Assembly: GCA_016124735.1 (NCBI GenBank) | Contig: WGMZ01000007.1 | Coordinates: forward strand, 124,001-188,000 | Length of the DNA: 64,000 nucleotides | DNA from: Bacteroidota bacterium | Lineage (GTDB): Bacteria; Bacteroidota; Bacteroidia; UBA8524 | Reading direction: 5' to 3' | Part shown: one piece after another, positions 1 through 64,000 of the stretch | Layout: every line of letters begins with the position of its first letter | Position numbering within the stretch: position 1 is the first letter of the stretch | Notes under the pieces: generated by a model | The model's input: the letters and a program-made list of their open reading frames with translations, nothing else | The model's database searches: none | Told to the model about the DNA's origin: nothing | Position numbers and translations under genes: made by a program

Positions 1-1913
1 CAATCCTCTTGAACAGGTTTTTTGGTCGAGGAGATGGCATGCCGGTATGCTTCAGCTCCACCAACAAGAGGAAGAGTGAGCTGGCAACCAGAAAGGTCAA
101 TTATAAGTTGTGTTCCTGGCTCTGGTCTTAAGGTAAACTCATTGTCGCTGGAGAAAATCATCAATCCAATGCGCTGTCCCTTCCTGATAACCTGATCATC
201 CGGCATTAGATTGAAAGTTACATCATAAAACTTGCCTGGAACCAAAGGCTCGCCCTGGTTTATAGATAGATGATTTTGCGGATCTGCCCAGGCTCTGGTG
301 ATGAGATTGTCGTAAATACGACTACCTTTTTCATCTTCCCAGGGAAGTGAAACTAGCCATACCGATAAATTCGCTGCGGGTTTACTGGAAGACAGGCGGA
401 TTCTTACCTGAGCAGTTCCGGATAGATGCAGGTCCTGTTTCAAAATAGGGGTGGTATACAAAAGCCGGTATGCCGAATTTTCCTTCTCCGGCATGTTTTT
501 GCCTTTCACACGGAAATCATCTTCAAGTGTATCCAAACTAATTCCATGTTCAGTCGAAAAATCAAGGGTGCCCTGGTTATTGGCCTCCGGAAGCAGGTAC
601 AGGTTCACATTAGCAGCATCGGGGTTTGGATAGGCCAGGTAAGGAGTTGAGACCCACTCCCGTTCTCTAACAATCCGCACAGGGGGGTCTTTCTCTACTC
701 CATTTTCTATTCCATGAAGGTAGCGGGTAAACCAACGGTTTGCCATAGATAAGGGTGGATTTCCTCCATGCGCACCCTGATGCATGTAAAGCTGAACAGG
801 CAATCCTTTTTCTTTGGCTGCCTGATAAAAACGAATGCTCTGGTCGGTCATTACATTCCAGTCGTTAAATGCATATGCCATCAACATGGCTGCCTTCATC
901 GTGTCAATACGCCTGAGATAATCCCTGGAGGACCAAAAATCATTGTAGTCTCCTGTGATACGGTCTTCATTTTTCACCAGGATACTGTCTCGAACCAGCC
1001 GATTGATTAGTTTTCTTTTGGATTTATCGCCCGTATTGATAAAGTCATAGAGCACATCCACATCTTCTCCAAGGTAGCCACCCGGAGAGCGAACCAATCC
1101 ATTGGAACGGTAATAATGATAGAAGGAACTCACCGGAGCAACCGGAATGATTGCTTCCAGACCTTGTACGCCAGTGGTGGCCGCTGCCAGGCATAATGTA
1201 CCATCGTAGGATGTGCCGGTCATTCCTACCTTTCCGCTGCTCCAAAAGGCTTTAACCTCTTCAGAACCTTTTCGTGTTTTGTACGCTTTTGCTCTGCCAC
1301 ATAACCAATCAATAACTGCCTTCGGAGCCAATGATTCATTTTCCCCTCCAATAGTTGGTGCCCCATCGGATAAACCTGTGCCAGGAGAAGAAGAATAAAC
1401 TGTAATGTAGCCACGGCGAACCCATGTATTGTCTGTTTCATTTGCAATGAAAGGTCGCTTGGTACGTGTATTAAAATGAGAATGCTTGTGAGGTTTTGGT
1501 GTATCTCCTAATTCCTGCCTCACATCCCAGTTCATGTTTTTCCCTGTCAAACCTAGCATTGGCCATATTTTGAGACCATAATACGGACTGCTGGTATAGA
1601 TAACAGGCAATTTCAAATTGCCTGAATCCGTTTGATACGGCCGGGTAATGAATACGTGCATGCGGTCTGGCTTCCCATCATAATCAGAATCGAACGTTGT
1701 TTCAACCCAAACCTCTTCTTTGATCCACTCAGAAGGATTATTGAATTCAGGAACGGGTTGCGCTTCACCGTTTTTGAAGATCAGGCTCGGAGGTATAGAT
1801 GTTTGCGCTTCCGATTTGGTGCTGCTAAGTAAAAGCAGTAAAGAAAGGCAACTCAACACCAGATTCATGTTGTTAAATAAGTTCAAATCATTCTGGATCT
1901 TCAGTTTTTTCAT
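1..1913 (-). CDS. Secreted S15-family peptidase (Xaa-Pro dipeptidyl-peptidase / CocE-NonD hydrolase), 3' end off the window
   Basis: This frame is open from the ATG at 1913 to the left edge (about 637 codons), so the ORF track, which lists only closed ORFs, misses it. The family removes Xaa-Pro dipeptides or hydrolyses acyl esters with a Ser-Asp-His triad. The nucleophile motif GTSYDG is visible with Ser at about residue 235, and DGxPDRM and SPGTGLSDG near the N-terminus fit the S15 fold. The C-terminal beta-sandwich (PepX_C type) is mostly present. The N-terminus holds a hydrophobic signal (NLVLSCLSLLLLL...SEAQ), so the enzyme is exported. Met16 would also make a good signal-peptide start. 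The peptidase name is preferred over cocaine-esterase-like because of length and secretion; exact substrate is unknown. Confidence 0.85.
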   Translation of the reverse strand, partial: MKKLKIQNDLNLFNNMNLVLSCLSLLLLLSSTKSEAQTSIPPSLIFKNGEAQPVPEFNNPSEWIKEEVWVETTFDSDYDGKPDRMHVFITRPYQTDSGNLKLPVIYTSSPYYGLKIWPMLGLTGKNMNWDVRQELGDTPKPHKHSHFNTRTKRPFIANETDNTWVRRGYITVYSSSPGTGLSDGAPTIGGENESLAPKAVIDWLCGRAKAYKTRKGSEEVKAFWSSGKVGMTGTSYDGTLCLAAATTGVQGLEAIIPVAPVSSFYHYYRSNGLVRSPGGYLGEDVDVLYDFINTGDKSKRKLINRLVRDSILVKNEDRITGDYNDFWSSRDYLRRIDTMKAAMLMAYAFNDWNVMTDQSIRFYQAAKEKGLPVQLYMHQGAHGGNPPLSMANRWFTRYLHGIENGVEKDPPVRIVREREWVSTPYLAYPNPDAANVNLYLLPEANNQGTLDFSTEHGISLDTLEDDFRVKGKNMPEKENSAYRLLYTTPILKQDLHLSGTAQVRIRLSSSKPAANLSVWLVSLPWEDEKGSRIYDNLITRAWADPQNHLSINQGEPLVPGKFYDVTFNLMPDDQVIRKGQRIGLMIFSSDNEFTLRPEPGTQLIIDLSGCQLTLPLVGGAEAYRHAISSTKKPVQED

Positions 1914-1992
1914 AGTTCACTGGAATAGATAAAATGATAGTTCGAATTTAATCAGTCTGAATTGATAAAGTTGGTTTATTAAGAGGAGACAC

Positions 1993-2280
1993 ATGAAGGA
2001 TTTATTGGACAGAGATGGCAATTCCAGAGAATTATTGAATAGCGGTACTACTTACAATCAATACCAATACGCTGGTGTTCGGCATGTTCCCTCCTTCACA
2101 GGGATCAAACCAGCCATTTATACCCGGCATTACTTTATGCAAAACAATTTTCAGGATACTACAGTGACGGATCATTATTTTGCCAAAGGCCTGGGAATTA
2201 CCTACCAAGTAGTCGGACAATTATACCATAGCCAAATCAGAAGTGGAATCATAACAGTGCTCGACAGTATTCCCTTGTAA
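1993..2280 (+). CDS. Small orphan ORF, possibly a gene remnant (95 aa)
   Basis: The only plus-strand ORF between two minus-strand genes; it ends 1 bp before the stop of the next gene. It begins with ATG preceded by a purine-rich AAGAGGAG at good ribosome-binding distance. It has no signal peptide, membrane segment or recognised motif. The last 45 residues (HYFAKGLGITYQV...) read like the C-terminal strands of Bacteroidota secreted proteins or lipoproteins, while the first 40 look unstructured. It may therefore be the tail of a decayed gene. No function is assigned, and it could be non-coding. Confidence 0.35.
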   Translation: MKDLLDRDGNSRELLNSGTTYNQYQYAGVRHVPSFTGIKPAIYTRHYFMQNNFQDTTVTDHYFAKGLGITYQVVGQLYHSQIRSGIITVLDSIPL

Positions 2281-2281
2281 T

Positions 2282-4516
2282 TTAATGTAAGACCTGTACG
2301 GGCATAATCTGCGGACCTGCACTGCTCTGTATAATTAGATGATATATTCCATTAGGTAAAGTCTCGATGGAAATGACTTTTTTCGCGTCGCCAGAGGCAA
2401 GCAATTGTCCTTGTAAATTTCTCAACTCATAGGTTCCAAGTAAAAGATTATTCGGATTTAAAATTCGGATGAATTGTGCGCCTGGGTTAGGATAAACCTT
2501 CAGCATACCAAAATGAAAGGGGTCAATTCCGGTATGGTCGACCGGAGCGGGGAGTATTTCCACCTTTTTTCGTTCGCTAAAACCATAACATCCATTGGGA
2601 GTAAAGGCATTCACAATCAATAGTCCCGTGCCGTTCGTATCCCATTTTACCAGTACATCTCCGTTCAGACTATCCATCTGCAGAATATGTCCGCCAATGC
2701 AGGTCCACACCAATCCATCCCGGTAATCTTTTGGAGATTGATAGGTCTTTGTGAAAAACTCAGTACTCGTATCGCTGCCGTTAATTGCAGAGGTAACTGG
2801 CGTTCTTAAAACCTGAATATGGATGGAATCACTTCCAGAAATGCAGCTTCCAATGATTACTCTTCCGGAATACCAACCACTTTGAAGAGTGTCTTTGGCA
2901 GCAATAACAGGGAAGGCGGTGTCGCTTTGAAATCCATTCGGTCCATTCCAGTCGAAAAGAGCTCCGGTTACAGATAAACCCTGTAGAAAAAGGGTGTCGC
3001 CCTGACATAAACTGTCACCCACCATGGATTTCAGTGATGGAATTTGTGGCGGTGGATAGGTCCTGAGGGTCGTGGTATCGGTATCGGAAGTACAGAATCC
3101 ATCCTGAACAAATACCGTATAATCTCCTGCATCGGTTGTGTCGAGTGAATAAAAGACAAAACCATCGCTGCTGTCGCTGAATCCATTGGGTCCCGACCAA
3201 CGGTAGGTGATACCTGGGGATGGAGTGGAGGCTGAGAATACAACCGAATCTCCCACACATTTAGGTCCGTCGTTTGTTGCAACGGGCTTTTGAGGAGTTT
3301 GGTGAATCAAAAGCTGGGTGCTGGTATCATCCGATTGACAATTTTTATAGCTAACCCGCAAGTAATAGGGTCCAATCATACTGGTGTCCGACTGATAAAG
3401 TTTAGGGTTCTGATCACTGCTGCTAAAACTATCCGGACCAATCCATGAATAGCTTAAACCCGTAACAGTATCGGCGAACAACTGAATCGAATCGCCGCTG
3501 CAAACCGGACTGGAATTGCTCACCCCGGGAGGCAATGGACGGAATGGCACTTCTTTGCTGTTATAATCAACGCAACCGATGGTCCAGCCATACATGGTAT
3601 CACGTAAAGTCACTATATACGGCATTCGGTGCTTGAACTGATGACTGGCATTGACTGCATAGACAATCCCAGAAGTATCTCCGAAATTCCATTGCGTAGA
3701 GTATTGAGGAATCCCGTAATAAGCATAGCGGTTGTAAAACTTGTGCTGGATGATGGAGGAAGAGTTATTGGTAAACTGAATACTGGCCGTTCCTTCATTG
3801 CAACCAGTAAAGAAAAAGTCGGAGGTAATAGAATACGATACAGTGGGCATTAGGATAAAATCTGCGTTTAATGGGACGCCGCCTACGTTCACCTGATTGG
3901 ATTTGATCCAGCTGCCGTTCAGTTTTGCTCCACTGAGCCATTCCGATCTGCCGTCGCCATTGGAGTAATTGTTACAGATGACAGAAACACTGGTGCCGCT
4001 GGATGTTTCGATACTTACGATGTAGGGAACACTCAAGGTGGGCGGGTTTGAAAAACTGATGTGTTTTCTTAAATCGGATAAATATCCTCTGCCAAATGTG
4101 GTGTCGATTTGAATCGTCGCGCTTCGTATAGGACTGCCCAGTGGAAGGGAATCACTTCCGGCCAGATAGAGGTTGCAGGTAATAGTGACCACCGTGGAGC
4201 CGCCGCTGCTTTGATAAGCAAAGAAGTCAAAGCCGCTAATTTTTACTGATTGAGGAGCAGGATAATACTGAGTAAATGCACTGGCACTTGTACTGGAATT
4301 CAATGAGATGGCATAAAAACCTGTGCTTTTGTAATAAGGATAATACAAGGTGTCTTCTCCGCAGCTCCCGGATTTTCCTGTCCCCGCGTGCTGATAAAAT
4401 TGAATTTTAGGAGCCTGAATGTCATTGATTATTACATCTCGATTTTCAGACAACTGAGCATTTAGTTGGTAACTGACGCAACAAAATACAGAGAGGAAAA
4501 TGAACTTTTGTTTCAT
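2282..4516 (-). CDS. Secreted Ig/PKD-like multidomain protein with T9SS type A sorting domain
   Basis: About 744 residues from the ATG at 4516. The track start at 4531 is a TTG and adds only five residues before the signal peptide. Signal peptide KFIFLSVFCCVSYQLNAQ is followed by a beta-rich region and one PKD-like domain (QWNFGDTSG). Three Ig-like repeats follow, each with a Cys and a WxGPxGF-type motif (SWIGPDSF, RWSGPNGF, DWNGPNGF). The C-terminus has the type A sorting signal: VYPNPGAQF start, LRNLQGQLL core and a final NGIYHLII strand. The protein is expected to pass the outer membrane through T9SS and be attached to the surface or released. No catalytic site was recognised; an adhesive role is an inference. 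Confidence 0.85.
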   Translation of the reverse strand: MKQKFIFLSVFCCVSYQLNAQLSENRDVIINDIQAPKIQFYQHAGTGKSGSCGEDTLYYPYYKSTGFYAISLNSSTSASAFTQYYPAPQSVKISGFDFFAYQSSGGSTVVTITCNLYLAGSDSLPLGSPIRSATIQIDTTFGRGYLSDLRKHISFSNPPTLSVPYIVSIETSSGTSVSVICNNYSNGDGRSEWLSGAKLNGSWIKSNQVNVGGVPLNADFILMPTVSYSITSDFFFTGCNEGTASIQFTNNSSSIIQHKFYNRYAYYGIPQYSTQWNFGDTSGIVYAVNASHQFKHRMPYIVTLRDTMYGWTIGCVDYNSKEVPFRPLPPGVSNSSPVCSGDSIQLFADTVTGLSYSWIGPDSFSSSDQNPKLYQSDTSMIGPYYLRVSYKNCQSDDTSTQLLIHQTPQKPVATNDGPKCVGDSVVFSASTPSPGITYRWSGPNGFSDSSDGFVFYSLDTTDAGDYTVFVQDGFCTSDTDTTTLRTYPPPQIPSLKSMVGDSLCQGDTLFLQGLSVTGALFDWNGPNGFQSDTAFPVIAAKDTLQSGWYSGRVIIGSCISGSDSIHIQVLRTPVTSAINGSDTSTEFFTKTYQSPKDYRDGLVWTCIGGHILQMDSLNGDVLVKWDTNGTGLLIVNAFTPNGCYGFSERKKVEILPAPVDHTGIDPFHFGMLKVYPNPGAQFIRILNPNNLLLGTYELRNLQGQLLASGDAKKVISIETLPNGIYHLIIQSSAGPQIMPVQVLH

Positions 4517-4591
4517 AGAGCTGGTATCCAAGCTAGCTGAAAACTAGGAGAATAGCAAGATGAAATCGTTGAAATAAAGTCGGGATATTCT

Positions 4592-5263
4592 TTAACCCTT
4601 AGTATTTTCCAAAAGATTTTTTGCCCCTTTGAAGATGAACCAGGATGAGAGGATCAGAAAAATATGGCTGAAGTCCTTGTGGTTAAACCAAACATGAAAG
4701 TCGTAGCGGAAAGCAAAGACAAGCGCTGCAGCAATACTGAAGGCAATTCCACGCCAAATCTGAACAAAGGCATCCCTGAATATTCTTTTCCGGATCATCA
4801 TCCACGATAAACCACCCGTAACGAAAAGCAGGCCGAACGTGCTTTGAAAGGCTACCCAGACAAATTTCGGTGACCAAAAACTTAGGGTAAGGCAAGAGAG
4901 ACTGATAGCCAGGGCCAGTGAGTACAGGGCGCGGTAGAACCCGGGTTTTAAATGAGAACCAGATAAACGAATCACGGCCAACTCGAGCATGAATACGGCG
5001 ATAATGCTCAGAGCGAAGCCAGGCAATTTGCCATAAGGTCCAAATACATAAAGAAAACCATGTCCCATCACTCCACCCAAAAAAGTGGCGATGGAAAGGA
5101 ACAGAAAATGCCGAAGCAACAGTTTTCTCGTTCCAGATTCTCCATTAAGCTTTCTCAGCTGTAAATACCAATTAAATATAAAGGCCGCCAGGATGACATC
5201 CGTTAGCGTCGTCATGAATTCGTCTATCCGAAATACTCCAAAGTCTAAGCCTGGACCTTCCAT
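4592..5263 (-). CDS. Polytopic membrane protein (DUF6962-like), function unknown
   Basis: 223 residues with about six or seven hydrophobic segments (for example FLFLSIATFLGGVMGHGFLYVFG, FALSIIAVFMLELAVI, FVQIWRGIAFSIAAALVFAF) and a short acidic N-terminus. Charged and His residues (GHGFLY, HVWFNHKDFSH) occur near the membrane faces, but no transporter or enzyme motif is evident. It starts 18 bp after the stop of the short LysR-type gene and probably shares its transcript. The overall pattern reminds me of the DUF6962 family, but that name is tentative. Confidence 0.7.
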   Translation of the reverse strand: MEGPGLDFGVFRIDEFMTTLTDVILAAFIFNWYLQLRKLNGESGTRKLLLRHFLFLSIATFLGGVMGHGFLYVFGPYGKLPGFALSIIAVFMLELAVIRLSGSHLKPGFYRALYSLALAISLSCLTLSFWSPKFVWVAFQSTFGLLFVTGGLSWMMIRKRIFRDAFVQIWRGIAFSIAAALVFAFRYDFHVWFNHKDFSHIFLILSSWFIFKGAKNLLENTKG

Positions 5264-5281
5264 CTTTCTGATGATTAATTA

Positions 5282-5545
5282 TTAATGTCTTTTGAATGGC
5301 TTGATAAGCACTTCTACTTTATCTATGATTTCGCGAGCCTGCTCCACCACCTTCTTTCCTTCAGCAGTCGCGGTAATCGGCTGTTTGCTTCGATCAAAAA
5401 GCGTGACGCCAAGTCGATCTTCCATGGCTTTTACTTGTTGGCTTACGGTACTTTGTTCGGCGGCGCAATGATCTGCTGCTTTGGAAAAACTGCCGGTCTC
5501 GGCAACAGCAATCACATACTGCAATTGGCGTAATGTTACGAGCAT
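5282..5545 (-). CDS. HTH-only LysR-type transcriptional regulator (no effector domain)
   Basis: 87 residues from the ATG at 5545; the track's TTG start at 5563 adds six residues not expected before MLVTLRQLQYVIAV. The sequence is a complete LysR winged-helix DNA-binding domain: LRQLQYVIAVAETGSFSKAA, STVSQQVKAMEDRLGVTLFDR and TAEGKKVVEQAREI linker helix. It stops there. LysR proteins normally run to about 300 residues with a periplasmic-binding-protein-like sensor. The next gene starts 18 bp on, so no decayed effector domain fits in between. It may act as a constitutive DNA-binding protein or dimerise with a full-length LysR. It is transcribed away from the gene at 5638. Confidence 0.85.
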   Translation of the reverse strand: MLVTLRQLQYVIAVAETGSFSKAADHCAAEQSTVSQQVKAMEDRLGVTLFDRSKQPITATAEGKKVVEQAREIIDKVEVLIKPFKRH

Positions 5546-5637
5546 GTCTCTGAAAAAGTTCAAACAAAGATGCGGTTTTTACCCTCCTTCTACAATGCTG
5601 AACAAAAGCTACCCGAAAAAAACTCAACTTGTGAAAC

Positions 5638-6759
5638 ATGAAGTTTCTCATTTTCTGTAGCATAGCCATTTTGTATTCCGGCGGTTTATCTGCTCAGGTT
5701 CCTGCATATGGTCATCCGGGTAGCCTTGATATTGCGACCTGGAATCTGGATTGGTTCGGAAGCTCGAAATATGGACCCTCCGATGATCAGTTGCAAAGCG
5801 AATCCGTAGGCAGGGTTTTACACGATTCTGAAATTGATATTTGGTGCTTTGAAGAAGTGGCTGATACCAACCAAATGAATCAGATATTGGGGCAATACGG
5901 AAATTATGGACATGTGTATGCGCGCTATTGGCAGGACCAGAAAATTGCCTGGGTATGGAAACACGAGGAATGGGAATATTTGGATGATTCCATGATCCTC
6001 ACAAATCATTCTGTTGATTTTGCACACGGTCGATTGCCTTTATATTGCGTCTTAAAGTCAAAAATGAATGGAGATACACTTCATCTGCTCGGCCTTCATT
6101 TGAAGGCAAATACTGGAGATGAGGAATCTCAACGCCTCGCCTGGGAAAGCCGCAAAGCCAGCATAAATCTACTGAACGAATGGGTGAGTGGTCATAACGA
6201 CAGTTATCTTATACTCGCAGGCGATTGGAATGATGGTTTGAAAACAAGTGTTTACCATGACACACTCAGTTCTTTAATTCAATTAAGAGCATCCGGAACC
6301 TTTCTCACAATGTCCTTGGATAGTGCCGGATTACATAGTTGGTATTATGGCGGGCATGTGATAGATCATCTATGGACATTAGGGCCTTTCCTGCAAACCT
6401 ATGAATTGATGGAATGCCGCATTCTCCCTATGGATCTTTATTTCGCGGATTACCCCAATACAGTCTCCGACCATCTGCCGGTGTTTTGTTCTTTTAATCG
6501 ACTTACAACAGCTTTAATCAATCCTGAATCGGCGGCAATTCAGGTGTATCCTAATCCGTCAAAGGGAGAATTTTATTTGTCAGGAGCGGAGTCCATTGAA
6601 AATATACAGGTTTTTTCAATTCAAGGAATCGATTGCACAAAGACCTGTAGGAGAATAGGCAGGAACCATTGGCAAACCATGCTTTCGCCCGGCATCTATC
6701 AGATTACATTTCAGGCGGGAGAACATACCCTGTGTCGACGCTTGGTTCTGAGGCCCTGA
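5638..6759 (+). CDS. Secreted endonuclease/exonuclease/phosphatase-fold protein with T9SS type A domain
   Basis: 373 residues. Signal peptide MKFLIFCSIAILYSGGLSAQ, then an EEP (DNase I/phosphodiesterase) domain. It shows the expected catalytic stations in order: ATWNLDWFG (Asn), WCFEEV (metal-binding Glu), LGLHLKAN (His), LILAGDWND (Asp/Asn pair) and SDHLPVF (final Asp-His). Residues from about 300 on form a type A sorting domain (VYPNPSKGEFYLSG, IQGI, SPGIYQITF). The enzyme should be exported by T9SS and cleave a phosphodiester or phosphomonoester outside the cell. Whether the substrate is DNA, lipid or phosphate ester cannot be told from sequence. Confidence 0.88.
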   Translation: MKFLIFCSIAILYSGGLSAQVPAYGHPGSLDIATWNLDWFGSSKYGPSDDQLQSESVGRVLHDSEIDIWCFEEVADTNQMNQILGQYGNYGHVYARYWQDQKIAWVWKHEEWEYLDDSMILTNHSVDFAHGRLPLYCVLKSKMNGDTLHLLGLHLKANTGDEESQRLAWESRKASINLLNEWVSGHNDSYLILAGDWNDGLKTSVYHDTLSSLIQLRASGTFLTMSLDSAGLHSWYYGGHVIDHLWTLGPFLQTYELMECRILPMDLYFADYPNTVSDHLPVFCSFNRLTTALINPESAAIQVYPNPSKGEFYLSGAESIENIQVFSIQGIDCTKTCRRIGRNHWQTMLSPGIYQITFQAGEHTLCRRLVLRP

Positions 6760-6773
6760 CAGACTTATATTTG
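6742..6773 (+). promoter_or_regulatory. Bacteroidota-type promoter for efp
   Basis: TTG at 6742 and TATATTTG at 6766-6773 are separated by 21 bp, fitting the -33/-7 pattern (TTTG ... TAnnTTTG) of Bacteroidota housekeeping promoters. The box ends 14 bp before the efp ATG and lies just beyond the upstream stop codon. Confidence 0.5.
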
Positions 6774-6787
6774 CCCAAATATTACAT

Positions 6788-7351
6788 ATGGCTACTACTT
6801 CTGACATAAACGTAGGTTCTTTCATTCGGTACAATGGAGAACTGGTACAGATTATTGAATGGCAACATCGTACTCCTGGAAATTTGCGTGCATTTTACCA
6901 GGGCAAAATGAGAAGCGTTCGTACGGGTAAATTAGTGGAAAACCGTTTCCGTTCTGGAGAGAATGTGGATCTGGCTCGTGTAGAAACCAAAGACCTCCAG
7001 TATCTATATAAAGATGGAGAAAGTCTTGTATGTATGGACGGAGAAACGTTTGATCAAATCTATGTGGAAGAGGCTCTCTTTGGAAGTGCGGCTCAATTCA
7101 TGAAAGAAGGAATGATGGTAGTGGTGGCTTTCGAATCAGAAACACCAATTTCAGCCAGTGCTCCATCAACGGTTGAATTGGAGATTACCTATACGGAACC
7201 GGGCGTAAAAGGAGATACTGCAACCAATACTTTGAAGCCGGCAACGGTTGAAACCGGTGCCACAGTGAACGTGCCTTTGTTTGTAAATATTGGTGAAGTG
7301 GTGAAAATAGACACAGCTACGGGAGCTTATCTCGAGAGAGCAAAAGGATAA
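6788..7351 (+). CDS. efp: Translation elongation factor P
   Basis: 187 residues, the normal three-domain EF-P length. The KOW-like N-domain (1-65), OB domain 2 and the C-terminal signature region (GVKGDTATNTLKPATVETGATVNVPLFVNIGE) are complete. EF-P binds between the P and E sites and relieves ribosomes stalled on polyproline. The tip loop reads HRTPGNLRAF, so the position of the E. coli modified Lys34 is Asn32, with Arg34 two residues on. This matches the Pedobacter/Chitinophaga type of EF-P rather than the PGKG type of Flavobacterium. It overlaps the next gene by 1 bp (TAATG). Confidence 0.97.
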   Translation: MATTSDINVGSFIRYNGELVQIIEWQHRTPGNLRAFYQGKMRSVRTGKLVENRFRSGENVDLARVETKDLQYLYKDGESLVCMDGETFDQIYVEEALFGSAAQFMKEGMMVVVAFESETPISASAPSTVELEITYTEPGVKGDTATNTLKPATVETGATVNVPLFVNIGEVVKIDTATGAYLERAKG

Positions 7352-8241
7352 TGAAAGCACTCGGTCCTGAATCAAATTTTTTAGGGATTGAAGAACCGGC
7401 ATTGTATGAATATGAGAATGCCCGTTTTGTCATTCAATCTGCACCATACGAATTCACTTCCTCTTATTTAAGCGGTTCCGACAAAGGACCTGCTGCAATT
7501 GTAGAGGCTTCCCATTATGTTGAGTTTTACGACGAGGAGTTGGATCAGGAAACCTTCCGTCTGGGGGGGATAGCAACATTACCTGCCTTGAATTTTACCG
7601 GCAAAACGGACAAAGCAGCGGTAGATTATATTGTTTCCGAAACGGCTAAGTTATTGGACGATGATAAATTTGTGATCAGTTTGGGGGCCGAGCATACCGT
7701 TACTTTTGGCTTTGTTCAGGCTCATCTGAAAAAATACCCGAATCTAAGCGTTTTGCAGATAGATGCGCATAGTGATCTTCGTGAAGTCTATCAGGGAAAT
7801 CCATACAGTCATGCTTCTGTGATGGCACGTGTGAACGATCTCGGCGTGAGAATTTCCCAGGCAGGAATCCGAGCACAATGCAAAGAGGAAGCAGATTTGA
7901 TCAAAATCAGTCCTAATATCCGCACAGCCTATGCCCATCAGGTAAGAAGAAACCCTCACTGGATAAAGGAATTGGTGGATCATCTGAGCGACGAGGTATA
8001 CATCACTATTGATGCCGATGGATTCGATCCATCCATTATGCCAGCAGTTGGAACTGCCGAACCCAATGGCCTTTTCTGGGAAGAGACAATGGAATTGTTC
8101 CGTACCTGTGCCGCCCAAAAGAAAATTGTCGGTTTCGATATCGTCGAATGTGCACCTGCTGAGGGTAGCATATTATCTGAATTTACCCTGGCCAAAGTCC
8201 TTTACCGGCTTCTTGGCTATATAACAAAAAATACCCCATGA
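7351..8241 (+). CDS. speB: Agmatinase-family ureohydrolase
   Basis: 296 residues. Ureohydrolases remove urea from agmatine, arginine or related guanidino compounds with a binuclear Mn site. All metal ligands can be placed: GAEHT (His115), DAHSD (Asp138, His140, Asp142) and DADGFDP (Asp221, Asp223), followed by VGFDIVE. GAEHT replaces the commoner GGDHS. The short, arginase-loop-poor form favours agmatinase over arginase, but substrate is uncertain. Translationally coupled to efp (TAATG) and overlapping the next gene by 4 bp (ATGA). Confidence 0.88.
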   Translation: MKALGPESNFLGIEEPALYEYENARFVIQSAPYEFTSSYLSGSDKGPAAIVEASHYVEFYDEELDQETFRLGGIATLPALNFTGKTDKAAVDYIVSETAKLLDDDKFVISLGAEHTVTFGFVQAHLKKYPNLSVLQIDAHSDLREVYQGNPYSHASVMARVNDLGVRISQAGIRAQCKEEADLIKISPNIRTAYAHQVRRNPHWIKELVDHLSDEVYITIDADGFDPSIMPAVGTAEPNGLFWEETMELFRTCAAQKKIVGFDIVECAPAEGSILSEFTLAKVLYRLLGYITKNTP

Positions 8242-9389
8242 GAATTTATCTGGATAATGCCGCAACTACTCCGCTGGATCCGCAAGTTGCAGAAACCATG
8301 TTGGACGTGATGCAAAATAAATACGGGAATCCATCTTCCATCCATGCTCATGGAAGGGAAGTTCGCACTCTTGTTGAAGAAGCCCGAAAAACAGTAGCGA
8401 AACTGCTTAATGTCACTCCTTCAGAAATATTCTTTACTTCTGGAGGTACCGAAGCAGATAATATGGCTATCCGCTGCAGTGTGGAGGATTTAGGTGTGAA
8501 AAGAATCATCACTTCGCCCATTGAACACCATGCTGTTTTGCATACCATTGAAGAGATGGGCCATAAAGGTAAAGCCATCGTAGAATTTGTGAAATTAACG
8601 GCCAATGGACATATCGATCTGGACAGCCTTGAAGAATTGTTAAAGAAAGAGGAAGGCAAAACATTAGTTTCTCTGATGTACGCCAATAATGAAATAGGAA
8701 ACTTGCTGGACACCGATGCGGTTTCTGCGCTTTGCGAAAAATATGGTGCACTGTTTCATTGCGACACTGTGCAGGCCATGGGGCATTACCCATTGGATTT
8801 GCAGAAAACAAAGATTGATTTCATTGCCTGTGCTGCTCATAAATTTAACGGACCCAAGGGAGTAGGATTTATCTATATCAGCAATCGGAATCGGATCAAG
8901 CCATTGATTACCGGCGGGGCTCAGGAAAGAAATATGAGGGGAGGCACCGAGAATGTCTACGGCATCATAGGTTTGGCCAAGGCTTTGGAAATTTCCTGTG
9001 AACATATGGAAGAAAAAGCGGCCCACATATCGGGATTGAAAAATTACATGATTCGACGTCTGGAAGAAGAAATTCCAGGAATAGAGTTTAATGGAGATGC
9101 CAAAGGAAGAAGCTTGTATACTGTATTGAATGTGAGTTTTCCTCCGAGCAAGGTTTCTGATATGATGCTTTTCAAGTTGGATATCGAGGGTATTTCTGCA
9201 TCCGGTGGAAGTGCCTGTTCATCAGGATCGGACGTAGGGTCTCATGTTTTAGGTGCTCTCGGTGTGGACTCCAAAAGAGCCAATGTGCGTTTCTCATTTG
9301 GAAAATTCAACACAAAGGAAGAAATTGATTATGTGATAAGTAAGCTAAAAGAAATGCATCAGCCAGCCGAAACATCCACATTAAATTGA
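8238..9389 (+). CDS. Cysteine desulfurase (IscS/NifS class)
   Basis: 383 residues. Type I-fold PLP enzyme that takes sulfur from cysteine as a persulfide for Fe-S clusters or tRNA thiolation. Visible: YLDNAATTP start, SGGTEADN, IEHHAVLH, YANNEIG, HCDTVQA (PLP Asp), AAHKFNGPKG (PLP Lys202), RGGTENV and the mobile active-site loop SGGSACSSGS (Cys327). The loop length and SGSACxSG pattern fit the IscS/NifS group I rather than SufS. No iscU or iscA lies beside it; an HscB-like J protein is 54 kb away in this window. Co-transcribed with speB. Confidence 0.95.
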   Translation: MRIYLDNAATTPLDPQVAETMLDVMQNKYGNPSSIHAHGREVRTLVEEARKTVAKLLNVTPSEIFFTSGGTEADNMAIRCSVEDLGVKRIITSPIEHHAVLHTIEEMGHKGKAIVEFVKLTANGHIDLDSLEELLKKEEGKTLVSLMYANNEIGNLLDTDAVSALCEKYGALFHCDTVQAMGHYPLDLQKTKIDFIACAAHKFNGPKGVGFIYISNRNRIKPLITGGAQERNMRGGTENVYGIIGLAKALEISCEHMEEKAAHISGLKNYMIRRLEEEIPGIEFNGDAKGRSLYTVLNVSFPPSKVSDMMLFKLDIEGISASGGSACSSGSDVGSHVLGALGVDSKRANVRFSFGKFNTKEEIDYVISKLKEMHQPAETSTLN

Positions 9390-9399
9390 TTTTCCTTTC

Positions 9400-11085
9400 A
9401 TGCGTTTTATAGGTTTACTTGTTGTTCTGGTCGTTTACTCTAAAGGCTTTACGCAGGCTTATTACAAGCTGGATACTGCATTGGAAAGAGGGTATAACCT
9501 CTATTACCAGGGAAAGTACGACGAGGCCGGGCATGCCTATTTTAATGCCCTGAAACGCGCTCAGGAAACCGGGAATAAAAAAGTGGAAGCAGAGGCATAC
9601 CGCCTTTTGGGAGAGGTGAACAGAGCCTCATCTAATCGTCCATATGCAATTAAATATCTGGATAAAGCCGAAGCACTTTTTTCGTCCATTCACGACGAAT
9701 ATGGGGTGGCTTCCACCAAAAACAGAAAGGCGGCCGCCTATTTTGAGCTGGGAGACAGCCTCAATTATTCCAAATACTTAGCCAGCTCGCTGAAAATTAG
9801 CCGCGACAACGGATTTAAAGATATCGAATACAATTCGCTGACCATTTTAGGGGCAGTTCAGTTTGTTAAAGCTCTCGATTACAGGGAAGCAATTCACACA
9901 CTGCAACGCGCATTTTCCATAGCAAAAGAGCTGAATAAGGTGGAGGATTACCCTTACATCTACAATAATCTCTCTCGATTGTACCAAGAAATGGGCAATC
10001 TCGACAGTGCCGAGATTTACGGCCAGAAAGCACTAAAAATAGGAGAAGAATTCAATATTCGAACATATATATCGAGTGCCTGCGGCCGCTTATCGCTTAT
10101 TTATGCGGGCAAAAAAGAATGGGAAAAGGCATTTGAATACGAGCGTCGTTTCACGCAGTTTCGGGATACACTGGAAGATGAAGGGCGAGACAAAGTAATT
10201 GCAGAGTTGGTTGAAAACTATCAAACAGAAAAACAACAGGAAGCACTGCAAAGGCAAAAGGCTCAGATTCAATATACCTCATTGGCTTTGGCGGTCCTGC
10301 TAATTTTGTTGGTGGTTATCACAATCATGTTCTTTAATCTGAGAAAGCAAAGGAAACAGCTTCGTGATGTGAATGCACGAATCGGACAACAGAACGATAG
10401 TCTGGAAGAAATGAATGACCTGAAAGATCGATTGCTTTCGGTTCTGTCTCACGACCTTCGATCTCCCGTTGCTGCCTTGCATAGCTCTCTGGAAATATTA
10501 ACCACCGAAGAAGTTCCACAAGCAATACAGAACCAATTGCTTTCTGAACTGAGAGAACGAACCGATCAAACAGCACAATTACTGGATAACCTGCTTATAT
10601 GGATTAAGAGCCAACTGGAAGGCTTATCCCTGCACAAATCTGAAGTGAATCTCAGTCATTTGGTTTCGGAGGTTGTGAATACCATGAAGCATGACCTGGA
10701 AAGAAAACAGCTCCAATTGAAGATGGAACTGGATGAGAAAATAAAACTTGAGGCAGATCCGGAATTAGTGCGTATCATCATCCGAAATTTAGCATCCAAT
10801 GCCTACAAATACTCCAATCCGGGAACTAACATTGAAATTCGTTTGACTCAGGAGAAAAATGAGATTCTTCTGGAGATTCAGGATCATGGGGTGGGTATGT
10901 CGTCTTCTTCACTCAAAAATTTATTTAAACTGAACAAGAAAAGTAAGTCAGGAACCTCAAACGAAAAAGGTGTGGGTATTGGGATGGTATTGGTTAAAGA
11001 CCTGGTGAATAAAAGCGGAGGACGTATCACTGCAGAAAGTGAAGCAGAGATAGGAACGATAGTGCGGGTTTATTTTCCTAACTGA
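9400..11085 (+). CDS. TPR-containing sensor histidine kinase
   Basis: 561 residues. A signal-type N-terminus (to about 20) precedes five or six TPR-like helices (25-260), a coiled coil, one membrane segment (about 293-313) and a cytoplasmic kinase. The DHp box is LSVLSHDLRSPV (His351). The ATPase has an N box (NLASNAYKY), G1 (DHGVGM) and G2 (GVGIGMVL). This periplasmic-TPR design is common in Bacteroidota. No response regulator gene is adjacent, so it is an orphan kinase. It starts 11 bp after the desulfurase, and its 3' end overlaps the convergent gene by 16 bp. Confidence 0.92.
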   Translation: MRFIGLLVVLVVYSKGFTQAYYKLDTALERGYNLYYQGKYDEAGHAYFNALKRAQETGNKKVEAEAYRLLGEVNRASSNRPYAIKYLDKAEALFSSIHDEYGVASTKNRKAAAYFELGDSLNYSKYLASSLKISRDNGFKDIEYNSLTILGAVQFVKALDYREAIHTLQRAFSIAKELNKVEDYPYIYNNLSRLYQEMGNLDSAEIYGQKALKIGEEFNIRTYISSACGRLSLIYAGKKEWEKAFEYERRFTQFRDTLEDEGRDKVIAELVENYQTEKQQEALQRQKAQIQYTSLALAVLLILLVVITIMFFNLRKQRKQLRDVNARIGQQNDSLEEMNDLKDRLLSVLSHDLRSPVAALHSSLEILTTEEVPQAIQNQLLSELRERTDQTAQLLDNLLIWIKSQLEGLSLHKSEVNLSHLVSEVVNTMKHDLERKQLQLKMELDEKIKLEADPELVRIIIRNLASNAYKYSNPGTNIEIRLTQEKNEILLEIQDHGVGMSSSSLKNLFKLNKKSKSGTSNEKGVGIGMVLVKDLVNKSGGRITAESEAEIGTIVRVYFPN

Positions 11086-12593
11086 CGGGGGTCGAGGGGA
11101 CTGGCCATCCAAACATTCTCTTTTTCAACAACTACAGCGCCTGCTGGATCTCCTTTTCTTTTTCGGATGAATTTCTTTTCAGTATAAATGACCGGAGCCA
11201 AAGCTTCAGTCCTTCGTTTGGAAAACCAAAGCGCAAGTCCCGCAGCCGCCTCAATAACGGAGTCTGGGAAATTTCTTCCTGCCTGTTTCCGGATGATAAC
11301 ATGAGAGCCACTTACATCACGGGCATGTAGCCATAAATCGTCTTTTTTAGCAATTTTTAAACTCAGGATGTCATTGTCTTTGGCTTGTTTGCCAACCAAC
11401 AATTTAAATCCCGATAGTTCAAATTCATGGTAAGGAAGTCGCTGATTCGAAGCGGATTGTTTCTGCTTTTGTTTATTCCAGTTTCTTAACTCCGCCATCG
11501 ATTCAGCCTTTTCAACTTGATTCTGTTGTTGCTCAAGCTCCGCTATCTGACGCATTAACAGTTCTGTTTGGCTTTGAATCTTTTCTTCCTGAAGATGCTG
11601 ATTTTTTGCTTTTCGATAATAGCGTGTGGCATTTTCCTGGGCATTCAAAGTGCTTTTTAACGGGATTTCCAGCGGCTCATTGTTCAGATAGTCTTGGACA
11701 GAGATGGATGTGCTTTCTTTGATATACTGATGAATATGACTTAGAATCAGGTCGCCGAGATGTTTGTAGTTTTTTTGCTGTTGCAATTGTTTTGCTTCAA
11801 GTTTCAAAGCCTTGAGCCGTTTCTCTGCACTCTTTAGCTGTTGCTGATATTCCTGTAGTAACTGTTTCTTTTTTGAACTGAAATAAAAGCTGCCCAGCAC
11901 CAATTCGCTCCATGGGTCAACTACCTCCGTGAATCGATCAGATTCAGCCAATACCTTTCCGATACGCGCATCTGTATAAAGGGTGTAAGAGTCGTCCTGC
12001 GAAAGCAAATAAATGCGGCCTTCTTTCCATCTGTTGATATAATCCTGAAAATGGAGTCCCTCGAGATGAAGGTGCGTGTACTCCTTTTCTAAATCCCCCC
12101 GAAAAAAGGAGGCTTTGGAAAAACTTTCTTCATTAGAAGGCCACTCATGCACCGAATTTATAAGCTGTGCAACATATGCCGGGTCCCTTTCCAGCACTTT
12201 ACGAAAGGAGTCTGTTATCTCCTCTTCTTTGATCAGGAAAATATTCGCTAATCCGCCATGAAATCTAAAAAGAAGGCGGTTTTGTCCCAAAGCCCATTCC
12301 ATGCTTCTCTCGCCAGGAAATGAACGGATTGCATCGATTTTCTGACCAATAATATCATCAAATTGAGTGAGTCTATGCGGATGTTCTCTTTGAATAAATT
12401 CCGGAAATTGTACTGCGTTGATTTTTCCCTCAAAGCGAATCTGAATATTGAGCCAAGAAGCATTGCGGGTTTTCAGATGAAGAAAAAACTGATTTTTATT
12501 CGTTGAGAAACAGTCATGCACGAGTGCTTCACTCAGGGAGTTATTCAGCTCGGAAGCCATTCGAGCAATGGCCAATGCATGCAGCGTTTCCAT
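11070..12593 (-). CDS. rqcH: NFACT-family ribosome quality control protein (RqcH-like)
   Basis: 507 residues, shorter than the roughly 570 of Bacillus RqcH. Order: NFACT-N domain (1-210, with FHGGLANIFLI), long coiled coil (about 240-300 and 330-395, rich in Q/K/E) and the NFACT-R/DUF814 domain (about 405-500, with KDDLWLHARDVSGSHVIIR). RqcH binds obstructed 50S subunits carrying peptidyl-tRNA and recruits tRNA-Ala to add C-terminal Ala tails. The Asp-Arg pair important for tRNA recruitment in RqcH appears here as Glu95-Arg96 (PGERSMEW). It begins directly after the map stop codon, so the two nascent-chain genes are cotranscribed. Confidence 0.85.
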   Translation of the reverse strand: METLHALAIARMASELNNSLSEALVHDCFSTNKNQFFLHLKTRNASWLNIQIRFEGKINAVQFPEFIQREHPHRLTQFDDIIGQKIDAIRSFPGERSMEWALGQNRLLFRFHGGLANIFLIKEEEITDSFRKVLERDPAYVAQLINSVHEWPSNEESFSKASFFRGDLEKEYTHLHLEGLHFQDYINRWKEGRIYLLSQDDSYTLYTDARIGKVLAESDRFTEVVDPWSELVLGSFYFSSKKKQLLQEYQQQLKSAEKRLKALKLEAKQLQQQKNYKHLGDLILSHIHQYIKESTSISVQDYLNNEPLEIPLKSTLNAQENATRYYRKAKNQHLQEEKIQSQTELLMRQIAELEQQQNQVEKAESMAELRNWNKQKQKQSASNQRLPYHEFELSGFKLLVGKQAKDNDILSLKIAKKDDLWLHARDVSGSHVIIRKQAGRNFPDSVIEAAAGLALWFSKRRTEALAPVIYTEKKFIRKRKGDPAGAVVVEKENVWMASPLDPRQLGK

Positions 12594-13364
12594 TTAAAAG
12601 ACCATTTCCCCGTCGATATCGGTCAGAGCGATCGGCTTGTCGCCGGTTATCAGAATGGTATGTTCAAATTGTGCCGATAACTTGCCATCAATGGTTCGTG
12701 CCGTCCAGCCATCTTTCCGGTCGATTTTAGCTCTGGCCTTGCCTGCATTAATCATGGGTTCTACCGTAAATACCATTCCTGGTTTCATTACGGGGCCAGA
12801 ATTTTTTGGGGCGATATGTGGAACCTCTGGTTCTTCATGAAATTTCAAGCCCACACCATGACCGCAGAATTCATAAACGGTACTATATCCATTGCTCACG
12901 GCCAACTTATTGATTTCATACCCAATATTCCCAAGATAATTTCCGGGAACACATTCTTTGATGCCTACATAAAGACATTGCTTGGTTACTTCAATCAACT
13001 TTTTGGCATAATCACTAACGTTGCCCACCTCATACATTTTGCAGGTGTCGCCAAAATAACCGTCTAAAATGGTCGTAACGTCGATATTCAGAATATCGCC
13101 GTCTCTCAACTCGTATTTACTCGGGATGCCATGACAAATTACTTCGTTCACCGACGTGCAACAGGATGCTGGGAAGCCATTGTAGCCTTTGGTTGCAGCA
13201 CTTGCGCCATGATCACGCACAAATTCTTCGCATTTCTGATCAATGTATCCGGTACTCACACCAGGTTGAACAAACTGTTCCAGGTATTTTAAGGTTTCAG
13301 CTGCTAAAATGGAACTTTTACGAATTCCCTCAATTTGCTCCGGTGTCTTAATTATGATGGCCAT
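12594..13364 (-). CDS. map: Type I methionine aminopeptidase
   Basis: 256 residues, the size of the minimal type Ia enzyme, which removes N-terminal Met from nascent proteins. The five metal ligands lie in NIDVTT (Asp), GYFGDTCKM (Asp), CGHGVGLKFHEEP (His), TVEPMIN (Glu) and FEHTILI (Glu). The N-terminal motif IIIKTPEQIEGIRKS is typical. No zinc-finger or SH3-binding extension. It sits between the CoA-transferase (25 bp upstream) and the RqcH-like gene (no gap). Confidence 0.96.
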   Translation of the reverse strand: MAIIIKTPEQIEGIRKSSILAAETLKYLEQFVQPGVSTGYIDQKCEEFVRDHGASAATKGYNGFPASCCTSVNEVICHGIPSKYELRDGDILNIDVTTILDGYFGDTCKMYEVGNVSDYAKKLIEVTKQCLYVGIKECVPGNYLGNIGYEINKLAVSNGYSTVYEFCGHGVGLKFHEEPEVPHIAPKNSGPVMKPGMVFTVEPMINAGKARAKIDRKDGWTARTIDGKLSAQFEHTILITGDKPIALTDIDGEMVF

Positions 13365-13389
13365 GATAAAAGGCTACGAAAATAAGGAT

Positions 13390-14484
13390 TCAGACTGGCA
13401 ATTCCGACTTCTGACCCGGTATCTCCTGTATCCGAAATACATTGCCTGAAACGCGGCGAGTGGGAACCTGTTCTATTTCTTCCTCTAGAATACATTTCCA
13501 GGAGTTCGGGTCTTCAAATACTTCTTTTAAAGTGAGGATTCTTCCGGCGGGAATCCGCTGTTCTATGAGTTTTTGGAAGAGCATATCCCGGTTAAAATGG
13601 ATGGAATGTTCATTGAATAAATCCTGCAAAGCTACCCTGTTGCGGACCCGGGAGGCATTGTCGATAAAACGCGGATCATGGCTTGCTTCTTCCATATGAA
13701 GGATCTCGCAGAGATGAGCGAATTGCTTATCGTTTCCAATGGCCAGTACGATTTTTTTCTGATCGGAGGTAAGGAGGTATTCGCCATAGGGGCAAATAGA
13801 TGGATGAAGCATTCCCATGGCTTCAGGCTCCACCTGATTCATTAGCCAGGAGCTTGCCTGGTTGGTTAGTCCCGACAAAGCAGCATCGTACAAGGAGACT
13901 TCCACCACAGAGCCCTTTCCGGTCAGCATTCTTTCCATCAATGCGATGAGTAGCCCTTCTTTTAATTGATGGGCTGCCAGTTCATCTATCATGGCCACGG
14001 GCAATTTTGCATGCTGAGTTGGGGTACCACAAAGGTGGATATAGCCGGTTTCTGCCTGAAGCACAATATCAAAGGCAGTACGGTCGGATTCTTCTGAAAA
14101 ACCCGAGATACGGCCTTGAATCAGGTGTGGGAATTTTTCGGCAATCTTTTGTTTTTCCAGATGGAACTTTTTATCGTCGCCGTGCTTAAAATTTGATAGG
14201 ATTATATCAGCATCTTCCAACTCGGCATACAGAGAGGCAATATCCTCTTCATTTCCGAGATCCAGGCTTCTGATTTCTTTGCCATAATTGGCAGAAGCAA
14301 AATAGGATGAAACCCTGCTGTTTTGCCGATCACCCTCATTTTTCCAGGATCTGGTAATATCACCATTGCCCGGTTTCTCGAATTTTATCACCCGCGCTCC
14401 GGCTTCCGCAAAGAAGGTGCCCACCAGAGGACCTGCCAATACGGAGGCCAGCTCAATTATTTTTAGTTCTTTTATACTTTTCAT
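13390..14484 (-). CDS. Class III CoA-transferase (CaiB/BaiF family)
   Basis: 364 residues. Members move CoA between carboxylic acids through an enzyme-bound Asp anhydride. Family signatures: KIIELASVLAGPLVGTFFAEAGARVIKFEKP at the N-terminus, SYFASANYGK, AFDIVLQAETGY and a likely catalytic Asp in PVAMIDELAAHQ, where formyl-CoA transferase has Asp169. The C-terminal lobe (RIPAGRILTLKEVFEDP) is complete. The substrate cannot be read from sequence; carnitine-, formyl- and methylsuccinyl-type activities are all possible. Overlaps the upstream small membrane protein by 4 bp. Confidence 0.9.
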   Translation of the reverse strand: MKSIKELKIIELASVLAGPLVGTFFAEAGARVIKFEKPGNGDITRSWKNEGDRQNSRVSSYFASANYGKEIRSLDLGNEEDIASLYAELEDADIILSNFKHGDDKKFHLEKQKIAEKFPHLIQGRISGFSEESDRTAFDIVLQAETGYIHLCGTPTQHAKLPVAMIDELAAHQLKEGLLIALMERMLTGKGSVVEVSLYDAALSGLTNQASSWLMNQVEPEAMGMLHPSICPYGEYLLTSDQKKIVLAIGNDKQFAHLCEILHMEEASHDPRFIDNASRVRNRVALQDLFNEHSIHFNRDMLFQKLIEQRIPAGRILTLKEVFEDPNSWKCILEEEIEQVPTRRVSGNVFRIQEIPGQKSELPV

Positions 14485-14804
14485 GCCTTCATCGCTCCAA
14501 TGCTTAAAATTTTATAGAAGTATCCAACAAATAAAATAAAACTGATAACCATGATTCCGAAAACCTGAGAGCGAATCATTTTTAACAGGGGATCCATCTG
14601 CCCTTGTGGTATGAAATATATAATTAATCCTACTGGGAAACCACCAATCACTGCCGCCCAAACAGGAAAAGTGAGATTGAGGAACCAATTGAAACCGGTA
14701 TAATTGAGGTTATTGTGTTCCATAAAGATGCTTATCATCAGATTCAGCAAGAGTATCATCAGGCCAAAGTTGAGGAAACGAGGATGAATTTGTAAGGATT
14801 TCAT
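14481..14804 (-). CDS. Small three-helix membrane protein, unknown function
   Basis: About 107 residues from the ATG at 14804. The track start at 14822 is a TTG inside a TACTTTTG -7 box and is unlikely. Three hydrophobic stretches: FGLMILLLNLMISIFM, WFLNLTFPVWAAVIGGFPVGLIIYFI and VFGIMVISFILFVGYFYKIL. No motif recognised. First gene of the operon continuing into the CoA-transferase (4-bp overlap), map and rqcH. Confidence 0.7.
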   Translation of the reverse strand: MKSLQIHPRFLNFGLMILLLNLMISIFMEHNNLNYTGFNWFLNLTFPVWAAVIGGFPVGLIIYFIPQGQMDPLLKMIRSQVFGIMVISFILFVGYFYKILSIGAMKA

Positions 14805-14810
14805 TAGCGA

Positions 14811-14818
14811 CAAAAGTA
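14811..14818 (-). promoter_or_regulatory. -7 box (TACTTTTG) of the 14.8-11.1 kb operon
   Basis: Perfect TAnnTTTG match ending only 6 nt before the ATG at 14804, so the transcript would start at or within a few bases of the start codon. No clear -33 TTG at standard spacing was seen. Confidence 0.45.
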
Positions 14819-14943
14819 CCAAGATTCTACTGATAAAGGAATACAGTAGCTATATGTAAAAAATGAATACCACGAAAATGACTCTCCTTTGTAATGCCGC
14901 CTTTAATTGATGAGAATAGTCCTGTTTCTTTTTTTTATTGTAT

Positions 14944-14971
14944 GTTCATTTTGTATTAATACAAAATGAAC
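14944..14971. repeat. Perfect 28-bp palindrome
   Basis: Arm GTTCATTTTGTATT is followed immediately by its exact reverse complement, with no spacer. A+T-rich and not followed by a T tract, so it is a poor intrinsic terminator. Cruciform, protein-binding site or repeat-element end are possibilities. Confidence 0.8.
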
Positions 14972-15216
14972 CAAAAAATCAAGGCCAAAATAAGCTTCCC
15001 CGCTCTCTGTTTTTTTCTTAACGGTCGGCCATTGCATCTGGCCTCCCTAAAAAAAACATCACGCCAACGCGCGGCCCGCATTTTGGCCAGCCCACCCGCG
15101 AGAAGCTTATCAATTTCTTACTGACTGAGATGTTAGCTTAAGCTGGCGTAAGCAATAGGCGCCTAGCTTCCGTCCCGAATTTGTCGGGAGAGTACCCGCT
15201 GCCTGACGGAGCGTGA

Positions 15217-15234
15217 ATCCCGCACGTGCGGGAT
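15217..15234. repeat. Perfect 18-bp GC-rich palindrome
   Basis: ATCCCGCAC plus its exact reverse complement, centred on CACGTG, inside the repeat-rich intergenic region and 28 bp beyond a TCCCGA/TCGGGA hairpin. Confidence 0.75.
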
Positions 15235-15420
15235 AGCAAAGGAAGGCTTAGCGGGTCATTGAGGAAGCAAGCGCGATTTTTTTCTTCCTTTTTTTCTAAA
15301 AAAAGGAAATAGATTAAAGGAAAAATGGATCAAGAACCCTTCAATAAAAATGTTTTATGGGAAATAAACGGATACACATGGCGATGAATGATGATGACTG
15401 GACATAGTCAATTAAATCAC

Positions 15421-15428
15421 TAACTTTG
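15421..15428 (+). promoter_or_regulatory. -7 box (TAACTTTG) for the 15450 gene
   Basis: TAnnTTTG match 21 nt before ATG 15450. It overlaps the TTG that the ORF track used as start (15426), which argues for the ATG. Confidence 0.5.
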
Positions 15429-15449
15429 TTACTTGTTAATATCAAAATA

Positions 15450-15914
15450 ATGGCAAGAAAAAAAGGGGCCACTGTTGCGAAAGCACCAGTACAAAAAAAA
15501 TCAATTCCAACGAATAAATCTGTTGAACAATTATACAGTCAGTTGGTAACCTTGATGAAGAAAAACAAAGTTTCTAAGCGTGAATCTGCAGAAAAACTTG
15601 GAATGAGCTATCAGGGATTTTTGAATTCTTTTAACCACCGCAATCTAAAATTAGATGCATGGTACGATTTGAGTGAATTGGTAAATAAGCCATTTGTTGC
15701 ACGTTTTGAATCCGCTAAAACAGCTGCTGCTATAGAAGCAGGAGAGCAGGAAGTTCAAACATCAGCAAGCGCTGCACATGTTCAGTCGGATGATTTTACT
15801 GCATTACGATTGAAGAATGCAGAAGAAAAAATCAGCATTTTGGAAAAACAAATTGCAGCATTGGAATCGCAGATTCAGGACAAACAAACAATCATTGAAT
15901 TGATTCGTAAGTAA
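15450..15914 (+). CDS. Small HTH-like protein with C-terminal coiled coil
   Basis: 154 residues from ATG 15450. Basic N-terminus (ARKKGATVAKAPVQKK), then a predicted helix-turn-helix of Cro/XRE character at about 24-70 (MKKNKVSKRESAEKLGMSYQ), an Ala-rich linker and a heptad-patterned coiled coil at about 120-154 (LKNAEEKISILEKQIAALES). Such a layout fits a dimeric DNA-binding protein. It is monocistronic, with its own -7 box and a strong terminator. No named family recognised. Confidence 0.8.
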   Translation: MARKKGATVAKAPVQKKSIPTNKSVEQLYSQLVTLMKKNKVSKRESAEKLGMSYQGFLNSFNHRNLKLDAWYDLSELVNKPFVARFESAKTAAAIEAGEQEVQTSASAAHVQSDDFTALRLKNAEEKISILEKQIAALESQIQDKQTIIELIRK

Positions 15915-15937
15915 TCCGATTCATTAAAAGATCAAAA

Positions 15938-15960
15938 CCTCGCATTCGCGGGGTTTTTTT
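15938..15960 (+). terminator. Intrinsic terminator between convergent genes
   Basis: Stem CCTCGC/GCGGGG (one T-G pair) with loop ATTC, followed by seven T. The upstream AAAA lets it also serve the convergent minus-strand gene to some degree. Confidence 0.85.
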
Positions 15961-16759
15961 ATGCTTTTAATTCACTTTCCAGCTGATCCAGATATGCGGA
16001 AAAGTGGAGCAGGCGACTTCCGTACCAACTAAAGGCTTCTCCGTCTACAAGCTTCAGTGTTTCTCCGGGAAAAGCCTTCTTAGAGGCCTCGAAGTGCTTT
16101 CCATGAAAGGGGAAGGGTTCGCTGCTCAGGAAAATATAATCTGGATGAAGATTGATGATCTCTTCTGTTTGTAATTCAGGGTACCGTTCCGCTGCTATGC
16201 AGTTTTCAAAGCCAGCCAATTCCAGCATACTGTGGATGAAGTTTTTCCTGCCTGCAAACATCCAGGGATCTTTCCAGATTGCATAGGCTACACGGAAACC
16301 AGCGAAACGCTTTGCCTTGCTCTCAATCTCCTTTTTAATTTTGCTTAGTTCATCGCAAATTTTTTGTCCCGTATCTTGTTTTTGCAAGATCTGACTTAGT
16401 TCCAGCATCATGGAAACAGCTGCGTCAAAATCGTTGACATCACTCATCCAAACGGGGAATTCGCTTTCTAATATTTTAATATCCTCCCGGGTATTTTCCT
16501 CTTTATTGCCAATAATTAAGTCGGGTTTAAGAGCGCGAATCTGATCCAAATGAAGGTTTTTCGTGCCGCCAATATTGGGTATTGCGGCCACTTGTTCTTT
16601 TGGGTGTATGCAAAATCGCGTGCGTCCCACCAATCGGCTGCCCAGTCCAAGTTCAATCAGAAACTCCGTCTGACTGGGTACCAGGGAAATAATACGTTCA
16701 GGAAATGAATCGATCCAAACCTCCCGCTTCATTTGGTCAATATAACGGGAATATTGCAT
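15959..16759 (-). CDS. BtuF-like (cobalamin/metal-chelate) binding protein without signal peptide
   Basis: About 266 residues from ATG 16759 (the track's TTG is one codon earlier). Helical-backbone metal-receptor fold: RIISLVPSQTEFLIELGLGSRLVGRT, LDQIRALKPDLIIGNKEEN, VAYAIWKDPWMFAGRKNFIHSMLELAGFENC. BtuF-type proteins deliver cobalamin to an ABC importer in the periplasm, but no signal peptide or lipobox is visible here. A cytoplasmic role, or an N-terminus mis-called, must be considered. Its ATG overlaps the CBS stop codon (TGATG), so the two are translationally coupled. No BtuC/D genes adjoin. Confidence 0.82.
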   Translation of the reverse strand: MQYSRYIDQMKREVWIDSFPERIISLVPSQTEFLIELGLGSRLVGRTRFCIHPKEQVAAIPNIGGTKNLHLDQIRALKPDLIIGNKEENTREDIKILESEFPVWMSDVNDFDAAVSMMLELSQILQKQDTGQKICDELSKIKKEIESKAKRFAGFRVAYAIWKDPWMFAGRKNFIHSMLELAGFENCIAAERYPELQTEEIINLHPDYIFLSSEPFPFHGKHFEASKKAFPGETLKLVDGEAFSWYGSRLLHFSAYLDQLESELKA

Positions 16760-18126
16760 CAACTCAGAGCTTCTATGATATCGTACTTGGTAATGATGTG
16801 CCAGTTACCACCTAAATCCATCATCAAAACAGCATTGTTCTCTTTGTTGATTTTTCTGGCTACTGATTCAATGGAATCACCGTGCTTAACAATCGGGAAA
16901 GGAGGGAGCATGACAGTAGAAATGGTGTTTTCACGAAAGGCCTTGTTTTGCAGCAGCTTATGAAACAGCATACTTTCATCTATCGAACCTACAAATTCAT
17001 TGGAATCATCTACCACCGGAATTTGAGAGATCTTGTATTTGTTAAGTTTCTCGCAGGCATCAGAGATGAGCTCACTATCTCTTACCGTCACTAATTTTTG
17101 ATCTTTATGGCTCTCGATTAAATCCAGGGCTGTTTTGGGTTGTTCTGCCTGCAAAAAGCCACGGTCGCGCATCCAGTCTTCATTGAACATTTTGCCGAGA
17201 TAGCGGGTGCCATGATCGTGAAAAATTACCACCACCACATCGTCTTTTTTGAAACGATCCTTCATCTGAATCAAACCGGCAATTGCGGCGCCAGCTGAAT
17301 TGCCTACAAATATTCCCTCTTCTCTGGGGATGAGTCGTGTATAGATGGCGGCATCTTTGTCTGTTACTTTTTCAAAATGGTCGATCAAATCGAAACGCAC
17401 ATTCTGAGGAAGAAAATCCTCTCCAATTCCTTCGGTGATATAAGGATAAATCTCCTTCTTGTCGAATTCTCCGGTGTCTTTGTATTTCTTGAAAATCGAT
17501 CCAAAAGTATCGATGCCAAGAATTTGAATATTCGGGTTTTGTTCTTTCAGGTAACGGGCAGTTCCGCTGATGGTACCTCCGGTTCCTACTCCAACCACCA
17601 GATGGGTTATTTTTCCATCCGTTTGCTTCCAAATCTCGGGACCTGTTTGTTCATAATGTGCTTGAGAATTGCTCAGGTTATCGTATTGATTCGGTTTCCA
17701 TGAATTCTTGATTTCCTTTGCCAAACGGGAAGAAACGGAGTAATAGGAGCGGGGATCTTCCGGTTCAACATCCGTGGGACACACAATTACTTCCGCCCCG
17801 AAAGCCTTCAGCGCATCGACCTTTTCTTTGGATTGCTTATCGGTAGTGGTAAAGATGCATTTATAGCCTTTGATCACAGCCGCAATAGCCAATCCCATTC
17901 CGGTATTTCCGCTGGTTCCCTCAATAATAGTTCCACCGGGTTTAAGTTCTCCACTTTTTTCAGCATCTTCAATCATCTTCAAAGCCATGCGGTCTTTGAT
18001 TGAATTGCCCGGGTTGGTAGTTTCTACTTTTGCCAGCACAAGTGCGGGTATGTCGCGGGTAATTTTGTTCAGTTTTACCAATGGGGTGTTCCCGATGGTT
18101 TCTAAAATGGAATTGTAGTATTGCAT
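16759..18126 (-). CDS. Cystathionine beta-synthase-type PLP enzyme with CBS domains
   Basis: 455 residues. Fold-type II PLP catalytic domain (1-325): ETIGNTPLVKLN, PLP Lys in GNSIKDRMA, EGTSGNTGMGLA (substrate loop), phosphate-binding GVGTGGTISG and IFVGNSAGAA. Two CBS-motif repeats follow (about 335-455: SHKDQKLVTVRDSELISDACEKL and NTISTVMLPPFPIVKHGDSIESV). The mammalian-type N-terminal haem region is absent. The reaction is condensation of serine or acetylserine with homocysteine or sulfide; CBS versus cysteine synthase cannot be separated from sequence alone. The CBS pair probably regulates it through adenosyl ligands. Confidence 0.92.
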   Translation of the reverse strand: MQYYNSILETIGNTPLVKLNKITRDIPALVLAKVETTNPGNSIKDRMALKMIEDAEKSGELKPGGTIIEGTSGNTGMGLAIAAVIKGYKCIFTTTDKQSKEKVDALKAFGAEVIVCPTDVEPEDPRSYYSVSSRLAKEIKNSWKPNQYDNLSNSQAHYEQTGPEIWKQTDGKITHLVVGVGTGGTISGTARYLKEQNPNIQILGIDTFGSIFKKYKDTGEFDKKEIYPYITEGIGEDFLPQNVRFDLIDHFEKVTDKDAAIYTRLIPREEGIFVGNSAGAAIAGLIQMKDRFKKDDVVVVIFHDHGTRYLGKMFNEDWMRDRGFLQAEQPKTALDLIESHKDQKLVTVRDSELISDACEKLNKYKISQIPVVDDSNEFVGSIDESMLFHKLLQNKAFRENTISTVMLPPFPIVKHGDSIESVARKINKENNAVLMMDLGGNWHIITKYDIIEALS

Positions 18127-18133
18127 GCGGCGG

Positions 18134-18141
18134 CAAAGATA
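18134..18141 (-). promoter_or_regulatory. -7 box (TATCTTTG) for the CBS gene
   Basis: Perfect TAnnTTTG on the minus strand, ending 7 nt before the ATG at 18126 and lying between the giant gene's stop and the CBS start. It suggests a separate transcript with almost no 5' leader. Confidence 0.5.
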
Positions 18142-18161
18142 GGAATTCCACCTGCTTCATT

Positions 18162-18440
18162 CTAGCGCAATACGGTTATGTTTCCGGTCAGAATTCCGGA
18201 AATCTTTTCTCCATGCAGATGATATTCATAGTATACCTGTATGGCATATACATCCTGTTGCGCAGGCTGCCCTTCGAAACTTCCATCCCAACCCGGAGAA
18301 TCGATGGTTCCTTTGTACACAATTTCTCCCCATCGGTTGAAAATGGTATAATTCATTACCTCCAAATCGAATTGCACCGGAAAATACACCGGGTGCAAAT
18401 CATCTTTATTGGGCGTAAAGGCATTGGGAAGATAGATGCG
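18162..18440 (-). other. Type B (CHU_C) T9SS sorting domain coding segment
   Basis: The C-terminal part of the giant protein carries LPNAFTPNKDDLHP, YTIFNRWGEIVYKG and GWDGSFEGQPAQQDVY, the hallmark blocks of the gliding-motility-associated C-terminal domain. Confidence 0.92.
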
Positions 18441-21400
18441 ACACAAATCATTGAGGAAGCTTACTGTAATGGAATCCGTTGCTGTTCCACAAAGGTTAGT
18501 CACGGAAACATAGTAGGTGCCAGGACTATTGATCCGATGATCTGCACGGGTTTCCTTGCCATTCCAGAAATAACGACTCCCCCAGAATGTAAGGTCAAAA
18601 GGTATAAATTCGTTTTTGCACAAAGTGGTATCGGGACCCAGTTCGACCTTCGGAAATGGATACACCTGGGTGGCTTGATACATGGAATCAGCGCAGCCAT
18701 TTACTTCTACCCAATACTTTACCGTGTCGTTCCATAAATTGGTCGGTACATATTGCGGGTCTACCACATTCGGACCGCTAAATACTCCGCCGGGAGTATT
18801 AGGAGTAAGCGTAACCGGATCTTCGTCGTTGCAGAAATAACTTTTTAATCCGCTGAAACCGGGATCGGGCATGGGTTTGATATATACTTTTCGCGAGGTG
18901 GTATCGTAGCATCCATCAATGCTCCTGACCCTAAGCGTCAATGTTTTTTCACCCACGCTGCTGAAATGATGCTCGAAACTGGAGTCTTTGGAAATGCTGT
19001 CGCTATCGATATTCCAATAGTACCCATTGATTCCTGTACTGTCGAAACTATTGCTTGAGCCGTGATAAAAATTGGTGCTGAGGCATTGGGCTGAATCATT
19101 GTAAAGGATGCTAGCCGTTGGTTTAGGAAAGACCCGGATGCTTTTTCGGATGGTGTCCCAGCAATTGCTGTCCGATTGGGTGAAATGAACTACCTGATAC
19201 CAACCTGGCTGGTCGAAATGGTGGGGCGTAAACTGCCCCGTTGCAGTAGTCCCGTCGTCGAAATCCCAGTGATAGGAGATGAGTCCGCCGTCATCAATAC
19301 TGCTTCTTTGAAAGAATTGAAATTCCTGGTAATTGACACACTGTGCCGAATCATTCACATCATAATTGGCCTTCGGTTTAGGATAGACATTCACTTCTTT
19401 ATCCAGTGAATCGGTGCAGGCATGATCGCTGATTAAAACCTGCCGTACAATATAGTCGCCATAGGGACTAAAATAGAAAGATGGATTGGCAGATGTGTCT
19501 TCTCCCAATGTTCCAAAACGGTAGATATAGTGCAGATTTCCATAGTCTATACTCGATTGGTCGCTAAATTCAAAGTCCTGTGTATTGACGCATTGTCCTG
19601 CATCATTGATGGAGAATCCCGGATTTGGTTTCGGGTAAACAATCATTGTATTGCTGAATGAATCACTGCAGCCATGATTGGATGTTTCCTTCAATTGCAC
19701 CAAATAGGTATTTTGGGTCGAATACACCACTACATTGTCTTTATTCAAAGATGATTGTCCATCGCCGAAAACCCACTGGTGCAGCAGTGTTCCATAAGGA
19801 ATACTACTCTGGTTGCTAAAAATAAACCGGTTTCCATTGAGACATTGGTCTGTGTCGTTTGTGCTGAAATACACATCGGGTTTAGGATAGATGATGACAA
19901 TGTGTTCACTGGTATCATAGCAACCAAGTTGGCTTTTTGCATACAAAATGACATCCACGGTATCGTGCTTGAGGTAGAAATGTATTGGTTCGAAATCTGT
20001 GCTGCTGTCTCCATCTCCAAGCATCCATTTGTAGGTCAGAGTACCTGTTGAAATACTGCTGGTATTCGTAAAGACAAAATTCTGCGTATTAAGGCATTGA
20101 GTGCTATCGTTGATTGAAAACAGGGAATGGGGTTTAGGATGAACTGTCAGGGTGTTTTGTAATGTGTCCCAGCAATTCATTTCTGTTTGAACCAGGAAGC
20201 TTACCGGATACGTACCTGGGTTCATGTAGGTTCTGGCAGTATCCAGATCGCCGCTGTCGCGTTTGTTCTCCAAATCCCAGAAATAATGGGAGATATTTCC
20301 TGAACTCAACTGTACCTGAGCATGGAATTGAAAGTCATTGGTGTTGACGCATTGGGCGGTATCGTTAATAATCCAGCTGGCAATGGGTTTGGGAAATACC
20401 ACCATGTCATGTTTCACAGAATCAACACAGCCCTCGTCGCTGGTAGCTAGCAATACCGCGCGCATGGTGTCGGAATATTGGTAAGTATGAGCTGGATTTT
20501 CCAGGCTGCTGCTGTCTCCATCACCAAAATTCCAGACAAAGGTTTGTGTTCCCTTGCTCAAGGTGCTGCTATTGCTGAATTGGAAATCATTCGTATTCAG
20601 GCATTGATCGGTGTCGTTTACACTGAAAAAGGGGAAAGGTTTCGGAAATACTTCAATGTCCAATTCCCCTGAATCCAGGCAGCCTTTATCACTTTCGAGG
20701 TAAAGATGAATGGTATAGAGTCCGGGATTTGCATAAGGGTGTGTAAAAGAGGCTAGCTCACTACTGTCGCCGTCACCCAATTTCCATTCCCTGCTGTAGT
20801 TCCCTTCTGCCAGCGTGCTGCTATCAGCCAAATCAAAACTTTGTGCATTGATGCATTGAAAGCTGTCATTCGACCAAATTTTGGTTAGTGGGTTTGGATT
20901 GATTCGAACATTCTGGTCTAAGGTGTCAGAACATTGATGGAAAGTAGTGGCAATCAATCGAACGCTATAATCTCCAAAGACCGCATACTGATGGGATATT
21001 TGGGTACTGGTATCACTTTGTCCATCTCCGAATTCCCATGTATAGAAGAGCTGCCCTTGTGCCAGCTGACTTTGATTGGCAAAATCAAACGAATGCCCGT
21101 TAAAACATTGCACAGTGTCGTTGATGCTGAAATGTGCCTGCGCCTGCGGATATACTTCGTAGGTACGGAATGCCGAATCCTTACAGCCGTATTCAGATTC
21201 CACATGCAATTCTGCCGGGTACACTCCGAATTGCCCATAACTGTGCAGTACCGATTGGGCGGTGTCGCTGTTTCCATCTCCGAATAACCAGAGCCGACTA
21301 TGACTTCCGTAAGGAAGAAGGGTGGAGTCTTTAAAATCGAATACATGATTCCGGAAACAAAGTAAGCTGTCGTTTATGCCAATTTTTGCATCCGGATTGG

Positions 21401-24400
21401 GGTATACAATCATAGTTTCCTGGAAGGTGTCGTTGCAGGCAAATGGAGTGATGGCAACCAACTGAACAGTATAAATGCCATAAGCCGAATAGCTGTGATT
21501 TACCTGAGTCGCAGTGTCCTGGTTTCCATCTCCAAAATCCCATGAATAACTCAGACTGCCTTTTCTGACCGAGCTCAGGTTCTGAAGAATGAACAAATGA
21601 TCACTTAAGCATTGGTCGCTATCGTTTACACTGAAATCGCTGCTTGCCTGTGGGTACACTGTATAGGTGCGGAAGGCTGAATCCAGGCAGCCGTGACTGG
21701 ATTCGATGCGAAGAGCGACCAGATAACTGCTGTCTGAGGAATAGTGATGTGTGCTAATGACAGATGTATCGGTGGTGGCATCGCCGAAATTCCATACCCG
21801 AACCCAGCTTCCATAAGCAATTTGGGAGGAATCGACGAACTTGAATTGATGGTTTCTGAAACAAAGATTGCTGTCCGACAAGCCAATCCAGGCTTGCGGG
21901 TTGGGGAATACCGTCATAGTATCCAAACTTGTATCCGCACATAAATGAGGAGTGTTTGCAATTAAGACGACGGTATATATGCCTGGAAGAAGGTAACTGT
22001 GACTCGGGGCTGTGGCGGTATCCGTATTGGTGTCGCCAAAACTCCATGAATAAGACAAGCTGTCCTGATGAACCGAACTTAAATTCGTTAGAAGAAACAG
22101 ATTTCCACTTTCGCATTGCTGACTATCGTTCACAGTAAAGGCACTCTGTGCCTGCGGATAGACGTAAATATCCTGGAATGCAGAATCCGCGCAGGCGTGG
22201 CTGCTCACAATTCGCAGCGCGAGGTGCCAAACACTATCCTGCGAATAGTTGTGGACTGCGAATTGATTGGTGTCCCCGGATCCTTCTCCAAGAGACCATT
22301 CACGAGTCCAGTCGCCATAAACAATTGTACTGCTATCAATAAAAGTAAATTGATTGTCGCGATAACATAAAGCGGTATCGCTAAATGAGATCCTGGCTTG
22401 GGGCATTGGGTATACTTCCAGGTTTCGTTCGCTTGTATCTTCACAGCCAAAGTTACTTTGGGTGCGGAGTTGAATTGTATAAACTCCTTCTAAAGCATAG
22501 GAGTGAGAAGGGTTCTGATTACTGCTACTGTCTCCATCGCCAAATTGCCAAAACTGACTGATGCTTCCATTTTTGATCGAGCTTGAATCATAAAAATTAA
22601 ATTGGTTGCCACTTAAACATAAGGCCGTATCACTCATACCGAAATAGGATACAGGCATAGGATAGGTAATGCTCGTATGACTTGCCGTATCCGAGCAAGC
22701 GGAATCGGATTGCACTATCAGATAGATTTGCCAGGTGGAATCCTGGCTGTATGTATGGTTTGTATCCTGTACCACTGCGCTGTCCTGATCGCCAAAATAC
22801 CAGGTCGACGTATAGTTTCCTTTGGCAACACTGCTGCTGTTGGTTAGCTGAAACAGATTGCCTGCCAGACATTGAGTGCTGTCGTTGACACTGAATGATG
22901 CACGGGGGGAGGGATTTATATATACGGTTTTCTCTAAAGTATCCCGACACCCCTGATCACTCAATTGAACCAATCGTACAACAAAACTTCCTGTGTCACT
23001 ATAAGCATGGGTATAAATGCTATCTGTGGAACTATTTCCATCTCCCGGATACCAGCTTCGGCTAATGCTTCCATTTTGCACAGTCGAAGTATCGGTAAAG
23101 GTGAAGTTATTTTCGTATTCGCATTGGAAAGGATCATCAATGGCGAAGGCAACCTCTATAGGAGCAAACACAGTCATGGTATGCAATGTCGTATCGTAGC
23201 ACGATTGATCCGATTTGACTACCAGAGAAACATTGTAATTTCCGTAGCTTGAGTAAAGGTGGACAGGAGCAATTGCGGTATCCGTGCTGCCATCTCCAAA
23301 ATTCCAGTTTCGCGTATAGCTTCCGCTCGATAGGGTGCTGAGGTCTGAGAAGGCAAAAGATTCAAAATCCTGGCACTGCATGCTGTCATTCACGCTGTAG
23401 GAGGCAGCAGGAATGGCATATACACTCACGCCGCCGATGGCGGTGTCTTTGCAGCCCCACACGCTACTTACGATTTGCGTAATAAATTTAGCACCCGGAC
23501 TACTGTACTTAAGTACCGGATTTTTCTGGGTGGATGTGTGTCCATCGGACAGACTCCAGGAATAACTCAGCGGCATTTCTGAATTGGTGCTCAGGTCGGA
23601 GAAACGAATCGTGTCGTATTGGCATTGATTGGAAACAGTAAAAGATGCCTTTGGGTAACTATGGATGCGAAGACTTCGACTTGCTGTATCCATGCAGCCG
23701 CCGATATTCGTAACAATCAAAATAATGGTATAGCTGCTGTCTCCCTGGTAATCATGGAAAGGGTCCTCCAGATTGCTGCTTCCCCCATCGCCAAAATCCC
23801 ATTGCCAGTCGTAGATGAGGTCATTGAAGGCATTGGTAGAATCTTTAAAGAGGGTAGTTGTGCCAAGACAAACCTCATTGAAACTAAACCAGGCAACAGG
23901 CTGAGGAGCGATAACAATTTCCTTTCCCAGTGTGTCTTCACATCCATGTTCACTGTAGGTATGCAGAATCACAAAATAGTGCCCGGTATCGCTGTAATAA
24001 TGAGTAGGTTCCTGCTGACTGGATGTGTCTCCATCTCCAAATTCCCACAGGAAACTAAGGATGCTGTTATTATCCGTAATGCTGGTATTGGTGAAACTGG
24101 CGCTCTTATTTGCACAATTGGTTGTATAACTGAAGCCGGCATTCGGGGTTTCATAAACGGAAACGAGTCGAAGGCTGTCCCATGCGGTCGAATCAGGGTA
24201 GGTAGCCTCACAGGACACGGTGATGCCATTTTGATTGAAACTGCCCTGTGCGGTCAATGTGGGTATAAAATTGCCATACAGCTCATAATCGAAATAGAAT
24301 GCGGTATCAGAGGTGGTGCTCAGTACCGTATTTCCTGAATCGTTGAATTGCCAGATATAATTGGTGGCATTGCTGCTCTCGTTTTTGAAATAAACACGCA

Positions 24401-27400
24401 AAGGTTCGCAGCCTATGCTGTCTGACTGAAAAGTAAAGTTAGCAATAGGTCCCACTATTACCAAGGGATGGCGGACCGAATCACTGCAGCCTGTGGTATT
24501 GGTTACTTTTAATTGTACCGAATAATCTCCTGCCGACAGGTAGCGTTCCGGGTTTTGCAAACTGCTGTTAGCCAAACCGGATCCAAAGCTCCATACCCAG
24601 GTTATCAGACTGTCATCTGGTTGCGAAGTATTTGCAGTGGAATCATACAATGAGCTTAAATCTCTGAAGGCAATGGCCTGGGGACAGAGAAAGGTGTCCT
24701 GCGAGGTACTGAATTCAGCATATACTCCAAATACGCGGACGGAATCCTGATAATTGATGGTATCCCAACAAGACATGCTATCACGGAAAGCCACGGAGAT
24801 GAGGTAGTTTTTTATCGATGAATTGTATACCCAGGGTTCTGTCCCTAAATTCTGATATCCATTTCCATCGTCAAAATTGAAGAAGAGCTCTTCTTTATTG
24901 GCAGATAACCGGCTGCTGTCTGCCCAGTAATTGTAACCATCTGTCAGGTAGAATATTTGAGGCAACACCTGGAAACTGTCGCCTACACAAAGACTCATGT
25001 CGGAAAATGACAAGGAGGCATTGACACCAATATTGATACTCATTGTATCGGAACCGGTACATCCATCTTTTGTGAAAATTTGATTGATGATCTGGTAAGA
25101 TCCCGAATTAGCAAAAGTATGTTGAATGGTATCGGTTGTATTGGTATCGGTTTGCGAACCATCTCCCCAGTCCCAAATGATTCTGTATACTGAATCCTGA
25201 TTCGCGGCATTCAGGTAAAAATCAAAGCTGCTGCCTTTGCAGTAATATGAAGAGGAATCATAGCTCGACCCAAAACGGGGATCCATAAAGTTAAAATGGA
25301 GAATATTGTGGTAATAGACTGTATCCCGGCAAACATTGCCCAGGGAATCATCTCCATTTTGAATCACCAGTCCAATCGTAACATAGCCATTGGGGTCGCA
25401 TGGAGCATTGTCGTAATCGTAATTATGTGTTTGAATAATAGCTTTCCAGTAATTATTGAAATTCCCTGTATTCGCGGCACAAGTAGAATCCCACATGATC
25501 CAGAAACTCTGTTTCCCGCATAAGGGCTGTGTTTCCGACAAGCTGACACTAATTTCTTTATCCGCCTCCGGTCCCAGACAGGTTTTACTCTGTATGGTAA
25601 AAAGGCCTTTTAAGCCCAAACTGCTGTCGGGTCCGGCAACTGGTGCTGTAAGTGAAATGTTTTCAGAAACCGTATCACTGCAACCATTGATGGTGTCGTA
25701 GGCAATTAAGCTCATATAATAGCAACCCTCATGGTTCAGGTCGTACATATGTTTGGTGTTGAAGCTATCTGTGGCATAGCGGCAATTTCCCGTAGCATTT
25801 ATACCCGCCAGATAATTCGTGGTGCAGCTGGCTGCGAAGGCATCTCCAAAATTCCAAAAGGCGCCATGCATGGTACTTCCGAAGTAATCGGAATTGTTCA
25901 CCGCGTAAACGGTATCGCTTACCTGGCACTGGAATTTATTGGTAATGGCACCTATTCTTGCATAAGGGCCTGTAATAGTTAGTGTATCCAGGTATTTAAG
26001 ACTGTCGCATCCATTGTAGCTGATTAATACGTAAGGATGATAAACCCCCGGAAATTCAAAAGAGAATGAGGTGCTGAAATTGCTTCCCGTATCGGTCGAT
26101 TGCCATACCCATTGAATCGTGGCACCGCTAATGGGTGTTTGTGAAGCATAAATACGGTTATTGCTGGAGCAGGTAGATTTGATGGAGTCGATGGATGCAT
26201 CTACCACATAATTTACGTTGGTAATATTTGAACTGCCAAAACTGCTGTCTTTGCATCCATCTGAATTTTCTGCCCAAAGTTTAACAGTAAAGCTACCGTT
26301 ACTGGTATACGTGTGTTTTACTGACGACCAATTGCTTGAATCTTTAAGTCCGTCGCCAAAATCCCAATAAAAAGAGCTGACATCTGGCGGATTCTGATTG
26401 CTGGAATTAGAAAAATCCACCTCTGTACTGAAACAGCCATTGCTTATACTTTGAGAAAAATCCGTGTCAAATTCCGGATGAATCACAACTGCTGTATCTG
26501 TACTGATACTTTGGGAGCATCCGTTTGAATCGAGCATTTGGACGGCAATATAATAGGAACCACCTGCGGGATCACTGTAGGAATAGCATACAAATGTATC
26601 TGATGGGGCGTCAGTCACATCCACATATCCGTCGTCAAAAAGAACCCTTCGGCGTTGGGTATTGCTGCTTTGATTCAAGAGATGAACACAGACTTGATTT
26701 CCTTTATAACATTGGGTATCATTGTCAATCACAAAATTGGCTCCGGGCAAAGGAAGCACCCGGATGGAGTCGTAATCGCTGACGCAATAAGTGCCGTCAA
26801 GGAAGGTGGTCTTCAGGTAATTGGAATAATTACCGGCGCCGCTGTATTGATGACTCGGAGAGGTGGAGCTGGAAGTAAATCCATCCCCAAAATTCCATTG
26901 GTAAGTTGCAATACCTGTATTCGAGCTAGATAATTGATAATCAACATTTAATCCGCGACATACGCTGTCTGCGCTGAGACTTATCTGAGGTTTTAGGTAA
27001 ATATGGGTCGATTGGGTGCTGGTGTCTATGCACCCGGATCGGGTGGTAAAAATCAGCGTAACATTGTACACACCGGTATCAGAATATGCGTGCGAAGGAT
27101 TGAAAGCGAAACTACTGTCGCCATCGCCAAAGCGCCAGAGATAGCTTTGAACACTGTCCTTCGAATCGAGATCGAGGCTCGGACTAAACGAAGTGGAAAG
27201 TCCCAAACAACCATTGCTGTATTGAATCGTGGCTGAAGCATCTTTGTTCACCTGCATGGTTTGAACAAGGGTATCCCGGCACCCTTGACTGTTCGTTGCC
27301 ACCAACCGGACGTGGTAAGTGCCGCTCAAGCTGAAATCATGGCTTGGATTTGCCACCGAGTCTGTGTTGCTGTTCCCTGAAAAAACATCATTGAAATACC

Positions 27401-29264
27401 AGGAGTAAGACACCGCACCATAGGAAGAGTCATGGAATACAAAATGATTTCCAGGATAACACTGGATTGAATCGTTCACAGAAAAGTTGGCATACAACGT
27501 AAACAAGGTAAGCGAATCGTTCCAAACAAAGGTATCGGCAGGAGAGGAGCTGAGAATGCGCAGTTTGTAATGGGTCGAGCTGGAGAGCCAACCTGGCATG
27601 GCTACCGAAAGGCTGTCTGTTCCTGTTGTCGAATCGCTAATGCTGTAGAGATTTGTCGGCGTCGCAAATTGTCCGGAACTATCGCTGAGTTGAAGTGTGT
27701 AGGTGTTTCCGTAATTCCGGGCGACCAGCTTATTAAAGCTGATTCGCAGGCTATCACCCCCACAAAATGTATGGGTATTCGGATTGTTCCAGGTTAGTTC
27801 ATAGGTAGAAAATTTAAGAAGGTAAGCGTCGTAATCGCCGGAACTGCCACCCAGACTATTTTGGTGGCCATTGTAACTGATGGCATTTGCACTGTAAGTT
27901 ACACCAGCGAAATAGATATTGCCCGCAGGATCAGTGAAAGCAGACCTTCCAAAATCCTGAGACGTTCCACCAATATAGGATGCTGTCTGACGAAGCCCGG
28001 CGCTATCAAATTTGATCCAGTATGCGTCCTGGTTCCCGCCACCATATGTATCTTGATAGCCGTTAAAACTGATATTACTGGTACTTGCCGTCGTCCCGGT
28101 AAGGTAGATATTATCCGAAAAGTCCGTAGCAATTTCCTGTCCGTCGTCTTCTCCGATTCCTCCGTAATATGTAGCCCAAATTCGGGCCCCGCTGCTATTG
28201 AATTTTACCAGGAATGCATCTTTGTCGCCACCAAAGCTGGTCTGAAATCCGTTCATGGATATGCTGCTGCTTCCGGTTTGTCCGGAGAGATATACATTGC
28301 CCGAATGGTCAGCGATGGCCATGGAGCGGTGTTCCGCTGAGCCTCCTCCATAATAGGTTCCCCATTGAAGGCTGCCGCTGCTGTCGTATTTTTCAAGAAA
28401 TGCATCCCCATTCCCACCATAACTGGTCTGGTAACCTCCACTGGCAATATTGTTATAGCTACTGGTGTATCCGGATAGGTAAACATATCCCTGGTCATCC
28501 GTGGTCACAGAAGGTCTTTCTTCGGTCGAACTTCCGCCACAATAGGTTCCCCAAATCAGGTTGCCATTACTGTCGAATTTTACCAGAAAATTATCCGAGT
28601 TTCCACCATAGCTGTTTTGGTGCCCGTTGTAACTGATTCCATTGGTGCTGTTGGTATATCCGGCTAAATAAACGCCGCCGAACCTATCGGCTGCCACCGC
28701 CCATCCGTAGTCATCGGAACTGCCACCATAATAGGTCGCCCAGATCCTGTTTCCATTGTGGTCAAATTTAACCAGGAAAGCGTCGCTTCCGCTATTCTTG
28801 CTGTTTTGGTAGCCATTGTAGCTTATCCCTGTGCTGCTGGTGGTTTGTCCAACCAGGTATACATTCCCAACCGGGTCTACTGCGATGGATTTTTCATCGC
28901 CGGCCATTCCACTGTAATAGGTGGCCCATTGCCGCACTCCGGCCGGACTAAACTTCGCAACAAATGCATAAAGGCTTCCATTACCGCTGTAAGAGTTCAG
29001 ATATCCATTATAAGCGATTGCATTGGAGCTCTTGGTGTTACCGGCTAAATAAACATAACCCGAATCATCTGTTGCAACAGTGGTTGCGTAGTCGCCCGAT
29101 GTGCCACCATAATAAGTAGCCCACAATAGGTCCTGGGCCGACACGAGAGAAATTGTACTGAACACCAGGAAGGAAAGCCAAGCCCACGCGCACCTTGAAA
29201 ATGTCGCTGCTCTGGCGAACATAAATGCAACGATGCCACAGACATTTCGGATCCTTTTCAACAT
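18162..29264 (-). CDS. Giant 3700-residue surface protein: SBBP repeats, PKD array, T9SS type B sorting domain
   Basis: Signal peptide to about residue 44 (SFLVFSTISLVSAQ). Residues 48-490 hold seven SBBP repeats of 62-65 aa, each opening with WATYYGG-like and containing GNVYLAGxT; these usually build a beta-propeller. A beta-sandwich segment and irregular PKD-type domains (WxFGDG cores) run from about 600 to 1960. Seventeen modules of strictly 84 (twice 85) residues, each beginning ND-x2-QC, occupy about 1960-3390, followed by one degenerate module and a Cys-containing linker. The last 90 residues (IYLPNAFTPNKDDLHPVY...FNRWGEIVYKG...GWDG) form the gliding-motility-associated CHU_C/type B sorting domain. 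It is predicted to be exported by T9SS and stay surface-linked. Adhesion is the likely role (inference). Several plus-strand ORFs over it are shadows. An in-frame ATG at codon 15 is an alternative start. Confidence 0.95.
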   Translation of the reverse strand: MLKRIRNVCGIVAFMFARAATFSRCAWAWLSFLVFSTISLVSAQDLLWATYYGGTSGDYATTVATDDSGYVYLAGNTKSSNAIAYNGYLNSYSGNGSLYAFVAKFSPAGVRQWATYYSGMAGDEKSIAVDPVGNVYLVGQTTSSTGISYNGYQNSKNSGSDAFLVKFDHNGNRIWATYYGGSSDDYGWAVAADRFGGVYLAGYTNSTNGISYNGHQNSYGGNSDNFLVKFDSNGNLIWGTYCGGSSTEERPSVTTDDQGYVYLSGYTSSYNNIASGGYQTSYGGNGDAFLEKYDSSGSLQWGTYYGGGSAEHRSMAIADHSGNVYLSGQTGSSSISMNGFQTSFGGDKDAFLVKFNSSGARIWATYYGGIGEDDGQEIATDFSDNIYLTGTTASTSNISFNGYQDTYGGGNQDAYWIKFDSAGLRQTASYIGGTSQDFGRSAFTDPAGNIYFAGVTYSANAISYNGHQNSLGGSSGDYDAYLLKFSTYELTWNNPNTHTFCGGDSLRISFNKLVARNYGNTYTLQLSDSSGQFATPTNLYSISDSTTGTDSLSVAMPGWLSSSTHYKLRILSSSPADTFVWNDSLTLFTLYANFSVNDSIQCYPGNHFVFHDSSYGAVSYSWYFNDVFSGNSNTDSVANPSHDFSLSGTYHVRLVATNSQGCRDTLVQTMQVNKDASATIQYSNGCLGLSTSFSPSLDLDSKDSVQSYLWRFGDGDSSFAFNPSHAYSDTGVYNVTLIFTTRSGCIDTSTQSTHIYLKPQISLSADSVCRGLNVDYQLSSSNTGIATYQWNFGDGFTSSSTSPSHQYSGAGNYSNYLKTTFLDGTYCVSDYDSIRVLPLPGANFVIDNDTQCYKGNQVCVHLLNQSSNTQRRRVLFDDGYVDVTDAPSDTFVCYSYSDPAGGSYYIAVQMLDSNGCSQSISTDTAVVIHPEFDTDFSQSISNGCFSTEVDFSNSSNQNPPDVSSFYWDFGDGLKDSSNWSSVKHTYTSNGSFTVKLWAENSDGCKDSSFGSSNITNVNYVVDASIDSIKSTCSSNNRIYASQTPISGATIQWVWQSTDTGSNFSTSFSFEFPGVYHPYVLISYNGCDSLKYLDTLTITGPYARIGAITNKFQCQVSDTVYAVNNSDYFGSTMHGAFWNFGDAFAASCTTNYLAGINATGNCRYATDSFNTKHMYDLNHEGCYYMSLIAYDTINGCSDTVSENISLTAPVAGPDSSLGLKGLFTIQSKTCLGPEADKEISVSLSETQPLCGKQSFWIMWDSTCAANTGNFNNYWKAIIQTHNYDYDNAPCDPNGYVTIGLVIQNGDDSLGNVCRDTVYYHNILHFNFMDPRFGSSYDSSSYYCKGSSFDFYLNAANQDSVYRIIWDWGDGSQTDTNTTDTIQHTFANSGSYQIINQIFTKDGCTGSDTMSINIGVNASLSFSDMSLCVGDSFQVLPQIFYLTDGYNYWADSSRLSANKEELFFNFDDGNGYQNLGTEPWVYNSSIKNYLISVAFRDSMSCWDTINYQDSVRVFGVYAEFSTSQDTFLCPQAIAFRDLSSLYDSTANTSQPDDSLITWVWSFGSGLANSSLQNPERYLSAGDYSVQLKVTNTTGCSDSVRHPLVIVGPIANFTFQSDSIGCEPLRVYFKNESSNATNYIWQFNDSGNTVLSTTSDTAFYFDYELYGNFIPTLTAQGSFNQNGITVSCEATYPDSTAWDSLRLVSVYETPNAGFSYTTNCANKSASFTNTSITDNNSILSFLWEFGDGDTSSQQEPTHYYSDTGHYFVILHTYSEHGCEDTLGKEIVIAPQPVAWFSFNEVCLGTTTLFKDSTNAFNDLIYDWQWDFGDGGSSNLEDPFHDYQGDSSYTIILIVTNIGGCMDTASRSLRIHSYPKASFTVSNQCQYDTIRFSDLSTNSEMPLSYSWSLSDGHTSTQKNPVLKYSSPGAKFITQIVSSVWGCKDTAIGGVSVYAIPAASYSVNDSMQCQDFESFAFSDLSTLSSGSYTRNWNFGDGSTDTAIAPVHLYSSYGNYNVSLVVKSDQSCYDTTLHTMTVFAPIEVAFAIDDPFQCEYENNFTFTDTSTVQNGSISRSWYPGDGNSSTDSIYTHAYSDTGSFVVRLVQLSDQGCRDTLEKTVYINPSPRASFSVNDSTQCLAGNLFQLTNSSSVAKGNYTSTWYFGDQDSAVVQDTNHTYSQDSTWQIYLIVQSDSACSDTASHTSITYPMPVSYFGMSDTALCLSGNQFNFYDSSSIKNGSISQFWQFGDGDSSSNQNPSHSYALEGVYTIQLRTQSNFGCEDTSERNLEVYPMPQARISFSDTALCYRDNQFTFIDSSTIVYGDWTREWSLGEGSGDTNQFAVHNYSQDSVWHLALRIVSSHACADSAFQDIYVYPQAQSAFTVNDSQQCESGNLFLLTNLSSVHQDSLSYSWSFGDTNTDTATAPSHSYLLPGIYTVVLIANTPHLCADTSLDTMTVFPNPQAWIGLSDSNLCFRNHQFKFVDSSQIAYGSWVRVWNFGDATTDTSVISTHHYSSDSSYLVALRIESSHGCLDSAFRTYTVYPQASSDFSVNDSDQCLSDHLFILQNLSSVRKGSLSYSWDFGDGNQDTATQVNHSYSAYGIYTVQLVAITPFACNDTFQETMIVYPNPDAKIGINDSLLCFRNHVFDFKDSTLLPYGSHSRLWLFGDGNSDTAQSVLHSYGQFGVYPAELHVESEYGCKDSAFRTYEVYPQAQAHFSINDTVQCFNGHSFDFANQSQLAQGQLFYTWEFGDGQSDTSTQISHQYAVFGDYSVRLIATTFHQCSDTLDQNVRINPNPLTKIWSNDSFQCINAQSFDLADSSTLAEGNYSREWKLGDGDSSELASFTHPYANPGLYTIHLYLESDKGCLDSGELDIEVFPKPFPFFSVNDTDQCLNTNDFQFSNSSTLSKGTQTFVWNFGDGDSSSLENPAHTYQYSDTMRAVLLATSDEGCVDSVKHDMVVFPKPIASWIINDTAQCVNTNDFQFHAQVQLSSGNISHYFWDLENKRDSGDLDTARTYMNPGTYPVSFLVQTEMNCWDTLQNTLTVHPKPHSLFSINDSTQCLNTQNFVFTNTSSISTGTLTYKWMLGDGDSSTDFEPIHFYLKHDTVDVILYAKSQLGCYDTSEHIVIIYPKPDVYFSTNDTDQCLNGNRFIFSNQSSIPYGTLLHQWVFGDGQSSLNKDNVVVYSTQNTYLVQLKETSNHGCSDSFSNTMIVYPKPNPGFSINDAGQCVNTQDFEFSDQSSIDYGNLHYIYRFGTLGEDTSANPSFYFSPYGDYIVRQVLISDHACTDSLDKEVNVYPKPKANYDVNDSAQCVNYQEFQFFQRSSIDDGGLISYHWDFDDGTTATGQFTPHHFDQPGWYQVVHFTQSDSNCWDTIRKSIRVFPKPTASILYNDSAQCLSTNFYHGSSNSFDSTGINGYYWNIDSDSISKDSSFEHHFSSVGEKTLTLRVRSIDGCYDTTSRKVYIKPMPDPGFSGLKSYFCNDEDPVTLTPNTPGGVFSGPNVVDPQYVPTNLWNDTVKYWVEVNGCADSMYQATQVYPFPKVELGPDTTLCKNEFIPFDLTFWGSRYFWNGKETRADHRINSPGTYYVSVTNLCGTATDSITVSFLNDLCRIYLPNAFTPNKDDLHPVYFPVQFDLEVMNYTIFNRWGEIVYKGTIDSPGWDGSFEGQPAQQDVYAIQVYYEYHLHGEKISGILTGNITVLR
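19096..23388 (-). repeat. Seventeen in-phase 252/255-bp modules inside the giant gene
   Basis: Module boundaries taken at the ND-x2-QC codons fall at 23386, 23134, 22882, 22630, 22378, 22126, 21874, 21622, 21370, 21118, 20866, 20614, 20362, 20107, 19855, 19603, 19351 and 19096. Spacing is 252 bp except 255 at two steps (20362 to 20107, 19351 to 19096). I read most of these anchors in the sequence; 21874 and 21370 follow from module lengths. Protein consensus: ND-x2-QC ... F-x-F/L ... SS ... G ... W-x-FGDG ... H-x-Y ... GC-x-D ... VYPxP. Confidence 0.9.
20614..22632 (-). repeat. Four 504-bp two-module super-repeats
   Basis: Within the array, alternating modules resemble each other more than their neighbours: one type carries SLSYSWxFGD...PNPxAxIG, the other LCFRNHxFxF...DSAFRTYxVYPQA. 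Four such pairs span 22630 to 20614, exactly 4 x 504 bp. The two central pairs are the most alike. Confidence 0.75.
27800..29123 (-). repeat. Seven SBBP repeats at the N-terminus of the giant protein
   Basis: Seven units of about 62-65 codons opening WATYYGG, WATYYSG, WATYYGG, WGTYCGG, WGTYYGG, WATYYGG and TASYIGG. Each has a YLAG/YLSG strand and an FLVKF-like closing strand. Confidence 0.88.
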
Positions 29265-29337
29265 GCAATTTCCCAGGCAAGATAGATAAAATTGCAGCGT
29301 ATTTCAGCCTAAGGTATTGGGCAGAAAAGGAATAAGG

Positions 29338-30084
29338 CTATTGCCTTCGACGAATATCGTAGGCCTTGCTATATTTCACATATGGATAGATGCTGGAAAA
29401 AACCGACCAGCATAAACCCGCGTATCCGTTCATGAAATTCAATTGCAGGAGGTAGAATTTCAGAAAGTTAATAGGGATTAAGAAAAAATTAATAAGAGGC
29501 AGTCGGTTTTTACCCCTATTTACGAGATCCTCTGCAGCAAGGCTGGTATAACGGTTAAATTTACCTAAATAATTATCGATACTGTCGAAGCTGTAATGAG
29601 CCACCTTTCCTGGTAAAACTCCGGTCCTTGCCTTGGTTTCCACTTTTTCATGGACTGCAGGGGTTGTCCATTGGGCATGTTTTCGATGGAAGAATCGTAA
29701 TTGGAAATCCTTGGATTCCTTGCCAAAACGAAACGCCCTTCCCATGAATACCAAATAACGTTTTAAATACCAGGCCATGAACGGAATATCCTCTTCGTTT
29801 TGATCCTCCAGAAATTTCCATAAGGCTGGGTCGGGAACTTCATCTGCATCCAAACTGAGAATCCACTCATTTTTCGCTTCATCTACTCCAAACTGTTTTT
29901 GCTGACCGAATCCTTCGAAGTCGTGCTGTATCACCCGTGCTCCAAATGATTTGGCAATTTCTGAGGTGCGGTCACTGCTGTTGGAGTCTACCACCAAAAT
30001 TTCATCGGCACCCTGTATGCTACTCAAAAGCTTTTCAATTCTTTTGGATTCGTTAAAAGCGATGATGACCACAGAATATTTCAT
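29338..30084 (-). CDS. Family 2 glycosyltransferase (WaaE/KdtX-like)
   Basis: 248 residues. GT-A fold: YSVVIIAFNESKRIEKLLSSI, ADEILVVDSNSSDRTSEIA and the metal-binding DADE (LSLDADEVPDP). The RYLVFMGRAFRFG...KDFQLRFFHR and VHEKVE segments, plus a C-terminal hydrophobic region (PLINFFLIPINFLKFYLLQLNF), match the LPS-core GT2 group related to WaaE/KdtX. It probably adds a sugar to a lipid-linked or LPS-core acceptor on the inner-membrane face. Overlaps the O-antigen ligase-like gene by 4 bp, supporting a shared envelope-glycan role. Confidence 0.9.
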   Translation of the reverse strand: MKYSVVIIAFNESKRIEKLLSSIQGADEILVVDSNSSDRTSEIAKSFGARVIQHDFEGFGQQKQFGVDEAKNEWILSLDADEVPDPALWKFLEDQNEEDIPFMAWYLKRYLVFMGRAFRFGKESKDFQLRFFHRKHAQWTTPAVHEKVETKARTGVLPGKVAHYSFDSIDNYLGKFNRYTSLAAEDLVNRGKNRLPLINFFLIPINFLKFYLLQLNFMNGYAGLCWSVFSSIYPYVKYSKAYDIRRRQ

Positions 30085-31343
30085 TGTTCCGGTGCCTTGG
30101 GTTCTCCCATTTCGTTAACAAAGAGCAGGAAGAAAGGAAATAAGCATATACCCAGCTGCGTTTGCAAGATAGACTCAAAGCACAAAGCGACCAAAAAGCA
30201 GGAATAGATTGCCAGTTTAAGCAAACGGGGCTTTCGCCAATAATCCAGGATTCCTCCAATCAATAAAGAAAGTAGAAGCAGGGCATTGGGCCAGCCGGAA
30301 GCAATGGCAATTTCCAGGTATTGATTATGAGGTGGAATACGGTTTTCAAGCCATAACATGCTCTCATCTTCATTGTATTGCTGTGCCATGGCTTGGTCTG
30401 CGTCGCCCAATCCAACGCCCATCGGATGTTTCTTCAAAATATGCCAGGCCGTTTTCCATGCTTCCACCCGCATGGCCAGACTTCGGTGATTGATGCTGCG
30501 GTCGCCATGAATTGCCTGAAGATCTTCCATCGAATTTTTAACCTTATTGCGCACCGCCTCGAAACTGAAATAGCTGACCAAAGGAATGATCAGACAGAAA
30601 CCCAAACCGATCCAAACATATTTATTGCTTTTACTGCGCCGCCAATGCCAAAGCATAAGTATCAGCAAGCCGAAATAGAGTCCAATGATACCTGTTCTGG
30701 CCAGAAACCAGTGAATGGTTATAAGATGAATTATTCCTAAAACAAGCCAAATAGCCTTCTTGCTTTTGCTCCAGGCAAATCCGCAATAAAACAGAGCTAC
30801 AGCCTGAATCAAGCTAAAATAAATATGATTGATTCCTGATTCCTGAAACTTGCTGGAGCTGATTGCGGTAAGGTGCCAGGGCCAACTTTTCCCATCCCAG
30901 ATGGGAATGGCTCCCGACTCCAACAATGCGAGATCAATGTTGTTTTTATAAAGCAGGTAGCGAAATAGTGAGATGATTGCAAATACAGCGGCCAAACTGA
31001 TCCAATACAAATGAGCCTTTTTGAAAAAAGAATTTCCTGTTTTATCAGGTGGGTTCAGCGCCGCAAGGGGAATCAAAATCAATGCGAGTTGCCGAACTAT
31101 CACCTGCAACCAGTCATGGATATTTTCGCTCCATAAACCACTGAGCAAATTCATAACCCAGATGAGTAAGATGATCCAGGCATAGCGATTTGCTCTGAAA
31201 TGGTAGGGAGGGAGCAGCGACGACAAACCCAGTAGAATACTGCCAACACTAAGAAAAAAGGGAGTTACCTGCTGATACATAAAGCCGGTTCCCAACAGGA
31301 GGATTCCTGTTCGAAAAAAGGGAAGCTTCAGCTTTTGCAGCAT
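30081..31343 (-). CDS. O-antigen ligase / Wzy-type polymerase family membrane protein
   Basis: 420 residues with about ten to twelve hydrophobic segments and one large periplasmic loop. The loop (residues about 260-345) contains RSINHRSLAMRVEAWKTAWHILKKHPMGVGLGD and ENRIPPHNQYLEIAIASGW. The R-x3-W and PHNxYLE elements are the signature of the Wzy_C/O-antigen ligase family. WaaL-like ligation and Wzy-like polymerisation cannot be told apart by sequence. Start is an ATG 1 bp from the stop of the upstream LysM gene. Confidence 0.88.
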   Translation of the reverse strand: MLQKLKLPFFRTGILLLGTGFMYQQVTPFFLSVGSILLGLSSLLPPYHFRANRYAWIILLIWVMNLLSGLWSENIHDWLQVIVRQLALILIPLAALNPPDKTGNSFFKKAHLYWISLAAVFAIISLFRYLLYKNNIDLALLESGAIPIWDGKSWPWHLTAISSSKFQESGINHIYFSLIQAVALFYCGFAWSKSKKAIWLVLGIIHLITIHWFLARTGIIGLYFGLLILMLWHWRRSKSNKYVWIGLGFCLIIPLVSYFSFEAVRNKVKNSMEDLQAIHGDRSINHRSLAMRVEAWKTAWHILKKHPMGVGLGDADQAMAQQYNEDESMLWLENRIPPHNQYLEIAIASGWPNALLLLSLLIGGILDYWRKPRLLKLAIYSCFLVALCFESILQTQLGICLFPFFLLFVNEMGEPKAPEQ

Positions 31344-31344
31344 A

Positions 31345-32175
31345 TTAACGGGTATAATTCAATCGTACATTTACCCGGTCGTTGTTGTCAACACCAAGTC
31401 TTTTGCCAGCTGCCTCGCTTAGTTTTATCACTACTTGATTCTCCAGTTTATCAGGTTTCCCTACTACACGAACAAATACAGATTTATTTGTACTAAGGTT
31501 GGTGACCATGATAATTGTGCCTACCTCAGCAGTTGGGTGTAAGCAAAAGCTGCGGGATTGATTCATGGTTTCATTCATGGCAACTACGGCAAAACCTTCT
31601 TCTTTCACCTCTCCTGTTACGCTGTTGTATTCGTAACTTCCTTTTGGATTCTCCGGAAGCTTGGGAGTGGTATTTTCTTTCGGAGTTTGTGGTTTTTCCT
31701 CGCCTCCATAATTTTCGTGATGCTCCTTATTCTGAGGCTTTTCTCCCTGGATAATCAATTCCTGTCCCACATCCAGGCTATTGGAGCTTAGTTTATTCTT
31801 CGTTTTTATCTGATCCACACTTACATTGTATAGCTTTGAAATAGCATACAATGTTTCTCCACTTTTAACGATATGGACGATATATTCTTCCTGTGGGACT
31901 GCTTTTTGAGATTCAGGGTTTGGAATCGGAACCAGAATTATTTGTCCAATTTGCAACCCGTTTGCTCCTTCGGGATTTGCCTTTTTAATCTCATTTACAT
32001 CGGCATTGTAACGCCTTGCAATGGCATAAAGTCCTTCTCCCTTTTCCACCCGATGCATGATATAGTATTGGCCATTGACCACTTTCACTCCAAGTGAATC
32101 CAAGGGAGAGGTGGCATGGTGAGCCAGGGTAGGAATACTGAACAAAATACCGAGAAGTAAAAGCAGATTTTTCAT
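31345..32175 (-). CDS. Secreted LysM protein with RlpA-like double-psi beta-barrel
   Basis: About 276 residues from ATG 32175; the track's TTG at 32199 lies inside a TACCTTTG promoter box. Signal peptide KNLLLLLGILFSIPTLAHH. Two LysM domains (about 42-88, HRVEKGEGLYAIARRYN; about 100-145, HIVKSGETLYAISKLYN) bind peptidoglycan. A Pro/Glu/Lys linker leads to a C-terminal double-psi barrel (GFAVVAMNE...LHPTAEVGTIIMVTN...VRVVG). The barrel resembles RlpA, a glycan-binding or lytic fold, but I cannot confirm catalytic residues. First gene of the operon with the O-antigen ligase-like protein and GT2. Confidence 0.87.
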   Translation of the reverse strand: MKNLLLLLGILFSIPTLAHHATSPLDSLGVKVVNGQYYIMHRVEKGEGLYAIARRYNADVNEIKKANPEGANGLQIGQIILVPIPNPESQKAVPQEEYIVHIVKSGETLYAISKLYNVSVDQIKTKNKLSSNSLDVGQELIIQGEKPQNKEHHENYGGEEKPQTPKENTTPKLPENPKGSYEYNSVTGEVKEEGFAVVAMNETMNQSRSFCLHPTAEVGTIIMVTNLSTNKSVFVRVVGKPDKLENQVVIKLSEAAGKRLGVDNNDRVNVRLNYTR

Positions 32176-32196
32176 GCGCGAAAGGAATATACCAAA

Positions 32197-32204
32197 CAAA
32201 GGTA
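32197..32204 (-). promoter_or_regulatory. -7 box (TACCTTTG) for the LysM/O-antigen ligase/GT2 operon
   Basis: TAnnTTTG match 21 nt before ATG 32175 on the minus strand; divergent from the nfeD promoter about 20 bp away. Confidence 0.45.
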
Positions 32205-32225
32205 ATCACTTGCATGCTTTTCACT

Positions 32226-32233
32226 TAATTTCG
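32226..32233 (+). promoter_or_regulatory. Probable -7 box (TAATTTCG) for nfeD-like gene
   Basis: One mismatch to TAnnTTTG, 5 nt before ATG 32239, implying a very short leader. Confidence 0.35.
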
Positions 32234-32238
32234 TAAGC

Positions 32239-33585
32239 ATGAGGATTGCTTCATTTATCATCACTGTGCTGTTAATAATTAGCGGACTGCATGCACAAAA
32301 TCGTACCGATTCTGTATTTGGGAGCCACAAACGCATCTATGAGTTCAGGATTTTTGAGGAAATAGCGCCTGCTGCCACCCGAAAAACGAGTCGGGCCATT
32401 GATGAAGCAAACGCCATGAATGCTGACCTCATTATTCTACACCTGAACACCTACGGCGGACTTGTGAGTGATGCCGATTCAATTCGCACACGTATTTTGA
32501 ATTCGAAAATTCCAGTCTATGTGTTTATCGAAAACAATGCAGCTTCGGCCGGAGCGCTCATTTCCATTGCATGTAACCGGATTTTTATGAAGGAAGGGGC
32601 AACCATTGGTGCAGCAACGGTGGTGGAGGGGAGCGGAGCTGCCGCGCCGGATAAATACCAAAGCTACATGCGCTCTAAAATGCGGGCCACTGCCACTGCC
32701 AGAGGAAGAAGTCCTGAAATTGCTGAAGCCATGGTAGATGGAGACAAAGTCGTACCCGGATTGAATGACACCGGGGATGTGGTTACCCTCACAACAGATG
32801 AAGCGATTCAATGGGGTTTTTGCGATGGAAAATATGCCAGTATAGAAGACATGCTGAAAGCCTATGGAATTGTCGATTATCGAATGATCGTTCAGGAAGT
32901 GGGGTGGATTGATAACGCGATTGGTTTTCTGATATCTCCAGGAGTGAGTGGTGTTTTGGTATTAATAATCCTGGGAGGATTGTACTATGAAATTCGTACA
33001 CCAGGCATTGGTTTTCCTTTGCTTGCCTCAGTTGTGGCGGCATTGCTGTATTTCGCTCCTCTTTATTTGGAAGGATTGGCTGACAATTGGGAAATCCTCA
33101 TTTTTATCCTCGGACTGGTCTTGCTTGGACTCGAAATTTTTGTAATACCGGGATGGGGATTTGCCGGAATATCTGGATTGGTTTTGATGTTCGGATCCTT
33201 GGTATTGGCGGCTGTCAATAATATTGTATTCGACTTCAGCGCATCCAATCCTGAGCAGATTCATAGTGCCTTATTGCGCGTCGTTTATGGAGTGTTGGGC
33301 TTTATTGTATTTGCTATTCTTTCAGCCCGCTTCTTTGTGGATAGTCCGCTATTCAAAAAAATCGGATTGGAAGCTACGCTTCAAAAAGCTGAAGATCCGG
33401 TTTCTGTTGACTTGGTTGGAAAGGATGGAATCAGCGTTACCGATTTAAAGCCTTCTGGCTACGTGGAAGTAGATGGGAAAGAATACGAAGCGAGATCCCT
33501 GGACGGTTACCTCCCAAAAGGACAGAAAGTAAAAATTAAAAAGAAAGAAGCCTGGACCTTGTTGGTGGAAGCTTACAATGCGTAG
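32239..33585 (+). CDS. NfeD-family membrane serine protease (ClpP-like plus NfeD domain)
   Basis: 448 residues. Signal peptide (RIASFIITVLLIISGLHAQ), a ClpP/SppA-like protease domain (30-215), four or five membrane helices (about 225-355) and a cytosolic OB-fold NfeD domain (about 380-448: VGKDGISVTDLKPSGYVEVDGKEYEA). The catalytic Ser is in NNAASAGALIS and the likely Lys base in YMRSKMRATA, as in the archaeal 1510-N protease. Such proteins often partner with stomatin/flotillin-like SPFH proteins, but none is next to it. Its 3' end overlaps the convergent transporter gene by 13 bp. Confidence 0.92.
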   Translation: MRIASFIITVLLIISGLHAQNRTDSVFGSHKRIYEFRIFEEIAPAATRKTSRAIDEANAMNADLIILHLNTYGGLVSDADSIRTRILNSKIPVYVFIENNAASAGALISIACNRIFMKEGATIGAATVVEGSGAAAPDKYQSYMRSKMRATATARGRSPEIAEAMVDGDKVVPGLNDTGDVVTLTTDEAIQWGFCDGKYASIEDMLKAYGIVDYRMIVQEVGWIDNAIGFLISPGVSGVLVLIILGGLYYEIRTPGIGFPLLASVVAALLYFAPLYLEGLADNWEILIFILGLVLLGLEIFVIPGWGFAGISGLVLMFGSLVLAAVNNIVFDFSASNPEQIHSALLRVVYGVLGFIVFAILSARFFVDSPLFKKIGLEATLQKAEDPVSVDLVGKDGISVTDLKPSGYVEVDGKEYEARSLDGYLPKGQKVKIKKKEAWTLLVEAYNA

Positions 33586-35009
33586 GCGCCCAATAAACGA
33601 ACCATCAGTAAAATCCAGACCACACTGATCAGATTCAGCACTAAACCGCTGCGAATCATCTCGCGCATTGGAATATTTCCGGATCCATATACAATTGCAT
33701 TCGGCGGAGTGCTGATGGGCAACATGAATGCAAAACTGGAAGCCAAGCCCACGCTTACCGCGAAATTTAGACTGCTGTAGTGGTAGCTTTCCGCAATTCC
33801 AATGACCACCGGAATAAAAATGCTAGCCAATGCTATATTGCTCATAACCTCTGTAAGCAAGAGCATAACCAGGGTTAAAAAGGCAAGTAATACCCATTCG
33901 CTGCTATGCATTTGTTTGAACGCATCGCCAATCAGTTCCATGAGCTGTGTCTCTCTCAAGCCATGAGCCAAAGACAGACCGCCACCAAAAAGAAGGAGAA
34001 TATCCCAGGGGAGCTGACGTGCATCTTCCCAACTTAAAATCATCTTATTAAAATGCCGGTTCACCGGAATGGTGAACATCAGTGAGCCTCCGAAAATAGC
34101 AATCAGGGTATCATCCAAAAGTTTAGTATCGAAAAGGGAATTGATGCTGGGAGCGCTGATCCACAACGATGCAGTAAGGCCGAAAATTCCCGCTGCAAGT
34201 CGCTCATTCCTCGACATTTTTCCCAATGCGTCCCATTTCGATTCAATCAGCAGTTTACTGCCTGGAATTTCCTTCATGGATATCGGATAACGGAATCTGG
34301 TGAGATAGTAATAGGAAATGATCAACAAGCCAAAACTCAAGGGTACTCCGAGTAACATCCATTTCCCAAAACTGAGGTCAGTATGGAGTAGATTGCTGAT
34401 ATATCCTTTCATAACAATATTTGGAGGGGTGCCGATCAAGGTTGCTACACCTCCAATATTGGCACTATATGCAATGCCGAGCATGATCAATAATGCGAAA
34501 TAGCGGCTGTCGTTTGTGTCTGATGACGACTCAAAACCTTCCTTCAATAATACAATAACCGATCGTGCCATTGGCAGCATCATCAGGGCAGTTGCCGTAT
34601 TGCTTACCCACATACTGATAAACCAGGTCGCCAGGAAAAAACCAAAGATCAATCCATTGGTATTTTTTCCAAATAGTCGGATAATAAAGAGGGCTATTCG
34701 CTCATGTAATCCGGTTTTTTCAATCCCTATTGCCAGCATGAATCCTCCAAGAAATAAATACAGGGTGGGATTGGCAAAATTTGCAATGGTGTCTGCCGTG
34801 TCAGATATTTTCAGCAAAGGAAACAGGACCACAGGAATCAAAGCGGTAATGCCCATGGGAATAATTTCACTTATCCACCAAAGAATCATCCAGAAAGCCA
34901 CCCCGCAAACAGCTGATTGTTCGCGGTTTAATCCGGATATCTCCGGAAGTAGTATAAATGCCAGCAAAAAGAGCAGGGGACCGGTCAACCAAAAGAGCAT
35001 GCGCTTCAT
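33573..35009 (-). CDS. SLC13/DASS-family sodium-coupled anion transporter
   Basis: About 478 residues from ATG 35009 (MKRMLFWLTGP). The track's 39-residue extension would run toward the divergent gene and does not resemble a transporter N-terminus. About 11-12 membrane segments. DASS hallmarks: the SNTATALMM motif (first SNT-type clamp, MWVSNTATALMMLPM) and the second clamp region with MSNIALASIFIPV and SFAFMLPISTPPNAIVYGSG. These bind Na+ and a carboxylate or sulfate-like anion. Likely substrate is a di- or tricarboxylate; sulfate cannot be ruled out. Confidence 0.9.
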   Translation of the reverse strand: MKRMLFWLTGPLLFLLAFILLPEISGLNREQSAVCGVAFWMILWWISEIIPMGITALIPVVLFPLLKISDTADTIANFANPTLYLFLGGFMLAIGIEKTGLHERIALFIIRLFGKNTNGLIFGFFLATWFISMWVSNTATALMMLPMARSVIVLLKEGFESSSDTNDSRYFALLIMLGIAYSANIGGVATLIGTPPNIVMKGYISNLLHTDLSFGKWMLLGVPLSFGLLIISYYYLTRFRYPISMKEIPGSKLLIESKWDALGKMSRNERLAAGIFGLTASLWISAPSINSLFDTKLLDDTLIAIFGGSLMFTIPVNRHFNKMILSWEDARQLPWDILLLFGGGLSLAHGLRETQLMELIGDAFKQMHSSEWVLLAFLTLVMLLLTEVMSNIALASIFIPVVIGIAESYHYSSLNFAVSVGLASSFAFMLPISTPPNAIVYGSGNIPMREMIRSGLVLNLISVVWILLMVRLLGAYAL

Positions 35010-35111
35010 CTGTACAAAGAAAAAACATTCCCACACATCGCAAAACACCGGTAGAAGACTCTTCATTTTTGCCTGATTTTCCTGATATTGCGGGGCGATA
35101 AAAAAGCAGAG

Positions 35112-36164
35112 ATGAAGAAAGCACACCTGATATCCGGCGCATGCGGTTTTGTTGGAAGAAACCTGGTGAAGCGTCTGTTGAAAGTGACCAACGATGTTTT
35201 ATTTGTGGTAGATGATTTGTCAACAGGCACGATGCCGGAAACCTGGCTCTTTGAAGAAGGACAAGACTTAGGCAATAATCTGAGAAGCTATCAAGATGGT
35301 CGTCTGCTTTTTTGGAAAGGAGATTTTCGTCGTTTTCTAACGGCAATAACCGATGATCATAATCATGTGAACAATGCATTTGGACTTGATCTTCCAAACT
35401 TTTCAGATATTTACCATTTTGCCGCCATTGTAGGGGGCAGAGCGAAGATTGATGGCGATCCAATGATGGTGGCACTTGATCTGAGCATTGATGCTGAATT
35501 CTTTTACTGGGTATGCCGCTACAAGCCCGAACGCGTTATTTACCCTAGTTCATCTGCGGCATATCCAATCGATAAACAAAGCACCGATTACGCCATTGCT
35601 TTGTCGGAAAACGAAATTCGCTTCGATGCGAACCTGGGACAACCGGATATGACCTATGGCTGGTCTAAATTGACCGGTGAATACCTGGCACAGATTGCGG
35701 CCCAATATTACAATATTTCAGTCGCCTGTATTCGTCCCTTTTCGGGTTATGGAGAAGATCAGGATCTGACCTATCCAATTCCTGCCATTGCAGCCAGAGC
35801 GGCTAAAAAAGAAGATCCATTTGAAGTATGGGGAAGTGGAAAGCAGGGACGGGATTTTGTGCATATAGATGATTGCATCGACTGCATTTTAATGGCTATT
35901 GAGAATATCAGCGATGGCACTGCAATAAATATTGGCTCGGGTAAATTAACTTCCTTCCTGGAAATCATTGAGCTGTTCACGGAATTTGCCGGCTATAAAC
36001 CACAAATAAAACCTCTGCTCGACAAGCCGGTGGGAGTACACTCGCGCTATGCCAACATGGATTATGTGAGCGAACGCTTTAATTGGAAGCCCAAAATCTC
36101 TCTGAGAGAGGGAATGCGCCGGGTGTACGATGCTGCGGTGAAACGCGTGGAAGATGGACAGTAA
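35112..36164 (+). CDS. NAD-dependent epimerase/dehydratase (extended SDR, nucleotide-sugar)
   Basis: About 350 residues from ATG 35112; the track's TTG at 35088 is less likely. Rossmann fold with GACGFVG at residues 8-14, followed by the acidic VVDDLSTG. The active site has Ser-rich YPSSSAAYP and Tyr/Lys of TYGWSKLTGE (YxxxK). RPFSGYGEDQDLTYPIP and GRDFVHIDDCIDCI are typical of UDP-glucose/GDP-mannose epimerases. Product sugar not assignable. It overlaps the following glycosyltransferase by 11 bp, so the two probably build the same glycan. Confidence 0.9.
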   Translation: MKKAHLISGACGFVGRNLVKRLLKVTNDVLFVVDDLSTGTMPETWLFEEGQDLGNNLRSYQDGRLLFWKGDFRRFLTAITDDHNHVNNAFGLDLPNFSDIYHFAAIVGGRAKIDGDPMMVALDLSIDAEFFYWVCRYKPERVIYPSSSAAYPIDKQSTDYAIALSENEIRFDANLGQPDMTYGWSKLTGEYLAQIAAQYYNISVACIRPFSGYGEDQDLTYPIPAIAARAAKKEDPFEVWGSGKQGRDFVHIDDCIDCILMAIENISDGTAINIGSGKLTSFLEIIELFTEFAGYKPQIKPLLDKPVGVHSRYANMDYVSERFNWKPKISLREGMRRVYDAAVKRVEDGQ

Positions 36165-37422
36165 AAGAAAAGTCGTTTTATTCGGTCCTGGACCTCAATT
36201 CAAAGGAGGTATTTCCAATTACAATACCTCGCTGGCAAAAGCAATGGATGCACTGGGTATCGAAGTGCATATTTTATCCTGGACCCAACAGTATCCGGCA
36301 ATTATTCCCAGAGACTTTATTGACCGAAGCAGCAAAAGCAGTCTGATTGAGGGAACCCGGATTCAGGTGCAATACCTTACCAATTACAATAATCCCATTA
36401 GTTGGGCGAAAACAATTAAGGCAATCCGGCGTATACAGCCAGAAATGGTCATTTTTCAATGGGCAATAGCATTACAGGGATTGCCAATGGGATGGATGGC
36501 GAGAAGATTAAGGAAATCCGGGATTGAAGTAATCTTCGACCTGCACCTGGTGGTTCAGAAAGAAGCCAGCTCGCTGGATAGATTTTTTACCCGCTATGGT
36601 TTGAAAACTCCCGGAACCTTTATTACCCACGCGTATAAAACGGTAGATGAATTAAAAGAAACTTTCCCGGACACCCATTTTAGCGTAAATGAAACAGGGG
36701 AGCGGGACGATAAGAACAAGACAGTCATTAAACTCTATCACCCGATCTACGATCTCTACCAACCAGACCCCACATTCGATGTGGAGGTAGAGAAACGTAA
36801 AATGGGACTTAAAGAACATGTCTTCCTGTATTTTGGATTTATTCGAAAGTACAAGGGATTACACCAGGCCCTGGAAGCTTTTGAAGCACTGAGAAAAGAA
36901 CGGGATGATGTTTCCTTTTTGGTGGTGGGGGAATCTTTTTGGAAGACCCTGGATCAGAAAAAACTGAGAACGAAAATAAAAAGTCGCCTGTTTCAAATAG
37001 CGAAGAAGCTGGTTTTGAGAAATTCGGACAACGAACAAGAATACAATGCATTGCAGGCATTGGATGAGCGGGACATTCCGGATGTGAAGGTTTATAATGA
37101 ATTCGTTCCGAATGAAGAAGTACATCGTTATTTTCAGGTATCCGACTGTATCGTTTTGTTTTATTTAACGGCTACCCCGAGCGGAGTGGAAAGTTTATCC
37201 TACAACTTCAAGCTACCCGTTCTCGCAACCCGGGTAGGACATTTTCCTGAAACAATTCAGGATGGATTTAACGGATACCTTGCCAATGACCGCGACATTG
37301 CGGATATGACAGAATGCATGCGCAGGTTTTTGAAAAATCCTATACCTTCGGAAAATGTGGCCGTCACAGCCTCCCGGATGAGTTGGGAAAATTATGCGAA
37401 AACGATTCTTCAGATTTCTTAA
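36154..37422 (+). CDS. Glycosyltransferase family 1/4 (GT-B fold)
   Basis: 422 residues. N-terminal acceptor domain begins VVLFGPGPQFKGGISNYNTSLAKAM. The C-terminal nucleotide-sugar domain has FLYFGFIRKYKGLHQALEAF, VKVYNEFVPNEEVHRYFQVSD and TATPSGVESLSYNFKLPVLATRVGHFPETI. The last contains the E-x7 donor-binding loop, partly altered (GVESLSYN instead of GxPxxxxE). Retaining glycosyltransferase of an envelope or exopolysaccharide; donor unknown. Its 3' end overlaps the next gene by 29 bp. Confidence 0.9.
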   Translation: MDSKRKVVLFGPGPQFKGGISNYNTSLAKAMDALGIEVHILSWTQQYPAIIPRDFIDRSSKSSLIEGTRIQVQYLTNYNNPISWAKTIKAIRRIQPEMVIFQWAIALQGLPMGWMARRLRKSGIEVIFDLHLVVQKEASSLDRFFTRYGLKTPGTFITHAYKTVDELKETFPDTHFSVNETGERDDKNKTVIKLYHPIYDLYQPDPTFDVEVEKRKMGLKEHVFLYFGFIRKYKGLHQALEAFEALRKERDDVSFLVVGESFWKTLDQKKLRTKIKSRLFQIAKKLVLRNSDNEQEYNALQALDERDIPDVKVYNEFVPNEEVHRYFQVSDCIVLFYLTATPSGVESLSYNFKLPVLATRVGHFPETIQDGFNGYLANDRDIADMTECMRRFLKNPIPSENVAVTASRMSWENYAKTILQIS

Positions 37423-38113
37423 AATTGGATTAATTGTGCTACCCATTTGGGTAAATGCACAGGATAATCCCGACGACGAACGGGAAGAGGACAGAAGCAG
37501 TTTTCTTGCTTATAAGTTTGGGATCAATTTCCCGGGTAAAGCTTTCAATGAATCAAATTATTCCAGCCCTCAGGTGGCATCAGGTATTGGAATGGGATTG
37601 GAAGGACTCTGGCTTGTCCGCCGTCATTTTGGATTTAAAGTAGCCTGGCAATACCAGCAAATGAGTCGAGCCAGTATCGATCCATTTCAGGTTCCTAATT
37701 ATATAAGTGGTCAGGCACCAAAGTCTTGGAATTCGAATTTATTTCTTGGCGGACTAGGGTTTTCTAAACCTTTTGGTAATTGGGATTTAGAGGCCCACGC
37801 ATTGGCAGGTCCTGGTATAACTTCCGAATTCAGGCGTTTCTTCGATCGTTTTGACAGCAAATACAGTCAACGTTTTGTTTATTCAGGAAATGCATTATGG
37901 TATCAGGCCGGGGTATCGGCCCGTTTTGATCAAAAGCCAGGTTGGAGTGTATCTATAAACTACGATTGGAATTTCGCGCCGTTTCATCCGTATCAAAGTG
38001 TTGAAAATTATAGTGGAACTGCCGGAGGAACTCTTGTATCAAATGGTTCGAAGGCTTTGCAAATTTCCTTGTTCTCTTTTTCGGTATTATATTCCATTCC
38101 ACACTATAAATAA
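37394..38113 (+). CDS. Outer-membrane beta-barrel-like protein
   Basis: 239 residues. Signal peptide KRFFRFLKIGLIVLPIWVNAQ, then an acidic stretch (DNPDDEREEDR) and alternating amphipathic strands rich in aromatic residues and Gly (YKFGINFPG, VAWQYQQMS, FLGGLGFSKPF, ALWYQAGVSARFD, VSINYDWNFAPF). It ends with ISLFSFSVLYSIP, a barrel-like terminal strand pattern. Probably an eight-stranded small barrel; ligand or role unknown. Starts inside the glycosyltransferase gene, so translation is coupled. Confidence 0.78.
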   Translation: MRKRFFRFLKIGLIVLPIWVNAQDNPDDEREEDRSSFLAYKFGINFPGKAFNESNYSSPQVASGIGMGLEGLWLVRRHFGFKVAWQYQQMSRASIDPFQVPNYISGQAPKSWNSNLFLGGLGFSKPFGNWDLEAHALAGPGITSEFRRFFDRFDSKYSQRFVYSGNALWYQAGVSARFDQKPGWSVSINYDWNFAPFHPYQSVENYSGTAGGTLVSNGSKALQISLFSFSVLYSIPHYK

Positions 38114-38141
38114 AAAAAGCCGCTCCTTACGAAGCGGCTTT
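38114..38141 (-). terminator. Intrinsic terminator for the M43 protease gene
   Basis: Nine-bp perfect stem AAAGCCGCT/AGCGGCTTT with an 8-nt loop. On the minus strand it runs into a seven-T tract, so it mainly ends the 38163-40286 gene. It also lies just after the plus-strand stop and may act in both directions. Confidence 0.88.
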
Positions 38142-38162
38142 CCTTTGGTTACAGGGTTTGTG

Positions 38163-40286
38163 TTATTGCTGTTGAATCAACATGAGCTTGCGGGTATATG
38201 ATTGTCCGTTGGCTGACAAGCGAACGAAGTATATACCATTGCTCAGATTGCTTTCAGGAATGAATTGAAATTCACGGTCGCCGCTGGCAGATACACCATT
38301 GTGCAATACTTTTACGGTTCTTCCATACATATCCAAAACTTCCAGAGTTACGTTTTGCCCTTGTGGCATATTCACACGGATATTCGTGGTACCCGCACTT
38401 GGGTTAGGATAAACGGTGAAGTTATTTTCTTGCGTGAAATCAGCAAGTCCGGTGCTGAATCCAATATTTATATTGTCAACAAAGAAGTTATGTCCGCCGT
38501 TCGAGCTATATCTGAAACGTACTTTCACATTTTCATAACTGCTTAATCCGGTAATAGGCATGTCCACTTTCTTCCACTGACTTGCCCCCGAAGGAATGAA
38601 ATTGACTGAAATCATAGGAGCGCCACCCGTAGTAGAAAGGCTGCCTGCTGGTACAATTCCGATTCGCTTCCAGGTACGACCACAGTCGGTTGAAGCTTGC
38701 ACTTCAAAGGCATCAGCTGTTGTGTTAACTCCAACCCGACGTTGAGTTCCGGCATAATAGAAAGACAAAACCGGGTTGCTTACGGCCGACAGGTTAACAC
38801 TCGGCGATTCCAGATAAAATTTAGCACCATTTTCAATACCTGTATTGTAAATATAGCAGGCATGCGTTCCACCAATACTTCCTTCTCCTGTAGCGATGCG
38901 CTCAAAATTAACAGAGCTCGTGCTATACGTGGTCCAGTCGTTCACTGGGAAGGTCTCGAATTCAAAGCCTTCGGTCAATCCGGCTCCGTAGTCACTGTTT
39001 TTATTGATAACCTGGATGTATTTCTCAATGACAAAGGTATCCGAACCATTATTATTGTAAGCAATCAGTTTTGCTTTGTACCATCCCGGGGTGTTGTAGC
39101 AAACAGTTACGGTAGGTGTTTTATCAGTAGAAGTAGCGGGTGTACCTCCCTCAAATTCCCATTGATAAGAAATACCATTGGTTACTGCATTATAGGTGTT
39201 GTTTGTGAACTGGATGCATCCACTTTCACAGACGCTGGTAGTGGTGGCATAAAAAGAAGCCTGCGGTGCGCATGCCCTGGTCGCTACGTAAGGGTCGGCA
39301 GTGCCGGTTGCCACAAGGTTGGATGGTTGCCACAATCTCTTTCTCCAGTTGAGTAAAGAACCGAACATTCTGGCTTTCTGTCCGATAGTAAAGAGGCCCA
39401 TGCAGTTACCGTTGGTATAATCCATGTAATTTTCAATCATGTCCGGAAGATCCGGATCATCATTGTGACAGGAATTAATTCCGATATGACATCCAAAATT
39501 AGGGGCTTCTACCGGAGGGGTATCATCCACCTGATCTCCACCAAGACAGCTGTCCTGAAAGGTATGCAGAAGTCCGAGCCAGTGACCGCACTCGTGCACC
39601 AGTGTGGAACCATCGTTACCATTTCCGGTTGCAGTTCCAATACTTCCAATATAATCGTGACGCATTACCACACCATCGGTTTGAGCTCCTCCCACCCAGG
39701 GGAATTGAGCATAACCCAGCACAGTACCACCACCTTCGTATGAAATGTTGATGTTTTTTACCACCCAAACATTGAAATACTTATCCGTTGGCCAGGCACT
39801 CTTGTATTTGATATGGTCGGTGGCATTCTCGGTTTCAGGATTGTAAACACGAACAATTCCATCGGTACAATTTCCTTCCGGATCGATGGTTGCCAATCGA
39901 AATTCAATTTCACAATCGGCACCTATACCCCAGAACATGCGGCGAACCTTCTCGAATTTAATACCGTTGTACGCACGGTTCATGGTGTCGAGCTGATTTA
40001 AAATTTGTGCACGGCTAATGTTTTCAGATCCACCAGTATGGTAAACGTGAAACACGACCGGAATAATGAATTTTTGAGGGGCTTTGTGCTGCTCGGCTTT
40101 AAATACCGGTAAATATTCCTGGTATTCGACTTCAAATTCAGCCGCCCGCTGCAAAATGGTCGGGTCGTTTTTAATAAGCTCCTGGTAGTACGCATCCGAA
40201 CCACACTTAGGTTGGTTCTGCGAATCCTGACCGAAGGCCAGTGATGCCGTTAAGAGGCATCCTAAGAGGTAAACTTTTCTCTTCAT
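38163..40286 (-). CDS. Secreted M43-family (pappalysin-like) zinc metalloprotease with PKD and T9SS type A domains
   Basis: About 707 residues from ATG 40286, placing the signal peptide MKRKVYLLGCLLTASLAFGQ at the terminus (the track starts at an upstream TTG). The zinc site HECGHWLGLLH (HExxHxxGxxH, about 231-241) and the Met-turn ENYMDYTNGNCMG define the metzincin M43 fold. A PKD domain (YQWEFEGGTPATSTDKTPT), a jelly-roll-like module (residues about 440-600, with SPSVNLSAVSNPVLSFYY and FFVDNINI) and a type A sorting domain (VYPNPSAGTTNIRV to the end) follow. Expected to act outside the cell on proteins or peptides. Confidence 0.93.
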   Translation of the reverse strand: MKRKVYLLGCLLTASLAFGQDSQNQPKCGSDAYYQELIKNDPTILQRAAEFEVEYQEYLPVFKAEQHKAPQKFIIPVVFHVYHTGGSENISRAQILNQLDTMNRAYNGIKFEKVRRMFWGIGADCEIEFRLATIDPEGNCTDGIVRVYNPETENATDHIKYKSAWPTDKYFNVWVVKNINISYEGGGTVLGYAQFPWVGGAQTDGVVMRHDYIGSIGTATGNGNDGSTLVHECGHWLGLLHTFQDSCLGGDQVDDTPPVEAPNFGCHIGINSCHNDDPDLPDMIENYMDYTNGNCMGLFTIGQKARMFGSLLNWRKRLWQPSNLVATGTADPYVATRACAPQASFYATTTSVCESGCIQFTNNTYNAVTNGISYQWEFEGGTPATSTDKTPTVTVCYNTPGWYKAKLIAYNNNGSDTFVIEKYIQVINKNSDYGAGLTEGFEFETFPVNDWTTYSTSSVNFERIATGEGSIGGTHACYIYNTGIENGAKFYLESPSVNLSAVSNPVLSFYYAGTQRRVGVNTTADAFEVQASTDCGRTWKRIGIVPAGSLSTTGGAPMISVNFIPSGASQWKKVDMPITGLSSYENVKVRFRYSSNGGHNFFVDNINIGFSTGLADFTQENNFTVYPNPSAGTTNIRVNMPQGQNVTLEVLDMYGRTVKVLHNGVSASGDREFQFIPESNLSNGIYFVRLSANGQSYTRKLMLIQQQ

Positions 40287-40482
40287 ACTGTGGTACTTGC
40301 GATTCGTAAAGTATTTTTCCATTTGAAACTTCAAGTTTAACGGTTTTTCACCAATTGTTAACTATTTCTTCACCCCCAAAAACTGAGGAATGTTTGTTTT
40401 TAAAGACAGAGCTATAACGTCAACTGTGGTGCTGGGGTTTAAACTCTTAGTATAAAAAATTTAAACCATTGAAAAACAACTC

Positions 40483-40953
40483 TTAAGATTCAACTATTAT
40501 TTGGATTATTTGATTGAGTGCCGGACATATCGCCGAATTGGGTTCAATTAAATCGAGCACGGCATGCATGTTCTTGCGCCTGGAATGTGGATAATCGCGG
40601 CAGGCCTCCGGGCGTGATGCGTAAATTTTACAGCGATTGTCTTCTTGTAACATCGGACAAGGCGTCGATTTGAAGACGAAATCACCGTCTTCATCCATAG
40701 TTAAATAAGTAGTGATTAAAACACTTCTTGAAATATTTAAAGCCCGGGCCATCCCATCCATGTCTTCTTGTTCAATTATCGGGGATGCTGTTTTGCAGCA
40801 ATTGGCGCAGCTCAGGCAATCAAATTCGGAGAAAATTGCGTCATGCGCCTTTTCAAAAGCGGTGTCTAACTTCTCGCCTGGAAGAGATTCCAGATAGGGA
40901 AGGGCATCCAGACTTTTCTGACGTTCTTCTGCAGGGATGGGGAACTTTTTCAT
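40483..40953 (-). CDS. YkgJ-type zinc/iron-chelating cysteine-cluster protein
   Basis: 156 residues from ATG 40953, which leaves 1 bp after the upstream stop; an ATG at 40977 would add eight residues and overlap by 23 bp. The conserved cysteines CLSCANCCK, CPML, CKIYASRPEACRDYP and the late CPAL form the CxxCxxCC...C...C cluster of the YkgJ (CxxCxxCC) family, thought to bind a zinc ion or iron-sulfur cluster. Cytoplasmic; biochemical role unknown. Likely last gene of the operon starting at 42439. Confidence 0.87.
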   Translation of the reverse strand: MKKFPIPAEERQKSLDALPYLESLPGEKLDTAFEKAHDAIFSEFDCLSCANCCKTASPIIEQEDMDGMARALNISRSVLITTYLTMDEDGDFVFKSTPCPMLQEDNRCKIYASRPEACRDYPHSRRKNMHAVLDLIEPNSAICPALNQIIQIIVES

Positions 40954-40954
40954 C

Positions 40955-42265
40955 CTACCAGCTTTGGATTTCCCCATTTTCCAACATTCGAAGTACTTCT
41001 GATGGGCGGACTCCTTTTTTTACCAGCTTGTTTTTTTTGCCCAGTAAGAAGCCAAAGGGAACCTGTTCTATCTGGTAACGCTGAATCAATGTTTTGGTTG
41101 CTACCCCACATACATAATAAACGTGATTCACCTCCACATACGAATGCATGGTTTTGGGGTTATCTCCATAATTCATGGCTATAATCTTGATCATCGGACA
41201 GAATTTTTCCTGAATCATCCTTAATGCAGCGGTATCTTCTTCAAAGCCTTCAGCCTCCCGGTTCCAGAAATAAACATATACAGGTTTATTCTGGTACCAC
41301 CGTAATTTTTGCTTATTGCCATTGGCATCCGTGAATTTGATATTGGGAACCCGCCAGCCTTCCAGCAGTTGCCTGTTGGCCTGTTTTGCCGGGTCGTATT
41401 TGAATTGAATTTCTTCTCCGAAAGAATCAATTCGAATCACTTCGTAGCTTTTGAAATTTCTTTCGAAATAGGTGATGCTCTTCTTTTTATTGATTGGAAA
41501 AGCGTAATCTGTGCTGATTACCTCATCTTTATACGCACTGAGCAGAATACGGTCAATACCCGGGTCATTGTAAAGTCCGTTGTAGTTTACATCTTCCAGG
41601 GCCAGAGTAAAAGAGTCCCCGTTAACCACACAATTGACTTTACGAATATTGAAACGTTGCTCGTGGAAACTGTATGTCGTGCCAACAAATTTCTTTGTGC
41701 CTGAAAAGCGATTGAAGAGCTGATCGGCCATGCGCTTGAATTGAAAGTCTTTTAAAAAGTCAAACCGGCTTAACCGGAAGACTACCTTTTGTTTCGGATT
41801 GTCCGGATTTTTAATGGCGATATCCAGATACTGTAAATTAAGATAAAAGGTATCGGGTCTGCCATCATCTGTGAAGTCGAAGTTATTGTTGTGGTCCACA
41901 TATAGGATGGCAGGTAAAGATCTGCGGCTATAGTTTGCAACCAATACAGCAGTATACCCATTCAAAGCTTTCTTACTCACTTTCGAATACAGAAAAGTAT
42001 AACCTGTATCGTTAATGGACTCAAATTTTGGAAGCTTTACCGGAAATTTGGGTAAAGGTCCTTTTGGTTCCACACCAAAACCCTGATACGATTCAATGCT
42101 GTCGCCCTGAATCTTGAAAACAGGAGCAATCAGTTTGGATGTATTGAAGAATCTGTCCATTCCGAATTGCTGAATGGGAAAGGTGTATACCTTTTGGGCT
42201 TCAGTGTGTTGTGCGCAGAGAAAGCATAGAAGGATAAGTAATTTTGTCCGGATTTGATACGCCAC
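40955..42265 (-). CDS. Secreted protein with C-terminal thioredoxin-like domain lacking the CxxC site
   Basis: 436 residues. Signal peptide (KLLILLCFLCAQHTEAQ), a beta-rich central region (about 60-280, containing the Asp-rich DHNNNFDFTDDGRPD and DVNYNGLYNDPGID loops that look Ca-binding), then a TlpA/AhpC-like thioredoxin fold. WRVPNIKFTDANG, PVYVYFWNREAEGFEED and QIEQVPFGFLLGKKNKLV match the beta1, active-site helix and cis-Pro regions. The usual WCxxC is replaced by NREAEGFEED, so it cannot do dithiol chemistry there. Three bp downstream of the DUF6728-like gene. Confidence 0.75.
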   Translation of the reverse strand: MAYQIRTKLLILLCFLCAQHTEAQKVYTFPIQQFGMDRFFNTSKLIAPVFKIQGDSIESYQGFGVEPKGPLPKFPVKLPKFESINDTGYTFLYSKVSKKALNGYTAVLVANYSRRSLPAILYVDHNNNFDFTDDGRPDTFYLNLQYLDIAIKNPDNPKQKVVFRLSRFDFLKDFQFKRMADQLFNRFSGTKKFVGTTYSFHEQRFNIRKVNCVVNGDSFTLALEDVNYNGLYNDPGIDRILLSAYKDEVISTDYAFPINKKKSITYFERNFKSYEVIRIDSFGEEIQFKYDPAKQANRQLLEGWRVPNIKFTDANGNKQKLRWYQNKPVYVYFWNREAEGFEEDTAALRMIQEKFCPMIKIIAMNYGDNPKTMHSYVEVNHVYYVCGVATKTLIQRYQIEQVPFGFLLGKKNKLVKKGVRPSEVLRMLENGEIQSW

Positions 42266-42268
42266 TTT

Positions 42269-42439
42269 TTATTTAAAATAAATGCGGTAGATCAGAATGC
42301 ACATGGCAATCAGGAAGATGAGGATTGAGAGCTTGTTGATTCCGTGCATCATCTTTAAATAAATGCTCTTGGGCCCATCTTCGGGGTCCGGCTGTTTCTT
42401 CCAGAACAAGATATACGAAAGTATTTTTTTCCAAATCAT
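42269..42439 (-). CDS. DUF6728-like small membrane protein (56 aa, missing from the ORF track)
   Basis: ATG at 42439 and TAA at 42269-42271 give 56 codons. The cytoplasmic start MIWKKILSYILFWKK is followed by QPDPEDGPKSIYLKMMHGINK and one membrane helix (LSILIFLIAMCILIYRIYF). The YxLFWKK-...-DP-...-LKxMHGINKxS pattern is what I recall for the short Bacteroidota DUF6728 family. It starts the operon with the thioredoxin-fold protein (3-bp gap) and the YkgJ protein. The 84-aa ORF in the track (42273-42527) is a different frame over it. Confidence 0.8.
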   Translation of the reverse strand: MIWKKILSYILFWKKQPDPEDGPKSIYLKMMHGINKLSILIFLIAMCILIYRIYFK

Positions 42440-42452
42440 AAGTTTCGTCTGA

Positions 42453-42460
42453 CAAATTTA
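42453..42460 (-). promoter_or_regulatory. -7 box (TAAATTTG) of the 42.4-40.5 kb operon
   Basis: TAnnTTTG on the minus strand, 13 nt before ATG 42439. Confidence 0.4.
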
Positions 42461-42525
42461 ACATTTGACTGCTTTTATTTGGTATTTCCTTTAATTGAAG
42501 AAAATTTGAAGTAAGCAATTTGTTC

Positions 42526-44664
42526 ATGAAAACACTGAGAATAATTTACCGCATCACTTACATTGCGGCATTGGCACTGCTTTTACCGGCATGTGGACCA
42601 GAAAAGAAGAAAATGGAGAAAATGAATTATCCTGAAACCCGAAGGGGCGATCAGGTCGATGTCTATTACAACGACAGCGTAGCCGACCCTTACCGTTGGT
42701 TAGAAGACGACAGAAGCGAGGAAACAGCCGATTGGGTGAAGCGCGAAAATCAGTTTACCAATGCCTATCTCAAACAAATTCCTTACCGCGACAGCCTGAG
42801 AAAAAGGCTGGAGGAATTGTATAATTACGAGCGGGTAGGTGCACCCTTTCATGAAGGTGATAATTACTACTATTTCAGAAACGACGGACTTCAAAACCAG
42901 TCGGTCATGTACCGGGTAAACCCGGACGGAGATGACGAAGTGTTCTTTGACCCTAATAAATTAAGCGATGATGGAACAGTGGCCTTGTCAGGATTTGAAT
43001 TTAGTGAGGATGGTTCTCTGATGGCCTATAGCATTAGCAGAGGGGGTGCCGATTGGCAGGAAATCTATGTGATGCGGGTGGCAGACAAGAGTCTTTTAGA
43101 TGATAAAGTGATGGATGTCAAATTCAGTGGCACAGAATGGCTGGGCAATGAGGGATTTTTCTATTCTACTTACAAAGATCAATCGGGAAGCAAACTGTCA
43201 TCTAAAACTGAAAATCACAAGGTGTTTTACCATAAAGTAGGCACATCATCTTCTGATGATCTTTTGGTTTTTGGAGATGATGCAGATCCAAAAAGATACG
43301 TGGGGGTTCAGGTCACAAAAAACAAGAGATATTTAGTCGTTCAGGCAGCCATGAGCACCAGTGGCAATCAATTGTATCTGATTGACCTGAGTAAGAAAGG
43401 CTACAACCCATTTCCGGTGGTTTCTACTTTCGATAACGACATTGAATACATCACCAGCAAGGAGGATAAAATATTTCTTTTAACGAATCGGAATGCATCC
43501 AACAGAAAACTGGTGGTAATGGATGCGAGCAATCCGATGCCGGAAAATTGGAAGGATATTATTCCCGAAACAGAGAATGTACTGTCTGTAAGCAAAGGAG
43601 CAGGCTACCTTTTTGCGGAATACCAAAAAGATGTGCTCAGTCAGGTGATTCAATACAATTATAACGGAGTGCCGGTTCGAGAGATACAACTACCGGGTCA
43701 GGGCACAGTAGGGGGCTTCGGCGGCAAGTCGAACGATGAGGTGATTTACTACACATTTACCAACTACGTGTATCCAAGCACGGTATTCTCTTATGACCCG
43801 AAAACGGGTAAATCGGAATTGTTCAGACAGCCTAAAATCGACTTTAACCCTACTGAATATGAATCGAGACAAGTCTTTTTTCAATCCGGCGATGGTACCC
43901 TGATTCCGATGATGATAACGCATAAGAAAGGCCTGGAATTGAACGGAAAAAACCCAACCATGCTTTATGGCTACGGCGGTTTCAATATCAGCTTGCAGCC
44001 CAACTTCAATACCTCGGTTTTGGTACTTCTTGAACAGGGAGGAGTGTATGCAGTGGCGAACCTGAGAGGAGGAGGAGAATATGGTGAGGAATGGCACAAT
44101 GCAGGAACGAAATTGCACAAGCAAAATGTGTTCAATGATTTTATTGCGGCAGCCGAATTCCTGATCAAGGAAAAGTATTGTACTTCAGATTACCTGGCTA
44201 TTTCGGGTGGTTCGAATGGAGGCTTGCTGGTAGGTGCTACCCTGACCCAGCGCCCTGATTTAATGAAAGTGGCATTCCCGGCAGTCGGTGTTTTGGATAT
44301 GTTGCGTTACAATAAATTCACGGCAGGAGCGGGCTGGGCCAGCGATTATGGAACAGCAGAAGACAGCCCGGAAATGTTCAAATACCTCTACAAATACAGC
44401 CCCTTACACAATGTGAAAGACGGCACGGTTTATCCGGCAACCATGATAACAACCGGTGATCACGACGACCGTGTGGTTCCGGCCCATAGTTTTAAGTTTG
44501 CCGCAACCCTGCAAAGGGCTCAGGCCGGAGCGGCACCAATTCTTATTCGAATTGACGTCAATGCCGGACATGGAGCGGGTAAGCCGACTTCTAAAATACT
44601 GGATGAGCAAGCGGACAAATGGGCTTTTATGTTCTGGAACATGGGGTATGAGAAATTAAAATAG
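42526..44664 (+). CDS. Prolyl oligopeptidase (S9A), lipoprotein
   Basis: 712 residues from ATG 42526. The N-terminus (IAALALLLPACGPEKKK) has a lipobox with Cys about 24, so the enzyme should be a lipoprotein rather than cytosolic. Domains: N-terminal arm YPETRRGDQVDVYYNDSVADPYRWLEDDRS, seven-bladed propeller (about 80-440) and alpha/beta hydrolase. The catalytic triad is Ser in ISGGSNGGLLV, Asp in GDHDDRVVP and His in AGHGAGKP. It cleaves after Pro in short peptides. Together with the S15 peptidase at the left edge, this indicates peptide scavenging. Ends in a strong terminator. Confidence 0.95.
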   Translation: MKTLRIIYRITYIAALALLLPACGPEKKKMEKMNYPETRRGDQVDVYYNDSVADPYRWLEDDRSEETADWVKRENQFTNAYLKQIPYRDSLRKRLEELYNYERVGAPFHEGDNYYYFRNDGLQNQSVMYRVNPDGDDEVFFDPNKLSDDGTVALSGFEFSEDGSLMAYSISRGGADWQEIYVMRVADKSLLDDKVMDVKFSGTEWLGNEGFFYSTYKDQSGSKLSSKTENHKVFYHKVGTSSSDDLLVFGDDADPKRYVGVQVTKNKRYLVVQAAMSTSGNQLYLIDLSKKGYNPFPVVSTFDNDIEYITSKEDKIFLLTNRNASNRKLVVMDASNPMPENWKDIIPETENVLSVSKGAGYLFAEYQKDVLSQVIQYNYNGVPVREIQLPGQGTVGGFGGKSNDEVIYYTFTNYVYPSTVFSYDPKTGKSELFRQPKIDFNPTEYESRQVFFQSGDGTLIPMMITHKKGLELNGKNPTMLYGYGGFNISLQPNFNTSVLVLLEQGGVYAVANLRGGGEYGEEWHNAGTKLHKQNVFNDFIAAAEFLIKEKYCTSDYLAISGGSNGGLLVGATLTQRPDLMKVAFPAVGVLDMLRYNKFTAGAGWASDYGTAEDSPEMFKYLYKYSPLHNVKDGTVYPATMITTGDHDDRVVPAHSFKFAATLQRAQAGAAPILIRIDVNAGHGAGKPTSKILDEQADKWAFMFWNMGYEKLK

Positions 44665-44683
44665 GAAGATATTACTCTAAAAG

Positions 44684-44708
44684 AAAGCGGCGATAAGCCG
44701 CTTTTTTT
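44684..44708 (+). terminator. Intrinsic terminator after the prolyl oligopeptidase gene
   Basis: Stem AAAGCGGC/GCCGCTTT with loop GATAA, continuing into seven T. Confidence 0.9.
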
Positions 44709-44764
44709 GTTATTTAGTAGATTCAATTACCCATAATTTAGTACCATTACTTCAACAAGAGCAC

Positions 44765-46102
44765 ATGCTTTTTGCCACGCTAACTACCATCCTCGCATCC
44801 TTTACCTGGCTCTTCCTTTTTCGGGTCATTGACTTTTTTCACAGAGAACCCTGGAAAGCACTTTTGACATTTTTCGCATCGGGTGCATTGGCAGTTCTGG
44901 TGCCGTACTACCTGCCTGTAATCTTTGATTTTGGTTCCGGAAAAGGTGGGATATTTCTGGATGCATTGATCAATGTTTCATTGGTGGAAGAGGGAGCGAA
45001 GCTTTTGTTTTTCTTTTTGGCCTTCCTGATTTTTAGAAAAGAATTGGACGATGGGCCGGATTGGCTGGTGTACGGGGCGGCAGTGGGACTAGGCTTTGGT
45101 GCAGTGGAGAATGTGTTGTATGCCTGGAAATATGGAGACCTGGTTTTGCATTTTAGGGAAATTATCACACTTTCCGGACATGCTTTTGATACCGGTATTC
45201 TTTTGTTTGGCGTATGGTCTGTCAAACAGAAAAAACTCAACGAAGGGATTCTGTGGATTGCAACTGGTATTTTCTCGCACGCACTCTACGATGCATTGTT
45301 GATTATGGGGCAGGACGAACCCATATATACTCCGATGGCTTTCGGTGTTTATCTGGTAAGCATAGAACTTTATTGTTTAATGATCAACAATGCTTTGAAT
45401 CATTCCCGCTATTTTGATTCTAAAATTGCAATGCCTGCCAGAGCAGTGAGGGCAATCATGACTTCTATCTTTTTATTTTTGGGTCTGCTTTTCTTGCTCA
45501 CCTATATCCGGGAATATGGAGCAGATGGAATTGGTGTTTTTCTCTTTTACAGCGCACCACTATTGGTGATTATATATGTCACCGTCAATCGCATCACCTC
45601 ACTCGTACTGGTGGAGAAAAAATCCTTTCCAATAATTCCAATCTTTCCGTTCCAATATATTGGAATGGATTTAGGTCCCAGCTCTACGATGAATCGATTT
45701 GTAATACGAGGAATACCTTACGATGAATTGGATTTTGTATCGTATATCGGTGAAACAACCGAAATCAGACCCGTCAATCGAAACTTTGACTATTTTGGCG
45801 ATACCGCTGAAATAGAGTTTACGGGGAAAGTTTATGCCAAAAGCCAGATTCTTTTTTATCCGGTCCGGTTTGTCAGAAGTGATGATCCTATTCACGATGA
45901 TCGCCATTTTTACGTTGTGCCCAAGTTTATCGGGAACAAAGAACAAGGGAACTATGTCATCGCAGGTTTGGTTTCCAGAGACCATGAAATTAACAACGAT
46001 TCGGGCGATACGGTTGGCGGAGGATTTTGTTGCTGGATACTCCTCCGGAAGAAGGAGAGACCCGGTATCTGGAAAGATTTTGTTCATCTGATGAATATAT
46101 AG
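44765..46102 (+). CDS. PrsW-family intramembrane metalloprotease with extra C-terminal domain
   Basis: 445 residues. Membrane region of about eight helices (1-290) carries the PrsW motifs: SLVEEGAKLL (Glu-Glu), GFGAVENVLYA (Glu), LSGHAFDTGILL and FSHALYDALLI (His residues). These belong to the CPBP/PrsW glutamic-metallo membrane protease group. PrsW in Bacillus performs site-1 cleavage of an anti-sigma factor. About 150 extra soluble residues follow (FQYIGMDLGPSSTMNRF...). No anti-sigma gene is adjacent, so the substrate is unknown. Confidence 0.85.
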   Translation: MLFATLTTILASFTWLFLFRVIDFFHREPWKALLTFFASGALAVLVPYYLPVIFDFGSGKGGIFLDALINVSLVEEGAKLLFFFLAFLIFRKELDDGPDWLVYGAAVGLGFGAVENVLYAWKYGDLVLHFREIITLSGHAFDTGILLFGVWSVKQKKLNEGILWIATGIFSHALYDALLIMGQDEPIYTPMAFGVYLVSIELYCLMINNALNHSRYFDSKIAMPARAVRAIMTSIFLFLGLLFLLTYIREYGADGIGVFLFYSAPLLVIIYVTVNRITSLVLVEKKSFPIIPIFPFQYIGMDLGPSSTMNRFVIRGIPYDELDFVSYIGETTEIRPVNRNFDYFGDTAEIEFTGKVYAKSQILFYPVRFVRSDDPIHDDRHFYVVPKFIGNKEQGNYVIAGLVSRDHEINNDSGDTVGGGFCCWILLRKKERPGIWKDFVHLMNI

Positions 46103-46221
46103 CTCCCTTCATATTTTTTAATACCCTGATTATGGTATTTGTTCTTCAAATTTTAGTAGCATTACACTTGTCTCGATCCCTTCACCGCCCACTTTAGTGT
46201 ATTTATCCATACTTTCTATAA

Positions 46222-46241
46222 ATAAATGAACATTCATTTAT
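46222..46241. promoter_or_regulatory. Likely TetR operator (9-bp inverted repeat)
   Basis: Arm ATAAATGAA, 2-bp centre CA, arm TTCATTTAT, 14 bp before the TetR start. It overlaps a TATATTTA sequence resembling a -7 box, which fits autorepression of the tetR-MFS pair. Confidence 0.65.
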
Positions 46242-46254
46242 ATTTACCTCCGAA

Positions 46255-46845
46255 ATGCGATTGAGAGATATTCAGAAGGAGGAAAGTATCAGCGCAATGG
46301 CGGTTCAGATTGCAGTAGAAGAGGGTCTTGATGGCCTGACTATGAACAAGTTGGCCAAAGCAGCAGGTGTTTCGCCTGCAACAATTTATATCTACTTCAA
46401 AGACCGCGATGATATGCTGCTTCAGGTAGCTATTCGGGAAGAACAAAAAATGTTCAGTGAAACATTGGAAGGTTTTGATCCGGAAATGTCGTTTGAAGAT
46501 GGATTGCGGCATCAATGGGAGAAAAGGGCGGCATATTTTATGGCGGATCCTTATCGATTGCGGTTCATGGAGCAATTAAAAAACACTCGCTTTCATGAGG
46601 AGGTGAGAAAATGTGGGCAGAGCTATTCGTCCGTATTGAAGCAATTCATGTTAAATGCCATCGCCAATAAACAATTGCGACCCTTAACATTGGAAGTATA
46701 CTGGGCATTGGCTTATGCTCCTTTATACCGACTGATCAAATTTCATCTGAATAAAAAAGGAATGATGGGCCGAACCTTTCAACTGAATAAGGCAGATTTT
46801 GAAGAAGCCCTTTCCATCGTACTTAAAGGTTTACGTCCCGATTAA
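46255..46845 (+). CDS. TetR/AcrR-family transcriptional regulator
   Basis: 196 residues. N-terminal HTH (about 5-50): ISAMAVQIAVEEGLDGLTMNKLAKAAGVSPATIYIYFKDRDDML, the standard TetR recognition region. All-helical ligand domain follows. A 20-bp dyad lies immediately upstream. Located 8 bp before an MFS exporter gene, so it most likely represses that pair and is released by an exported compound. Ligand unknown. Confidence 0.93.
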   Translation: MRLRDIQKEESISAMAVQIAVEEGLDGLTMNKLAKAAGVSPATIYIYFKDRDDMLLQVAIREEQKMFSETLEGFDPEMSFEDGLRHQWEKRAAYFMADPYRLRFMEQLKNTRFHEEVRKCGQSYSSVLKQFMLNAIANKQLRPLTLEVYWALAYAPLYRLIKFHLNKKGMMGRTFQLNKADFEEALSIVLKGLRPD

Positions 46846-46853
46846 TACTATTC

Positions 46854-48233
46854 ATGCAAGAGATAAAAAGAAAAAAACAGGCCTTTGGCAAATATGAGAT
46901 ATTTGTTATCGCGCTTTTGGCTTTCCTCCAGTTTACGGTGGTTCTCGACTTTATGGTGCTTTCACCCTTGTCGGCCATTTTATTGGATGAATTAAAAATC
47001 AGTACCTCTCAATTCGGACTGGTTGTATCGGCCTATGCGTTTAGCGCAGGAGCGTCGGGCTTTTTGAGCTCTGGCTTTGCCGACCGCTTCGACCGAAAAA
47101 AAATACTTCTTTTTTTTTATACCGGCTTTATCGCGGGCACTCTGTTCTGCGGACTTGCCCCGAATTACTATGCACTGCTTGCAGCGCGGGTTGTAACAGG
47201 CTTGTTTGGCGGGGTGATGAGCTCGATTAGTTTTGCAATCGTTACCGATCTTTTCTCCTTTGAAAGGAGAGGGCGTGTCATGGGATTTGTACAAATGGCC
47301 TTTTCTGTGAGCCAGATTATGGGAATTCCGGTAGGCCTATACCTGGCCAATGAATTGGGCTGGCATGCACCATTTTTACTTATTGTCGCGATCAGTGTGA
47401 TTGTTTGGTTCATGGTAGTAACCCGACTGAAGCCGATTGACGAACATTTGAAGGAGAAGTCGGAAAAGAATGCCTTCCAGCATATGTTGCATACCTTATC
47501 GAATCGGGATTACTTAAGAGGTTTTTCAGTGACAACCTTATTGGCTACAGGTGGTTTCATGCTTATGCCTTTTGGTGCTGCATTCAGCGTACATAATTTG
47601 GGGATTGATATTAAGATTCTCCCGGTCGTTTACATGGTTACCGGAGCATTCAGTATTGTAATGGGACCGCTTGCCGGAATGCTGGCCGATAAGATTGGAA
47701 AATTTAAATTGTTTGTAGGCGGTTCACTGATTGCAGCCACTGTGATCCTCTATTACTGTAACCTGGGAATCACTCCTTTGGTTATGGTCATGGCGTTGAA
47801 TGTGCTTATGTTCGTTGGAATTACCTCCCGTATGGTGGCGAATCAGTCGCTGATTACTGCCGTACCGGAACCCAAGGACAGGGGGGCTTTTATGGGAATC
47901 AACTCCTCGGTTATGCAACTTAGCGGGGGCATAGCCTCGCTTATAGCTGGTATGATTGTCGTTCAAAACGATTCCGGCTATCTGGAACATTACAATATTT
48001 TGGGCTATGTGGTAACCGGAACCATTTTAATAACCATTCTTCTTATGCGCAGAATTGATGTAATGGTGCGAAATAAACAGAGAGCAAAGGTAGAGTTAAG
48101 TACCAAGGCGAGCGAGCTCCTGGATGCAGAAATTGATTTTGCCGGAGGACGCCAGCAAGGCGTCGGTTTTGTATCTTCGTCCAATGCAGAGCACACCGCT
48201 GGCGGAACGAATGAGGCCCCGAAGCCTCTCTGA
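46854..48233 (+). CDS. MFS transporter (DHA1-like exporter)
   Basis: 459 residues, 12 predicted helices. First half has LDFMVLSPL in helix 1 and the loop 2-3 signature GFADRFDRKK (G-x-x-x-D-R-x-x-R/K); motif C-like GVMSSIS and SQIMGIPVGLYLA follow. The second half has GPLAGMLADKIGK. Fits proton-driven drug or sugar exporters of the DHA1/AraJ type. About 50 hydrophilic residues follow the last helix, and their end overlaps the rarA start by 50 bp. Regulated by the TetR gene upstream. Confidence 0.9.
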   Translation: MQEIKRKKQAFGKYEIFVIALLAFLQFTVVLDFMVLSPLSAILLDELKISTSQFGLVVSAYAFSAGASGFLSSGFADRFDRKKILLFFYTGFIAGTLFCGLAPNYYALLAARVVTGLFGGVMSSISFAIVTDLFSFERRGRVMGFVQMAFSVSQIMGIPVGLYLANELGWHAPFLLIVAISVIVWFMVVTRLKPIDEHLKEKSEKNAFQHMLHTLSNRDYLRGFSVTTLLATGGFMLMPFGAAFSVHNLGIDIKILPVVYMVTGAFSIVMGPLAGMLADKIGKFKLFVGGSLIAATVILYYCNLGITPLVMVMALNVLMFVGITSRMVANQSLITAVPEPKDRGAFMGINSSVMQLSGGIASLIAGMIVVQNDSGYLEHYNILGYVVTGTILITILLMRRIDVMVRNKQRAKVELSTKASELLDAEIDFAGGRQQGVGFVSSSNAEHTAGGTNEAPKPL

Positions 48234-49443
48234 GTATATCGGACAAAAACATTTGGTCGGTGAGGAAGGGGTTATAACCCGATTCCTCGATTCAGGGAAT
48301 ATTCCCAGTATTATATTATGGGGACCTCCCGGTGTGGGAAAAACGACCCTTGCCGAACTTATTGCTCGTCAATTAAAAAGACCATTTCATGTGCTGAGTG
48401 CGATATCCTCGGGCGTGAAAGATGTAAGAGAAGTTATCAATTCGGGAGGTGGATTGTTTCCACCTTTGCTCTTTATTGATGAAATTCATCGGTTTAGCAA
48501 GTCGCAGCAAGACGCCCTGTTGGGTGCCGTAGAACGGGGAAAAATCACATTGATTGGAGCCACTACTGAAAATCCTTCTTTTGAAGTGATTTCCGCGCTA
48601 TTATCACGTTGCCAGGTCTATCATCTTGAAAACCACAGCGGGGAAGATTTGATGGAAATGCTCGAACGGGCGATTCACACCGATGAAGTATTGAAGACCA
48701 AATCCATCACCATCCACGAAAAGGAAGCATTACTGCTGTTATCAGGTGGAGACGCCCGTCGTTTGCTCAATCTTTTTGAAATGGTGGTCCTGCAATCGGC
48801 AAGTCGGGAGGTATCGGTGACCAATGACTTGGTTAAAAAGGTGGCCAAAGAGCAGGTGGCACGATACGATAAAAATGGCGAGACCCATTATGACATCATC
48901 TCGGCATTTATCAAATCGATGCGTGGCAGCGACCCAAACGCCACTCTGTACTATCTGGCAAGAATGGTGAAAGCCGGCGAAGACCCGCTCTTTATCGCCC
49001 GGCGCATGCTTATTTTTGCATCAGAAGATATTGGATTGGCTGATACCAATGCGCTGGTGATGGCCAATGCCTGTTTTCAGGCGGTGAATGTGATTGGGTA
49101 TCCGGAAGCTCGAATCATCCTTTCCGAAGCAGCAGTATACCTGGCCACCGCCCCAAAAAGCAATTCAACCTACAAGGCTATCGGTGCGGCACTGAAACGG
49201 GTTTCTGAAACCGGAGATTTAGATGTACCGCTTTCTCTGCGCAATGCACCCACTTCATTGATGGAAGAGATGGGCTACGGGAAAGACTACAAATATGCGC
49301 ATGATTATTCCGGAAATTTTATTGAACAGGAATTCATGCCTGGCCCTGTGAAAGGACATACTTTTTATAAACCAGGAGACAACCCAGAAGAAGAAAAAAT
49401 AGCCGAGCGGATGAAAAATTGGTGGAAGAATAAATATGAGTGA
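48184..49443 (+). CDS. rarA: Replication-associated recombination protein A (AAA+ ATPase)
   Basis: 419 residues from ATG 48184 ([21 protein letters not shown]), which matches the usual family start; the track's 48124 start adds 20 residues read through the MFS gene. Walker [10 protein letters not shown], Walker [11 protein letters not shown], sensor 1 GATTENPSF, Arg finger SALLSRC. C-terminal clamp-loader-like and tetramerisation domains complete ([31 protein letters not shown]). RarA/MgsA acts at stalled forks and exchanges ends with SSB and clamp loader. Confidence 0.95.
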
Positions 49444-49507
49444 AGTATCTGGCATCAGGTATCAGTGAAATAAGCTTAATCTGAAATACCCACAGCAATT
49501 TCAAAAG

Positions 49508-49560
49508 TCAGTTCAGTTTATCTCTGCTTAGCTTGTCGAAGCATCCGAACTGCTGCTACC
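49508..49560 (-). repeat. Possible interspersed-repeat fragment between rarA and the ABC-F gene
   Basis: On the minus strand the sequence includes GGATGCTTCGACAAGCTAAG followed by GAGATAAACTGAACTG. It resembles GCTTCGACAAGCTCAG-type repeats I have seen between genes in many bacterial genomes. Single copy in this window; the rest of 49444-49608 shows nothing recognisable. Confidence 0.35.
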
Positions 49561-49608
49561 CAGATAAATGAACCCTCACCAGGGCGATTCTCAACAAACA
49601 TTAAGTGA

Positions 49609-51516
49609 TTAGATATCAGCCCCAAATTCATTCAACTCCAGCCAACGCATTTCAGCTTCGTCCAGCTGATCAAGCAGTACTTCCATTTCTTTCCCGAGCA
49701 TGGTCAGTTTCTCGTGATCGGCAGAATAGGCGAGAAGGTCTGATTCTAACCGCTTTTTCCTTGCTTCTAATTCAGGAATACGTTGATTCAACTCCTCGAG
49801 TTCCCGGCTTTCCTTATAGCTTAACTTTCGCCTGCCATCGCTCCCTTCACTCTTCTCATTTCTGACATCCGGATCGTTTTGACGGATTGAAGCACTTTCC
49901 ACTTTTTTAAGATTGTCTTCAATCTCTCTCAACATCCGGTAATCGCCGTAATTACCAATAAATCCGCGAATTCTCCCATCGCCTTCAAAAACAAAGAGCT
50001 GATCGGTCAGTCTGTCCATGAAATAGCGGTCGTGAGAAACAATTATCAAACAACCCGGGAAATTGGAGAGGAAATCTTCCAACACTCCCAAGGTCATTAA
50101 GTCCAGGTCATTGGTTGGCTCATCCAGAATCAAAAAATTCGGATTTTCCATCAGAATGGTTAAAAGAAACAGGCGTTTGCGTTCGCCTCCGCTCAATTTG
50201 CTTACGAAGCCATGCTGAACATCCGGAGGAAATTGAAACATTTTAAGCAATTGAACGGCATTCAGAACAGATCCGTCTTTCATGGGAATTCCGTTACCAA
50301 TTTCCTTGACCACATCAATTACCCGCATATCCTCCGGCAAACTCAGTCCCTCCTGGGAATAATAGCCAACAACCAGGGTCTCGCCATGAATAACCTTTCC
50401 GGCATCAACCTTTTCATTTCCGGTCAGGATATTTAGCAAAGTAGATTTCCCCACACCATTTTTGCCGACCACTCCAATGCGTTCTCCTTTTTTGAATACG
50501 TGACTGAAATCGCTTATTATCTTCTTTTCGCCGTATGCTTTGTGGATATGATGCAATTCAATCACTTTTCCACCCAGGCGATTCATCTTAAAATTCAGCT
50601 CCAGTTCTTCCTGTCTTTTGCCAGACTTTACTTTTTCTTTTAGCAGGTCAAAGTCTTGCAGCCGACTCTTCGATTTGGTGCCTCGTGCTTTCGGTTGCCG
50701 CCGCACCCATTCCAGTTCTTTCTTGAACAGGTTTTTGGCTTTGTCTGTTTCACGCTCTTCATTGAACTCGCGTTCTGCCTTTTTTTCCAGGTAATATTCG
50801 TAATTGCCTTTGTAGCGAAAGAGTTGAAAGCGATCCAGTTCTAATATATCCGTACAGACCTGATCTAAAAAGTGGCGGTCGTGGGTAACTAGAAGTAAAC
50901 TAATATCATTTCGTTCAAAATAAGCCTCCAGCCATTCAATCATCTCAATATCTAAATGGTTAGTAGGCTCATCCAGTATCAGTAGTTGTGGATTTTCAAT
51001 GAGCAATCGGGCCAGAGCCACACGCTTTTTTTGACCACCTGAAAGGGTAGACGCGTCCTGGTCTAAATCGTTAATATTTAAGCGACCCAGGATTTGTCTG
51101 ATTTGTGATTCAAAATCCCAAGCTTGCTCTTCATCCACGTACTGCATGGCTTCCTGTAAGGCCAATTGCGAATCATGGTCCTGCTTTCTCTCATACCGAT
51201 CCAGAGCAAGTTCGTACGCCTGAATGGCTTGCAACTGAGGTGAATCGGAGCGGAACAAGGAATCGTACACGGAATCACCGGGTACAAAAGTGGGATCCTG
51301 CTCGAGGAAACCTACGCGTAAGTCTTTTCCGAATACGACTTCCCCGCTATCCGGAATCTCTTTTCCCTGCAAAATCCGAAGTAAGGTTGTTTTTCCTGCT
51401 CCGTTTCGGGCAATCAGAGCTACTTTCTGCCCTTGCTCGATGCCAAAACTTAAATCACGAAAAAGCTCTTTGCTTCCGAAACTTTTACTCAAATGTTCTA
51501 TGGAAAGCAGGTTCAT
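49609..51516 (-). CDS. ABC-F family ATPase (Uup-like, C-terminal coiled coil)
   Basis: 635 residues with two ABC domains and no membrane segment. Domain 1: GAGKTTLLRIL, LSGGQKKRVALARLL, LLILDEPTNHLDI. Linker (about 230-310) rich in charged residues. Domain 2: GVGKSTLLNIL, LSGGERKRLFLLTIL, FLILDEPTNDLDL. A C-terminal coiled coil (about 550-635, LEELNQRIPELEARKKRLESD) is typical of Uup. ABC-F proteins act on the ribosome or, for Uup, on branched DNA. Overlaps the GreA-like gene by 1 bp. Confidence 0.93.
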   Translation of the reverse strand: MNLLSIEHLSKSFGSKELFRDLSFGIEQGQKVALIARNGAGKTTLLRILQGKEIPDSGEVVFGKDLRVGFLEQDPTFVPGDSVYDSLFRSDSPQLQAIQAYELALDRYERKQDHDSQLALQEAMQYVDEEQAWDFESQIRQILGRLNINDLDQDASTLSGGQKKRVALARLLIENPQLLILDEPTNHLDIEMIEWLEAYFERNDISLLLVTHDRHFLDQVCTDILELDRFQLFRYKGNYEYYLEKKAEREFNEERETDKAKNLFKKELEWVRRQPKARGTKSKSRLQDFDLLKEKVKSGKRQEELELNFKMNRLGGKVIELHHIHKAYGEKKIISDFSHVFKKGERIGVVGKNGVGKSTLLNILTGNEKVDAGKVIHGETLVVGYYSQEGLSLPEDMRVIDVVKEIGNGIPMKDGSVLNAVQLLKMFQFPPDVQHGFVSKLSGGERKRLFLLTILMENPNFLILDEPTNDLDLMTLGVLEDFLSNFPGCLIIVSHDRYFMDRLTDQLFVFEGDGRIRGFIGNYGDYRMLREIEDNLKKVESASIRQNDPDVRNEKSEGSDGRRKLSYKESRELEELNQRIPELEARKKRLESDLLAYSADHEKLTMLGKEMEVLLDQLDEAEMRWLELNEFGADI

Positions 51517-51965
51517 TAAAAAACTTCCTCGATTAAAATAGATTGACCGTTGAATTCGATTTCCTCACCAGATGATTTGTTCAGTAATAACTTACCCAAT
51601 GGTGAACTGGGTGAGAGCAAAACGCAATGCTGTCCTGAAAACTCAATCTTCCCCAAGCCAATGGAAATGAAGTAAAATGTGTTTTTACTCCGGATTCCTG
51701 CGCCTAACACCGATTTATTCTTGTGACTGATATCAAGTTTTTCAAGAAACCTCAACTCTTGCAGGGCTTTGTCGAGTTGATGCGCATTCATATCGCGTTC
51801 AATCTGACTCATTGCTCTGGCCGTTTCATATTTATCTCCTGCAGAGCTTTTTTCTTCTCCCTGGGTAGCTTCTTCCGCTTGTTTCATTGCTTTCTCGGCG
51901 GTTTTAATGCGGTCTTGAAGAACCTGAATAGCCGCCTGAAGCCAATTCTCTTTCAATGTTTTCAT
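51516..51965 (-). CDS. GreA/GreB-like transcription factor
   Basis: 149 residues. N-terminal antiparallel coiled coil (1-80) with an acidic turn EEATQGEEKSSAGDKYETARAM, comparable to the GreA tip, then an FKBP-like C-terminal domain (about 85-149: LDISHKNKSVLGAGIRSKNTFYFISIGLG...LLSPSSPLGKLLLNKSSGEEIEFNG). The PLGKALLGK-like block is the GreA_GreB signature. It may enter the RNA polymerase secondary channel, but its specific action is unproven. The end overlaps the ABC-F gene by 1 bp and the start overlaps kdsB by 4 bp. Confidence 0.82.
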   Translation of the reverse strand: MKTLKENWLQAAIQVLQDRIKTAEKAMKQAEEATQGEEKSSAGDKYETARAMSQIERDMNAHQLDKALQELRFLEKLDISHKNKSVLGAGIRSKNTFYFISIGLGKIEFSGQHCVLLSPSSPLGKLLLNKSSGEEIEFNGQSILIEEVF

Positions 51966-52693
51966 GATTGTAAACGGGCTTTCATCAATGCTCTTACTAT
52001 TTCCAAACCTTCCGGCGTATCCACGGCCGGTGCTTGTTCGTTCACTTCTTCGAGTTGAATTTCATACCCGTTTTCGAGCCAGCGCAATTGTTCCAGGCTT
52101 TCAGCCATTTCCAGTTTGCCGGGTTCTAATTCACAGAGTTCTTTCAGTATCTCTGTTTTAAATGCATAAAGCCCGATATGTCCATAGTAATCAATAGATG
52201 ATTGTGTTCTGTTGTAAGGCACGACTGACCGGGAGAAATACATCGCCCTTTTGTTTTTGTCCAGCACTACTTTTACAATGGATGGATCCATGACTTCTTC
52301 CTCCTTCTTGAGATTTCGGTAGGCAGAGGCAATGGTACATTTACCATCGAGTATTTGTGTGATTTGCAATAAATCATCTGGATTGATTAAGGGTTCATCT
52401 CCCTGAACGTTGAGGATGTAATCAAAGCCGGCATTTCGTTCTGCAACCTCTGAGCAGCGGGAGGTTCCGTTTAAATGCGACTCCTTGGTCATTTCGCAAT
52501 GACCCCCAAAATTAACTACCGCGTCGTATATTCTTTGATCGTCGGTAGCAACAATAACTTCTGCAATATCCCTGCATCCTGTGACTGCCTCATAGACCCA
52601 TTGAATCATGGGCTTGCCCAGAATATCGGCCAGGGGTTTTCCCGGCAATCGGGTGGAAGCATAGCGGGCTGGAATGACGGCGAGAATTTTCAC
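51962..52693 (-). CDS. kdsB: 3-deoxy-manno-octulosonate cytidylyltransferase
   Basis: 243 residues. Makes CMP-Kdo for LPS inner core. Motifs: VIPARYASTRLPGKPLADILGKPMIQWVYE (CTP loop), EVIVATDDQRIYDAV, NVQGDEPLI (metal) and YGHIGLYAFK. Start is a GTG at 52693; no in-frame ATG gives the family N-terminus MKILAVIPARY. First gene of the kdsB-gre-ABC-F operon. Confidence 0.97.
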   Translation of the reverse strand: MKILAVIPARYASTRLPGKPLADILGKPMIQWVYEAVTGCRDIAEVIVATDDQRIYDAVVNFGGHCEMTKESHLNGTSRCSEVAERNAGFDYILNVQGDEPLINPDDLLQITQILDGKCTIASAYRNLKKEEEVMDPSIVKVVLDKNKRAMYFSRSVVPYNRTQSSIDYYGHIGLYAFKTEILKELCELEPGKLEMAESLEQLRWLENGYEIQLEEVNEQAPAVDTPEGLEIVRALMKARLQS

Positions 52694-52733
52694 AACTCAA
52701 ATAACGGGATTCAATACGATTATTAAAAAGCCA

Positions 52734-52759
52734 TAAAAAAAGCACCCCGAAGGGTGCTT
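52734..52759 (-). terminator. Intrinsic terminator of the leucine dehydrogenase gene
   Basis: Stem AAGCACCC/GGGTGCTT with tetraloop CGAA (TTCG on the minus strand), then a T tract on the minus strand, about 20 bp after the stop codon. Confidence 0.92.
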
Positions 52760-52778
52760 GTATGATATTGAAATATGT

Positions 52779-53876
52779 TTAAAAGGTTGAACGCACTTTC
52801 ATCATATCCATTACACGCTGCTCCGCCATTTGGGTTGCAGCTTGCTGTGTCGGAATATTTTCAGCAGCAGCTTTTTTGTAAATTTCAATGGTTGTATCGA
52901 AGATTTTCTCGGTTGCTGTAAGGGCACGTTCGCGATTGTATCCAATATATTCGCTGTATACGTTGATCAAACCACCTGCATTGATCAGGAAGTCTGGTGC
53001 ATAATAAATACCCCTCTCAATCAACATTTTACCGTGTTCTTTTTCTTCTGCCAATTGGTTGTTGGCGGCGCCTGCAATTACTTGTGCTTTCAGACGGTTG
53101 ATTACTTCTGTATTCAATACGGCACCCAGAGCACAAGGGGAGAAGATATCGACATTCAAATCGAATATGTCTTCAGAACCGACTACAATTGCTCCGAATT
53201 GATCAGCAGCAGCCTTCAGAGCGCCTTCATTGATATCGGTTACATAAAGTTTAGCTCCTTCTTTATGCAGGTATTCGCAGAGGTGAAATCCAACTTTTCC
53301 GATTCCCTGAACTGCGACAGTTTTACCGGCAAGGCTGTCATTTCCGTAGGCCATTTTGGCGGATGCCTTCATTCCCATATATGTGCCATAAGCAGTCACA
53401 GGAGAAGGATCGCCACCACCACCCATTGACTCAGGAAGTCCAACCACATGATCGGTCTCCATAGCCACATATTCCATGTCTTTGGTCGTGGTGTTCACGT
53501 CCTCTGCAGTGATGTATTTTCCATTGAGGTTTTCAACAAAACGGCCGAATTTTCTAAAAAATGCCTCCGACTTAATCTTGCTGGCATCGCCAATGATTAC
53601 GGCCTTCGCTCCACCCAGATTTAATCCGGAAATGGAGGCTTTGTAAGTCATTCCACGACTCAGACGTAAAACATCATTAATCGCATCCGCTTCGTTTTTA
53701 TAATTCCAAATCCTCGTCCCCCCAAGGCCTGGTCCAAGAACCGTATTATGAATTGCGATAATAGCCTTCAGTCCGGTTGCATTGTCCTGACACATCACGA
53801 TTTGTTCGTGGTCATTTTGCGACAATTGGTTGAAAAGGTCGAATGAAGTAGAGGATATTTCTTTAACTTCCATCAT
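52779..53876 (-). CDS. Leucine/Glu/Phe/Val dehydrogenase family enzyme
   Basis: About 365 residues from ATG 53876 (a second ATG is at 53873). The track's start at 54023 lies upstream of a promoter and inside the divergent ABC gene. ELFV dehydrogenase: GPGLGGTRIWNYKNEADAINDVLRLSRGMTYKASISGLNLGGAKAVI contains the catalytic Lys region; the NAD domain has AVQGIGKVGFHLCEYLHKEGAKLYVTDIN. GAANNQLAEEKEHGKMLIERGIYYAPDFLINAGGLINVY closes the site. It reversibly deaminates branched-chain amino acids to 2-oxo acids. Monocistronic. Confidence 0.93.
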   Translation of the reverse strand: MMEVKEISSTSFDLFNQLSQNDHEQIVMCQDNATGLKAIIAIHNTVLGPGLGGTRIWNYKNEADAINDVLRLSRGMTYKASISGLNLGGAKAVIIGDASKIKSEAFFRKFGRFVENLNGKYITAEDVNTTTKDMEYVAMETDHVVGLPESMGGGGDPSPVTAYGTYMGMKASAKMAYGNDSLAGKTVAVQGIGKVGFHLCEYLHKEGAKLYVTDINEGALKAAADQFGAIVVGSEDIFDLNVDIFSPCALGAVLNTEVINRLKAQVIAGAANNQLAEEKEHGKMLIERGIYYAPDFLINAGGLINVYSEYIGYNRERALTATEKIFDTTIEIYKKAAAENIPTQQAATQMAEQRVMDMMKVRSTF

Positions 53877-53907
53877 AAGAGTATCTGTATGTTTGCAAAA
53901 AGTGGCA

Positions 53908-53936
53908 CAAAAGTAGCCAAGAAATTGAAAATTCAA
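53908..53936 (-). promoter_or_regulatory. Promoter of the leucine dehydrogenase gene
   Basis: On the minus strand TTG (53936-53934), an 18-bp spacer and TACTTTTG (53915-53908). It fixes the gene start at 53876/53873, since the longer ORF start would precede the promoter. Confidence 0.6.
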
Positions 53937-53955
53937 TTCATTTTTACCAACACCT

Positions 53956-55746
53956 TTGAAATCACTCTCCGCCATCAATAAGTACTTCTGGAAGTACAAA
54001 GTCCGTTTATCACTCGGGGTCATCTTTGTGGTGATATCGACCTATTTCAGTGTTTTACAACCTGGTTTCGTGAAGGATGCCATCAACGTGGTAGCCGATA
54101 AAATCTCAGAGAATCACGGGCAATTCGACGAGGGTATCCGAAATGAATTGCTGCATGAAACTTTTATTATTGGCTTGATGATTTTAGGTGCAGCGATTCT
54201 TAAAGGAGTCTTTTTGTTTCTGATGCGGCAAACCATCATTGTGATGTCGCGCCATATTGAATACGATCTCAAGAACGAGATTTTTATCCAATATCAGCGC
54301 CTTAGCATGGCCTTCTACCGGCAAAACAATACTGGCGATCTGATGAATCGCATCAGTGAGGATGTAAGCCGCGTTCGCATGTATATCGGTCCGGCCATAA
54401 TGTATACGCTCACCTTGATTACCACCTTTGTTTTAGTCATCTACAAAATGGTAAGTGTGAGTCCCAGCCTGACTTTATGGGTACTTTTACCGCTCCCGGT
54501 ATTATCTGTTTCCATCTATCTGGTGAACAACACCATCTACAAACGAAGCGACCGGATTCAACAAAAACTTTCCGATCTGACAACATTTGTACAGGAAGCG
54601 TTTTCGGGAATCCGTGTACTAAAAGCTTTTGGCGTTGGAAGAGATTCCTGGATTGAATTTGAAAAAGAAAACGAAAACTACCGGCAAAGAGCCTTGTCTC
54701 TTGCAAAATTCGATGCACTATTTTTCCCACTAATGATGCTGCTTATTGGTATGAGCAACCTCCTGGTAATTTATATCGGCGGACAACAAGTTATTGAGGG
54801 TACACTTCGTTTCGGAAATATAGCAGAGTTTGTTATTTATGTGAATATGCTTACATGGCCGGTGGCTTCATTGGGTTGGGTAACTTCCATTATCCAGCGT
54901 GCGGCTGCTTCTCAGGCACGAATCAATGAATTTTTGGCGGTGGAGCCTGAAATTGTGAATCAAAACAAGGGTGCTTTTCATTTTGAGAAATCCATCGTCT
55001 TTGATCAGGTAACCTTTGGTTATGGAGAGCGTCACCCGGCATTGAGTGATATCAGTTTTACCCTTAAAAAAGGGGAAATTATAGGAGTTATTGGCGCCAC
55101 AGGTTCAGGAAAATCCACCCTGGCAGGATTGCTTCTCCGATTGCAGGACCCTGTAAAAGGGAAAATCACCATCGACGGCGAAAGCATCGAGAATATCAAT
55201 CTGGACGAATATAGGGAGCATATTGGCTATGTGCCTCAGGAGGTATTCCTTTTCAGCGATTCCATCCAGGAGAATATTGCATTTGGATTGAAATCAGGAG
55301 AATACACCAGAGAGGAGATTGAATCCGCCGCAAGAGCAGCAGCGGTCTACGACAATATAGTGGAGTTTACCAACGGTTTTGAAACCATGTTGGGGGAACG
55401 CGGAATTAGTTTATCTGGAGGACAAAAACAACGCGTAGCAATTGCAAGAGCTCTGGTGAAGAATCCGGATTTATTGATTTTGGATGATTGTCTTTCTGCT
55501 GTTGATACACGTACCGAATCGGAAATCCTCCAAAATTTCCGAAGATACTTCAAAGACAGAACGGCCCTGATAATTTCTCACCGGGTTAGTTCGGTTATCC
55601 ACGCAGATCAGATCCTCGTTTTGGACGAAGGACGCATTGCAGAGAGAGGAACACATCACGAGCTCATGGCAATAGGAGGGATTTATGCCAAACTACACGA
55701 GAAACAAAGTCTTCAGGAAGAAACAGATACAGCAGTTTCCGAATAA
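53956..55746 (+). CDS. ABC exporter, fused permease and ATPase (MsbA/LmrA-like)
   Basis: 596 residues: six membrane helices (about 15-320), then the nucleotide-binding domain with Walker A GATGSGKST, Q loop VPQEVFLFS, signature LSGGQKQRVAIARAL, Walker B LLILDDCLSAVD and H loop ISHR. It exports lipid, peptide or drug as a homodimer or with a partner. The only start giving the family N-terminus (KSLSAINKYFWKYKVRL) is the TTG at 53956; no in-frame ATG exists between the preceding stop and it. Divergent from the leucine dehydrogenase gene. Confidence 0.93.
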   Translation: MKSLSAINKYFWKYKVRLSLGVIFVVISTYFSVLQPGFVKDAINVVADKISENHGQFDEGIRNELLHETFIIGLMILGAAILKGVFLFLMRQTIIVMSRHIEYDLKNEIFIQYQRLSMAFYRQNNTGDLMNRISEDVSRVRMYIGPAIMYTLTLITTFVLVIYKMVSVSPSLTLWVLLPLPVLSVSIYLVNNTIYKRSDRIQQKLSDLTTFVQEAFSGIRVLKAFGVGRDSWIEFEKENENYRQRALSLAKFDALFFPLMMLLIGMSNLLVIYIGGQQVIEGTLRFGNIAEFVIYVNMLTWPVASLGWVTSIIQRAAASQARINEFLAVEPEIVNQNKGAFHFEKSIVFDQVTFGYGERHPALSDISFTLKKGEIIGVIGATGSGKSTLAGLLLRLQDPVKGKITIDGESIENINLDEYREHIGYVPQEVFLFSDSIQENIAFGLKSGEYTREEIESAARAAAVYDNIVEFTNGFETMLGERGISLSGGQKQRVAIARALVKNPDLLILDDCLSAVDTRTESEILQNFRRYFKDRTALIISHRVSSVIHADQILVLDEGRIAERGTHHELMAIGGIYAKLHEKQSLQEETDTAVSE

Positions 55747-55825
55747 TATCTCAGTGAGAATCGCGAAGTCCTATTTGCTGTATTCAGGAAAATAATATAG
55801 TTTTCCGCAGGAATTACGTGAATCA

Positions 55826-56140
55826 ATGGAGGACTATAAGAACAACGACAGAGAAGAAATCTTTTCGAAGAAGATTCGTGCAGGAAAACGGACCTATTTT
55901 TTTGATGTAAAATCAACCCGAGCCAACGACTTTTACATTACCATAACAGAATCCAAGAAAAAAATGGATTCAGGTATGTATGTGAAACACAAAATCTTTT
56001 TGTACAAAGAGGATTTTAACAAATTCATGGATGCTTTGAACGAAACCGTATCACATGTGAAAACAGAGCTTATGCCAGAATACGATTTCGAAGAATTCAG
56101 CCGTTCAAACGAGTCGGAAGAATACGGCAGCGACGATTAA
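55826..56140 (+). CDS. PUR-family DNA/RNA-binding protein (DUF3276)
   Basis: 104 residues. One PUR-alpha-like repeat: EIFSKKIRAGKRTYFFDVKSTRANDFYITITESKKK, then VKHKIFLYKEDFNKFMDALNETVSHVK, and a short acidic tail. Two chains are expected to form the beta-sheet PUR unit that binds single-stranded nucleic acid, as in Borrelia BpuR. Monocistronic, followed at once by a terminator. Confidence 0.9.
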   Translation: MEDYKNNDREEIFSKKIRAGKRTYFFDVKSTRANDFYITITESKKKMDSGMYVKHKIFLYKEDFNKFMDALNETVSHVKTELMPEYDFEEFSRSNESEEYGSDD

Positions 56141-56167
56141 TCTGCATCATCCGAAAAAGATACTTGC

Positions 56168-56197
56168 AACCTTTGCTCTTTGGGCAAAGGTTTTTTT
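56168..56197 (+). terminator. Intrinsic terminator after the PUR gene
   Basis: Nine-bp perfect stem AACCTTTGC/GCAAAGGTT, loop TCTTTGG, then T-rich tract. It ends only about 13 bp before the next start codon. Confidence 0.9.
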
Positions 56198-56210
56198 GTT
56201 TTTTTGCAGC

Positions 56211-56822
56211 ATGAAAACCCTGTTTAAATGGGCGGCAATTTTTACTCTGCCCAGTGTTGTTGCATTCCTGTATATGATGCGAACCTTTCCTGATACCACT
56301 CCGGAGGTTCAGGCCGCATTCATCACGATCCATTACATGTCCGCCGGTGTGGCAGCCTTTTTCGTGTTACGGGAACTGAACAGGAGTGAGAAGAAGTCGG
56401 AAGAAAAGTTTGGCATTTTGCGGTACATGATTACGGGAATCCTGACGGTGGTAGCGCAAGGGATGATCTTCGGCTTGTTTTCGGCAACCTATTTCAATGT
56501 GATCAATCCGGATCTGAAAGAAGCCTATATCCAGGAAGAGCTTATCCCGGGTTTTGTGCGGGGAAAGGACAGCACAGCCAATAATCTGGAAGAATACTAT
56601 TCCCACCTGATGCAAGGCGCTGATTCGGCCGTCCTTCTGCCGGAACGATACCAGGAAATTAAACAGGCGGCAGAGGATTCGGTGCTGACCATTCAGAATT
56701 TGGTAATCAAAGTAGAACACCAGAATTTTTCATACTACGGAACGTTGATTCGTTTTGTTGGCATGGCGCCCATATTTGGAATCTTGTTTTCTGTCATTAT
56801 AGTGGTATACCTGAAAAGATGA
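56211..56822 (+). CDS. DUF4199-like membrane protein
   Basis: 203 residues from ATG 56211; the track's TTG at 56196 lies within the terminator's T tract. Four hydrophobic helices: FKWAAIFTLPSVVAFLYMM, FITIHYMSAGVAAFFVL, YMITGILTVVAQGMIFGLFSATYF and IRFVGMAPIFGILFSVIIVVYL, with a long charged loop (about 105-165) between helices 3 and 4. The pattern resembles DUF4199 proteins of Bacteroidota. Function unknown. Overlaps the SRPBCC gene by 4 bp. Confidence 0.7.
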   Translation: MKTLFKWAAIFTLPSVVAFLYMMRTFPDTTPEVQAAFITIHYMSAGVAAFFVLRELNRSEKKSEEKFGILRYMITGILTVVAQGMIFGLFSATYFNVINPDLKEAYIQEELIPGFVRGKDSTANNLEEYYSHLMQGADSAVLLPERYQEIKQAAEDSVLTIQNLVIKVEHQNFSYYGTLIRFVGMAPIFGILFSVIIVVYLKR

Positions 56823-57220
56823 CCCGGATAGAAAGCGACACTGTACAAATTCAGAAACCGGGAAAGGAGGTATATGCCTTTCTTAGTAACCTGAACAATC
56901 ATCAGATGATTATGCCGGAGCAGGTGACTGACTGGAAATCCGAAGAAGATACATGCGAATACACCATAATAGGTACCGGTGCGGTTCATTTAAAAGTGAA
57001 GGTCCGGAGGGAAAATCATCTGGTTTCTTTGGAACCGAACGGACGAATCCCATTCCCTTTTGAGGTATTTTGGCATATCTCGCCACATCATGCGCATTGT
57101 GAAGTGAAAGTGGAAATTCATGCAGATTTGAATCCCATTTTGCGAATGATGGCAATGAATCCTTTGAAAAGTTTTATTAATCAGCAGGTTCATAACCTGC
57201 AAAAACGCCTGGATGGCTAA
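56819..57220 (+). CDS. SRPBCC/START-like protein
   Basis: 133 residues. Helix-grip fold pattern: IQKPGKEVYAFLSNLNNHQMIMPEQVTDWK at the start, GTGAVHLKVKVRR in the middle and NPLKSFINQQVHNLQKRLDG as the long C-terminal helix. Such proteins hold small hydrophobic ligands or polyketide-like substrates. No catalytic residue could be assigned. Coupled to both neighbours (4 bp and 8 bp overlaps). Confidence 0.8.
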   Translation: MTRIESDTVQIQKPGKEVYAFLSNLNNHQMIMPEQVTDWKSEEDTCEYTIIGTGAVHLKVKVRRENHLVSLEPNGRIPFPFEVFWHISPHHAHCEVKVEIHADLNPILRMMAMNPLKSFINQQVHNLQKRLDG

Positions 57221-57968
57221 AATAAACATATATCCGAAATGGTTTGGGTTTATATGGGCCCTCTGGCTGGCATTGCATTTTTTGCTTTTTTTTCTGCTGG
57301 CTTACCCCTTATTCTATTTCCTGTTATCCAATAAGAAAAGATATCCTGCTGCACATCAGCTGCGGAAAGCATGGGGAAACTATATTCTTTTTATGGCTTG
57401 TATTCGCACCAAAGTCACTTACGAGGAACCTCTTGATAAAAAGAAGACCTACGTTTATGCTCCCAACCATTCCAGCTACCTTGATATTCCATCTATTGCG
57501 GTAATGCTTCCGGGTTATCTGGTTTATTTGGCAAAAGCAGAATTGGCAAAAGTGCCGTTGTTTAAAATTTTCTTTACGACCATAGATATCGCGGTGGATA
57601 GAAAAAGTGCCCTTAAAGCACATAAAGCCTTTGTTGAAGCTGGAGAAAGACTAAAAGAAGGGGCCAACCTGATTGTTTTCCCGGAAGGTACGATTCCTGC
57701 CGATGCACCCAGACTCGGAAAATTTAAAGATGGACCATTTCGTTTGGCAGTGGAAAATCAGATAGAATTGGTTCCCGTAACCTTGCCCGACAATTGGAAA
57801 AGGATGCCCGACAAAGGTGGCTTTTATGTGTACCCGGGTATCATGCGTATGCACGTTCATCGCCCCATTTCTGTCCTCGGTCTAAATACGGAAGACATAC
57901 CGAAATTGAAACAAGAGGTTTGTTGTATCATTGAATCTAAATTAGCAGAATATGCGAATCACGAATGA
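57213..57968 (+). CDS. 1-acyl-sn-glycerol-3-phosphate acyltransferase family (PlsC-like)
   Basis: 251 residues. N-terminal membrane helices (WLALHFLLFFLLAYPLFYFLL), then PlsC motifs: NHSSYLDIP (HX4D catalytic), AKAELAKVPLFKIFF, DRKSALKA and FPEGTIPADAP. The enzyme acylates lysophosphatidate or a related lyso-lipid at the membrane. Overlaps gatC by 17 bp. Confidence 0.93.
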   Translation: MAKINIYPKWFGFIWALWLALHFLLFFLLAYPLFYFLLSNKKRYPAAHQLRKAWGNYILFMACIRTKVTYEEPLDKKKTYVYAPNHSSYLDIPSIAVMLPGYLVYLAKAELAKVPLFKIFFTTIDIAVDRKSALKAHKAFVEAGERLKEGANLIVFPEGTIPADAPRLGKFKDGPFRLAVENQIELVPVTLPDNWKRMPDKGGFYVYPGIMRMHVHRPISVLGLNTEDIPKLKQEVCCIIESKLAEYANHE

Positions 57969-58242
57969 AACAGTCGATAAACTAGCCCATTTGGCTCGAC
58001 TCGAATTTGCAGAAAATGAAAAGGAGCAGGTTCGGGCCGATCTTGAAAAAGTACTGGGTTTTTGTGAGCAACTGAATGAATTGGATACAGAGAATGTAGA
58101 ACCAATGGTATTCATGACAGATGATCGCAACGTTTTACGGGAAGATGAAGTGGAACATCCTATTACCCACGAAGAGGCCATGAAAAACGCGCCAAAAAGC
58201 GATTCAGACTATTTCCGTGTACCGAAGGTAATCAATAAGTAA
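57952..58242 (+). CDS. gatC: Aspartyl/glutamyl-tRNA amidotransferase subunit C
   Basis: 96 residues. [50 protein letters not shown] is the full GatC signature, and the tail [21 protein letters not shown]...YFRVPKVI wraps GatA in known structures. It works with GatA and GatB, which are not in this window, to make Gln-tRNA or Asn-tRNA. Confidence 0.96.
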
Positions 58243-58243
58243 G

Positions 58244-58918
58244 ATGTCACTTATTGAATTGCGCGACATCAAGAAAATCTACAAAGTAGGCGATATAGAA
58301 TTGGCTGCGCTCAATGGGGTAAATCTGAACATTGAAAAAGGGGAGTATGTCGCATTGATGGGACCATCAGGCTCCGGTAAATCCACCTTAATGAATATAT
58401 TGGGCTGTCTGGATACCCCAAGCAGCGGTTCCTATAAACTCAATGAGCAATACGTTTCCGATCTCAGTGAAAAAGAACTGGCAAATATTCGGAACAAAGA
58501 AATAGGTTTTGTATTTCAAAGTTTTAACCTCCTGCCACGGCAAACTGCCTTGGAAAACGTTCAACTTCCGCTGGTGTATGCGGGTATTAAAAAAGAGGAA
58601 CGGATGCATCGCGGAGAAGAAGTGTTGGCTCAGGTTGGCTTAAGCGATCGTCAAACACATAAACCAAATGAACTCAGTGGTGGCCAGCGGCAACGCGTAG
58701 CAGTGGCCCGGGCATTGGTCAATAACCCATCCATTATTCTTGCAGATGAGCCGACTGGTAATCTGGATACTAAAACATCCTTGGAAATAATGGAGCTTTT
58801 TGAAGCCATTCATCAGGCCGGAAATACGATTATCCTGGTTACGCACGAAGAAGAAATCGCACGCAGGGCGAGAAGAATTGTTCGTTTACGCGACGGACTC
58901 ATCGAATCAGACGAATAA
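58244..58918 (+). CDS. ABC transporter ATP-binding protein (LolD/MacB type)
   Basis: 224 residues. Walker [21 protein letters not shown] (Q loop), [26 protein letters not shown] and TLVTHEEE-type H loop ([15 protein letters not shown]). The GNLDTKTS and NLLPR features mark the MacB/LolD group, which power lipoprotein release, efflux or cell-division (FtsE-like) permeases. The permease gene is not adjacent. One bp gap after gatC. Confidence 0.92.
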
Positions 58919-59101
58919 GTCTTCGGTTATGAAAGATAGTTGTATCAATATGATAGACTTTTCATCTTATTCAGTTCCGTGTAAATTGGTATATTTATTT
59001 TATTAAATATTGATATTCATTTAGTTGTAAACTTTTCTACATCAGTTTCTATTTCTGGCAAGGCTTTCGAATCATCTAGAGCGAACAAGCAATAGATGAT
59101 C

Positions 59102-59884
59102 ATGAAAAAAGTAAATAGTTATGTAGTTGGCTCACTTTGTTTCCTGATTTCTGGATTCTTTCTTTCTGCTTGCAGTGAGAATAATGGAGACGGTATGGGC
59201 AATTCGAGCATGAATGTCCATATGACCGATGCTCCTGGTCCTTATGATGAAGTAAATGTAGATGTGAAGGGTTTAGAGGTGCACTCGGATGTGAACGGAT
59301 GGCAGACAATTCCGTTGAATAATCCTGGTGTGTATGACTTGCTTAAGTTAACCAATGGACTCGATACCCTGTTAGGTTCGGTTACCGTACCTTCCGGTAC
59401 TATATCGCAGTTCAGGCTCACGCTTGGACCGAATAATACCGTGAAGGTTAACGGGACCGTATTTGATTTAACCACCCCAAGTGGACAGCAAAGTGGAATT
59501 AAAATTCAGGTTCATGAGAACCTGCTTCCAGGCATCACATACGATTTTACCTTAGATTTTGATGCAGGTAAAAGTATTGTTCATACGGGCAATGACCGCT
59601 ACATCCTTAAGCCGGTAATCCGTGCCGTTACCGCAGCCAATAATGGAATCATTTCCGGTCAGCTGAATCCGGTTATGGTGGCACAAGTACAAGCCATCAG
59701 CAATACAGGAGATACCACCGGAACCTATTCCGACTCAACCGGAGCCTTCCAGGTAATCGGTTTGCCTGCCGGCACCTATCAGGTGGATATTCTCCCTCCT
59801 TCACCTTATTCAGACACAACGTTTAGCGGAGTCAATGTGGTGAACGGACAAATCACTCCTATGGGAGCATTGAATATACAATAA
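59102..59884 (+). CDS. DUF4382 lipoprotein with carboxypeptidase-like C-terminal domain
   Basis: 260 residues from ATG 59102 (an ATG at 59096 is also possible). Lipoprotein signal with lipobox FFLSAC. The DUF4382 domain (about 32-180: NVHMTDAPGPYDEVNVDVKGLEVH, LTNGLDTLLGSVTVPSGTISQFRLTLG, DFDAGKSIVHTGNDRYILKPVIRA) is complete. The last 80 residues (GIISGQLNP...AFQVIGLPAGTYQVDI) form a CarboxypepD_reg-like beta-sandwich. Surface or periplasmic, function unknown. Has its own terminator. Confidence 0.9.
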   Translation: MKKVNSYVVGSLCFLISGFFLSACSENNGDGMGNSSMNVHMTDAPGPYDEVNVDVKGLEVHSDVNGWQTIPLNNPGVYDLLKLTNGLDTLLGSVTVPSGTISQFRLTLGPNNTVKVNGTVFDLTTPSGQQSGIKIQVHENLLPGITYDFTLDFDAGKSIVHTGNDRYILKPVIRAVTAANNGIISGQLNPVMVAQVQAISNTGDTTGTYSDSTGAFQVIGLPAGTYQVDILPPSPYSDTTFSGVNVVNGQITPMGALNIQ

Positions 59885-59906
59885 GAGCTTCTTTTAGCGT
59901 GTGGGT

Positions 59907-59945
59907 GAGGCAGTGCTTCTTTTTAGAAGGGCTGCCTCTTTTTTT
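59907..59945 (+). terminator. Intrinsic terminator after the DUF4382 gene
   Basis: Stem GAGGCAG/CTGCCTC with an inner CTTCT/AGAAG stem, followed by seven T. Confidence 0.88.
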
Positions 59946-59956
59946 CTTTAAACATG

Positions 59957-59964
59957 TACTTTCG
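59957..59964 (+). promoter_or_regulatory. Probable -7 box (TACTTTCG) for the adenosyltransferase gene
   Basis: One mismatch to TAnnTTTG; ends 3 nt before ATG 59968 and 6 nt before ATG 59971, so the transcript would be leaderless or nearly so. Confidence 0.35.
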
Positions 59965-59967
59965 TAG

Positions 59968-60519
59968 ATGATGAAAATCTACACGAAAACCGGAGACAAA
60001 GGAGAGACGTCATTGATTGGCGGTGTAAGGGTGGTCAAATATCATCCTCGTATTGAAGCCTATGGAACCATAGATGAGTTAAATTCTTATCTGGGCTATG
60101 TGCAGCTTTCGGTTGCTGAAGAGAAAGATCAAAAATTAATTCGGGAAATACAGGATCGGCTATTTACCATCGGATCTTTGTTGGCTTCGGCTCCGGGATC
60201 AAAAATGATCCTTCCTGATTTAAAACAGACGGACATAGAGGCGCTTGAATCGCGTATGGATGAGCTGGATGCACAACTTCCCGAATTGAAGAACTTCGTT
60301 CTTCCGGGCGGAAGTAAGGATGCTGCTATGGCACATGTGGCGCGCTGTGTGTGTCGCAGAGCCGAGCGATTAATTATCGAGGTGTCAGAAAAAGAAACGG
60401 TTGATGCGCTGGTTATCCCTTACATCAACCGTCTCAGTGATTATTTATTCGTTGTGGCCCGAAAACTGGTTTTGGAAGCAGAGGCAGAGGAAATTCCCTG
60501 GCGTCCCCGAAATGCCTAA
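59968..60519 (+). CDS. PduO-type cob(I)alamin adenosyltransferase
   Basis: 183 residues. Transfers the adenosyl group of ATP to cob(I)alamin. ATP-binding N-terminus KIYTKTGDKGETSLIGG, GTIDELNSYLG, then RRAERLI and NRLSDYLFVVAR in the helical bundle. All PduO signature residues are present. A second ATG one codon on (59971) may be the true start. The 3' end overlaps the convergent gene by 4 bp. The BtuF-like gene at 16 kb is the only other cobalamin-linked gene seen. Confidence 0.95.
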   Translation: MMKIYTKTGDKGETSLIGGVRVVKYHPRIEAYGTIDELNSYLGYVQLSVAEEKDQKLIREIQDRLFTIGSLLASAPGSKMILPDLKQTDIEALESRMDELDAQLPELKNFVLPGGSKDAAMAHVARCVCRRAERLIIEVSEKETVDALVIPYINRLSDYLFVVARKLVLEAEAEEIPWRPRNA

Positions 60520-61217
60520 TGTATTTCTAAAAGTGTACTGGCGGCAAGATCATATCGCGGTTCCAGAGCCAATGCCTTTTGAATATGCTTGATTGCTGCC
60601 TGCTTCTTTCCTTCAGAATATTCCAATTGTCCCAATGAAAAATAAGCCAAAGCAGTCAGTGAAACCATCTGGGTCTTATTTGGAACAGAAGGCATCATTT
60701 GTTCTACTTTAATGGTGTCGGCAACCGTCTTGTGATCGATTACAAACATCACTTCTTCATATGCGGATTTGAAGTCCTGCATTTCAAAATGAACAGTAGC
60801 CATCTGCATTTTTATACGCAAATCGCCGGTAATGGAAAACATGCGGTCCTGAAGCATCAGGGCTTTTTGATAGTCTTGCAGGGAGATTAAACCTGCAATG
60901 GTTGGTTCGAGGTATTCGATATTGTTCGGTTGCGTTTTCAGCAGAACTTCACCTACATCAGCTAATCCAGCAGGATTTTGCATTTCATAGTAAACCTGAA
61001 ACAAAGTGTCATAAAGACCGGTGCGGCTGCTATCTTTTTCTAAAATAGTATTAGCCATTACCAGGGTAGTAGCTACATCTGTACGTTTTAATGCTTGTTG
61101 AAGCATGGCATCTTCCATCGAGGTGTCTACGCTTTTTCCTTCTGATTCTGTTGCAGCCGGATTGGAGCATGACATGATTCCGCTCAACAATACAGCACTC
61201 ATCAATATGTATTTCAT
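60516..61217 (-). CDS. TPR-containing lipoprotein
   Basis: 233 residues from ATG 61217; the track uses a TTG three codons earlier. Lipobox in MSAVLLSGIMSCSNPAA. Helical repeats follow (ALKRTDVATTLVMANTIL, LYDTLFQVYYEMQNPAGLADVGEVLL, YQKALMLQDRMFSI, ALAYFSLGQLEYSEGKKQAAIKHIQKALALEP), with the last a canonical TPR. Likely periplasmic scaffold; no partner gene evident. Confidence 0.85.
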   Translation of the reverse strand: MKYILMSAVLLSGIMSCSNPAATESEGKSVDTSMEDAMLQQALKRTDVATTLVMANTILEKDSSRTGLYDTLFQVYYEMQNPAGLADVGEVLLKTQPNNIEYLEPTIAGLISLQDYQKALMLQDRMFSITGDLRIKMQMATVHFEMQDFKSAYEEVMFVIDHKTVADTIKVEQMMPSVPNKTQMVSLTALAYFSLGQLEYSEGKKQAAIKHIQKALALEPRYDLAASTLLEIH

Positions 61218-61266
61218 GATTTTCAAGTACCCGCAAAAATAGCGGAATCACCAAGGTTTCAAAATA

Positions 61267-61680
61267 CTATGCTAAGTATTGTTTTTTCTCTGATTCTGTG
61301 GGGATTGTGCATTTTTCCTTTTTACCGAACCAGGCGTAGCGATTTCTGGCCACCCAGTCATAAAAGATATTCCGAACACTGGCAGGGATAATCAACAATA
61401 CAGCGAAGAAAGACCAAATGGTACACATGTCCCATGCAACCAACAAGGCAGCGGTACTCTTGAAATAGGTTTTTCCATTTCGCATATATACGATCGATTC
61501 AGGAATTGTTCCTTCAGATATATTTAATTGTAGAGAAGCCGTTTCTCCCTGCAGTGGAGCGAAATAGATGCGCTTGCGCCAATCAAAATACTGCACAAAA
61601 CGCACGCTTCCATGGCAAAAATGACAATAGCCATCAAAGAATAAGATAAGCGGTGGATGCACTGGTAGTTCGCTGTTCAT
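61267..61680 (-). CDS. DCC family (DUF393) thiol-disulfide oxidoreductase-like protein
   Basis: 137 residues. The DGYCHFCHG motif (DxxCxxC-type redox site) after LILFFDG, with RFVQYFDWRKRIYFAPLQG, YMRNGKTYFKSTAALLVA and RNIFYDWVARNRYAWFGKKE, covers the full DUF393 family. A redox role is inferred from CxxC. The divergent ffh promoter lies in the 37-bp gap upstream. Confidence 0.92.
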   Translation of the reverse strand: MNSELPVHPPLILFFDGYCHFCHGSVRFVQYFDWRKRIYFAPLQGETASLQLNISEGTIPESIVYMRNGKTYFKSTAALLVAWDMCTIWSFFAVLLIIPASVRNIFYDWVARNRYAWFGKKEKCTIPTESEKKQYLA

Positions 61681-61684
61681 TTGT

Positions 61685-61692
61685 TAACTTTG
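61685..61692 (+). promoter_or_regulatory. -7 box (TAACTTTG) for ffh
   Basis: TAnnTTTG match 25 nt before ATG 61718. Confidence 0.5.
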
Positions 61693-61717
61693 CGTCCCAA
61701 AAATAACACCATTCATC

Positions 61718-63049
61718 ATGTTTGAAAATCTTAGTTCACGACTTGAACGTGCATTTAAAAGTATCAAAGGCCAGGGTAAAATTACTGAGCTGAATATTGC
61801 GGAAACCATCAAAGAGATCCGCAAAGCACTCGTAGATGCCGACGTGAATTACAAGATAGCCAAATCATTTACCGATCGGGTAAAAGATAAGGCAATGGGA
61901 CAAAATGTGTTGACATCAGTATCTCCGGGTCAGTTGATGATTAAAATTGTTAACGACGAATTGAAGGAGTTGCTTGGTGGCACAACTGAAGAATTGCAAA
62001 TTCAGGGGAATCCGGCAATCATCTTAATTGCGGGATTGCAGGGTTCTGGTAAAACTACTTTTTCAGGAAAGTTGGCGCGCCACATCAAGGGCAAAGGGAG
62101 AAACCCATTGCTGGTAGCGGGCGATGTCTACCGCCCGGCAGCAATCGAACAGCTAAAAGTTCTGGGTGAACAGGTAGAGGTATCGGTTTATACCGAAGAA
62201 GGAAATAAAAACCCGGTTGAAATTGCAAACAATGCCATCCGCTATGCCAAACAAAACGGAAACAACGTAGTCATCATCGATACGGCCGGACGTCTGAGTG
62301 TGGATGAAGAGATGATGAATGAGATTGCCCGGGTAAAAGCCGCGGTGAAGCCCCAGGAAATTCTTTTTGTAGTGGATGCCATGACCGGACAAGACGCGGT
62401 GAATACAGCTCAGGTCTTCAATGAGCGTCTTGATTTTAATGGGGTGGTTCTGACAAAAATGGACGGCGATACCAGAGGGGGGGCTGCCTTATCAATCAAG
62501 TCGGTGGTAAACAAACCGATTAAGTTTGTCAGCATGGGAGAGAAGATGGATGCGCTCGACGTATTTCATCCGGATCGGATGGCTTCCCGTATTCTGGGTA
62601 TGGGAGATATTGTTTCCCTCGTAGAAAGAGCTCAACAGGTTTTTGATGAGGAAGAAGCGGATCGCTTACAAAAGAAAATCCGAGGCAACGATTTCGACTT
62701 CGACGACTTTTTCAAACAGCTCCAACAAATTAAAAAGATGGGGAATATCAAGGATTTGATGGGAATGATTCCGGGAGTTGGTAAAGCTATAAAAGATGTG
62801 GATATCAACGACGACTCCTTTAAAAATGTGGAATCCATCATTCAGTCCATGACCCCATTCGAGAGGAAAAATCCCGATAGTCTGAATGGTTCGCGTAAAA
62901 AGCGAATAGCAACGGGAGCGGGGCGCGACATCACCGAAGTCAATAAATTGGTCAAACAATTCGAAGACATGCGGAAAATGATGAAATCGATGAATAAGAT
63001 GCAGGGAGGAATGGGTGGTCGCATGCCAAAAATGCCTTTCCGACGCTAA
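61718..63049 (+). CDS. ffh: Signal recognition particle protein Ffh
   Basis: 443 residues. N domain (1-95), G domain with GLQGSGKTT (P loop), DTAGRLSVDEEMM, TKMDGDTRGGAALS and the M domain (about 300-443) with methionine-rich FFKQLQQIKKMGNIKDLMGMIPG and GRMPKMPFRR end. It binds 4.5S RNA and signal sequences for co-translational targeting with FtsY. The usual SGxG RNA-binding helix region is present as KRIATGAGRDITEVNKLVKQFEDM. The 3' end overlaps the convergent hscB by 4 bp. Confidence 0.97.
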   Translation: MFENLSSRLERAFKSIKGQGKITELNIAETIKEIRKALVDADVNYKIAKSFTDRVKDKAMGQNVLTSVSPGQLMIKIVNDELKELLGGTTEELQIQGNPAIILIAGLQGSGKTTFSGKLARHIKGKGRNPLLVAGDVYRPAAIEQLKVLGEQVEVSVYTEEGNKNPVEIANNAIRYAKQNGNNVVIIDTAGRLSVDEEMMNEIARVKAAVKPQEILFVVDAMTGQDAVNTAQVFNERLDFNGVVLTKMDGDTRGGAALSIKSVVNKPIKFVSMGEKMDALDVFHPDRMASRILGMGDIVSLVERAQQVFDEEEADRLQKKIRGNDFDFDDFFKQLQQIKKMGNIKDLMGMIPGVGKAIKDVDINDDSFKNVESIIQSMTPFERKNPDSLNGSRKKRIATGAGRDITEVNKLVKQFEDMRKMMKSMNKMQGGMGGRMPKMPFRR

Positions 63050-63549
63050 GGGTTCACTTGGTTTTTTAGTCTTTTCAGGTATTGATTCCGAAGGTAATAA
63101 TCTTTGATTTCCTGAAGCAAATCTTCCGCATGACCGGCATCGTATTGCCTGCATGTCTGTTCCCATTCTACCATTAGATTGCTGTGAACCTGATCTATCT
63201 CGTCAAGTGCCTGCAGGATTCTGTTTTCATCTCCATCCATCTTTGCATCCATCAGGTTCTCGTTCACGTCCATCATCTCCATCAAAAAACCCGGTGAAAC
63301 GGATTCTTTATCTCCATCTTTTAACACACCTTTTACCTGAAGTAAATAACGAACCCGTGCTTCAAAATTTTGAAGGATTTTATAGGCTTCATTCACCTGA
63401 CTACTCATTTCGAGGGCCCGAATCGATTCTGACTCACTATCCTGTAAATCAGGGTGGTAATGGCGACTTAAGCGGTAATAATTTTGGCGAACCTGCTGGA
63501 GATCCGGAAAGAATGAGAGCGGTATTTCAAAGAGTTCGAAATGATTCAT
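63046..63549 (-). CDS. hscB: HscB-like Fe-S cluster co-chaperone (J protein)
   Basis: 167 residues. N-terminal J domain (1-70) with FELFEIPLSF and the HPD motif YRLSRHYHPDLQ, and a C-terminal three-helix HscB domain (about 85-165, FLMEMMDVNENLMDAKMDGDENRILQALDEI). HscB passes IscU clusters to HscA. No hscA or iscU in the window. Start overlaps the stop of the next gene upstream by 4 bp. Confidence 0.88.
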   Translation of the reverse strand: MNHFELFEIPLSFFPDLQQVRQNYYRLSRHYHPDLQDSESESIRALEMSSQVNEAYKILQNFEARVRYLLQVKGVLKDGDKESVSPGFLMEMMDVNENLMDAKMDGDENRILQALDEIDQVHSNLMVEWEQTCRQYDAGHAEDLLQEIKDYYLRNQYLKRLKNQVNP

Positions 63550-64000
63550 TTTTGAAGGTAAAGATGTCTGAAAAGTAAATCGCTTATCTGTCCGAAATTC
63601 TCTTTTACAATCACTTGTATATTGTTTTCATTGCTGTTATAAGGCAATGTAATGACGTCGCCACCTACACGTTTTCCGTCTTTGCTGTATACCGAATAGT
63701 GCAACTTGATTTCCCTGTAGTAATTGCGCATTTGCAAATCGATACAGTTTTCGTAATCTGTTTTTATTTCGAACTGGTTAAAGAAGATGACGTAATCTAC
63801 CTCGTATTTGCTGCTAATGTACTCAATGAGTCGTCTATCGTCGAAACCGATATCCATATAGGTTTCGGGGTCTTTTATCTTTTTAGGAGCCGGGTTTTTT
63901 TCCGGATTCAAATGCCCTTTTAATTGCTGAATTCTGCTTTTCTTCTCAGGTTCGGGAGAGGGAATCGCCTTGGGTTGGTAATGCACTGAACCATAAATGA
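63546..64000 (-). CDS. Uncharacterised protein, 5' end beyond the window
   Basis: The track starts at a GTG (63986), but the frame stays open to the edge (…IYGSVHYQPKA), so the N-terminus is probably outside. The visible 150 residues have a Pro/Lys-rich linker (IPSPEPEKKSRIQQLKGHLNPEKNPAPKK) and a compact alpha/beta domain (DPETYMDIGFDDRRLIEYISSKYEVDYVIFFNQFEI...REIKLHYSVYSKDGKRVGGDVITLPYNSNENN). No family recognised; likely envelope-associated. Confidence 0.7.
   Translation of the reverse strand, partial: IYGSVHYQPKAIPSPEPEKKSRIQQLKGHLNPEKNPAPKKIKDPETYMDIGFDDRRLIEYISSKYEVDYVIFFNQFEIKTDYENCIDLQMRNYYREIKLHYSVYSKDGKRVGGDVITLPYNSNENNIQVIVKENFGQISDLLFRHLYLQK

Follow-up and report, generated by a model that had tools for sequence, protein, structure and literature searches.

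The 64,000-nucleotide stretch of Bacteroidota DNA analysed here (from contig WGMZ01000007.1, hereafter the window) carries a giant gene in which 18 PKD modules follow one another at an almost exact 252-bp period, and this period probably arose when one 84-residue ancestor was duplicated in tandem, in part as pairs of modules, and its copies then changed by substitution with almost no accepted insertions or deletions.

Geometry of the array and parts of the protein

The gene is a single intact open reading frame of 3,700 amino acids on the minus strand (18165..29264), as are all of its parts given below. Read from its N-terminus, the protein is made of a secretion region, an SBBP beta-propeller (residues ~44-495; 27780..29135) recognised from Pfam PF06739, a CylK match in the PDB and the orthologue sequences, an irregular PKD region (residues 593-1944; 23433..27488) with spacings of 80 to 98 residues and larger that is kept across orthologues, the length-locked PKD array (modules M01 to M18; 18891..23432) defined by landmark spacing and a MAFFT alignment, and a type B sorting domain of the type IX secretion system (T9SS) at the C-terminus (CHU_C / TIGR04131; 18207..18431). 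Modules of the locked array have 84 residues, apart from M13 (20154..20408) and M17 (19143..19397) that have 85.

We located 18 landmark motifs, running from window position 23390 down to 19100 (residues 1959 to 3389), and the 17 intervals between module starts measured 84 codons (252 bp) in 15 cases and 85 codons (255 bp) in two. The original prediction was right about the coordinates, the 252-bp period and the two one-codon additions. Its ND-x2-QC start motif is strictly present in 13 of 18 modules, the others having DD, SD or ND variants that end with QC or LC, and the modules are indeed diverged, even more than the 35-55% protein identity that it had proposed, since pairwise identity averages 33% (range 20-61%). 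Despite this divergence, which D16, C20, F26, W43, G46, H58, Y60, L70, C78 and D80 cross in register, the MAFFT alignment of the 18 modules contains a single gap column, the extra residue of M13 and M17 being found at one shared site directly ahead of the conserved W. Among the 16 modules of 84 residues, W43 and G46 are each found in 15 and D47 in 13. A gapped alignment was better than an ungapped one in only 9 of 120 module pairs with standard gap costs, and then by small margins; with cheaper gap costs it was preferred in 31 and 69 of the 120 pairs, as expected at such divergence. Considering that the landmarks stay in register and that gaps are favoured in just 9 of 120 pairs, any compensating indels that stay hidden must be rare, in agreement with what had been predicted. 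The lock also has a sharp onset, since the modules adjoining the array on its N-terminal side are spaced by 82 and 81 residues.

Pfam searches showed that PKD_4 and PKD cover most of the protein, with SBBP repeats near the N-terminus and CHU_C at the C-terminus. The PKD match (PF18911 / PF00801) reached 736 bits over 25 stretches (gathering cut-off 27; E=2.8e-227), CHU_C (PF13585) reached 32.9 bits (cut-off 27) and TIGR04131, the NCBIfam model of type B sorting domains, was narrowly above its cut-off (36.3 versus 35 bits). Since the genome also encodes SprA (SprA_N) and four PorP/SprF-like proteins, on contigs other than that of the gene, secretion by the T9SS is well supported. PMC9143113 offers a precedent for the surface anchorage of type B cargo by PorP/SprF-like proteins, and the protein may likewise be anchored at the cell surface via a PorP-like partner. 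Identity with the SprB gliding adhesin was considered and rejected, the SprB repeat (PF13573) being absent among the protein's Pfam matches at E 0.1. A second secreted protein is encoded elsewhere in the window (38163-40334, minus strand), an M43-like metallopeptidase that also has a PKD domain and a sorting domain of the Por_Secre_tail type.

For three consecutive modules (M07-M09), AlphaFold predicted three all-beta beta-sandwiches with a pLDDT of 89 and a pTM of 0.69, two of the five models being poor (pLDDT ~35). In the model, the pLDDT dips at residues ~101-110 and 181-190, in the ND-x2-QC segments located C-terminal to the junctions and in the residues beyond them, and PKD1 of PrtV (4l9d) superposes on it with an rmsd of 1.5 over 83 columns. 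Foldseek matched the model best to GhpA fragments (TM-score up to 0.64, relative to the query), SORCS2 and other multi-domain Ig-like chains. GhpA, from Aureispira (PDB 9flw and related), is also a giant bacterial protein made of tandem beta-sandwiches. It shares 14-19% identity with the modules in the fold alignments and none of its chains was detected in sequence searches at E 0.001 (module profile) or E 0.01 (whole protein), so that we regard it as a likeness in architecture and not as a member of the same family.

Inheritance of the array and of its module lengths

Orthologues that keep the lock were found in one genome of the same genus (G001:C11) and in one of another genus of the same family (G004:C17), with flanking genes in common with the window: a PALP-CBS gene and a periplasmic binding protein gene downstream, and GT2, Wzy and LysM genes upstream. 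When one flanking module is counted, the window has 19 W-landmarks and G001 and G004 have 17 each, so that both arrays are exactly two modules shorter. Counted from the C-terminus, the two 85-residue modules occupy identical places in the three genomes, M13 having an 85-residue counterpart in G001 and G004 and M17 having one in G001, G004 and a G002 fragment that carries one of these two modules. A further relative, G003:C21, aligns over the irregular region and the C-terminus at 36-40% identity and has an array of ~12 modules, all of 84 residues except one of 83; the window's flanking genes were absent from the stretch fetched around this locus. When genome contigs were scanned, the one match was weak and came from an uncultured Saprospiraceae bacterium (24% identity). 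The 252-bp period is real and belongs to a single family of orthologues as a trait of their lineage.

The propeller is found at the N-terminus of the window protein, whereas the G001, G004 and G003 orthologues (L032, L033 and L037) start with PKD modules, which amounts to an N-terminal domain replacement over window 27780-29135.

In a module tree built from the window, G001 and G004, most modules clustered by position and not by genome. Between 1:1 array modules, two ambiguous positions in a duplicated block being omitted, we counted 569 differences and no length change for window-G001, and 712 differences and no length change for window-G004. The irregular region, its first module excluded, had one gap event for 422 differences (window-G001) and two for 623 (window-G004), or four for 459 and three for 670 when this module was included; it had been dropped after most gaps were seen there, beside the N-terminal replacement. 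Such counts are too small to claim any difference in indels between array and irregular region in these two comparisons, and they indicate that modules throughout the protein are stable in length: the irregular modules differ in length among themselves, yet each is stable by descent. In the window-G003 comparison, the irregular region showed 12 indel events for 810 differences, and the G003 array is still at 84 residues apart from its one module of 83. The array also diverges faster than the irregular PKD region, with 54.8% versus 66.7% identity between the window and G001.

Module length compared with other PKD arrays

We compared the lock with a sample of 50 PKD arrays of at least eight modules each, taken from related genomes, whose loci were hand-picked among high-scoring matches to the window array and are not random. 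The locked group was made of the best matches to the window array, with synteny as an additional argument for G001 and G004, and takes in a less strict paralogue, G000:C35 (module lengths 79-87); because it was named once the spacings had been seen, its contrast with the other arrays is partly by construction. The window array resembles PKD arrays (PF18911 / PF00801) of other Bacteroidota type B proteins by its domain, its tandem arrangement and its sorting domain, and differs from those of related genomes by its nearly invariant modules (84 residues), the standard deviation being ~1 to 5 residues in most of the others.

With these limits, length was better kept in the locked family at equal divergence. 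For module pairs at 25-40% identity, the probability of equal length was 0.51-0.62 in the family versus 0.12-0.18 elsewhere, and length changes occurred at 0.68 versus 1.74 per 100 parsimony substitutions (~2.5-fold rarer), both being descriptive figures from pooled, related data. The contrast with ordinary PKD arrays, which the original prediction had anticipated, is real. The modal length accounted for 0.73-0.80 of intervals in five locked arrays and for 0.57 in G000:C35, compared with 56% at most in the other arrays of at least 10 modules and 15 of 17 intervals in the window array; binomial values for 15 of 17 are 9e-6 at a modal fraction of 0.35 and 0.005 at 0.56, which are indicative figures since the modules are related by descent.

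One explanation, which the original prediction had put forward as strong structural selection for a regular rigid fibre, is that a fibre or a laterally packed bundle imposes equal pitch and equal loops on each module. Of the 50 arrays, none changes length as rarely as the six of the locked family, five of which exceed the other long arrays in modal fraction; the window array shows no indels against its orthologues although its sequence changes faster than that of the irregular region, and the top Foldseek match is GhpA, a giant Aureispira protein. On the other hand, the 85-residue modules stay at fixed inner positions, modules spaced by 82 and 81 residues directly adjoin the array, a loop insertion need not change the axial pitch, and the paralogue G000:C35 deviates more. 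In addition, three arrays, L049 (G001:C32), L050 (G004:C61) and L036 (G000:C35), are built of a five-module higher-order repeat with module lengths of 84/85/84/91/91 in order. Since these arrays exist in the same genomes, modules of equal length are not a requirement for PKD stalks in this lineage. We thus consider specific structural selection on module length rather unlikely, and what may be kept of it, given that the irregular modules are near-equally stable, is an extra intolerance to indels in the array. A related proposal draws on GhpA, which forms an oligomeric hook: several chains would pack laterally into a shaft with in-register contacts between neighbours, one-residue indels would be disfavoured shaft-wide and copy number would change by paired modules. 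We hold this to be highly improbable.

Some copies of the five-module repeat in G001 are 93-97% identical, which suggests from their sequences that this repeat was recently amplified there. In another locus, L038 (G003:C13), 46 PKD modules were detected in an open reading frame of 5,625 residues, which holds two distinct higher-order repeats of five units each.

Duplication history and proposed role of the stalk

Modules M05-M10 (20913..22424) form an alternating two-module (504-bp) higher-order repeat, with 47-61% identity at lag 2 and 25-38% at lag 1. This two-module signal was detected in the window (p=0.002) and in G001 (p=0.004) and was not significant in G004. Within the alternating block, W07 and W09 are sisters in the module tree (support 97/91), the best-supported duplication on the window side. 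Module counts alone cannot decide between gain and loss, so that it is this sister pair which favours the gain of a module pair in the window rather than a loss in G001 and G004. These duplications are old, since at lag 504 the sequence agrees with itself at only 43% of third codon positions, with no exact match longer than 13 nt. The array of G003 may have been re-amplified independently, the tree of window and G003 modules being mostly unresolved. As a four-module sliding alignment slipped by whole modules, non-overlapping triples were used.

A rival explanation is that ongoing homogenisation, through gene conversion or unequal crossing-over, holds the modules at one length. The two-module higher-order structure and the two-module difference in copy number between orthologues do show past unequal exchange, but mean identity among modules is 33%, Tandem Repeats Finder detected no repeat, as expected for diverged copies, and this result, the clustering of modules by position across genomes and the divergence at lag 504 largely refute gene conversion, leaving very little credence to this explanation. 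That the period is an artefact, either of duplication in the assembly or of a motif recurring by chance, is refuted by independent orthologues that agree in order, in synteny and in where the 85-residue modules lie, and is practically out of the question for one intact open reading frame with so strong a PKD_4 score (2.8e-227).

Tandem duplication followed by substitution, which the original prediction had also proposed, is well supported by the positional orthology, the lack of array indels between orthologues and the old two-module unit. Considering that irregular modules are near-equally stable and that arrays of the same genomes mix lengths of 84, 85 and 91, the lock would mostly reflect descent and a general intolerance to indels. 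Descent and ordinary indel intolerance may still not suffice, since the family keeps length better at equal divergence (0.51-0.62 versus 0.12-0.18), and a modest extra length constraint on the array is possible. We propose that the C-proximal half of this giant type IX-secreted surface protein forms a stalk in which 18 PKD beta-sandwiches are joined head to tail without long spacers, and that its uniform period comes from the duplication of an 84-residue progenitor, partly two modules per step, most duplications predating the split between the window's genus and that of G004. Substitution would then have been fast, with insertions and deletions nearly always rejected, probably by purifying selection, because strand lengths, a conserved Cys20-Cys78 pair that presumably forms a disulfide and the short junction would offer hardly any slack. 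Most likely, the stalk keeps the N-terminal propeller, or PKD tips in the relatives, off the cell surface.

Repeats of periscope proteins are nearly identical in DNA and variable between strains, unlike the window modules, which are just ~33% identical. The likeness lies in the tandem-domain stalk and its length changes by whole modules, PMC8201768 and PMC9704523 describing periscope proteins as stalks of this kind that project a tip. Domain repeats were also shown to expand by several domains at a time within the repeated part, units of two being commonest overall (Bjorklund et al. 2006, PMC1553488), which is comparable to lag 2 in the window array and to lags 3 and 5 in other PKD arrays studied here; what differs is that ours is a bacterial surface protein of unusually uniform module length despite deep divergence.

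With array positions mostly 1:1 orthologous across genera, quick drift in sequence and length without drift, this family is a clean natural case in which tolerance of substitutions and tolerance of indels can be told apart for stalks of tandem beta-sandwiches. Where diverged modules keep a strikingly fixed period, the main cause can be vertical inheritance together with indel intolerance, and PKD stalks of this lineage expand by multi-module units.
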